A stretch of 41,276 bases of DNA. Origin: Rouxiella silvae (GTDB lineage Bacteria > Pseudomonadota > Gammaproteobacteria > Enterobacterales > Enterobacteriaceae). The DNA lies in the NCBI RefSeq assembly GCF_002093625.1, contig NZ_MRWD01000054.1, positions 1-41,276 on the forward strand. Direction: 5' to 3'. Below the pieces are notes generated by a model that saw only the letters and a list, made by a program, of their open reading frames with translations, did no database searches and had not been told where the DNA came from. Shown here piece after piece: positions 1 through 41,276 of this stretch (its first letter is position 1; each line of letters begins with the position of its first letter). The translations under genes were made by a program, and so were the position numbers.

Positions 1-1
1 A

Positions 2-77
<76 letters not shown>

Positions 78-171
78 ATTTTCTTCTTCAAATCACCAAG
101 CCAGTCACGATGCCTCTTACGGGCGTTTTTGCCTTTGCCAAAAATGTGTTGAATTAATTTTGTGAACAGAG

Positions 172-180
172 TTATCCACA
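172..180 (+). promoter_or_regulatory. DnaA box (TTATCCACA)
   Basis: This is a perfect high-affinity-type DnaA box (TTATCCACA) in the datA-like region, upstream of the IHF site. Confidence 0.7.
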
Positions 181-236
181 GATTACGTTCGTTTTTTGCA
201 CTGTGGGTTATTCGTACACTGGATATTGCCAAAAAA

Positions 237-249
237 TAACTCGTTGATT
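237..249 (-). promoter_or_regulatory. IHF consensus site
   Basis: TAACTCGTTGATT matches the reverse complement of the IHF consensus WATCARNNNNTTR at every fixed position. It lies in A/T-rich DNA between the two perfect DnaA boxes, which is the arrangement known for functional datA. Confidence 0.6.
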
Positions 250-332
250 TTTATCAATAAAAATTAATCACAAAACGTTATGGCGATCGCTTGCTCTTTT
301 TTTTGCAATTGATCGGCAAAGCAATTTTATTT

Positions 333-341
333 TTATGCACA
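333..341 (+). promoter_or_regulatory. DnaA box (TTATGCACA)
   Basis: This is a perfect TTATNCACA match in the same orientation as the box at 172-180. A one-mismatch copy (GTATTCACA) follows at 356-364, and another one-mismatch copy (TTATCCACC) lies inside queG at 959-967. Confidence 0.6.
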
Positions 342-378
342 GCGGGGATAATTCTGTATTCACAAAATAACCCCCATT

Positions 379-1536
379 TTATGCATCTCGCGGTAAACCT
401 TTTTCCACCGCTCTGATCAGCCTTTTCTTCTGCGAAGACTGCACTTCTACCTGATGTTCGCTTCTTCTGGCCAACTGCTGCGCGATTGCCCATTCGATAT
501 GTTCGTCCAGCATACTATTTTCCCCTTTTCTGCTTTGCAGCGTTAAAACGATGTTTTCATCGTAGGGGGCATTGCCCAGTGCCACAGAAATATTACGCAG
601 CCAGCGCAGGTGGCCAATGCGCCTAATGGGCGAACCTTCAGTGATGCGCAGAAACTTCTCCTCTTTCCAATTGAACAGCGCGATGAGCTCAGGTGCATGC
701 AGGGCGGCACGCGGGCTGAAATCATCTTCGTCGGTCAGTTGCGAGTAGCGATTCCACGGGCAAATAAGCTGGCAGTCATCACAGCCATAAATACGATTGC
801 CCATCAGTGGACGAAATTCTTCTGGAATAGCGCCCTCAAGTTCAATGGTGAGATAAGAGATACAGCGGCGTGCATCAACCTGATAGGGCGCAACGATAGC
901 ACCGGTCGGACAGATAGTGATGCAGGCCACGCAGCGCCCACACTGCTCTTCCTGTGGTTTATCCACCGGCAGAGGCAGGTCGATGAGGAGTTCGCCGAGA
1001 AAGAACCATGAGCCGGATTCTCGGTTAAGTATTAGTGAGTGCTTACCAACCCAGCCAAGCCCCGCCTTTTCGGCTAAAGGGCGTTCCATGATGGGGGCTG
1101 AATCAACAAATGGGCGGAAGCTAAGTGCCAGGTCAGGTTGGGACTCGGTGCAAAATGTCTGGATCATATCGCCCAGCTTTTTCAGCCTTTGGCGTAAAAC
1201 TTTATGATAGTCGCGACCTAACGCGTAGCGGCTCACGTAGCCAAGCGTTGGATTATTCAGCGTTTTTGCAAAGGCTGCTTTGGCCGGAAGATAGTTCATG
1301 CGCACGCTAATAACCCGCAGCGTTCCGGGCAGCAGCTCATGCGGACGGGCGCGTAACATGCCGTGACGCGCCATCCACTCCATCTCTCCATGATATTGTT
1401 TATCAAGCCATGCCTGTAGCTTTGGCTCTTCTGCCGACAGGTCGGTATCGCAGATGCCAACCTGTTGGAAGCCTAGCGACTGGCCCCATTGCTTGATATG
1501 TTGGGCTAATTGTTCGAGATCGAGGAGGTGCGTCAT
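379..1536 (-). CDS. queG: Epoxyqueuosine reductase
   Basis: QueG reduces epoxyqueuosine to queuosine in the wobble position of GUN-anticodon tRNAs, the last step of queuosine synthesis, using cobalamin and two [4Fe-4S] clusters. The 385-aa product has the usual length. Two cluster-binding motifs are visible: C199/C202/C205/C209 and a second set at C252/C255/C259, with C225 between them. The conserved Asp in FVDSAPIMER is D145, the likely proton donor. The ATG at 1536 overlaps the divergent nnr ATG by two bases. There is no clear Shine-Dalgarno for queG, and its promoter must lie inside nnr. A one-mismatch DnaA box lies inside the gene at 959-967. Confidence 0.96.
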   Translation of the reverse strand: MTHLLDLEQLAQHIKQWGQSLGFQQVGICDTDLSAEEPKLQAWLDKQYHGEMEWMARHGMLRARPHELLPGTLRVISVRMNYLPAKAAFAKTLNNPTLGYVSRYALGRDYHKVLRQRLKKLGDMIQTFCTESQPDLALSFRPFVDSAPIMERPLAEKAGLGWVGKHSLILNRESGSWFFLGELLIDLPLPVDKPQEEQCGRCVACITICPTGAIVAPYQVDARRCISYLTIELEGAIPEEFRPLMGNRIYGCDDCQLICPWNRYSQLTDEDDFSPRAALHAPELIALFNWKEEKFLRITEGSPIRRIGHLRWLRNISVALGNAPYDENIVLTLQSRKGENSMLDEHIEWAIAQQLARRSEHQVEVQSSQKKRLIRAVEKGLPRDA

Positions 1537-3049
1537 GACTAACCAAATTGAAAAACAGGACCTGCACAGTTTACCCTATTCCGTCTATTCTGCAGACTGG
1601 TTGCGGCAGGCCGAAGCACAAGCGGCGCAGGATACAGGCCTTTCATTGTTTACGCTAATGCAGCGTGCAGCGGCCGCCGCTTTTCGTGCTGCTCGACAGA
1701 AATTTCCCCATGCTACCCACTGGGTGGTGCTTTGTGGCCACGGCAATAATGGTGGCGACGGCTACGAAGTCGCGCGTCTGGCTAAAAATGCCGGTCTCAA
1801 CGTGACTCTGCTGGCGGTAAGCGGCTCAAAAATGCTGCCCGCCGAAGCTGAACAGGCAAGAAAAGGGTGGTTGAATGCCGGTGGGCAGGTTGGCGACATC
1901 AGCGCCGATTGGCCGCACGATGCAGACTTGCTGATTGATGCACTGTTGGGTACGGGGCTAACCTCGGCGCCGCGCGAACCGCTGGCGCAGCTCATTAAAG
2001 CGATTAATCAGCAACATGCGCCGGTTGTTTCCCTTGATATTCCGTCGGGGCTGGCGGCTGAAACCGGCACAACGGCGGGTGAAGCGGTTCACGCTGCGCT
2101 GACGGTAACGTTTATTGCCTTGAAACCCGGCCTGCTCACCGGACAGGCCCGCGACTATGTCGGTGAGTTGCAGCATAGCGCGCTGGGTCTCGAGAGTTGG
2201 CTGGGGGGGCATCGGCCTCTGCTGCAACGCCTAGACACTCGAAGGTTGGCGGAATGGCTCAAACCGCGTCGGCCCTGCTCTCACAAGGGCGAGCACGGAC
2301 ATTTGTTGCTGATTGGTGGAGATAGCGGTTTTGCTGGCGCCATCCGCATGGCAGCAGAGGCCGCGCTGCGTACGGGTGCAGGAATGGTGCGAGTACTTAC
2401 TCACAAACAACACATTGCGCCACTTCTCACCGCCCGTCCCGAACTGATGGTGCAGGCGTTGACCGATGCATCGCTGTCCGAGGGACTTGAGTGGGCCAGC
2501 ACTGTGGTCATTGGGCCGGGGTTAGGTCAGAACGATTGGGGAAAATCCGCTTTCAAACGCGCGTCCGAAAGCGAAAAACCTGCATTATGGGATGCAGATG
2601 CGCTTAACATGCTGGCAAAAAATCCACAGAAACGGCAAAATCGCGTCTTGACGCCTCATCCCGGTGAGGCCGCCCGACTGTTGGGTTGTACAGTGAAGGA
2701 AATTGAAAGCGACCGCTTACTTTCTTTGCAACGCCTGACCGAACGCTACGGTGGTGTCGTGGTATTAAAAGGCGCGGGTACGCTGATAGGCTCTGAAGAC
2801 GGCCAAGTCGCGATTGCCGACGTCGGTAACGCCGGTATGGCAAGCGGCGGCATGGGTGATATCCTTTCAGGCGTGATTGGCGCCTTGCTCGCCCAGAAGT
2901 TATCTTTTTATGATGCAGCCTGCGCCGGAACGGTAGTTCACGGTGCGGCGGCAGACATCATTGCGCAACGCCAGGGCACACGCGGCATGCTGGCAACGGA
3001 TTTGTTAACCTGGATAACCCCGTTGGTTAACCCTGACCTAGAAAAATAG
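1535..3049 (+). CDS. nnr: Bifunctional NAD(P)H-hydrate epimerase/dehydratase
   Basis: Nnr repairs damaged NADHX and NADPHX. The N-terminal domain epimerises the R and S hydrates and the C-terminal domain dehydrates the S form with ADP. The 504-aa product shows both halves: [12 protein letters not shown] at 69-80 in the YjeF_N domain, and in the kinase-like C-terminal domain HKGEHG near 250, GPGLGQ at 327-332 and [11 protein letters not shown] at 432-442. I chose the ATG at 1535 because GAGGAGGT lies just upstream and the protein then aligns with E. coli Nnr; an in-frame ATG at 1454 would add 27 unrelated residues. It heads the long cluster, 10 bp before tsaE. Confidence 0.96.
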
Positions 3050-3059
3050 ACATTATCCA

Positions 3060-3527
3060 ATGAATCAACTGACCTTACCTCTGCCAGACGAAGACGCAAC
3101 CTTGAAACTTGGGGCTGATTTAGCCACTGCCTGTTTGGGCTCAACCGTTATCCATCTTTTTGGAGATTTAGGCGCAGGTAAAACCACCTTTAGCCGCGGT
3201 TTTTTACAGGCGCGCGGACACAAGGGCAATGTTAAAAGCCCAACTTATACGCTGGTGGAGCCTTATCAGCTTCATCCGATGGCGGTTTATCATTTTGATC
3301 TGTACCGTCTCGCCGACCCCGAAGAGCTGGAGTTTATGGGCATTCGCGACTATTTTACCGAAGACGCGATTTGTCTGGTGGAGTGGCCACAGCAAGGTGC
3401 GGGCGTTTTGCCTGAACCTGACCTGGAGCTGACGCTCGAATACCAGCCCGAAGGCCGATTGGCGACCATCAAGGCCGTTTCAGAGGCAGGTAACCGCCTA
3501 CTGCAGAAGCTACAAGAGCAAGGATAA
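3060..3527 (+). CDS. tsaE: tRNA threonylcarbamoyladenosine synthesis ATPase TsaE
   Basis: TsaE is the ATPase that works with TsaB and TsaD to install t6A at position 37 of ANN-decoding tRNAs in the cytosol. The 155-aa protein has the family length (E. coli 153). The P-loop is G35-DLGAGKTT, followed by the [10 protein letters not shown] segment and the FDLYRL motif typical of the family. It lies between nnr and amiB, with 7 bp to amiB, so it is very probably cotranscribed with both. This nnr-tsaE-amiB order is the standard enterobacterial one. Confidence 0.96.
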
Positions 3528-3534
3528 TGCTGTA

Positions 3535-5304
3535 ATGATTCATTGCGTTAACAGATTTTGGAAAACAGTCGCGGCTCTTGTGGTGCTCACTTTTACCGTG
3601 ATGGCACCGGCTGCAATCGTTCCTGCCTTTGGCGCAGGTATGAAAAATATCAATGTTTCCAATGGGAGCGCGCAATCAACCGTCACCATCACTTTTGATG
3701 GCAAACCTGACTACTCCTTCTTTCCGCTGCATAGCCCAGAGCGGGTAGTCATCGACATCAAGCAAAGTGGCGTGATGCGTGGAATGCCGCTGAATTTTAG
3801 CGGACAAAATCTGGTAAAGCGCGTACGCGCCAGCACTCCGGCTGATGCCACCACGCAGCGTCTGGTGTTTGAATTGACTCAAAAGGTCAGAACCAACGCG
3901 CAGGTTCAACAGGACGGCAGCCGGTATACGGTGGTATTCACGCTCAATGCTGTCGCACCACAGCGGGGTTCATCACCCACTATTTCTCGCGTACAAACCA
4001 CCAGCAGGCCCGCGACTGCCGCACTGCCGGCGGGTAATCCTTTTGACGGCGATAAGGCCCCTCTCGCGACCAGTGCTCCGGTTGCCAGCACCGGTCTCAC
4101 GCCAAGAACGCGTGGCACAACCTCTGACAATCAGGTGATTGTGGCAATTGATGCCGGTCACGGCGGCCAGGATCCCGGCGCACAGGGCAGTGGCGGCCTG
4201 AAAGAGAAAAATGTGACCATTGCGATTGCCCGCAAGCTGCAGGCCGAGATGGCCCGCGACCCGATGTTTAAACCCGTTCTGACCCGTGACGGTGATTATT
4301 TTATCTCGGTTATGGGCCGCTCGGACGTAGCGCGTAAAAAGGGGGCTAACCTGCTGGTCTCTATTCACGCCGATGCGGCGCCGAATCGTAGTGCCAGCGG
4401 TGCGTCCGTGTGGGTGCTGTCCAACCGCCGTGCCAACAGCGAAATGGGTAACTGGCTCGAACAGCATGAGAAACAGTCGGAACTGCTCGGCGGTGCCGGA
4501 GACATGCTGGCAAATACTGCCTCAGATCCTTATCTCAGTCAGGCGGTGCTTGATTTACAGTTTGGGCACTCGCAGCGCGTAGGGTATGACGTCGCCACCA
4601 AAGTATTGCAGCAGCTGCGCAAAGTGGGCGCACTGCACAAAGCCAAGCCTGAACACGCCAGCCTCGGGGTATTGCGGTCACCGGATATTCCTTCGCTGCT
4701 GGTCGAAACCGGCTTCATCAGTAATCCAAATGGGGAGCGGCTGCTTGGAAGCAGCGCGTACCAGGATCAAATTGCGCATGCCATCTATGAAGGCCTGCGC
4801 AGTTATTTCCTGGCGCATCCGTTGCAATCCGGCCCAAAGGTCGAAAACCGACCGTTGCTGGCGAGCGCAACGGCGGTAACTAACTCAGCGCCAACAAGCG
4901 GTTCACTGAGCCAGCCGGGACCGATTGAAGCCACGGCAGCGCTGGGCGGTGCGACGCAGATTCATCAGGTCAAACGCGGTGAAACATTGACAGGCATTGC
5001 GGCGCATTACGCCACCACGCCGAGCGCGCTGCGCGACCTCAACAAGCTGAAAAAAGACGGCGTGTGGGTTGGCCAGCGGCTGAAAGTTCCGGCAGCGACC
5101 TCGGCGGTTTCACGAAACGTGACGGCGAAAGTCAGCAAAGCGCAGTCGGCCAAGAAGGCGGCGAAGCATAAAGTGGTGCGCGGCGACACGCTTTCGGCAA
5201 TAGCGGCAAAATACGGTGTTAGTATGAGTGAGATCAGAACGGCGAATCATATGAAATCCGGTGATGTGCAGCTTGGTCAGACCCTGACCATTCCTCACTC
5301 CTGA
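3535..5304 (+). CDS. amiB: N-acetylmuramoyl-L-alanine amidase AmiB, two LysM repeats
   Basis: AmiB cleaves the amide bond between MurNAc and the stem peptide and splits septal peptidoglycan during cell separation, under EnvC activation. The 589-aa product has a signal peptide (about 1-34), an AMIN domain (about 36-138), a Ser/Thr/Pro/Ala-rich linker, an Amidase_3 domain (about 200-425) with zinc ligands H209, E224 and H278 and catalytic E391, and two LysM repeats at about 476-519 and 545-587. E. coli AmiB is about 445 aa with a single LysM, so this is the long form found in several relatives. A regulatory helix insertion lies near 300-365. The start codon at 3535 follows tsaE closely. Confidence 0.95.
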
Positions 5305-5346
5305 CCGGGCGTTGAAGGTAATCTTTTCACGATGACAGGAGCGACC

Positions 5347-7305
5347 ATGCCGATTCGGATACTGCCACCACAGCTGGCAAATCAGATTGCCGCCGGTGAG
5401 GTTGTTGAACGCCCCGCGTCAGTGGTGAAAGAGCTGGTTGAAAACAGTCTCGATGCGGGCGCCACGCGCATTGATATTGATATCGACCGCGGCGGCGCCA
5501 AGCTTATTCGCATTCGTGATAATGGCTGCGGTATTGGTAAAGACGAACTTGCGCTGGCTTTGGCGCGTCATGCTACCAGTAAAATCAGCTCGCTTGACGA
5601 TCTCGAGGCTATCCTCAGCCTGGGCTTTCGCGGCGAGGCGCTGGCCAGTATCAGCTCCGTTTCTCGCCTCATGCTGACCTCACGCACCGCCACGCAGGAT
5701 GAAGCCTGGCAGGCCTATGCTGAAGGTCGCGACATGGCGGTGACGGTAAAACCGGCCGCGCATCCGCAAGGTTCAACGGTTGAAGTGCTGGATCTTTTCT
5801 ACAACACGCCCGCGCGTCGCAAGTTTATGCGTACCGAAAAAACCGAATTCACCCACATCGATGAAGTGGTCAGACGCATTGCGCTGGCGCGTTTCGACGT
5901 GGCAATTAACCTCAGCCATAACGGCAAGTTGATGCGGCAGTACCGTGCGGTGAAAGATCCGGCACAAAATTCGCGTCGTCTGGCCAGCATCTGCAGCACT
6001 ACTTTTGTTGAACACGCACTTGAGGTTGAATGGCGTCATGGCGATTTGGCTATTCGCGGCTGGGTTGCTGACCCTGCAGGTTCGCGCAGCCTGACGGACA
6101 TGCAGTACTGCTACGTAAATAATCGCATGATGAAAGACCGGTTGATCAACCACGCGATCCGCCAGGCCTATCAGGACCAGCTCAAAGACGATCAACAACC
6201 CGCCTATGTGCTGTATCTCGATGTCGATCCGCATCAGGTTGACGTTAACGTGCATCCCGCCAAGCACGAAGTTCGCTTCCATCAATCGAGGCTGGTGCAC
6301 GACTTTATCTATCAGGCGATAGTCACGGTGTTGCAGCAGGCGGGTAGCCCGCAGCTAAATAGCGAAGAAACGGCTGAAGAACAACCGCGCTGGCAGCCCG
6401 AGAATCGTCAGGCCGCTGGCGGTAACCATTTTGCTCAGCCTTCCGAACCCGCAAGAAGCACGCCAACGCAGCAAGAACTGGCGGTTAAAACACCTGCTGC
6501 GGCTAAACCTATTTTTCCTGAAACCTCGCGTTCTGCACACCTGCGTGAGCCGGCTCAACGTTTTACTGAAGGTAATCCTTACACTAGACCACAGGGCGAT
6601 CTTTATCAGCGGCTGTTGCAACCGTCTGAAAATGAAACATATAACACCGAAAAACAGTCTGTGCCGAATAAAGCATCCGTCGCGCCAGCGGTGAGTGAGA
6701 AAACGTCGGTTGTTACCACACCCGCTCAGGAAGTGGCTCTTGAAGGGCACAGCCAAAGCTTTGGTCGGGTGATGACTGTGTGCCATTCACTTTTTGCCCT
6801 GCTTGAGCGCGAACAAAAACTTGTGCTTTTATCATTGCCCGTAGCGGAAAGATGGTTGAAAACGGCCCAACTCACCCCCACTACTGAAGGATTGCGGCCT
6901 CAGCCTTTACTTATTCCAGTAAAATTGACCTTAAGTAAGGAAGAACGCACGGCCTTTACTCAGCATCAGGCCATGTTGCAGCATTTTGGTATAGAAATGC
7001 TTTTGGAACAGCAGCGTGGGACCTTACGTGCCGTACCTTTACCATTACGTAAACAAAATTTACAAAAGTTGATACCCGACCTGTTAGGCTATATTGCGGT
7101 TCTGCGGGAGGTTACTCCTGATGCGGTAGCTATGTGGTTTGCTCGCAGTATCGGCAGTGAGCATGAGGTCTGGACCGTTTCACAAGCAATACAATTACTC
7201 ACGGACGTTGAGCGGCTTTGCCCCCAGTTGGTCAAGTCCCCCCCGTCCGGACTCTTGCAACCTGTTGATTTACAGCCGGCATTGGCGGCTTTCAAGCATG
7301 ACTGA
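5347..7305 (+). CDS. mutL: DNA mismatch repair protein MutL
   Basis: MutL couples MutS mismatch recognition to MutH nicking and UvrD unwinding. The 652-aa protein shows the GHKL ATPase motifs: E29 and N33 in the [12 protein letters not shown] region, D58 in RDNG, and [10 protein letters not shown] at 91-100. The C-terminal dimerisation domain lacks the DQHA..E..E endonuclease motif, as expected for the Dam/MutH type of mismatch repair. A long poorly conserved Glu/Gln/Pro/Ala-rich linker spans about 335-460. I chose 5347 because AGGAG lies 5-6 bases upstream and [10 protein letters not shown] matches the family start; an ATG at 5332 would add five residues. Its end overlaps miaA by 8 bp. Confidence 0.97.
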
Positions 7306-8239
7306 TCTCGAAAACAAAGCTTTACCCCCCGCTATTTTTATTATGGGTCCCACGGCTTCGGGTAAAACTGCCCTGGCGATGGCCCTACGCCAGCATCTTC
7401 CGGTTGAACTTATTAGCGTCGACTCTGCTCTTATCTACAAAGGCATGGATATCGGCACGGCAAAACCTACCGTTGAAGAGTTGCAGGCTGCACCGCACCG
7501 TCTGATAGATATTTTGGATCCCGCGCACTCTTATTCGGCCGCCGATTTTCGCGCCGATGCACTGCGTGAGATGAATGAGATAACGTCGCGTAAGAAAATT
7601 CCGTTATTAGTGGGTGGAACAATGCTTTATTTCAAGGCGTTGCTCGAGGGGCTTTCTCCTCTTCCACCGGCGGACCCAAAAGTGCGAGAACGCATTGAGA
7701 CGCAGGCTGCGCAGATGGGGTGGGAAGCTTTACACGCTACACTGAGTGAGATAGATCCGGTTTCGGCACTGCGAATTCATCCGAATGATCCGCAGAGACT
7801 CTCCAGAGCACTGGAAGTTTTTTATATTTCGGGTAAAACTTTAACGGAACTCGTTAAAACTTCGGGTGAAAGCTTACCTTACCGGGTACATCAATTTGCG
7901 ATTGCACCTACGAGTCGCCAATTGTTGCATGATCGTATTGAAATGCGCTTCCAGCAAATGGTCTCGAACGGATTCGAAACCGAAGCCAGGGCGCTTTTCA
8001 CTCGAGGTGATTTGCATACGGACATGCCTTCCGTTCGTTGTGTGGGTTATCGCCAGATGTGGTCATATTTTTCTGGTGAAATCGACTACGATGAAATGGT
8101 TTATCGTGGTGTTTGTGCGACACGGCAGCTGGCCAAACGCCAGATGACTTGGCTGCGCGGTTGGGAAGGGGTCGAATGGCTTGATTCAGAGAAGCCTGAA
8201 GAAGCCTTAAACCGTGTAATTCAGGTTGTTAGTGCATAG
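7298..8239 (+). CDS. miaA: tRNA dimethylallyltransferase MiaA
   Basis: MiaA transfers dimethylallyl from DMAPP to A37 of UNN-decoding tRNAs, the first step of ms2i6A synthesis. The 313-aa protein has the family length (E. coli 316). The P-loop is G17-PTASGKT. Other family landmarks are [23 protein letters not shown] and VGGTMLYF, and the Arg/Trp-rich C-terminal segment [15 protein letters not shown] chose the ATG at 7298 because it aligns with E. coli MiaA; upstream in-frame codons lie inside mutL. It overlaps mutL by 8 bp, which implies translational coupling. The hfq promoter region probably begins in its 3-prime end. Confidence 0.97.
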
Positions 8240-8259
8240 GTTGGATGATTGTGTACAAT
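8229..8259 (+). promoter_or_regulatory. Candidate hfq promoter (weak -35, TACAAT -10)
   Basis: TACAAT at 8254-8259 is a 5/6 match to the sigma-70 -10. No good -35 lies at the proper spacing; the nearest weak candidates lie about 19-22 bp upstream, near 8226-8234. E. coli hfq is known to have several promoters in and after miaA, so position supports it more than sequence does. Confidence 0.3.
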
Positions 8260-8322
8260 TGATAAGTACTCAACGCGCAAATTTTTTATGTGATTTATTT
8301 TCGAGCTTATAGGCTCTAAGTT

Positions 8323-8348
8323 ACAAACAACAAACAAATAAGGAAAAG
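8323..8348 (+). promoter_or_regulatory. A-rich Hfq-type binding stretch in the hfq leader
   Basis: The leader just before the hfq Shine-Dalgarno is an A-rich run (ACAAACAACAAACAAATAAG region) that contains A-R-N triplets of the kind bound by the Hfq distal face. E. coli Hfq represses its own translation by binding its 5-prime UTR. A small GAGC/GCTC stem lies upstream at 8303-8316. An autoregulatory role here is inferred. Confidence 0.45.
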
Positions 8349-8353
8349 ATAGA

Positions 8354-8662
8354 ATGGCTAAGGGGCAATCTTTGCAAGATCCGTTCCTGAACGCATTGCG
8401 TCGCGAACGTGTTCCGGTTTCTATTTACTTGGTGAATGGTATCAAGCTGCAAGGCCAGATTGAGTCTTTCGATCAGTTTGTGATTCTTTTGAAAAACACG
8501 GTAAGCCAGATGGTGTACAAACACGCTATCTCCACCGTTGTGCCTTCACGCCCGGTTTCTCATCACAGTAATAATCCAGGTGGTGGCACGACCAACAACT
8601 ATCATCATGGAAGCACACCGACTGCTACCCAGCAGCCGCAGGATGGCGATGACGCCGAATAA
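8354..8662 (+). CDS. hfq: RNA chaperone Hfq
   Basis: Hfq is the hexameric Sm-like chaperone that pairs trans-encoded sRNAs with mRNAs. The 102-aa protein matches E. coli Hfq almost exactly over residues 1-66. Visible landmarks are Q8 and D9 on the proximal face, rim residues R16 and R17, the Sm1 segment (about 20-50), and the Sm2 motif Y55-KH with H57. The tail (67-102) is Gly/Asn/His-rich and acidic at the end, as in enterobacteria. AAGGAAAAG provides the Shine-Dalgarno. It follows miaA after 114 bp and precedes hflX after a long hairpin. Confidence 0.98.
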
Positions 8663-8686
8663 GGCGCACAGCTGTTCAATTTCGAA

Positions 8687-8723
8687 GGGGTTCATAAGAG
8701 GTGTAAAACCGCTTATGTGCCCC
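8687..8723 (+). terminator. Long hairpin between hfq and hflX
   Basis: A near-perfect 37-nt inverted repeat: GGGG(T) pairs with (G)CCCC, CATAAG with CTTATG, and an inner GGT with ACC around a 5-nt loop. The 3-prime side continues TCGTTGAATCTTATTT, so there is no clean U-tract. It could act as a weak terminator, or as a 3-prime stabiliser that gives hfq more expression than hflX. It ends 37 bp before the hflX start. Confidence 0.5.
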
Positions 8724-8760
8724 TCGTTGAATCTTATTTCTCAATTGAGAGGTCACACGC

Positions 8761-10119
8761 TTGTTTGACCGTTATGAAGCCGGTGAGCAGGCCGTACTGG
8801 TTCATATCTATTTCTCGCAAGACAAAGTCACTGAAGACCTGAGCGAATTTGAATCGCTGGTATCTTCTGCAGGTGTTGAGGCGTTGCAAGTCATCACCGG
8901 GAGCCGTAAGGCACCGCACCCTAAATACTTTGTCGGTGAAGGAAAGGCCCAAGAAATCGCAGATGCTGTTAAAGCAACCGGCGCATCTGTAATCCTGTTT
9001 GATCACGCTTTATCACCTGGCCAGGAACGTAATCTGGAAGCCTTGTGCGAATGTCGCGTGGTCGATCGTACCGGACTTATTTTAGATATTTTTGCCCAGC
9101 GCGCCCGTACTCACGAAGGTAAATTACAAGTAGAATTGGCACAGTTACGCCATATTGCAACCCGACTTGTGCGAGGCTGGACTCACCTTGAACGTCAGGG
9201 TGGCGGTATTGGTTCGCGCGGTCCTGGGGAAACCCAGCTTGAAACTGACCGCCGTCTTTTACGCGACAGAATCACCCTTATTTTAAGTCGCCTTGAACGT
9301 GTTGCCAAACAGCGCGAGCAGGGACGACGCTCCAGAGTGCGGGCTGATATTCCGACTGTTTCACTCGTTGGATATACCAACGCCGGAAAGTCCACACTGT
9401 TTAACCGAATTACTGATGCCGATGTTTACGTGGCTAATCAGTTGTTTGCCACACTGGATCCGACGCTGCGACGCATTATGGTTGCCGATGTGGGTGAAAC
9501 AGTGATGGCAGATACCGTAGGGTTTATTCGTCACCTGCCCCACGATTTAGTTGCCGCTTTTAAAGCAACGTTGCAGGAAACCCGACAGGCATCTCTGTTA
9601 TTGCATGTGATTGATGCAGCCGATATTCGCGTTGAGGAAAATATCGACGCGGTAAATACGGTGCTGGCAGAGATTGAAGCAGATGACATCCCTGCGCTGT
9701 TAGTGATGAATAAAATAGATATGCTGGACGATTTTGTTCCACGTATCGACCGTAACGACGAGAATTTACCAATCAGGGTCTGGTTATCGGCCGTGACGGG
9801 TGAAGGTATCCCGTTGCTATTTCAGGCATTAACGGAGCGTCTGTCAGGTGAAATAGCACAGGTAGAACTGTGTTTGCCACCGGAAGCGGGCCGCCTTCGT
9901 AGCCGTTTTTACCAGCTTCAGGCGATTGAAAAAGAATGGAATGAAGAGGACGGGAGTGTGGGTCTTATGGTGCGTATGCCCATTGTTGACTGGCGTCGCC
10001 TCTGCAAACAAGAACCGGCTATGGGCGAGTATGTCCGTAACGGATTCCCGGTAGATTTCGAAGAGAAAAACCACTGGGATAACTTGACTGATATAGAGCC
10101 TGAAGAACACCAATCATAG
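8761..10119 (+). CDS. hflX: Ribosome-splitting GTPase HflX
   Basis: HflX is an OBG-related GTPase that binds the 50S subunit and splits stalled 70S ribosomes, mainly after heat stress. The 452-aa protein has an N-terminal HflX domain (GSRKAPHPKYFVGEGKA near 47-63), the GGGIGSRGPGETQLETDRR linker (147-165), and a G domain with G1 G204-YTNAGKS, G3 DTVG at 251-254 and G4 NKID at 317-320. The start is TTG at 8761, supported by GAGAGGT seven bases upstream and by exact alignment to E. coli MFDRY. The C-terminus runs about 25 residues longer than in E. coli and is acidic. Confidence 0.96.
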   Translation: MFDRYEAGEQAVLVHIYFSQDKVTEDLSEFESLVSSAGVEALQVITGSRKAPHPKYFVGEGKAQEIADAVKATGASVILFDHALSPGQERNLEALCECRVVDRTGLILDIFAQRARTHEGKLQVELAQLRHIATRLVRGWTHLERQGGGIGSRGPGETQLETDRRLLRDRITLILSRLERVAKQREQGRRSRVRADIPTVSLVGYTNAGKSTLFNRITDADVYVANQLFATLDPTLRRIMVADVGETVMADTVGFIRHLPHDLVAAFKATLQETRQASLLLHVIDAADIRVEENIDAVNTVLAEIEADDIPALLVMNKIDMLDDFVPRIDRNDENLPIRVWLSAVTGEGIPLLFQALTERLSGEIAQVELCLPPEAGRLRSRFYQLQAIEKEWNEEDGSVGLMVRMPIVDWRRLCKQEPAMGEYVRNGFPVDFEEKNHWDNLTDIEPEEHQS

Positions 10120-10136
10120 AATAATGGAGCTATAAC

Positions 10137-11411
10137 ATGGCGTGGAATCAGCCCGGTAATAACGGACAGGACCGCGACCCCTGGGGAAGCAGCAACAATA
10201 GCGGCAACTCTGGTGGAAATAATTCTGGTGGCAATAATAACAAAGGCGGGCGCGAACAAGGCCCTCCCGATCTTGATGATATCTTTCGTAAACTCAGCAA
10301 AAAACTTGGCGGTTTTGGCGGTAAGGGATCCGGCAACGGAAATACCACCGGCCCGCAGAAGAACTTGAGTGGTCGTTTCGCCGGTCTTGCCGTGGTTGCC
10401 GTGGTGGTGATTTGGGCAGCCAGCGGATTCTATACCATTAAAGAAGCAGAGCGTGGCGTGGTCACTCGTTTCGGTAAGTTCAGCCATTTGGTTGAGCCAG
10501 GCCTGAACTGGAAGCCAACCTTTATCGATAAGGTTCAAGCGGTTAACGTTGAATCCGTTCGTGAGCTTGCAGCTTCTGGCATCATGCTGACCTCCGACGA
10601 AAACGTGGTGCGCGTTGAAATGAACGTGCAGTACCGCGTGACCGATCCTCGCGCCTATCTGTTTAGCGTGGCTAACGCTGACGACAGCCTGAGTCAGGCA
10701 ACTGACAGTGCGCTGCGCGGCGTAATCGGCAAATACACCATGGATAAAATCCTGACCGAAGGCCGTACTACCGTGCGTAGCGATACACAGCGCGTGCTGG
10801 AAGAGACTATCCGTCCTTATCACATGGGGATTACCGTTCAGGACGTCAACTTCCAGACGGCACGCCCGCCTGAAGAGGTGAAAGCCGCGTTTGATGATGC
10901 GATTGCCGCACGTGAAAACGAACAGCAATACATTCGTGAAGCCGAAGCCTACGCCAACGAAGTGCAGCCTCGTGCGAACGGTCAGGCACAGCGTTTGTTA
11001 GAAAACTCTAAAGCTTACAAAGATCGTACCGTACTGGAAGCGCAGGGTGAAGTTGCCCGTTTTGCCGAACTGTTGCCTGAATATAAAGCCGCACCGGAAA
11101 TTACTCGTGAGCGTCTGTATATCGAGACAATGCAAAACGTACTGAGCCACACGCGTAAAGTGCTAATTAACGATAAAAGCAATAATTTGATGGTGTTGCC
11201 GCTGGACCAGCTTCTGCGCGGTAAAGCCGGTGCAACCAACGACAGCGGTGATGATGCGAGCAGCATGATCCCACTTCGTCAGTCAGCCACGCCGTCAAAC
11301 AGTGTTAAGAAAAGCAGTGCCAGCAACAGCTCAAGTTCTTCTGGCAGTGTCATGGATCAACGCCGTGCGGACGCACAGCGTGACGACACCCTTCGCGTAG
11401 GGAGAGAATAA
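10137..11411 (+). CDS. hflK: FtsH protease modulator HflK
   Basis: HflK forms with HflC the large membrane cage around FtsH and limits its access to membrane substrates. The 424-aa protein has a Gly/Asn/Ser-rich cytoplasmic N-terminus (1-80), a single membrane segment at about 81-99, then the SPFH/band-7 domain starting at IKEAERGVVTRFG (101-) and a long helical region, ending in a Ser-rich tail. The Gly/Asn-rich lead gives this DNA its repetitive GGN/AAY look. GGAGC lies upstream of the ATG. It is 17 bp after hflX and 2 bp before hflC, so the three genes are one unit. Confidence 0.97.
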   Translation: MAWNQPGNNGQDRDPWGSSNNSGNSGGNNSGGNNNKGGREQGPPDLDDIFRKLSKKLGGFGGKGSGNGNTTGPQKNLSGRFAGLAVVAVVVIWAASGFYTIKEAERGVVTRFGKFSHLVEPGLNWKPTFIDKVQAVNVESVRELAASGIMLTSDENVVRVEMNVQYRVTDPRAYLFSVANADDSLSQATDSALRGVIGKYTMDKILTEGRTTVRSDTQRVLEETIRPYHMGITVQDVNFQTARPPEEVKAAFDDAIAARENEQQYIREAEAYANEVQPRANGQAQRLLENSKAYKDRTVLEAQGEVARFAELLPEYKAAPEITRERLYIETMQNVLSHTRKVLINDKSNNLMVLPLDQLLRGKAGATNDSGDDASSMIPLRQSATPSNSVKKSSASNSSSSSGSVMDQRRADAQRDDTLRVGRE

Positions 11412-11413
11412 CC

Positions 11414-12424
11414 ATGCGTAAGTCAATAATACTTGTCGTTGTTGTGGTGCTGGTGGCGCTCTATGCTTCACTGTTTGTGGTTCAGGAAGGCCAGCGTGGC
11501 ATTGTGCTGCGTTTCGGTAAAGTTCTGCGCGATGGCGATAATAAGCCGCTGGTGTATGCGCCGGGCCTGCACTTTAAAGTGCCTTTCGTTGAATCAGTGA
11601 AAACATTGGATGCACGCGTTCAGACCATGGACAACCAGGCCGACCGCTTCGTCACCAAAGAGAAGAAAGACCTGATCGTAGACTCCTACCTGAAATGGCG
11701 TATCAGCGACTTCAGCCGTTATTACCTGGCAACGGGCGGTGGCGATGTGTCGCAGGCAGAAGTTCTGCTGAAACGTAAATTCAGTGACCGTCTGCGTTCC
11801 GAAATTGGTCGTCTGGACGTAAAAGATATCGTTACCGATTCACGCGGTCGTTTGACTCTGGACGTGCGAGATGCCCTGAATAAAGGCACCGATGATGATG
11901 ATGCCGCTGCTGCCGCTACCACTGAAGCCGATGACGCTATCGCTTCCGTTGCCAAGCGCGTAGAGCAGGAAACCAACGGTAAAGTCCCTGCGGTGAACCC
12001 GAACAGTATGGCCGCACTCGGTATCGAAGTGGTTGACGTGCGTATCAAGCAAATCAACCTGCCGGCTGAAGTTTCTGACGCTATCTTCCAACGTATGCGT
12101 GCAGAGCGTGAAGCCGTGGCACGTCGTCACCGTTCACAGGGTCAGGAAGAAGCCGAGAAGCTGCGCGCCACTGCCGATTACGAAGTCACCCGTACTCTTG
12201 CAGAGGCAGAGCGTCAATCGCGTATTACTCGTGGTGAAGGCGATGCTCAAGCCGCCAAACTGTTTGCCGATGCATTCAGCGCCGACCCAGACTTCTATGG
12301 CTTTATCCGTAGCCTGCAGGCTTACAGAGAGAGCTTTAGCAGCGGTAACGACGTGATGGTCATGAGTCCAAATGATGATTTCTTCCGCTACATGAAATCA
12401 CCGGCTAAAACCATCAAGCCGTAA
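11414..12424 (+). CDS. hflC: FtsH protease modulator HflC
   Basis: HflC is the partner of HflK in the FtsH-associated complex. The 336-aa protein has an N-terminal membrane anchor (about 4-23) with the bulk in the periplasm. Its SPFH domain begins at VVQEGQRGIVLRFGK. A low-complexity acidic/alanine segment (DDDDAAAAATTEADDA, about 160-175) sits inside the domain. The E. coli protein is 334 aa. It is followed directly by a strong terminator, so it closes the hfq-hflXKC unit. The small yjeT gene that follows hflC in E. coli is absent here. Confidence 0.97.
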   Translation: MRKSIILVVVVVLVALYASLFVVQEGQRGIVLRFGKVLRDGDNKPLVYAPGLHFKVPFVESVKTLDARVQTMDNQADRFVTKEKKDLIVDSYLKWRISDFSRYYLATGGGDVSQAEVLLKRKFSDRLRSEIGRLDVKDIVTDSRGRLTLDVRDALNKGTDDDDAAAAATTEADDAIASVAKRVEQETNGKVPAVNPNSMAALGIEVVDVRIKQINLPAEVSDAIFQRMRAEREAVARRHRSQGQEEAEKLRATADYEVTRTLAEAERQSRITRGEGDAQAAKLFADAFSADPDFYGFIRSLQAYRESFSSGNDVMVMSPNDDFFRYMKSPAKTIKP

Positions 12425-12463
12425 GCCGATTTCACGCTGAAATTGTCTACTTTGCAGTATCCC

Positions 12464-12487
12464 AAAAGGCCCTTTACGGGCCTTTTG
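12464..12487 (+). terminator. Rho-independent terminator after hflC
   Basis: AAAAGGCCC and GGGCCTTTT form a perfect 9-bp stem around the loop TTTAC, and the T-run is part of the 3-prime arm. It separates hflC from the purA promoter. Confidence 0.85.
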
Positions 12488-12570
12488 TCATATCTAGAGA
12501 TTAAGAATTTTTGAGTAAGAGAGCTGCACCACGAAACGGATATTTTTCAGCCAATCGTATGCTAAAAGTA

Positions 12571-12599
12571 CTGAAAGGCGTGGGTCAGGATGGTAGAAT
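12571..12599 (+). promoter_or_regulatory. purA promoter (CTGAAA / extended -10 TGGTAGAAT)
   Basis: A -35 CTGAAA (12571-12576) lies 17 bp from the -10 TAGAAT (12594-12599), which has a perfect extended TGn element at 12591-12593. Transcription would start near 12606, giving a leader of about 25 nt before the purA ATG. Confidence 0.65.
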
Positions 12600-12608
12600 C
12601 CTTTTTTA

Positions 12609-13929
<1,321 letters not shown>

Positions 13930-13975
13930 ACGTCATTCCGCGCTGTAAAATGCTCTGTCTCAACGTGTGCAATAA

Positions 13976-13999
13976 AAACCGGGTATCATGCCCGGTTTC
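13976..13999 (+). terminator. Likely terminator after purA
   Basis: AAACCGGG (13976-13983) pairs perfectly with CCCGGTTT (13991-13998) around a 7-nt loop. The downstream T-run is short and interrupted, so strength is uncertain. It lies 47 bp after the purA stop. Confidence 0.6.
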
Positions 14000-14128
14000 A
14001 ATTTATGTGCCAGCCAACGCCTTCGCCGACGTTTTTCCCCAGGTAATGCTCCCATTTTCAGCGTGTGTTTGATTTAAAGACAAACTTTGTGGCGGCCAGC
14101 CCATCCAATAGAGTAATCTTTAACTTAC

Positions 14129-14157
14129 CTGACATCTTTCGGGTATATGCGGATTAT
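14129..14157 (+). promoter_or_regulatory. Candidate nsrR promoter
   Basis: CTGACA (14129-14134, 5/6 match to -35) is 17 bp from GATTAT (14152-14157, 4/6 match to -10). The start would be near 14164, 45 nt before the GTG of nsrR. It lies in the 279-bp gap after purA, where I see no gene. Confidence 0.45.
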
Positions 14158-14208
14158 TGCTGTCATCATAATCGCGAATGAAAAGGGTAAAAATACCCAG
14201 AGGTTAGT

Positions 14209-14634
14209 GTGCAGTTAACGAGTTTTACCGATTATGGTTTAAGAGCGCTGATTTATATGGCATCGCTGCCTGAAGGTCAGCTCACCAACATTTCGCAGGT
14301 TACCGAAGTGTACGGTGTCTCGCGTAATCACATGGTGAAAATTATTAATCAGTTGAGTCGGGCAGGATTGGTCACGGCAATGCGCGGTAAAAACGGTGGG
14401 ATCAGACTGGGTAAGCCGGCTGAGACCATTTTATTGGGCAACGTCATCCGTGAACTGGAGCCGTTAGCCTTGGTTAATTGTTCGGCAGAGTTTTGCCACA
14501 TCACCCCTGCATGTCGTTTAAAGCAGGTACTGCATACAGCCGTAGAACACTTTCTTGATGAGTTGAATCAATACACGCTGGCCGATATGGTCAAGGATAA
14601 TTCTCAACTCTACAAATTATTGCTTGTTGAATGA
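14209..14634 (+). CDS. nsrR: Nitric-oxide-sensing Rrf2 repressor NsrR
   Basis: NsrR is an Rrf2-family repressor whose Fe-S cluster is destroyed by nitric oxide, which releases NO-detoxification genes such as hmp. The 141-aa product has the winged helix-turn-helix (about 1-65) and the three cluster cysteines C91, C96 and C102, spaced as in E. coli NsrR. The start is GTG with AGAGGT just upstream, and the protein begins [14 protein letters not shown] as in the family. Its stop overlaps an ATG at 14631, but rnr more likely starts at 14676, so nsrR and rnr are spaced 41 bp and probably cotranscribed. Confidence 0.95.
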
Positions 14635-14675
14635 AAGATTTTCAACAAACTGCTGATGACAACGGAGGAACCGCT

Positions 14676-17231
14676 ATGTCACAAGATCCATTTCTGGAAC
14701 GGGAAGCAGAAAAATACGAATCGCCTATCCCCAGCCGCGAATTTATTCTCGAACATTTAGGCAAGCGCGAAACGCCTGCCAGCCGTGAAGAGCTGGCAAA
14801 TGAACTCAATCTGTCAGGTGAAGAGCCGCTGGAAGCGCTGCGTCGCCGTCTGCGTGCGATGGAGCGCGATGGTCAATTGGTGTTTACTCGCCGTCAATGC
14901 TACGCACTGCCTGAACGTCTGGATTTACTGAAAGGTACCGTGATTGGCCATCGTGATGGCTACGGCTTCCTGCGCCTTGAAGGCGTGAAAAAAGACGACG
15001 TCTACCTCTCCGCCGAGCAGATGAAAATGTGCCTTCACGGCGACGTGGTGCTGGCTCAGCCGGTGGGAACCGATCGCAAAGGCCGTCGTGAGGCGCGTAT
15101 TGTTCGCGTCGTAGTGCCTAAAGTTAGCCAAATTGTGGGCCGCTACTTTACCGACGCGGGCGCAGGTTTTGTGGTGCCCGACGACAGCCGTCTAAGCTTC
15201 GACATTCTTATCCCGGCCGACGCGGTAAACGGTGCGCGAATGGGTTATATGGTGGTGGTCGAACTGACTCAGCGCCCAACGCGGCGCACCAAGGCCGTGG
15301 GTAAAATCGTTGAAGTCCTCGGCGACAAAATGGGTACCAGCATGGCGGTTGATATCGCACTGCGTACCCATGAAATTCCTCACGTCTGGCCGCCGCAGGT
15401 TGAAAAACAGGTTGCTGGTCTGAGTGAGCTGGTGCCTGAAGAGGCCAAAAAAGGTCGCGTTGACCTGCGCAATTTGCCGCTGGTCACCATCGACGGCGAA
15501 GACGCGCGTGACTTTGATGATGCCGTTTACTGTGAAGCAAAACGCGGTGGCGGATGGCGTTTATGGGTTGCCATCGCCGACGTCAGTTATTACGTTCGCC
15601 CAGGCACTGCACTAGACGCCGAAGCACGCAGCCGTGCTACCTCGGTTTACTTCCCGTCTCAAGTGGTACCGATGCTGCCGGAAGTGCTGTCGAACGGCCT
15701 CTGCTCGCTGAACCCGCAGGTCGACAGACTGTGCATGGTCTGCGAAATGACCATTTCTGCCACGGGTAAACTCACCACCTCCAAGTTCTACGAAGCGGTG
15801 ATGAGCTCCCACGCGCGCCTGACTTATACCAAAGTCTGGCACATCATCGAAGGCAATGAAGAGCTGCGTGAGCAGTATTCTCCGCTGGTTAAGCATCTGG
15901 AGGAGCTGCACAAGATGTACAAAGTGCTAGACCAGGCGCGTGCAGAACGCGGTGGTATTGCCTTTGAAACCGAAGAAGCCAAGTTTATCTTCAACGCCGA
16001 ACGTCGCATTGAGCGCGTTGAGGCGACGGTGCGTAATGACGCACACAAGCTGATTGAAGAATGTATGATCATGGCGAACATTTCGGCGGCGCGTTTTGTT
16101 GAAAAACATAACGAACCGGCACTGTTCCGCGTGCATGACCGTCCGAGCGACGATCATATTTCTGCACTGAGAAGCGTGCTGGGTGAGCTGAGCCTGACCA
16201 TGGGCGGCGGGTTGAAGCCTGAGCCGAAAGACTACGCCGACATCATGGATCAGCTAAAAGATCGCCCCGATCGCGAGATGCTGCAAACCATGCTGCTGCG
16301 TTCAATGAAGCAGGCGATTTACGATCCGGAAAACCGTGGGCACTTCGGTCTGGCATTGACTTCATACGGCCACTTTACCTCGCCAATCCGTCGTTATCCT
16401 GACCTGGCACTGCACCGCGCGATCAAATATGTGCTGGCAAAGGAGCATGGGACTCTGAAAGATCGTTGGACGCCGACCGGCGGTTACCACAGCGATTACG
16501 ACGAAATGGTGGTGTTGGGCGATCACTGCTCAACGGCAGAGCGCCGCGCCGACGAAGCGACCCGCAACGTGGCCGACTGGCTGAAATGCGACTTCATGCA
16601 GGACCACGTGGGCGAGGTCTTTAACGGGATTATCTCCAGCGTGACCGGATTCGGCTTCTTTGTCCGTCTGGCGGACCTGTTTATCGACGGGCTGGTGCAC
16701 GTTTCATCGTTGGACAACGACTACTATCGCTACGACAACATTGGCCAACGTTTGGTCGGTGAGTCTTCAGGCAGCGTTTATCGCCTGGGTGATGCGGTCG
16801 AAATTCGCGTTGAGGCCGTTCATATGGACGAGCGCAAAATCGATTTCGCTCTGGTTTCCAGCACCCGTAAACCGCGCGGTGAAGGTAAAACGGCACGAGA
16901 CAGAGCCAAGAAGGGGGGTGAACGCAGTATGCGTCCCGCCGGTGCAGCGAATGCAGGCCGCCGTCGTTCTGCTAAAAAGAACGTGAATTTTGAGCCTGAT
17001 AGCGCCTTCCGCAAAGAGGGCGACAAGTCCGCCAAACCGGCGAAAGCCAAAAGAGCGGGCACCGGCAAAGCAGAAACTGCGAAGGCTGAGGCAGGCAAAG
17101 GCGCTAAAGTGGTCAGTGCGGTCGGTAAAGACGGCAAGCCAAAGAAAGCCAAAAAGCCTTCTGATAAAACCCAAAAAATAGCGGCGGCCACCAAGGCCAA
17201 ACGGGCGAAAAAAAAACAGGTTGAATCTTAA
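14676..17231 (+). CDS. rnr: Exoribonuclease R
   Basis: RNase R is a processive 3-prime-to-5-prime exoribonuclease that degrades structured RNA and works in rRNA quality control, trans-translation and cold shock. The 851-aa protein has an N-terminal helix-turn-helix region, cold-shock domains (about 80-250), the RNB domain with active-site D273, D279, D281 and D282, an S1 domain (about 644-725), and a Lys/Ala-rich tail. E. coli RNase R is 813 aa; the extra length lies mostly in the tail. I chose 14676 because GGAGGA lies six bases upstream and MSQDPF is the family start, although an in-frame ATG at 14631 exists. Confidence 0.97.
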
Positions 17232-17242
17232 TCTGCGTATTT

Positions 17243-17268
17243 ATTGACTGATGCCTGCGTCAGTCAAT
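17243..17268. repeat. Perfect inverted repeat after rnr
   Basis: ATTGACTGA and TCAGTCAAT form a perfect 9-bp dyad around the loop TGCCTGCG. No T-run follows, so it is not a standard terminator. It ends where an extended -10 motif begins, so it could be an operator or an RNA 3-prime stabiliser. Confidence 0.6.
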
Positions 17269-17276
17269 GATAGAAT
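17268..17276 (+). promoter_or_regulatory. Extended -10 promoter candidate (TGATAGAAT)
   Basis: TGATAGAAT is a perfect extended -10 element. TTGACT at 17244-17249 would be a good -35 but the spacing is 21 bp; at 17 bp only CTGATG is found. A start near 17283 would place the strong terminator about 20 nt downstream. Confidence 0.4.
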
Positions 17277-17302
17277 CGCCTTAAGCCACTAAGCTATCAC
17301 TC

Positions 17303-17337
17303 CATCATGCGGGCACTTGCCCGCATGATGTTTTTTT
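17303..17337 (+). terminator. Strong Rho-independent terminator between rnr and rlmB
   Basis: CATCATGCGGGC and GCCCGCATGATG form a perfect 12-bp stem with the loop ACTT, followed by seven T residues. It is the cleanest terminator in the window, yet it lies only 25 bp before the rlmB ATG. A direct repeat TTTTAAAGAG occurs at 17334-17343 and 17349-17358, the second copy supplying the rlmB ribosome-binding site. Confidence 0.9.
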
Positions 17338-17362
17338 AAAGAGTCCTATTTTAAAGAGCATC

Positions 17363-18109
17363 ATGAGCGAAATTATTTACGGTATTCATTCCGTTAAAGC
17401 CTTACTCGACAACGATCCGCAGCGCTTTCTGGAGGTGTTTATTCTGAAAGGCCGTGACGATAAACGCCTAAAACCGCTGATCGACGATCTGGAAGCCAGC
17501 GGCATCGTGATTCAGGTTGCCAGCCGTCAGTGGCTGGACGACAAATCGGAGGGCGCGGTCCATCAGGGGATCATTGCGCGGGTAAAAGAGGGGCGTCAGT
17601 ATCAGGAAAACGATCTGCCGGCCCTGCTTGAGAGTCTCGAATCTCCCTTCCTGCTGGTGCTGGATGGTGTAACTGACCCACATAATCTGGGTGCCTGCCT
17701 ACGTACTGCCGATGCAGCCGGTGTCCACGCAGTGATTGTGCCTCGCGACCGTTCGGCCAAGCTGAATGCTACGGCGAAAAAAGTGGCCAGTGGCGCGGCT
17801 GAAAACGTGCCATTGATTAACGTCACTAACCTGGCGCGCACCTTACGTGTGTTGCAGGAGCACAACGTCTGGATCGTTGGCACCGCTGGTGAAGCCGATC
17901 ACACCTTGTTCCAAAGCAAAATGACCGGCCCGATGGCGCTGGTGATGGGCGCTGAAGGCGAAGGTATGCGTCGCCTGACGCGTGACCACTGCGATGAACT
18001 GATCAGCATCCCTATGGCCGGTTCTGTTTCATCACTGAACGTCTCCGTGGCAACCGGTGTATGCCTGTTTGAAGCGGTTCGCCAGCGTGCAGTAAAAGCC
18101 AAAGGCTGA
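17363..18109 (+). CDS. rlmB: 23S rRNA (guanosine-2251-2'-O)-methyltransferase
   Basis: RlmB methylates the 2-prime oxygen of G2251 in the P loop of 23S rRNA using SAM. The 248-aa protein has an N-terminal L30e-like domain (about 1-75) and a SPOUT catalytic domain. Motif 1 is [12 protein letters not shown] (105-116), motif 2 GAEGEGM (196-202), and motif 3 LNVSVATG (225-232). E. coli RlmB is 243 aa. It follows rnr, as in E. coli, but here a strong terminator separates the two, so its expression must come from read-through or from a promoter I could not find in the 25-bp gap. Confidence 0.96.
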
Positions 18110-18161
18110 TAGCCGGCTTTGGCAAGGTCGACTTAAACAATAACTCAGGCCTGATCCCTCT

Positions 18162-18184
18162 CCCGCAGCTTTCACGGCTGCGGG
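18162..18184 (+). terminator. Probable terminator after rlmB
   Basis: CCCGCAGC pairs perfectly with GCTGCGGG around a 7-nt loop, followed by CGTTTCCCC. The T-run is poor, so I rate it moderate. Confidence 0.5.
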
Positions 18185-18212
18185 CGTTTCCCCTGTTTGT
18201 GATCCACTCTGC

Positions 18213-18234
18213 GGTAAAAAAATCAGTTTTTACC
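18213..18234. repeat. AT-rich palindrome upstream of aidB
   Basis: GGTAAAAA and TTTTTACC form a perfect 8-bp dyad around AATCAG, 38 bp before the aidB ATG. E. coli aidB has an A-rich upstream element used by RNA polymerase and by AidB itself, so an operator role is possible but not shown. Confidence 0.45.
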
Positions 18235-18271
18235 ATACTGAATCCTGAAGCTATGGATGACGGAGGTGGTA

Positions 18272-19903
18272 ATGAACTGGGAAACTCACCGGGTGTTTAA
18301 TCAACCCAAGCCTTTAAACAACAGTAATCTCTTCCTTTCTGATACAGCGTTGCGCGAAGCCGTGGTTCGTCAACATGCTGGCTGGGACCTGGACGTGCTC
18401 GCCTCGCTGGGCCAGCAGCTCGGCTCGGCGGAGTCGCTGGAGCTGGGGCGCCTGGCCAATGCTAATCCACCTGATTTGCTGCGCTTCGAGCCAACCGGAG
18501 AGCCGCTGGACGACGTGCGTTTTCATCCTGCCTGGCATCTGCTGATGCAGGGTCTGGTGGCCAATCGAGTGCATAATCTCTCGTGGGAAGAGGACGCGCG
18601 CATTGGCTCGTACGTGGCACGCGCTGCCCGCTTTGTGCTGCACGCGCAGGTTGAGGCAGGAACGCTTTGCCCCGTCACCATGACGCACGGTGCCATTCCT
18701 CTGTTGCAGCAGAGTTTGCCTGCCGAGTTCAGCGGCTGGCTTACACCGCTGCTTTCAGACCGCTATGACGCACATTTGCTCTCCGGTGATAAAAAACGCG
18801 GGCTGCTGATTGGCATGGGCATGACGGAGAAGCAGGGCGGTTCGGACGTGCTCAGTAATACCACCACTGCTACCGCCGTTGAGGGGCGCGGACCGGGCAA
18901 ACCCTATCGACTGGTCGGGCACAAGTGGTTTTTCTCAGTACCACAGAGTGACGCGCATCTGGTATTGGCACAGGCCGAAGGTGGACTCTCCTGCTTCTTT
19001 TTACCCCGAGTTCTGCCCGACGGTGAGCGTAATCGCGTGCGTATTCAGCGTCTGAAAGACAAGCTGGGGAATCGCTCCAACGCCAGCAGTGAGGTTGAGT
19101 TCTTCGACGCCGTCGGTTGGCTGCTGGGCGACGAAGGTGAGGGCGTGCGCCACATCCTGAAAATGGGCGGCCATACGCGGTTTGACTGCGCACTCGGCAG
19201 CCACGCCATAATGCGCCGAGCGTTCTCCGTGGCGCTGTATCACGCCTTTCAGCGTCAAGTTTTCGGCAAACCCCTGATAGAACAAGCGTTAATGCGTCAG
19301 GTGCTGGGCCGAATGGCGCTACGTCTAGAAGGGCAGACCGCGTTGCTGTTTCGTTTGGCTCACGCCCGTGCGAGCGTGAACGATACGCACGAACAGGTGA
19401 TAAGCCGATTACTTACTCCCGCCGCCAAGTTCGAAATTTGCCGTCAAGGGATCCCCTTTGTGGCTGAGGCGATGGAAGTCTTGGGCGGGATTGGCTACTG
19501 CGAAGAAAGTGAGCTGCCACGGCTGTATCGCGAAATGCCGGTCAACAGTATTTGGGAAGGGTCAGGCAACGTCATGTGCCTTGACGTACTGCGCAGCCTG
19601 AAAAAGATGCCGTCGGCGGTTGAGGAGGTACAACACCGGTTGCATCAGTCGCGCGGTCAGAATCGCCTGTTTGATAAAGCGATACGACAGTTTGCCCAGC
19701 GGCTGAAAAGGGCAGATGAAGGTATGGGGCGCGTCATCGCCAGTCAGCTGTTTAATCTTTATGCCGCGGCAGAAATGCTGGAATACTCTTCACCCCCGCT
19801 GGCCGATGCCTGGTGCCGTCTGACGCTTGACGATTGCGGCGACAGCCAGATTGATGACCGGCTGTGCCAGCAGCTTCTTGAGCGAGCTATCGGCGCACAG
19901 TAG
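18272..19903 (+). CDS. aidB: Acyl-CoA dehydrogenase-like adaptive-response protein AidB
   Basis: AidB is a flavoprotein of the acyl-CoA dehydrogenase family that binds DNA and is induced by Ada on alkylation damage in E. coli; it is thought to protect DNA from alkylating agents. The 543-aa product aligns to E. coli AidB (541) from MNWETH onward. The FAD segment GMGMTEKQGGSD is at 181-192. LGGIGYCEESELPRLYRE and IWEGSGN mark the C-terminal FAD/active-site region. I chose 18272 because GGAGG lies just upstream; an ATG at 18257 adds only five residues. It converges with bsmA. Confidence 0.95.
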   Translation: MNWETHRVFNQPKPLNNSNLFLSDTALREAVVRQHAGWDLDVLASLGQQLGSAESLELGRLANANPPDLLRFEPTGEPLDDVRFHPAWHLLMQGLVANRVHNLSWEEDARIGSYVARAARFVLHAQVEAGTLCPVTMTHGAIPLLQQSLPAEFSGWLTPLLSDRYDAHLLSGDKKRGLLIGMGMTEKQGGSDVLSNTTTATAVEGRGPGKPYRLVGHKWFFSVPQSDAHLVLAQAEGGLSCFFLPRVLPDGERNRVRIQRLKDKLGNRSNASSEVEFFDAVGWLLGDEGEGVRHILKMGGHTRFDCALGSHAIMRRAFSVALYHAFQRQVFGKPLIEQALMRQVLGRMALRLEGQTALLFRLAHARASVNDTHEQVISRLLTPAAKFEICRQGIPFVAEAMEVLGGIGYCEESELPRLYREMPVNSIWEGSGNVMCLDVLRSLKKMPSAVEEVQHRLHQSRGQNRLFDKAIRQFAQRLKRADEGMGRVIASQLFNLYAAAEMLEYSSPPLADAWCRLTLDDCGDSQIDDRLCQQLLERAIGAQ

Positions 19904-19933
19904 CGGTGTGCCGATTAATCTCAACTTTATCAT

Positions 19934-20257
19934 TTATTTATAAAGGATTGCTTCCGAGTACCAGCGCCCCGGACGAATACTGTCACTGACCAGCAGAATC
20001 AGGTAGTAATGCGCACCCGCTTCGTCGGCCTTGTGTTTAATCGCCCGCTCAACGTCCATCGGGCTGCCTAATGCATCGGCAGAAACTGTGCCTATCTTGG
20101 TCAGGGTGGTGGTTTGCGCTCTGACCACTTCCTGCGCGTGGTGGGTCGGCGCAGGAGGCGGCGTCGGCGTGGTTTCAAAAACGCTGCAAGCGCTTAACGC
20201 GCTGAGTAACACGACTGCGCCAAGTACGCGCCTGATATTGCACAAGGTCATTTTCAT
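19934..20257 (-). CDS. bsmA: DUF1471 lipoprotein BsmA (YjfO-like)
   Basis: This 107-aa protein has a lipoprotein signal with lipobox LSAC, C24 being the lipidated residue, then a Pro/Thr-rich stretch and a YhcN/DUF1471 domain (about 45-107). In E. coli the aidB neighbour bsmA is a DUF1471 lipoprotein linked to biofilm and peroxide stress, and the position between aidB and yjfP is the same. The ATG at 20257 has AGGA about nine bases upstream; a second ATG lies two codons in. The related small DUF1471 protein at 40628 is a second member of the family in this window. Assignment rests on synteny and domain. Confidence 0.82.
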   Translation of the reverse strand: MKMTLCNIRRVLGAVVLLSALSACSVFETTPTPPPAPTHHAQEVVRAQTTTLTKIGTVSADALGSPMDVERAIKHKADEAGAHYYLILLVSDSIRPGRWYSEAILYK

Positions 20258-20449
20258 GGGTTTTATTCCTCAACAAGCCTGACTCAGTGTAGCGCCGCAG
20301 ACAGGCCGTTGGCGAATCCGATAGTGTGTCATTTTGAATATAAAAAATAGCCAAAAGTTAGTGGTGGCTTTTTTGCAGGTGGATAAAATGATTCGGTCAG
20401 CTTACAGGCAACCTGACCCAAACGGGCCTGCAAATTTAAGGAGCGAGAG

Positions 20450-21199
20450 ATGGTTGAGATGTATGAGGAAAACGTTGAAGGTATTCAGCTTATCCACGCG
20501 GTGCCTGCCGGAAAATACCATGATTTACTGCCCACCGTATTCTTCTACCACGGATTTACCTCGTCGAAAGAGATCTACTCCTACTTTGGATACACGCTGG
20601 CAAAAGCCGGTTATCGGGTCATTTTACCCGATGCGTTGATGCACGGCGCCCGCGCCGAACCTGATGAAAGCGTGTTGCTCAATAACTTCTGGCGCATTTT
20701 GCAAACTAATGTCACAGACCTCGCGCTGTTAAAAGAGACCTTCGTTGCCCGCGGCCTGGCCGATGAAAATCGCCTTGGCGTCGGAGGGGTTTCGATGGGC
20801 GGCATGACCGCCATGGCGGCTCTGGCTCACTTTCCGTGGGTAAAAGTGGCGGCCAATTTAATGGGGTCAGGCTATTTTGCCTCGCTGGCTGATCATCTTT
20901 ATCCTTCGTTTGGCATGGATACCGGCCTGACGCGTGAGGCGTTTGAGCACCAAACCGAGCTTCTGCTGAGTCTGGATATCAGCGATAAAATGGCACTTAT
21001 CGCCAGTAAACCCCTGTTGGTGTGGCACGGCGAACAGGACGACGTGGTGCCATTCGGTGAAAGTGCCAGGCTTAGGCAGGCGCTTGAGGCGTATGATGAT
21101 GCGCCTAATCTGACCTTTATCAGCGAACCCACCGCCAAACATCGCGTTTCGGTTTACGCATCTATCCGCACGACCGAGTTCTTCGCGGCCCATCTGTAA
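20450..21199 (+). CDS. yjfP: Alpha/beta-hydrolase esterase YjfP
   Basis: This 249-aa protein is a cytoplasmic alpha/beta hydrolase, named as an esterase with carboxylesterase activity in E. coli. The catalytic serine is S115 in GVSMGG, with D197 or D198 in WHGEQDDVVP and H231 in TAKHRVS completing the triad. The oxyanion motif YHGFTSS lies near 33-39. It starts at 20450 with GGAGCGAGAG upstream. The natural substrate is unknown. It diverges from bsmA across a 192-bp gap and sits just before the ribosomal operon; the ula operon that follows yjfP in E. coli is absent. Confidence 0.92.
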   Translation: MVEMYEENVEGIQLIHAVPAGKYHDLLPTVFFYHGFTSSKEIYSYFGYTLAKAGYRVILPDALMHGARAEPDESVLLNNFWRILQTNVTDLALLKETFVARGLADENRLGVGGVSMGGMTAMAALAHFPWVKVAANLMGSGYFASLADHLYPSFGMDTGLTREAFEHQTELLLSLDISDKMALIASKPLLVWHGEQDDVVPFGESARLRQALEAYDDAPNLTFISEPTAKHRVSVYASIRTTEFFAAHL

Positions 21200-21251
21200 A
21201 CCACGCCAAACGGTCACCGTACGACGTCGAAAAATTAATCAGACTGGGTGC

Positions 21252-21280
21252 TTGAGTTTTTGAGCGTCCAGTCATATAAT
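21252..21280 (+). promoter_or_regulatory. rpsF operon promoter
   Basis: TTGAGT (21252-21257) is 17 bp from a perfect TATAAT (21275-21280). The GC-rich discriminator TGCGCG that follows is typical of growth-rate-controlled ribosomal promoters. Transcription should start near 21287. Confidence 0.85.
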
Positions 21281-21293
21281 TGCGCGTCATTTT

Positions 21294-21359
21294 TTCAGCC
21301 GTACACATAACACGTTCCTTGCTTCCATGGGCCACGGTTGACCCTGACAGGAGGCTGAA
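21294..21359 (+). promoter_or_regulatory. S6:S18 binding leader of rpsF
   Basis: TTCAGCC (21294-21300) and GGCTGAA (21353-21359) close a structured leader that also contains inner GC pairings around CATGGGCCACGG. The sequence closely resembles the E. coli rpsF leader, a known RNA motif bound by the S6:S18 complex for autoregulation. The rpsF Shine-Dalgarno follows at AAGGAG. Confidence 0.75.
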
Positions 21360-21362
21360 TAA

Positions 21363-21773
<411 letters not shown>

Positions 21774-21781
21774 TTATTGTG

Positions 21782-22328
<547 letters not shown>

Positions 22329-22367
22329 TAGGCCACTGTCCATAAACGACTTTGAGAGGTTAAGGTA

Positions 22368-22820
22368 ATGCAAGTTATTCTGCTTGATAAAGTAGCAAAC
22401 CTGGGCAGCCTGGGTGATCAAGTTAACGTTAAAGCGGGCTATGCTCGTAACTTCCTGGTACCACAGGGCAAAGCTGTTCCTGCTACCAAGAAAAACGTTG
22501 AGTATTTCGAAGCACGTCGTGCAGAACTGGAAGCCAAACTGGCTGACGTTCTGGGCGCCGCTGAAGCTCGCGCAACCAGCATCAACGAACTGGGCTCTGT
22601 TACCATCGCGTCTAAAGCAGGCGACGAAGGTAAACTGTTCGGCTCTATCGGTACCCGTGACATCGCTGACGCAGTATCTGCGGCTGGTGTTAAGGTTTCC
22701 AAGAGCGAAGTTCGTCTGCCAGAGGGCGTTCTGCGCACTCTGGGTGAACACGAAGTGGACTTCCAAGTTCACAGCGACGTGTTTGCCAAGCTGAACGTAG
22801 TTGTGGTTGCTGAAGCGTAA
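22368..22820 (+). CDS. rplI: 50S ribosomal protein L9
   Basis: L9 binds 23S rRNA near the L1 stalk and extends a second domain away from the ribosome, affecting frame maintenance. The 150-aa protein has the N-terminal domain ([21 protein letters not shown], about 16-36), the long connecting helix (about 41-75) and the C-terminal domain. E. coli L9 is 149 aa. GAGAGGTTAAGG precedes the ATG. It ends the operon, just before a strong terminator. Confidence 0.99.
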
Positions 22821-22845
22821 TATTACGCGTTAAGCAATCCGTCAG

Positions 22846-22870
22846 AACGCCGGCCTTGTGCCGGCGTTTT
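22846..22870 (+). terminator. Rho-independent terminator after rplI
   Basis: AACGCCGGC and GCCGGCGTT form a perfect 9-bp stem around CTTGT, followed by more T residues (TTTT). It closes the ribosomal operon. On the other strand no T-run follows, so it does not obviously end oapA. Confidence 0.85.
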
Positions 22871-22891
22871 GCATTTTAAGCGGTGAAGTTT

Positions 22892-23608
22892 TTAGCGTTG
22901 GCGCTGGTAGCTGCCGTCTGACTGGCGTGAGAAAGTCACGGTGGCGTTCTGATCGTTAGTCACCTGCAGCTCGGTCACTACGCCCTGGGCATTGAGCTGA
23001 ATTCTCACCTGCTGACCGGCGTGAAGGTTGCTCAGTGGTTTGTCGTTTCCCTCCACCTGTGCCATGGCAAAAACGTCATTAACGATCAGATTGTTATCAC
23101 GAAACAGCTGGGCCAATGTTTGCCCAGGCTGCACCTGATAACTTCTCCAGTTTCCTTGATTCTGCGAAGCCGATGGCTGAGCGGCGTTATCGGACTGCAT
23201 CTGCGTGGTGCGTCCCTGTTCATTACGCAAATCGGCCTGCATCGGAATTGAGGTCGAGCGATCTGAAGGTGCGTAGGTATTCTCTGGCGAATAGGGCCAA
23301 AGCAGCGCCACCAACACCACGATAACGCTGATGATTAACCAACGGCGATGGAAATAGGGCAACGGTTCCATCCAGTGGAAATCATCACTGAAGTGCCAAA
23401 TCTTGTCGAACAGTGACCGAGACTTGGGCTTCAACACCGGACGCCCAGCGGTTTGTGTATCAACTTCTTCATCCTGCGCTATTTCTGTGTCTGTCTCTAC
23501 TTCTGGGGCTCTCTTTTGCAACGGCTTTTGCATAATCGAAATCCACGATCTCAACATCGGTTGATAAATGCGTGTGGCCTTCCTTCTCCTGGGCGGGTAT
23601 TTGCCCAT
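22892..23608 (-). CDS. oapA: Cell-division-associated LysM-like protein OapA (YtfB)
   Basis: This 238-aa inner-membrane protein matches E. coli YtfB, an OapA-domain protein that localises to the septum and is linked to cell division and adhesion. Residues 1-90 are cytoplasmic and Arg/Lys-rich, a membrane segment lies at about 89-108 (RRWLIISVIVVLVALLW), and the C-terminal OapA/LysM-like domain (about 150-235) carries WRSYQVQPGQTLAQLFRDN. I chose the ATG at 23608 because GAGAGG lies five bases upstream; a TTG at 23638 is less likely. It diverges from fklB and converges with rplI. Confidence 0.92.
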   Translation of the reverse strand: MGKYPPRRRKATRIYQPMLRSWISIMQKPLQKRAPEVETDTEIAQDEEVDTQTAGRPVLKPKSRSLFDKIWHFSDDFHWMEPLPYFHRRWLIISVIVVLVALLWPYSPENTYAPSDRSTSIPMQADLRNEQGRTTQMQSDNAAQPSASQNQGNWRSYQVQPGQTLAQLFRDNNLIVNDVFAMAQVEGNDKPLSNLHAGQQVRIQLNAQGVVTELQVTNDQNATVTFSRQSDGSYQRQR

Positions 23609-23739
23609 GACAACCTCTCTTGTTGCGCGTAATGTCAATAAAATCAGATGTAAATTGGTCGACTTGTTATTAACCCTAAGTATAGCTGCTTCACAGTGCT
23701 CCAGGATAGCGACAGAAGCGTGGATTTTCGTTGTAACAT

Positions 23740-23768
23740 TTTACCCAAAAGTCCTGCGCTGTTATGCT
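23740..23768 (+). promoter_or_regulatory. fklB promoter (TTTACC / TGTTATGCT)
   Basis: TTTACC (23740-23745) is 17 bp from TATGCT (23763-23768), with a perfect extended TGn at 23760-23762. It lies 34 bp before the fklB ATG. Confidence 0.6.
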
Positions 23769-23802
23769 GCGTCTTCGACTTTTTATGATTAAAGGAAATT
23801 CC

Positions 23803-24423
23803 ATGACAACCCCTTCATTTGACAGCGTTGAAGCGCAGGCAAGTTACGGTATCGGCTTGCAGGTCGGTCAGCAGCTGCAGGAATCTGGTTTACAGGGCCT
23901 CGAGCCTGACGCACTTCTTGCAGGCTTACGCGATGCGCTAGAAGGGAACACCCCTGCTGTGCCAGTGGATGTGGTTCACCGCGCACTGCGCGAAGTTCAC
24001 GAGCGTGCCGATGCCGTACGTCGTGAGCGTCAGGAAGCATTGGCCGTTGAAGGTCAGGAATTCCTGGCTGCCAACGCGCAGCGCGAAGGCGTGACCAGCA
24101 CTGAGTCAGGTCTGCAATTCTCGGTGATGACTCAGGGCGAAGGTCCTATTCCAGGTCGTCAGGATCGCGTTCGCGTTCACTACACCGGTAAGCTTATCGA
24201 CGGTACCGTGTTCGACAGCTCCGTACAGCGCGGTGAGCCAGCCGAGTTCCCAGTTAACGGTGTTATCGCTGGCTGGATTGAAGCACTGACCCTGATGCCA
24301 GTGGGTTCCAAGTGGGAGCTGTTTATCCCTCACAACTTGGCCTACGGCGAGCGTGGTGCAGGTGCATCCATCCCTCCATTCAGCGCACTGACTTTTGAAG
24401 TCGAGTTGCTGGAAATTCTGTAA
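23803..24423 (+). CDS. fklB: FKBP-type peptidyl-prolyl isomerase FklB (FKBP22)
   Basis: FklB is a cytoplasmic dimeric prolyl isomerase. The 206-aa product is the length of E. coli FklB. It has an N-terminal dimerisation arm (about 1-95), and a C-terminal FKBP domain (about 115-206) with [35 protein letters not shown] and [19 protein letters not shown] chose the ATG at 23803, with AAAGGAA upstream and MTTPSFD matching E. coli; an upstream in-frame start at 23764 falls on the -10. It converges with cpdB over a shared terminator. Confidence 0.97.
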
Positions 24424-24449
24424 TCGTAACGATTGCAGAAAGTAAGCAT

Positions 24450-24476
24450 AAAAAAGGCGCCTTCGGCGCCTTTTTT
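24450..24476. terminator. Bidirectional terminator, fklB / cpdB
   Basis: AAAAAAGGCGCC and GGCGCCTTTTTT pair perfectly around the stable tetraloop TTCG. The A-run and T-run on opposite sides make it work in both directions, ending fklB and cpdB. Confidence 0.92.
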
Positions 24477-24496
24477 GTTGCTACAGGTTCAGGCTG

Positions 24497-26455
24497 TTAG
24501 CCTTTGGACTGCAAATCTATCTGATAAACGGCGAAGCCCACGGCGTCGGTGCCTTTCGGTGTCATCGGATACTGGGCCTGCGTTTTGATAAATTCGGCGG
24601 CTTTCGGGTCCGGCGAGGTTTCAAAACGGATATCCAGCGGCTGTCTGGCGACTATCGGCGCCAGACGCCAGTTATTATCGGCACTTGGCGTGACAGCGCC
24701 GTGTTTTTTGGTCTCGGCGCTGATGTAGGCGGCCAGCACGGCGCGGTTTTCATCCGGCGAGGCGAAGGCGATATGCTTGTCGCCTGTACCGGCAAATTTA
24801 CCGCCGTAGGCGCGATAGTTATTGGTCGCCACCAGGAACACTGCATCAGCACGCACTGGCTTGCCCTGATAAGTCAGGTTCTTGATGCGTTCGGCGTTTT
24901 TGTTTTGCAGAGTGCAGTCGCCGTCAAAACGTGCAGGCTGAGTGACATCAATCTGGTATTTTACGCCGTCGATCACGTCAAAATTATAGGTACGAAAACC
25001 GTCCCAGTTGATCAGCGACTGCGGCTTGCTACTGTTGACGTCAATCTGATTAAACTGACCGGCCGAACATTCTAGCCAGTCTTTCACTTCCTGGCCGGTC
25101 ACTTTCATCACGACCAACGTATTCGGGTAGAGATAGAGGTCGGCGGCGTTGCGGAAGGTCAGCGGACCTTTTTCGACCTCGACAAAGCTGGCCGGATCGT
25201 TTTTGCGCCCGCCGGCTTTAAACGGTGCAGCGGCAGAAAGCACTGGCAGATCGGCCAAGTCCGGATCGCCCTGGATAAAGTGCTCGGTGTACGCCTTCTG
25301 CGCATTGTTAACGATTTGCACAGTAGGATCATCCTGCACCAGTGACAGGTAGCTGTACATGTTGGCTGTTGATTTACCGATCGGTTGACTGACAAACTCG
25401 CGGGTGGCGCTATGATCGGCCGCGAGCACTTTCACCAGTTTTGGATCCTCTGCAGCGAGCGATTTTTTACCCACTTTATCGAAGATGGGTCTCGCTTCCG
25501 CCTTACTCTGGGTGACTTTCCAGCCGCCGTCGTCGTCGTTGATCACTAAGTCGATCACTCCGAGGTGATCGCCCCACATGCCGGGCATCACGGCAGGAAC
25601 GCCGTTCAAGGTTCCCTGTTTAATGTCTGCCCCTTTGATATTGGCAAACTCTTCGCTTGGGAACACTGCGTGGGCGTGGCCAAACATAATGGCGTCGATG
25701 CCTTTAATTTGGCTGAGGTAATAGACCGAATTTTCAGCCAGTGTTTTGTAAGGTTCGGCGGAGAGGCCGGAGTGGGGAATGGCGACAATAATATCCGCAC
25801 CCTGTTTGCGCATCTCCGGCAGCCATTTTTTGGCGGTCTCTGTAATGTCGGCCACGGTGACTTTGCCCTGCAGATTAGCTTTGTCCCACACCATAATCTG
25901 CGGTGGGACAAAACCGATGTAGCCGATGCGCAGGTTGTGCGTTTTGCCTTCGCTGTCCGTTACCTTATTATTGGTAATGATAAACGGGGTAAACAGCGGC
26001 TTACCGGTTTTATCATCAATCACATTGGCATTGATATAAGGGAATTTCGCCCCGGCCAACGCTTTTTTCAGATAGTCCAGGCCGTAGTTAAACTCGTGAT
26101 TTCCCAGATTTCCCACGGCGTAGTCCAGCGTATTCATGGCCTTATAAACGGGATGAACTTCGCCGGTTTTTAGCCCTTTAGCTGCCATATAGTCGCCGAG
26201 CGGGCTGCCTTGAATCACGTCACCATTATCAACCAGCACTGAGTTTTTGACTTCGCTCCGCGCCGCCTCAATCAGGGTGGCGGTGCGTACCAGACCAAAC
26301 TTGTCGGTAGGTTTATCTTTGTAATAGTCGAAGTCCATCATATTGCTGTGCAGGTCGGTGGTTTCCATAATGCGCAAATCGACCGTTGCTGCATGGGCAG
26401 TACTCGCCGCAACCAGCAGGGCGAGTGCAGAAAGTTTCAGGTGACGCTTAAGCAT
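24497..26455 (-). CDS. cpdB: Periplasmic 2',3'-cyclic-nucleotide 2'-phosphodiesterase/3'-nucleotidase
   Basis: CpdB hydrolyses 2-prime,3-prime cyclic nucleotides and 3-prime nucleotides in the periplasm, so that external nucleotides can be used. The 652-aa protein has a signal peptide (1-22, cut after AHA), a calcineurin-like phosphatase domain with D34 and H36 (TTDLHSN), D76-NGD, G118-NHE and GHAHAVFP, and a C-terminal 5-nucleotidase domain. E. coli CpdB is 647 aa. I chose the ATG at 26455 because GGAG lies eight bases upstream and a normal signal peptide follows; an earlier ATG would add 18 residues. Confidence 0.97.
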
Positions 26456-26714
26456 GACATTGGCTCCGTCAGAGGTAAAAGGGGGGAGTAAACACGACAT
26501 GTATCTCAAAAATATTAGAGAATGTAACCAGTTGTCACCAGAAAATGTGATCTTAATCGATTTACTGCCTCAAGCTTGCGATGTGGGGCGCTAAAGAAAA
26601 TACCTTTGAAATTAATTCATTAACAGAATCTGCATCCGAGATAGCTATTCACGGCAAAAAAAACTAGGCTTAATCAAAGATGATAAATTCATAGATTAAG
26701 TACTGAGGTGCAGA

Positions 26715-27458
26715 ATGTTGGAACAAATTTGCCAGCTCGCGCGTGATGCAGGTGACGCGATTATGAAGGTGTACGACGGTGAGCAGCCGCTCCACGCACG
26801 GCAGAAGCATGATGATTCTCCGGTCACGGCGGCAGATATCGCCGCGCACAACGTCATTAAAAAGGGCCTGCAGGCGCTGGACGCACACATTCCGCTGTTG
26901 TCTGAAGAAGACCCTCCTTCTTGGTCCGTGCGCCAAAACTGGACACGTTTCTGGCTAGTCGATCCCTTAGACGGCACCAAAGAGTTTCTTAAACGTAACG
27001 GCGAGTTCACGGTCAATATCGCATTGATTGAGGACGGTAATCCGGTGCTCGGTGTGGTATATGTGCCGGTCACCGGCGTGATGTACGCGGCGGCTGAGGG
27101 TAAAGCATGGAAAGAAGAAAATGGCCAGCGCGTTGAAATCACCGCACGCGAAGCACATCCGCCGCTGGTGGTAGTGAGCCGTTCACACAGTAATGACCAA
27201 GAGCTGCAGGATTATTTGGCGCAGCTTGGCGAGCATCAAACCGTGACTATCGGTTCATCGCTCAAGTTCTGTCTGGTGGCGGAAGGCTCTGCTCAGCTTT
27301 ATCCTCGCTTTGGACCGACCTCAGTGTGGGATACCGCTGCGGGTCACGCCGTCGCCAACGCCGCGGGTGCCACCGTTACTGACTGGCAGGGACAGACGCT
27401 GACCTATGTGCCTAAAGAGTCGTTTCTCAATCCAGGCTTCCGCGTCTCGCTGTTTTAA
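26715..27458 (+). CDS. cysQ: 3'(2'),5'-bisphosphate nucleotidase CysQ
   Basis: CysQ removes the 3-prime phosphate from PAP, the by-product of sulfate activation and of phosphopantetheine transfer. The 247-aa product (E. coli 246) has the lithium-sensitive phosphatase motifs: E64/E65, then D83-PLDGT with D86, and [17 protein letters not shown] near the C-terminus with its metal-binding Asp. GAGGT lies before the ATG at 26715. It diverges from cpdB across a 259-bp gap and is followed by its own terminator. Confidence 0.97.
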
Positions 27459-27478
27459 GCTTTTATCACGAGATAATA

Positions 27479-27506
27479 AGTAAAAGCGCCGCCGTGCGCT
27501 TTTACT
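27479..27506. terminator. Bidirectional terminator, cysQ / ytfJ
   Basis: AGTAAAAGCGC and GCGCTTTTACT form a perfect 11-bp stem around CGCCGT. It sits between convergent genes and looks symmetrical enough for both. Confidence 0.85.
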
Positions 27507-27523
27507 TTTCGCTGATCCTCTTC

Positions 27524-28081
27524 CTACTCTTTCACCAGCTGGTTCACAGTATCAATCACCTTACGCACCTCTTCAGGCGTTAACGCACCCTCTTTTGCAA
27601 AATGCACGATGCCGTCTTTATCCAGCACCACAATGGCCGAACTTTGACTTTGTAGCGCCCAGGCCCTTTGCGCCACGCCGTTGCTGTCGACGATGACCTG
27701 CGACCACGGGAACTCCTTTTTACCGCCCTCTATGCTATGGCGTACAAACAATCCGCTGCCAATGATGGCATCGTCGGCGTTCACAATGGTGGTGGTCTGG
27801 TAGCGGTCGCGCGGCAGGTTGTCTTTTCTTATCGCTTCAATCAAGGGTTCGTTCATTTCTCGAGCAGAAGTACGCCCAGCAATGTGCTGCAGGATACGAA
27901 CCTTGCCCGGCAGCTTGGCGCTGTTCCATTTACTGTAGCTAAATTCACCATTGATGTAATTGAGCTCCCCCTTATCGTCAATGCCGACAGCGTTTACGCG
28001 TTTGCCGATGTCAAAATTGTGGGCTGAAACCATAAATGAAACTGATAAGCAGGCTATAATTGATAAACACTTAACGAGCAT
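27524..28081 (-). CDS. ytfJ: Periplasmic YtfJ family protein
   Basis: This 185-aa protein matches E. coli YtfJ (184 aa) with a cleavable signal peptide (about 1-19, ending MVSA) and a thioredoxin-like fold. Conserved segments are LQHIAGRTSA, DRYQTTTIVN, DDAIIGSG, PWSQVIVDSNGVA and LDKDGIVHFAKEGALTPEEV. No Cys-X-X-Cys motif is present, so it is unlikely to act as a thiol oxidoreductase. Its function is not established. I chose the ATG at 28081 because GGAG lies five bases upstream and the signal peptide begins there. It diverges from ytfK. Confidence 0.93.
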   Translation of the reverse strand: MLVKCLSIIACLSVSFMVSAHNFDIGKRVNAVGIDDKGELNYINGEFSYSKWNSAKLPGKVRILQHIAGRTSAREMNEPLIEAIRKDNLPRDRYQTTTIVNADDAIIGSGLFVRHSIEGGKKEFPWSQVIVDSNGVAQRAWALQSQSSAIVVLDKDGIVHFAKEGALTPEEVRKVIDTVNQLVKE

Positions 28082-28499
28082 AGATTCTCCTGTCAATTTC
28101 GGTAAGGGAGGCTGTTTGTGAGGTAAGTGGTGGTGCACACTGTGAGAAGCATAGAATGCTTTGAAGTGGTCTGTCCTGTTGAAACGTCAACAATGTGCTG
28201 TCCTTAGCAAAAATTTGGATTTTGTCCGATGGTGGCAGACTGTAGAATAGTGAAAAATTAATGCGCTGTAATATCCGGTACATATTGAAGGGTTACACTG
28301 CCCAGCGTTTTAAAACTGAACGTCAGTATCGTCAACGTGTGTAAAAGTAGTGAAATGGACTGGTGTAAAGGGAACTGGGTGGTACCTTCGAGGTCTACTC
28401 AGTGTATTTGAAGTACCACTCAGACAATCTGTACTCATTCTTTTGGTCAGAGTTGAGTCTGAGCATGCGAGATACTAAAAGGGAGGAAAAAGAAATAAA
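28082..28499. other. 418-bp ytfJ-ytfK intergenic region
   Basis: I see no gene in this gap. It contains a direct repeat GTGTAAA at 28339-28345 and 28363-28369 (24 bp apart, a multiple of near helical turns), a perfect palindrome GTTTTAAAAC at 28307-28316, and a TAGAAT at 28243-28248 with TTGTCC 15 bp upstream. None of these makes a clear promoter for ytfK. The gap is longer than most in the window, which suggests regulation of ytfK, ytfJ or both. Confidence 0.5.
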
Positions 28500-28703
28500 A
28501 TGAGGATCTTCCAACGTTATAACCCACTGATGGTGGCGAAATATGTGAAAACGTTGTTCAGAGGCCGCCTGTACATCAAAGATGTCGGGGCATTTGAGTT
28601 CGATCAAGGCAAGATTTTGTTGCCAAAAATTCGCGACAAGCGCCATTTCAGCGTGATGTCAGAAGTGAACAAGCAGGTTATGCATTTGCAGCTTAATGCC
28701 TAA
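28500..28703 (+). CDS. ytfK: DUF1107 protein YtfK
   Basis: This 67-aa protein matches E. coli YtfK (68 aa), from [20 protein letters not shown] through [20 protein letters not shown]. coli YtfK binds SpoT and tilts it toward (p)ppGpp synthesis under phosphate or fatty-acid starvation. The ATG at 28500 has GGGAGG 13 bases upstream, which is a long spacing and may make translation modest. A long untranslated or regulatory region precedes it, and a terminator follows. Confidence 0.93.
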
Positions 28704-28785
28704 AACCGACAACGCGCCGTTCACGCTTTATTTGTATTAATTTTCAAGATATTAGCAATAACTTATTGGTTTTACGCCAAAACAG

Positions 28786-28814
28786 AAAAGGCCGCGATTC
28801 TTTCGCGGCCTTTT
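28786..28814. terminator. Bidirectional terminator, ytfK / paeA
   Basis: AAAAGGCCGCGA and TCGCGGCCTTTT form a perfect 12-bp stem around TTCTT, with T-rich DNA on the plus side and A-rich DNA on the other. It ends ytfK and paeA, which converge. Confidence 0.9.
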
Positions 28815-28840
28815 GTTTTTTATAACAGTGCAAGCGCAGA

Positions 28841-30172
28841 CTAATCGGCAATATCCTGCGGCGATTTCGGCAACAGAGGTGTCACAGGCTTATCGGTTAT
28901 TCTCGTCACCAACAGCTGGTCAATTTTATAACTGTCGATGTCCACTACCTCAAATTTGAAGCCGGCAAATTTCACAAAGTCAGTGCGCTTAGGAATTTTA
29001 CGCAGCATAAACATCATAAAGCCGCCGATGGTTTCGTAATTGCCTGACTGCGGGAAGTCTTCAATATGCAGCACGCGCATCACGTCTTCGATTGGCGTTC
29101 CGCCTTCGATGAGCCACGAGTTCTCGTCGCGTGCCACAATTTGCTCTTCCATGCCCTGACCTACCAGGTCGCCCATCAGAGTGGTCATCACGTCGTTGAG
29201 GGTAATGATGCCCACCACTAACGCGTACTCGTTAAGAATGACTGCGAAGTCTTCACCCGCCGTTTTAAAACTTTCAAGCGCTTCAGACAGGGTCAACGTA
29301 TCGGGAACGATGAGTGCCGAGCGGATTTGCACGCCGCTGCTCAGCATCAGGCTTTGATTACCCAGTACGCGGTTCAGCAGGTCTTTTGAGTCCACATAGC
29401 CAACAACCTGATCAATTTGCCCGTCACAGACTAAAAACTTGGAGTGTGGATGGGTAGAGATCTTGTTTTTGATGCTGTCTTCACTTTCGCGCAGGTCAAA
29501 ATAAATAACGCTCTCGCGGGAAGTCATCGAAGACGGCACGGTGCGTGATTCAAGCTCAAACACGTTTTCAATCAGCTCATGTTCCTGCTTGCGTAACACT
29601 CCGGCCAAGGCACCGGCTTCGACCACCGCATAAATATCGTCGGAAGTGATGTCGTCGTTGCGCACGGTTGGCAGCTTGAACAGGCGAAAAATGACGTTTG
29701 CCAGTCCGTTAAAGAACCAGACCAAAGGCCGGCATACAAACAGGCAGAAACGCATCGGGTTGACTATCCGAACGGCAACAATTTCGGGTGAAATCATACC
29801 GATGCGCTTCGGTGTCAGGTCAGCGAACAAAATGAACAAGCTGGTGACGAGAACGAATGAGCAGATAAAGCTGACTTGATCGGCAAGTTCGGGTGACATG
29901 AACCTCTCGAAAAAGAGTTGAAATGCTGGAGAGAACGCGGCGTCGCCGACGATACCACCGAGGATGGCCACGGCGTTAAGCCCAATCTGTACTACGGTAA
30001 AGAACAGTCCTGGGGTTTCTTGCATTTTAAGAACGTGTTTGGCGTTGATGTTTCCTTCATCTGCCAAAATTTTGAGTTTGATTTTACGTGAGGCGGCCAG
30101 TGATATCTCCGAAAGGGAGAAAAATGCACTGATCGCGATTAATAAAAGAATCAGTAAGATACTGTTTAACAT
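28841..30172 (-). CDS. paeA: Polyamine export protein PaeA (YtfL)
   Basis: This 443-aa protein belongs to the CNNM/CorC family and matches E. coli PaeA (447), which exports cadaverine and putrescine. It has a DUF21/CNNM membrane domain with predicted segments near 3-21, 56-75, 99-118 and 140-160, two CBS domains (about 208-330), and a CorC_HlyC domain (about 345-428). ATG at 30172. It is on the same strand as msrA, 207 bp after it. A 33-codon hydrophobic reading frame lies in that gap (30244-30345). Confidence 0.93.
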   Translation of the reverse strand: MLNSILLILLLIAISAFFSLSEISLAASRKIKLKILADEGNINAKHVLKMQETPGLFFTVVQIGLNAVAILGGIVGDAAFSPAFQLFFERFMSPELADQVSFICSFVLVTSLFILFADLTPKRIGMISPEIVAVRIVNPMRFCLFVCRPLVWFFNGLANVIFRLFKLPTVRNDDITSDDIYAVVEAGALAGVLRKQEHELIENVFELESRTVPSSMTSRESVIYFDLRESEDSIKNKISTHPHSKFLVCDGQIDQVVGYVDSKDLLNRVLGNQSLMLSSGVQIRSALIVPDTLTLSEALESFKTAGEDFAVILNEYALVVGIITLNDVMTTLMGDLVGQGMEEQIVARDENSWLIEGGTPIEDVMRVLHIEDFPQSGNYETIGGFMMFMLRKIPKRTDFVKFAGFKFEVVDIDSYKIDQLLVTRITDKPVTPLLPKSPQDIAD

Positions 30173-30243
30173 AGTCTATCCGTTTAACACCGGCGCCAGG
30201 GCCGACAGGGAAGGTAAATCGTTTGGTATTGTTAAAAGAAAAA

Positions 30244-30345
30244 TCACGCGAAGGTGATAAAAGCTAAGATAACAGCAAGAAACGTATTTACCGGGCCGCG
30301 ATTGCGGCCCGCATAGTATAGCAGTGCCAGTGATATAACCGCCAC
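30244..30345 (-). CDS. Possible 33-aa hydrophobic microprotein, msrA-paeA gap
   Basis: A GTG-initiated frame encodes MAVISLALLYYAGRNRG followed by PVNTFLAVILAFITFA. Two hydrophobic stretches flank an Arg/Gly turn, so it could sit in the membrane. The Shine-Dalgarno is weak (AGAG about 10 bases upstream) and I know of no homologue. A hairpin GGGCCGC/GCGGCCC (30293-30310) lies within it, and could equally be an msrA 3-prime structure. This is a weak call. Confidence 0.2.
   Translation of the reverse strand: MAVISLALLYYAGRNRGPVNTFLAVILAFITFA
30293..30310. repeat. GC-rich hairpin after msrA
   Basis: GGGCCGC and GCGGCCC pair perfectly around GATT. On the minus strand no clear T-run follows, so it is a weak terminator at best for msrA, or an RNA processing or stability element. 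Confidence 0.45.
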
Positions 30346-30379
30346 TGCTGAATCTCTGGCCGTTTTACCTGCGCCTGAA

Positions 30380-31027
30380 TCAGTTCTGAAGCTGTGGTGG
30401 CAGACACACGCCAATTCCGCCGAGTCCGCAGTAGCCATGTGGATTTTTATACAGATATTGCTGATGGTCATCTTCAGCGTAGTAAAAGGGCAGCGCTTCA
30501 GTGATTTCAGTGGTGATGCGACGGCTGTCGTTGGCCGCCAGCATGGCCTGCTGAAAACGTGTAAAGCTCGCCAGCGCCGCGTCCTGCTGTTCACTGCTGA
30601 GCACGTAGATTGCTGAACGATACTGGGTGCCAATGTCTCCGCCTTGGCGCATGCCCTGTGCAGGGTCATGATTTTCCCAAAACGTTTGCAGCAGCTGTTC
30701 ATAGCTGATTATTGCGGGATCAAACACTACGCGCACCACTTCGGCATGGCCGGTTTGACCGCTGCACACTTCGCGGTAAGTTGGATTAGGCGTAAATCCT
30801 CCCGCGTAGCCTGCCCCAGTGCTATAAACGCCGTCCAACTGCCAGAAAAGTCTCTCTACGCCCCAAAAGCAGCCCATTGCGAAAATGGCAACCTGCATGT
30901 TATCAGGAACGTGGGTCATGGAATGGCCGTTAACGGCGTGAAGCGTGGCGACCGGCATCGGCGTAGTGCGGCCTGGCAGCGCAGCTTCTTTTGTAATTGC
31001 CTGTGTTTTATCTGAGAGTTGGACCAC
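30380..31027 (-). CDS. msrA: Peptide methionine-S-sulfoxide reductase MsrA
   Basis: MsrA reduces the S form of methionine sulfoxide in proteins. The 215-aa product (E. coli 212) has the catalytic cysteine C53 in MGCFWG and resolving cysteines in [14 protein letters not shown] at the C-terminus, of the type that uses thioredoxin. [20 protein letters not shown] and [20 protein letters not shown] match E. coli. ATG at 31027. It diverges from tamA across a 145-bp gap and lies upstream of paeA on the same strand. Confidence 0.97.
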
Positions 31028-31172
31028 GAGAGACTCCAGTCATATTATTCATTAAAGTTGTTGGTTGTATCTGATAGTGTCTTTGCACACAATAGCACCT
31101 TATGCACATCGTACTACGGCGACGATTTGCATAGCTATTTTAACAGGATAATGAAACATAGCAGGAGAGCTT

Positions 31173-32915
31173 GTGCCACGATACCGTGAACTTTGTTTGT
31201 TAGCCGTACTGCTGGCACCCCCGTTATCCTATGCTGCCAAGGTGCGGCTGCAATTGGAAGGACTGAGCGGAGACTTGCAGAAAAACGTTCGCGTACGCCT
31301 CTCTTCCATTGGAACTGACGAGGTGTCTGCTGATGGCCGTTTCCGCGCCAGGGTCAGTGAGGCGATACAGCTGGGGCTTCGCCCTCTGGGCTACTATCAG
31401 CCCACCATCGATTTTGATTTTGTGCAAACGCCGCCGCCGGGCAGACCCGTTCTGATAGCTAAAGTTTCGCCGGGTACGCCGATAAAAATCGCCGGAACCA
31501 CTGTCACGATAGAAGGGCAGGCGAAAGGGGATGACGAATTCGAAGCCCTTAAAAGAACTAAAGTCCCGGCCAATGGCACCCTCCTCAATCACGGAACCTA
31601 TGACAGTTTCAAAGGCTCGCTGAGCGGTCTTGCCCTGCGCAAAGGCTATTTCGATGCGGATATGCGCAAGAGCCAGCTAGGGGTGATTGAAGATGAACAT
31701 CAGGCATTTTGGGATATCGATTTCGACAGTGGACAGCGCTATCGTTTTGGGCAGGTCAACTTCGAAGGCGCGCAGATACGCAATGACTATCTGCAAAACG
31801 TCGTGCCTTTCCATAAAGGTGATTACTACAGTTCGGCACAGCTGGCCGAGCTAAACCGCCGTCTGGCCGCCACAGGCTGGTTTAACTCGGTGGTCGTTTC
31901 ACCCGACTTTGATAATAAAGAAGCCAAAGCCAGTAAAACGCTGCCGCTCAATGCCGTCGTCACGCCGCGCACGCGTAACACCCTTGAACTCGGTGGCGGT
32001 TATGCCACCGACGTGGGGCCGCGAGTGAAAGCCAACTGGAAAAAACCGTGGCTAAACGATCGCGGGCAGAGCCTTGAGACCTCGGTCAGCCTGTCTGCAC
32101 CTGAACAAACGCTGGATCTGAGCTATAAAATCCCGCTGCTTAAAGATCCCCTCCAGCAATATTATCTGGTGCAGGGGGGCTTCAAACGTGAAGACCTCAA
32201 CGACACAAAGTCTGACTCAAGTACCGCCAATGTGGCGCGCTATTGGGACAGTGACAGCGGCTGGCAGCGCTCGGTGAACCTGCGCTGGAGCCTCGACCAC
32301 TTTACGCAGGGTAACGTCACCAACACCACGATGCTGATTTATCCGGGCGTTACCGTCAGCCGAACCCGTTCCCGCGGCGGCCTGATGCCAACCTGGGGTG
32401 ATACGCAGCGCTATTCTCTCGATGTCTCTGATACCACCTGGGGCTCAGATATCGACTTTGCCGTAGTGCAGGCGCAAAACGTCTGGATCCGCATGTTAGG
32501 TGACAGAAACCGCTTTGTGGTGCGCGGCAACGTGGGTTGGATCGAAACTAACGATTTTGAAAAAGTCCCGCCTTCACTGCGCTTCTTCGCCGGTGGCGAT
32601 CGCAGTATTCGCGGCTATAAATATAAGTCTATCTCGCCCAAAGATGACGATGGCAAGCTGACGGGTGCATCAAAACTGGCGACCGGTTCACTGGAATATC
32701 AATATAACGTGACCGGAAAATGGTGGGGCGCGGTGTTTGTTGACAGCGGTGAAGCGGTGAATGACATCGCGAAAAGTGACGTTAAAACGGGTGCGGGCGT
32801 GGGCGTGCGCTGGGCGTCACCGATTGGCCCGGTCAAATTTGACATCGCTGCGCCGGTGGGTGATCAGAACGAGCATGGATTGCAATTTTACATCGGCCTG
32901 GGTCCAGAACTATGA
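31173..32915 (+). CDS. tamA: Translocation and assembly module outer-membrane protein TamA
   Basis: TamA is an Omp85-family outer-membrane beta-barrel that works with TamB in assembly of outer-membrane proteins and in phospholipid transport between membranes. The 580-aa protein (E. coli 577) has a signal peptide (about 1-21, ending LSYA), three POTRA domains (about 22-265), then a 16-strand barrel. The substrate-type motif [15 protein letters not shown] (about 481-495) is present. The start is GTG at 31173 with AGGAGA upstream. Its stop overlaps the tamB start in ATGA, so the two are coupled. Confidence 0.96.
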
Positions 32916-35900
32916 GTTTGTTTAAAAAGATTTGCCTGGCGTTCCTGATTATTGTGCTGCTGCTGATTGGCACGGTAGGTTTTTTGGTGGGTACGCAAAC
33001 CGGTCTGCATCTGCTGCTTAACGGCGCGCAGCGCTTTGTGCCGGGACTGTCGATTGCCAACGTCGAGGGCGGCTGGCGCAGTCTGACACTAAAAGGTGTG
33101 GAGTATAAAATGCCCGGCGTTGACGTCCACGCCGGTGAGTTTCATCTGTCCGTTGATTTATCCTGTTTCAGGCACAGTCAGCTGTGTGTGAACGCCGTGC
33201 GCGCACAGGACGTCAACGTGGTGGTCAACACCCAAGAGATGGCGCCTTCAACCGCGCCAGAGCCAGAGTCCAGCGAGCCGTTGACCAACCTCAGTACGCC
33301 TTACCCGATCAATCTCAGGCTGTTGACGCTCAATAATGTCAACGTCACCATTGATGACAAAACGGTGTCGCTGGCGGAGTTTCGCACCGGCATCGAGTGG
33401 AAGGACCGCGCACTCACGCTTTTGCCGACTAATATCTCCGGTTTACTGATTGCTCTGCCAAAAACGCCGACGCATCCGCTGCCGCCTGTTGTACAGGCAG
33501 CTAGCGACAAAGCCGTTGAAAAGGTGACGGAAAAGGTTACCGGTCAACCGTCCGATGCGGCAAAAACAGCAGAAAAAGAGGCTAAATCCGCGGCTGAAGC
33601 GCCGCCGATTGGCGAGACGTTAAAAGCGCTGTTTGCCAAGCCGTTGCTGCCTGAGCTGCCGGACTTCACACTGCCGCTGGATCTCACCGTTCAACAAATT
33701 ACGGGTGAGAACCTGCGTTTGACCGGTGATAACGACCTGCTGATTAATCACCTATTGCTAAAAATAACCACAGAAAATCAGCAGGTTAAGCTCGATAAGC
33801 TTGAGGTCAGATCCCCACAGGGATCAATCGACGGCCTAGGTCAGGCGCAGCTTACCGGTAACTGGCCGGTCGATATGACTGTGAATACTGCGGTCAATAT
33901 CGATCCCCTGAAGGGCGAGAAAATAAAACTGACCGTTGGCGGTGAGCTGCGTAACCAGTTGAAAGTGGGCGTCAACCTTTCAGGACCCGTGCGCGCTCAG
34001 TTGGCGGTGCAAACCGAGCTGGCACTGGCTGGGCTGCCGATTGATTTGAATTTGCAAAGCGACGCGCTGCAGTGGCCGCTGACCGGTACGCCCCAGTATC
34101 AGGTGAAAGGCTTCAACATGAAGTTCAGCGGCAAGGCGACGGATTATGCGCTGTCTTTACGCTCCAGTTTCAGCGGTGACCAACTGCCTTCGGCTAACCT
34201 TTCGCTAGACGGTAAAGGCAACCTTGAGCAATTCAAACTGACGCTGCTGCGACTGGCCGCGCTACAGGGCAATACCGACCTAACCGGCGTAGTGGACTGG
34301 AGCAAAGCGGTAAGCTGGAATACCTTGCTGACCCTGAATGGTATTGATACTGCCAAACAGTGGCCGGAGTGGCCAGCTAAGCTGAAGGGCAAGATTGCCC
34401 TGCGCGGCAGTCTGTACGGCGGCAGCTGGCAGCTTCAAGTGCCTACCCTCGAACTCGATGGTAACGTTAAAAAGAATCTGGTGAAGGCCCGCGGTAATCT
34501 GCGTGGCAACAGCTACGGGCAGTGGGATATTCCGCAGCTGCATCTTGAACTCGGCCGCAATAATCTCGACGTTAAAGGCAAGCTTAGCGACAAATGGGCG
34601 CTGGATGCCAACGTCGATGCGCCTCACCTCGACGGCGCATTACCGGGACTGGGTGGCATTGTGAAAGGTATGATCCAGCTGCGCGGTAATTTGAAAGCGC
34701 CGCAGGTATTGGCTGATTTAACGGCCAGTAATCTGATATGGCAGGCTATGAGCGTCAGCCGTGTCAACATTAAGGGGGATGTGACGTCAAGTGACCAGAT
34801 ACAGGGCACGCTGGCGGTTAAGGTTCAGCAACTCAAGCAGGATGCGCTGGATATTAGCGACATTACACTCGATGCCAAAGGTAATGAAAAGCAGCATCAG
34901 CTTAACCTCAGTGTGAGCGGTAAACCGGTCAGCGGGCGTCTGGCACTGAACGGAAGTTTTGAACGCAAAACGCAGCAGTGGAAAGGCACTATCAGCAATA
35001 CGCTGTTTGATACGCCGGTGGGCGAGTGGCGTCTAACGCGTCCGATTGCCTTGACCTACTTTAATACCGAGCAGCGTGTGACCATAGGTCCTCACTGTTG
35101 GCAGAACCCTAATGCCGACGTTTGTGTGCCGACGACCATCGACGCCGGTGCCAGCGGGCAGGCCAGCATCGTGCTTAATCGCTTTGATTTGGCAATGCTA
35201 AAACCCTTCCTGACCGACGATACCCAGCTTGCTGGGCAGTTCAGCGGCAAGGCCAACGTTGCCTGGAAGGCGCAGGGTGGTTTGCCGCAGGCCAGCGTGT
35301 CGCTGGTGGGCAAAGGGGTAAAAGTGCAGCAGATTGTGCAGGGCAATCCTCTGCCCGTGGCTTTCGATACGCTTAACCTTAATGCTGCACTGCAAAACGG
35401 TCGCGCGAATCTTGATTGGTTAATCAAGATTGCCAACAATGGTCAGCTTGATGGCAAGATTCAGATTGCCGATCCATTGGGCAAACGTAATCTCAGCGGT
35501 AACGTCAACATCACTCGCATCTCGATGGGTATTTTGCAGCCGGCGCTTATGGACGGTGAAAAAGCTTCCGGCATACTCAATGCCAATTTACGCGTGGCAG
35601 GGAATGCTAAAATGCCGCAGGTTTACGGCAAGCTGGCGCTGACCGATGTAGATTTTGATGCGCAGTTTATGCCGTTTGATATTACTAACGCCAATTTGAA
35701 CATTAATTTCAACGGCATGTCATCGCTGCTTGCGGGGGTCATCAGGACCAATCACGGGCAGTTGGCGCTTGACGGTAATGCAGACTGGAGTGAGCCAAAT
35801 AACTGGCGTGCGCGTATCGCGGCGAAGGGAGATAAGGTTAGGGTATCGGTTCCACCAATGGTTCGGCTTGATGTCTCACCCGATCTAGTGTTTGATGCTA

Positions 35901-36760
35901 CACCGCAGGCATTTTCGTTGAACGGTAGGGTTGATATTCCCTGGGCGCGTATTACGGTTCAGGAGCTTCCTGAGAGCGCGGTTGGCGTCTCGTCTGATGA
36001 GGTTATGCTGAATAACCAGCATCAGCCGATTGCTCCGGCATCGACCTCGATACCTATCAACACGAATCTTGTGGTGAACATCGGAGATGATGTTCGACTT
36101 GATGCCTTTGGCCTGAAAGCGCGCTTGAAAGGCGCACTCAAAGTACAACAGGACAAACGTGGGTTAGGATTAAACGGCCAGATTGATATTCCTTCCGGTC
36201 GGTTCCACGCCTATGGACAAGACTTAATCGTTAGAAAAGGCCAGCTGTTGTTCTCGGGTCCGGCAGACCAGCCGTTGCTCAATCTCGAGGCTATCCGTAA
36301 TCCGGATTCGACCGAGAATGACGTGGTGGCCGGCGTGCGGGTAACCGGTGAAGCAGACGCGCCTAAGCTTGAGGTTTTCTCAGACCCGACAATGTCGCAG
36401 GAAGAAGCGCTGTCTTATTTGTTACGCGGACAGGGACTCGACAGTTCGGGAGCCGACAGTAGCGCCATGACTTCAATGCTTATCGGCATGGGGGTTGCAC
36501 AAAGTGGCAAACTTGTGGGTAAAATCGGTGAGGCATTTGGCGTCAGTAATTTGGCGCTGGATACGCAGGGCGTTGGGGACAGCTCTCAGGTTGTGGTCAG
36601 TGGTTATGTCCTGCCTGGGCTGCAAGTTAAGTACGGAGTGGGTATTTTTGACTCACTGGCGACCCTGACGCTGCGCTATCGTTTAATGCCTAAATTGTAT
36701 CTGGAAGCGGTGTCTGGCATAGATCAGGCATTAGATTTGCTCTATCAGTTTGAGTTTTAA
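32912..36760 (+). CDS. tamB: Translocation and assembly module inner-membrane protein TamB
   Basis: TamB is a long periplasm-spanning beta-helical protein anchored in the inner membrane that partners TamA and, with YhdP and YdbH, moves phospholipids to the outer membrane. The 1282-aa protein (E. coli 1259) has an N-terminal anchor (about 6-26), a long repetitive beta-rich region, and a C-terminal DUF490 domain (about 930-1282) that contacts TamA. A Lys/Ala/Glu-rich insertion at about 195-235 is low-complexity and may account for the extra length. It overlaps tamA by 4 bp and ends 2 bp before ytfP. Confidence 0.97.
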
Positions 36761-36762
36761 CC

Positions 36763-37113
36763 ATGCGAATAATTGTCTACGGCAGTTTACGACGCAAGCA
36801 GGGTAATAGTCACTGGATGACAAACGCTCAGTGGTTGGGTGACCACGAGCTTGACGGCTATGCCCTTTATAATTTGGGGCATTATCCGGCAGCAGTTCCC
36901 GGGGAAGGGAAAATCTATTGCGAAGTTTACCGCATCAACTCATCCATTATGGCTGAGCTTGACGAACTGAAAAGTAACACCAAAGATTACCGTCGTGAGC
37001 TAATCTCCACGCCGTACGGCAGTGCCTGGATCTACCTGTATATTCGTTCTCTCGAGGGAGTAGAGCGCATTAAGGGTGGTGACTGGCTAAAACGTGCGGA
37101 TGAAGATAAGTGA
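36763..37113 (+). CDS. ytfP: Gamma-glutamylcyclotransferase-like protein YtfP
   Basis: This 116-aa protein has the GGCT/AIG2-like fold and matches E. coli YtfP (113). The opening IIVYGSLRRKQGN is the family signature for the substrate loop (YGSL). The conserved acid is likely E66 or E69 in the AELDELKSN segment. Its true substrate is not established. It is 2 bp after tamB and is the last gene of the tamAB-ytfP unit, ended by a strong terminator. Confidence 0.92.
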   Translation: MRIIVYGSLRRKQGNSHWMTNAQWLGDHELDGYALYNLGHYPAAVPGEGKIYCEVYRINSSIMAELDELKSNTKDYRRELISTPYGSAWIYLYIRSLEGVERIKGGDWLKRADEDK

Positions 37114-37158
37114 GAAAAAGGTAAGGGTCGTCTTCGTCAGGTAAGTATAAAGTCGGTA

Positions 37159-37191
37159 AAAAAAACACCGCCCAATGGGCGGTGTTTTTTT
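37159..37191. terminator. Bidirectional terminator, ytfP / ppa
   Basis: A run of A, then ACACCGCCC, pairs with GGGCGGTGT and a run of T around the loop AAT, giving about 15 bp. The A-run and T-run make it active both ways between convergent ytfP and ppa. Confidence 0.93.
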
Positions 37192-37217
37192 GCGACAAAG
37201 CAAAGCAGGCAGCGGCC

Positions 37218-37748
37218 TTATTTTGCTTTAGCACGCTCGAATGAAGAAACAATTTCGGCTTTCGCCGCTTCTGCATTGTCCCAACCTTCAACTTTGACCC
37301 ATTTGCCTTTTTCCAGCGCTTTATACTGCTCGAAGAAGTGGGTGATCTGGCCACGCAGCAGCTCAGGCAAGTCGTTCACATCTTTAATGTGATCGTATTC
37401 TTTGCTCAGCTTGGTGTGTGGAACCGCAACAACTTTCGCATCTTCACCTGATTCGTCAGTCATTTTCAATACGCCAACCGGACGGCAGCGGATCACTGAA
37501 CCAGGTTGCAGTGGGTAAGGCGTTGGGACCAGAACGTCAACCGGGTCACCGTCAAGAGACAGGGTGTGGTTGATGTAACCGTAGTTGCACGGATAGAACA
37601 TCGCCGTTGACATGAAACGGTCAACAAAAAGTGCACCGGTATCTTTATCTACTTCATATTTGATGGGATCGGCGTTGGCCGGAATTTCGATAACAACATA
37701 GATATCTTCTGGCATGTCTTTGCCAGCCGGTACATTGAGTAAGCTCAT
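37218..37748 (-). CDS. ppa: Inorganic pyrophosphatase
   Basis: Ppa hydrolyses pyrophosphate and so drives nucleotide and polymer synthesis. The 176-aa protein is the length of E. coli Ppa and matches it closely: [20 protein letters not shown] at the start, and the metal-binding signature DGDPVDVLV with D66, D68 and D71. K30 and Y31, in [11 protein letters not shown], are also typical of the family. AAAGGAAACC precedes the ATG at 37748. It converges with ytfP and is divided from fbp by the fbp terminator and by its own promoter. Confidence 0.98.
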
Positions 37749-37788
37749 TGTTGGTTTCCTTTATTGAACCAGAAATGTAGTGCCGGAC

Positions 37789-37794
37789 ATTATA
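37789..37794 (-). promoter_or_regulatory. ppa -10 element (TATAAT)
   Basis: A perfect TATAAT lies on the minus strand 41 bp before the ppa ATG, preceded by TTGGC. The -35 is weak at the expected spacing. Transcription would start near 37782, giving a short leader. Confidence 0.55.
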
Positions 37795-37841
37795 GCCAAC
37801 TCCGACAGGAATTCCCGCCTTTTCATGGTCCGTTTTTTCCT

Positions 37842-37874
37842 AAAAAAGAATCGGGGCGGCATCATGCCACCCCG
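37842..37874 (-). terminator. Terminator after fbp
   Basis: On the minus strand CGGGGTGGCA pairs with TGCCGCCCCG around a 3-nt loop, with one C-A mismatch, and is followed by ATTC and six T residues. It ends fbp just before the ppa promoter. Confidence 0.8.
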
Positions 37875-37922
37875 GAGTTTGGGTACTTAAAAGTAATTTA
37901 GCAAACAGCCCAGCTTGGATTT

Positions 37923-38927
37923 TTATTCGTCAGGGTACTGTTTGATAAGGCGTTCAGCATCTTCAACCATGTCTCTATTGCCGACGAAGAACGGGGCGCG
38001 TTCATGTAGCTTAGTAGGCACGATGTCCAGAATACGGTTTTTACCGTCGCTGGCTTTACCGCCTGCCTGTTCGGCAAGGAAGGCCATTGGGTTACATTCA
38101 TAAAGCAGACGCAGTTTGCCCTGAGGATGGCTTGCGGTACTTGGATAAATGTAGATGCCGCCTTTCAACAAGTTGCGATGGAAATCTGCGGCCAAAGAGC
38201 CAATGTAACGTGAAGTGTAAGGGCGGCCGGACGCTTCGTCCTGCTCCTGACAGTATTTGATGTACTTTTTAACGCCTTTAGGGAATTTAATGTAGTTCCC
38301 TTCGTTGATGGAGTACATGTAGCCTTTTGGCGGGAACATGACTTTCTCGTGGGAGAGGCAGAATACACCTAAAGACGGATCATAGGTAAATGCGTGAACG
38401 CCAGCACCGGTGGTGTAAACCAGCATGGTGGATGACCCATAAACCACATAGCCCGCTGCAACCTGCTGGCTGCCCGGCTGCAAGAAGTCTGCTTCAGTAA
38501 CCGGCTGACCCAGTGGCGAAGTACGGCGGTAAATTGAGAAAATGGTGCCGACTGAAACGTTAACGTCGATATTGGACGAACCGTCCAGCGGGTCCATCAG
38601 GATCACGTATTTCGCATTATTTGCGCGTTCACCTTCAAAGACAACAATTTCGTCTTCTTCTTCAGACGCGATGCCGGCGATTTCGCCGCGCGCTTTCATT
38701 GCAGCCTTGAGCTTTTCGTTAGCATACAGGTCGAGTTTCATCTGAACTTCGCCCTGAATGTTCTCAACGCCGCTGGTGCCGAGTATATCGACCAGGCCTG
38801 CTTTGTTGATATCTCTATGAATAATCTTGGCACCAAGTTTTATTGCCGAGAGTAGCGCAGTAAGCTCGCCTGTGGCATGTGGAAAATCTTGCTGCTTTTC
38901 AACAATAAATTCGCCTAACGTTTTCAT
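37923..38927 (-). CDS. fbp: Fructose-1,6-bisphosphatase class I
   Basis: Fbp removes the 1-phosphate from fructose-1,6-bisphosphate in gluconeogenesis. The 334-aa protein (E. coli 332) shows the metal-binding motif D112-PLDGSSN with D115 and the acidic pair E89/E90 upstream. [20 protein letters not shown] is the family start and the C-terminal segment contains [25 protein letters not shown] precedes the ATG at 38927. It diverges from mpl across 168 bp, where I found no convincing promoter for either gene. Confidence 0.98.
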
Positions 38928-39095
38928 GATACGTTCCCTGAATCCTAGGATGAGTAACCGATTTTTAATAAATCTTTTACAGAAGCGTAAGCAGTTTAGC
39001 CCAAATATATGGACGGATCATAGGCAAATCCATTTCTTCTGGAGGATTCTGAGCGTTAGAATAGCCACTGACTTAAGAGCAATAATGGAAAATTT

Positions 39096-40478
39096 ATGCG
39101 CATTCATATTCTTGGGATTTGCGGCACGTTTATGGGCGGACTGGCAATGCTGGCCCGCGCACAGGGACATCAGGTAACCGGATCGGATGACAACGTCTAT
39201 CCACCGATGAGTACGTTGTTGGAAAATCAGGGAATTGAGTTGATTCAGGGCTACTCTCCGACTCAGTTAGACCCTCAGCCAGACCTGGTTGTTATCGGTA
39301 ATGCGATGACGCGAGGCAATCCATGCGTCGAGGCCGTGCTCGAGCAGGGCATCCCCTACGTTTCGGGTCCGCAGTGGCTTCACGACCATGTGCTTCCAGG
39401 CCGTTGGGTGATTGCTGTCGCCGGTACACATGGTAAAACCACGACTGCTGGCATGGTAACGTGGATCCTTGAAGAATGCGGTTACGAGCCTGGCTATGTG
39501 ATTGGGGGTGTGCCGGGCAACTTTGAGGTGTCTGCACGTTTGGGCAATAGCCCGTTCATGGTCATCGAAGCTGATGAATATGACTGTGCGTTCTTCGACA
39601 AGCGTTCCAAATTTGTTCATTACAGCCCGCGCACGCTGATCCTTAACAATCTCGAATTTGATCATGCTGATATTTTCGATGACTTAAAGGCGATTCAGAA
39701 ACAGTTCCATCATCTGGTCAGGTTGGTTCCGGGACAGGGGAAAATCATCCTGCCGGAGCACGACACGCCGCTTAAGCAGGTTATGGCGATGGGATGCTGG
39801 AGCGAGCAAGAATTTGCCGGTGATGGTTGTACCTGGAATGCCAAAAAAACCACACCGGATGCCAGCAAGTTTCAGGTGACGCTCAACGGTGAAGTTGCTG
39901 GCGAGGTTTCGTGGTCGCTGGTGGGTGAACACAATATGCACAATGCTCTCATGGCCGTTGCCGCCGCGCGCCACGTGGGGGTAAATCCTGCCGATGCCTG
40001 CAGGGCGCTGGACGGGTTCATCAATGCGCGTCGTCGTCTGGAGCTTCGTGGCATTGCCAACGGCGTAAGCGTATATGACGATTTTGCTCACCACCCTACG
40101 GCAATTCTGGCGACGCTCGCCGCTTTACGTAGCAAAGTGGGCGGCACGGCGCGGATCATTGCTGTGCTTGAGCCTCGTTCAAATACTATGAAAATGGGCA
40201 TGAGCAAAAACGAATTGGCTCCTTCTTTGGGCCGAGCTGATGAAGTATTCCTGCTGCAACCGCAAAATATTCCGTGGCAGGTGGCTGAAGTTGCTGAACG
40301 CTGTATCCAACCGGCGCATTGGCATGCCGACGTTGACGGATTAACCGAGATGATTGTCAAAACGGCTCAGCCGGGTGACCATATTCTGGTGATGAGCAAC
40401 GGTGGTTTTGGCGGGATCCACAGTAAATTGCTGGCGGCGCTTGAAAAAAAAGCTGAATCTTCGGCTAACCGGAAGTAA
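39096..40478 (+). CDS. mpl: UDP-N-acetylmuramate:tripeptide ligase Mpl
   Basis: Mpl joins recycled L-Ala-gamma-D-Glu-meso-DAP to UDP-MurNAc, feeding turned-over peptide back into peptidoglycan synthesis. The 460-aa protein (E. coli 457) has a Mur-ligase N-terminal domain (HILGICGTFMGGLA at 4-17), the central ATP-binding motif G110-THGKTTTAG, EADEYDCAFFDKRSK, and the C-terminal domain start YDDFAHHPTAI. The ATG at 39096 has only a weak Shine-Dalgarno (TGGA). It diverges from fbp and converges with the DUF1471 gene at 40628. Confidence 0.97.
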   Translation: MRIHILGICGTFMGGLAMLARAQGHQVTGSDDNVYPPMSTLLENQGIELIQGYSPTQLDPQPDLVVIGNAMTRGNPCVEAVLEQGIPYVSGPQWLHDHVLPGRWVIAVAGTHGKTTTAGMVTWILEECGYEPGYVIGGVPGNFEVSARLGNSPFMVIEADEYDCAFFDKRSKFVHYSPRTLILNNLEFDHADIFDDLKAIQKQFHHLVRLVPGQGKIILPEHDTPLKQVMAMGCWSEQEFAGDGCTWNAKKTTPDASKFQVTLNGEVAGEVSWSLVGEHNMHNALMAVAAARHVGVNPADACRALDGFINARRRLELRGIANGVSVYDDFAHHPTAILATLAALRSKVGGTARIIAVLEPRSNTMKMGMSKNELAPSLGRADEVFLLQPQNIPWQVAEVAERCIQPAHWHADVDGLTEMIVKTAQPGDHILVMSNGGFGGIHSKLLAALEKKAESSANRK

Positions 40479-40491
40479 GCGTTAAACCCTA

Positions 40492-40516
40492 AAAAAAGCC
40501 CTCGCAAGCGAGGGCA
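40492..40516 (-). terminator. Terminator for the BhsA-like gene (minus strand)
   Basis: GCCCTCGC and GCGAGGGC pair perfectly. The T-run (seven) follows only on the minus strand, so it ends the gene at 40628-40891 rather than mpl. On the plus strand the downstream bases are AAAAGGGTG. A further GTCGTC/GACGAC stem lies at 40525-40542. Confidence 0.75.
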
Positions 40517-40627
40517 AAAGGGTGTCGTCGGACAGGACGACGAGGGTTCAGAAGCGCCAGAGAACGGCGTATTAATTGTTTATATTCAGGTTATTAGGGT
40601 AAAGCCGCTCTCGCCAATATTTCGTTA

Positions 40628-40891
40628 TTACTTATAAATTTCAGCAGTCGCGTGGTAGTTACCGTCATTGCGTGCTTCGATGACACGATAGGACGATGCG
40701 CCCTGGCTGTCTGCTTTCTGAGAGAGTTGCTGGCGAATATCGCTTGGCACGCCATCGATACCGCTCACGCTAATTGTGCCGACAGACTGCAGGTTTTCAG
40801 CCTGCTGATTTGTCACCAGTTGGGCGGCAGAAGCACCAAACGATACGGCAGAAAAGAGAGCCAATGCGGCAATAGTGGTAGTAATTTTCAT
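40628..40891 (-). CDS. Small periplasmic DUF1471 (YhcN/BhsA-like) protein
   Basis: This 87-aa protein has a signal peptide (about 1-22, ending ASA), then VGTISVSGIDGVPSDIRQQL, QKADSQGASSYRVIEA and a C-terminal HATAEIYK, the standard layout of the DUF1471 family (BhsA, McbA, YhcN). Members are linked to stress tolerance and biofilm control. I cannot pick one family member with confidence, so no symbol is given. GAGGAAAC lies before the ATG at 40891. It has no E. coli counterpart at this position next to mpl. Confidence 0.88.
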   Translation of the reverse strand: MKITTTIAALALFSAVSFGASAAQLVTNQQAENLQSVGTISVSGIDGVPSDIRQQLSQKADSQGASSYRVIEARNDGNYHATAEIYK

Positions 40892-41276
40892 GATAGTTTC
40901 CTCATTTACCTTTGCACGACCTGTCTTGAGGGTAAAGATTGCAGGTGCAGACGGTCATACGGTTTAATTGATGGACTTATCAGAACTGTAAAAAAGGGCG
41001 TTATGCCAAACGGGGTCGCGTGAGTCTTGCGAGCAGAGGTTTGTGCACATAATGCAGGATTTTTGCAGCGATAAATCCGTTTTATCGGCGGCATTTGAAT
41101 GGATATTCAAATCTCGTCTTATAACAAAGTTGTGATGCCTTAACTCAATGTGATTCGCATCACGAAAACAAGTCTACATCTAATAACGTAAAATATTAAT
41201 AGTTTGCTAATAGTTTTTCGCGTTGTTAAAAGGTGATTTGGTGTGTTTTTTATAACCTAAAAGAATAACTATTGGT
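40892..41276. other. 385-bp gene-free region to the window edge
   Basis: I see no gene here. It lies upstream of the DUF1471 gene (minus) and probably of a gene beyond the right edge (plus). It contains a strong CRP-like dyad (41149-41164), TAAAAT (41189-41194) as a possible -10, and a direct repeat TAATAGTTT at 41197-41205 and 41208-41216. The right half is very AT-rich. Confidence 0.5.
41149..41164. promoter_or_regulatory. CRP-like site
   Basis: TGTGATTCGCATCACG matches TGTGA-N6-TCACA at 9 of 10 fixed bases and is flanked by A-rich DNA. Its centre is about 44 bp upstream of a start predicted from TAAAAT at 41189, close to a class II position for a rightward promoter. Confidence 0.6.

What the first reader, a model, noticed from the sequence alone, without database searches (positions are those of the whole stretch)
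78..378. datA-like DnaA titration locus next to tRNA-Gly and queG
Two perfect DnaA boxes (172-180, 333-341) in the same orientation flank a perfect IHF consensus (237-249), with a one-mismatch box at 356-364 and another inside queG at 959-967. This box-IHF-box order in a gap between glycine tRNA and queG matches the E. coli datA locus, where DnaA-ATP is hydrolysed after initiation. Each motif alone is expected about once or a few times in 41 kb, but the cluster within 170 bp at the syntenic place is not. datA conservation outside E. coli relatives is not well described, so this would extend it.
Basis: partly seen in the sequence, partly recalled or inferred. Interest (0 to 1): 0.8.

Follow-up and report, generated by a model that had tools for sequence, protein, structure and literature searches.

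The report
datA replication-brake site in Rouxiella
The gap between a glycine tRNA and queG in this Rouxiella genome holds the same DnaA- and IHF-binding layout as E. coli datA, the site that switches off the replication starter protein, and a longer-armed version sits beside queG in Vibrio relatives.

Summary
Observation confirmed, interpretation supported. Arms from the IHF site are 65/96 bp here, 65/97 in K-12; box 7 to box 3 is 182 bp against 183. DnaA-ATP hydrolysis was not tested.

In 80 named queG loci the box 7-box 2 module lies beside queG in 40 of 40 Enterobacterales, 19 of 19 Vibrionaceae and 0 of 21 others. All 40 Enterobacterales have box 3 at 159-165 bp; 17 of the 19 Vibrionaceae have a last box at 273-281.

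A motif search without position prior puts the IHF site so that right minus left arm is 31 bp in 83 of 111 Enterobacterales-type and 53 of 66 Vibrionaceae-type loci (shuffled controls 1-3 of 177), although both arms differ by 55-60 bp between families. This suggests an IHF U-turn kept in register; the tree-based test depends on dropping outlier IHF calls. The window is a new member of a known kind; the Vibrionaceae form may be a variant.

The parts
2..77 (+). tRNA-Gly(GCC), last gene of a probable glyVXY-like operon; the contig starts here
   Evidence: ARAGORN; three tRNA-Gly copies in all at this place in the close relative G003 and in R. badensis L033
109..127 (+). terminator-like hairpin behind the tRNA, possible counterpart of the glyVXY attenuator
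   Evidence: consensus scan, 1 found against 0.4 in shuffles; folding z -0.19; weak
160..168 (+). DnaA box 7, TTGTGAACA, two mismatches, 3 bp upstream of box 2
   Evidence: sequence; same place in K-12 (TTGTAAACA); ACAGA[CG]TTATCCACA near queG in 181 of 202 loci with queG, some of them the same genome twice
172..180 (+). DnaA box 2, TTATCCACA
   Evidence: 2.00 bits in every column in 66 loci (loci were selected for this box)
237..249 (-). IHF binding site, exact consensus AATCAACGAGTTA
   Evidence: K-12 has TAACCTATTGATA at the same +65 offset
272..332 (.). conserved block between IHF site and box 3, role unknown
   Evidence: many columns above 1 bit in 66 loci against a spacer mean of 0.60; no clear RNA-structure support
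333..341 (+). DnaA box 3, TTATGCACA, 161 bp after box 2
   Evidence: 161 bp in 77 of 111 Enterobacterales-type loci, 154-165 in all 111; 74 of 107 after removal of identical sequences
160..341 (+). datA core, box 7 to box 3, 182 bp
   Evidence: 183 bp in K-12 by the same measure, equal to a published minimal length (PMC5742627, passage)
379..1536 (-). queG, convergent neighbour
   Evidence: 385-aa ORF; overlaps annotated queG by DNA match in E. coli; QueG-like loci

Best explanation
This is the Rouxiella orthologue of E. coli datA. After replication starts, IHF binds 237-249 and bends the DNA sharply, bringing ATP-DnaA on boxes 7 and 2 against ATP-DnaA on box 3; the complex speeds hydrolysis of DnaA-bound ATP and so prevents a second initiation. 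Read-through from the upstream tRNA-Gly operon may help to keep IHF off before the next initiation, as reported in E. coli. Shown here: layout, spacing, synteny, conservation, matching DnaA and IhfA. Inferred from E. coli work: binding, hydrolysis, timing.
For: Same gene neighbourhood as K-12. Same four elements, order and orientation, arms 65/96 against 65/97 bp. 40 of 40 named Enterobacterales loci carry boxes 2 and 3 at 159-165 bp. Element columns mean 1.56 bits against 0.60 in spacers in 66 loci, partly by selection. In a draw of 295 genomes of the order the box pair occurs once in each of 20 of 23 genomes of the window's family; the 3 misses are 1.0-1.2 Mb. DnaA is 92-93% identical to E. 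coli; by eye in the alignment only one residue differs from about residue 134 to the end, so the residues named for datA function in PMC5742627 (R281, R285, L290, R334) are kept. IhfA 94% identical. In two two-contig genomes of the genus the site lies 431 and 520 kb from dnaA, against about 510 kb in K-12.
Against: No binding, hydrolysis or replication assay. Box 4 of E. coli is not kept here and no box 1 equivalent was found upstream; neither belongs to the essential set in PMC5742627. In 39 of 177 loci (nine of them Vibrionaceae) there is a unique exact IHF site in this orientation, so in most the consensus is imperfect or not unique. Nine named Enterobacterales loci with 2.6 kb of flank show no tRNA-Gly there, so the read-through step cannot be general in that form. 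Four family genomes of at least 3 Mb matched neither search pattern (G460, G494, G500, G614); G500 and G614 keep box 2 but show no box 3 match.
Confidence: 0.9

Rival explanations
1. Passive titration only: the boxes soak up DnaA near the origin without promoting ATP hydrolysis.
For: Box clusters alone can titrate DnaA (PMC5835720, passages); the site lies 8-10% of the chromosome from dnaA in two relatives.
Against: Titration needs no fixed spacing, yet spacing stays within 154-165 bp in 111 Enterobacterales-type loci, the low-affinity box 7 is kept, and right minus left arm is near constant.
Confidence: 0.07
2. Ordinary transcription control: the stretch is a terminator region between converging tRNA and queG, and the boxes act only as roadblocks.
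For: A terminator-like hairpin follows the tRNA; a conserved block lies before box 3 and folds well in the window (z -2.98); DnaA box 2 and IHF attenuate read-through in E. coli (PMC10950094, sections).
Against: Folding z-scores over 66 loci are weak; the consensus fold was uninformative. Nine loci keep the element without tRNA-Gly within 2.6 kb; two small Vibrionaceae genomes keep the long-armed element although no QueG was found.
Confidence: 0.03
3. Chance cluster of DnaA and IHF motifs.
For: Single motifs occur at about chance rate in the window.
Against: None in 400 simulated windows; boxes conserved in 40 of 40 named Enterobacterales loci.
Confidence: 0.005

Closest known systems
datA of Escherichia coli K-12 (NC_000913.3, between glyY and queG)
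   Same: Place, four essential elements, order, orientation, spacing within 1 bp, similar distance from dnaA in two relatives, DnaA and IhfA partners
   Different: No box 1 or box 4 equivalent in Rouxiella; box 3 is TTATGCACA instead of TTATTCACA; function untested
DARS2 of E. coli
   Same: DnaA boxes with IHF sites
   Different: DARS2 core boxes are oppositely oriented (PMC13036160, passage) and Fis is needed (PMC10950094, PMC4585315); here boxes 7, 2 and 3 point one way; different neighbourhood
Vibrionaceae element found here beside queG (70 loci among L074-L112 and L119-L173)
   Same: Same module ACAGA[CG]TTATCCACA, IHF-like site in the same orientation, last box in the same orientation, queG neighbour; tRNA-Gly within the flank in 14 of 19 named loci; right minus left arm mostly 31 bp
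   Different: Box 2 to last box 262-281 bp; last box TTTTCCACA; an inverted box 18-19 bp after box 2 and TGTGNNTAA 47-48 bp before the last box
DnaA-box clusters of Bacillus subtilis and Streptomyces coelicolor
   Same: Clusters that repress untimely initiation (named in PMC10950094 and PMC5742627)
   Different: Called analogous to datA there; not compared here

Membership tests
datA (window locus) | Lies between the tRNA-Gly operon and convergent queG | tested here: met
datA (window locus) | High-affinity boxes 2 and 3 in the same direction | tested here: met
   (by sequence; affinity not measured)
datA (window locus) | Low-affinity box 7 next to box 2 | tested here: met
   TTGTGAACA at 160-168. 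[quoted passage not shown]
datA (window locus) | IHF site between boxes 2 and 3 at native spacing | tested here: met
   65/96 bp against 65/97 in K-12
datA (window locus) | Box 4 downstream of box 3 (stimulatory in vitro, not essential in vivo) | tested here: not met
   GCGGGGATAATT at that place. Not a defining feature by PMC5742627
datA (window locus) | Near the origin | tested here: met
   by proxy: 431 and 520 kb from dnaA in relatives G003 and G004; the window's own assembly is in 128 contigs
datA (window locus) | IHF-dependent DnaA-ATP hydrolysis; loss gives untimely initiation | not testable with these tools
   needs assays
datA (Vibrionaceae element) | Beside queG with the box 7-box 2 module | tested here: met
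   19 of 19 named loci; related box 2-inverted box pattern in 141 of 159 genomes
datA (Vibrionaceae element) | Box 2 to box 3 spacing as in E. coli | tested here: not met
   262-281 bp in 66 loci, no pattern match in 4
datA (Vibrionaceae element) | IHF site between the boxes | tested here: inconclusive
   9 loci with a unique exact site in this orientation and 3 in the other; motif search places one at 120-125 in 51 of the 53 loci with posterior above 0.8, of 66
DARS | Oppositely oriented core boxes I-III | tested here: not met
   boxes 7, 2 and 3 all +

The most novel reading that the evidence does not exclude
Vibrionaceae carry a long-armed datA, and the fixed quantity in both families is not loop length but its balance: right arm minus left arm is 31 bp while both arms differ by 55-60 bp between families. 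On the recalled geometry of the IHF bend this would place box 7 and box 3 at nearly equal distance from the bend, so evolution would be keeping a DNA hairpin that sets DnaA against DnaA.
Probability: 0.45. Interest if true: 0.7.

Novelty: new member of a known kind. Interest (0 to 1): 0.5.

Why it matters
The datA papers I could read are about E. coli. One layout in the Enterobacterales sampled here and a stretched layout in Vibrionaceae would date the system before their split or imply convergence, and give natural spacing variants to test how the IHF bend activates DnaA-ATP hydrolysis. It also nominates a DnaA-inactivating site in Vibrio species.

Tried and rejected
Extra boxes at 356-364 and 959-967 as part of the unit: rejected. 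A conserved RNA structure or shared terminator in 272-332: the window folds well (z -2.98), but per-locus z-scores over 66 loci average -0.36 on + and -0.28 on -; the consensus fold gave no structure, and its shuffled control gave none either, so it says nothing. The 15-mer ACAGA[CG]TTATCCACA as a stand-alone marker: not specific, 203 of 295 genomes of the order, perhaps including oriC (not checked). The E. coli small ORF yjeV looked unconserved by eye; not tested.

IHF-site calling with at most one mismatch and no motif model gave scattered sites and a lower overall correlation of the arms (0.45, 97 loci); I then used a motif model. For the contrasts I dropped 27 of 177 loci with posterior of 0.8 or less and 4 more with right minus left outside 15-45 (L128, L158, L179, L252). 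That second filter acts on the tested quantity: without it the correlation turns to -1.00 in Vibrionaceae and -0.98 in Enterobacterales, because one misplaced site lengthens one arm and shortens the other. Among Enterobacterales-type loci spacing parity shows no paired change and the filtered correlation is weak (0.17).

Full report
OBSERVATION. The gap runs from the tRNA-Gly end at 77 to the queG stop at 379. The contig starts in this tRNA; the close relative G003 and R. badensis L033 have three tRNA-Gly copies at this place. The genus is inferred as Rouxiella: QueG is 95% identical to R. badensis and 90% to R. aceris. The cluster is not chance: none in 400 Markov windows.

COMPARISON WITH K-12. 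In NC_000913.3 the order is glyV-X-Y, gap, queG. Box 7 TTGTAAACA starts 12 bp before box 2 TTATCCACA; the IHF site TAACCTATTGATA starts 65 bp after box 2 and box 3 TTATTCACA 162 bp after it. In the window the values are 12, 65 and 161, with TTGTGAACA, TTATCCACA, TAACTCGTTGATT and TTATGCACA. Box 7 start to box 3 end is 183 bp in K-12. One review gives the minimal datA as 183 bp in one passage and 262 bp in another (PMC5742627); another paper gives 187 bp (PMC13036160, passage). The 183-bp agreement supports the box 7 assignment, which I did not see spelled out in print. Some part of window 1-1560 matched in 5,375 of 5,426 E. coli genomes, and one place covered at least 80% of it in 4,867.

RELATIVES, NAMED. 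By my sorting of their titles 40 are Enterobacterales, 19 Vibrionaceae (Vibrio, Photobacterium, Enterovibrio) and 21 others (Shewanella, Alteromonas, Idiomarina, Pseudidiomarina, Pseudoalteromonas, Psychromonas, Moritella, Aeromonas, Oceanimonas, Bowmanella, one MAG). All 40 have box 2 and a box 3 with at most one mismatch at 159-165 bp; with window and K-12, 27 of 42 are at exactly 161 (which looked for box 3 only 155-169 bp away). One search widened this to any direct box at least 120 bp away. All 19 Vibrionaceae have the box 7-box 2 module near queG, 17 with a last box at 273-281; 0 of 21 others have the module within 700 bp, one of them (L105) with only 374 bp to look at. tRNA-Gly was found in the flank in 29 of 40 Enterobacterales and 14 of 19 Vibrionaceae; flanks were at most 2.6 kb and often shorter.

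RELATIVES, UNNAMED. Box 2 followed by box 3 at 156-166 bp: 20 of 23 genomes of the window's family, 11 of 272 others in the order, against 3 of 295 genomes for the backward control. The three family misses are genomes of 1.0-1.2 Mb. Two of the 11 others (G045, G039; L252, L253) lie next to queG, so two more families may have it; the rest were not checked. A stricter 16-mer hit 114 of 198 family genomes; by my count of that table 62 of the 84 misses are under 2 Mb. I rechecked the other 22 with the box pair: 13 matched (neighbourhood not checked, and one of two hits in G486 looks unrelated). Of the nine left, four are at least 3 Mb (G460, G494, G500, G614) and five are 2.0-2.7 Mb and lack a QueG match. 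The 16-mer is not proof of datA: of 78 family stretches fetched, 67 have queG and box 3, 11 lack queG in the stretch, and of those 11 only L220 shows a box 161 bp on. The Vibrionaceae pattern hit 141 of 159 genomes; of 60 stretches fetched, 51 have queG and the module, 9 have no queG in the stretch.

CONSERVATION. I examined 222 loci: 80 named, 140 fetched, K-12 and the window. The named and unnamed collections overlap, so some genomes are present twice. QueG was found in 202; 20 had none within the stretch. For two of those 20 (G335, G374) a later search showed queG on the other side, because the pattern is palindromic and the fetch went the wrong way. Of the 202, 181 have the module within 700 bp of queG: 111 Enterobacterales-type (box 3 at 154-165 bp, 77 at 161) and 70 Vibrionaceae-type (66 with a last box at 262-281, 4 without a pattern match: L094, L095, L156, L171). 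Without identical sequences these are 107 and 64. In 66 loci with 161-bp spacing, under 85% alike, bits per column are 2.00 for box 2, 1.79 for box 3, 1.57 for box 7, 1.08 for the IHF site and 0.60 for spacers. Loci were selected for the module and for a box 3 match, so those values are partly by construction; the first six positions of box 7 and the IHF site were not selected. The right arm before box 3 holds a further conserved block of unknown role. An upstream box, mostly at -64 to -68 (at most one mismatch), is present in 75 of 111; none in Rouxiella.

GEOMETRY. Let L be box 2 to IHF site and R IHF site to last box. Among 177 loci, 44 have one exact IHF site in the interval: 39 in the E. 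coli orientation, with R-L of 31 in 29 and 30-33 in 38 (the outlier is Proteus), and 5 in the other orientation. A motif search without position prior gives R-L of 31 in 83 of 111 Enterobacterales-type and 53 of 66 Vibrionaceae-type loci; three shuffled controls gave 3, 1 and 2 of 177. Without identical sequences it is 80 of 107 and 48 of 61. L is mostly 64-67 in the first and 120-125 in the second. On QueG trees with independent contrasts, after dropping weak and outlying IHF calls, L and R change together in Vibrionaceae (r 0.90; 12 contrasts same sign, 2 opposite, 3 one only; sign-permutation p 0.0008; 51 loci) and weakly in Enterobacterales (r 0.17; 29, 10 and 12; p 0.018; 95 loci); both together r 0.95, 146 loci, with one deep split between the families. 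Removing duplicates leaves this unchanged. But without the filter on R-L the sign reverses (-1.00 and -0.98), because two misplaced sites in each family dominate. Independent of any IHF call, Vibrionaceae totals are odd in 57 of 66 (list), 52 of 61 without identical sequences, as paired changes predict; loci are related, so these are not independent events, and Enterobacterales show no such parity. Three loci have a total of 262 with a candidate site at 120/142, an exception.

MECHANISM. In E. coli, boxes 2, 3 and 7 and the IHF site are essential and IHF cannot be replaced by HU (PMC5742627, passages); read-through from the tRNA operon lowers IHF binding (PMC10950094: abstract, first part of introduction, discussion). 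The Rouxiella DnaA alignment shows one difference from E. coli from about residue 134 to the end, by eye. I infer that the Rouxiella site works the same way. My added inference is that the constant R-L reflects a hairpin in which box 7 and box 3 lie at about equal distance from the IHF bend; the bend position is recalled from the IHF crystal structure, not computed here.

VIBRIONACEAE FORM. Around the shared module it has its own fixed parts: an inverted box TGTGGNTAA 19 bp (60 loci) or 18 bp (6) after box 2, TGTGNNTAA 48 bp (61) or 47 bp (5) before the last box, and TTTTCCACA as last box in 66 of 66 (61 of 61 without identical sequences). Of the 66, those fetched by pattern were selected for the inverted box. 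In G055 it lies 274 kb from dnaA on a 3.26-Mb contig. Two small genomes in which no QueG was found (G324, G339) keep module and last box at 276 and 279 bp. I do not file it as datA in the strict sense, because spacing was tested and differs; it may work like datA.

LITERATURE. Searches showed no description of a tRNA-queG datA outside E. coli in the listings or in the passages I read. PMC4585315 covers 59 E. coli strains (one results section and passages). PMC12371093 (passages) mapped DnaA boxes in E. coli and S. enterica. PMC6727663 (passage) says datA-like sequences may lie near oriC in some bacteria. PMC3937223 (12 of 15 passages) likens RctB sites on V. cholerae chromosome II to datA and names no DnaA datA there in what I saw. 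PMC4245941 (passages) reports DARS2 conservation in related species. The primary papers and all supplements were out of reach, so priority is open.

Noticed in passing
272-332 and 66 loci: Conserved block between IHF site and box 3 in Enterobacterales (AAAA.GTTA..GATC.CTTG...TTGA....CAA.G..TTTTTATTTTTAT), not mentioned in the passages I read; no clear RNA structure support.
   Followed up: partly
L039, L040, L042, L043, L046, L047, L067, L069, L070: Nine Enterobacterales loci keep the element beside queG with no tRNA-Gly within 2.6 kb, which questions how general the tRNA read-through control is.
   Followed up: no
L121 (G324), L125 (G339): Two small Vibrionaceae genomes in which no QueG was found keep the long-armed element.
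   Followed up: partly
L158, L159, L160, L163, L164, L170, L172: A second IHF-like site (one mismatch) 86 bp before the last box in seven Vibrionaceae-type loci.
   Followed up: no
L252 (G045), L253 (G039): Box pair at 165 and 161 bp next to queG in two further families of the order.
   Followed up: partly
L271 (G500), L272 (G614): One genus of the family keeps tRNA-Gly, box 2 and queG but shows no box 3 match.
   Followed up: partly
31100-31108: A single exact DnaA box elsewhere in the window.
   Followed up: no
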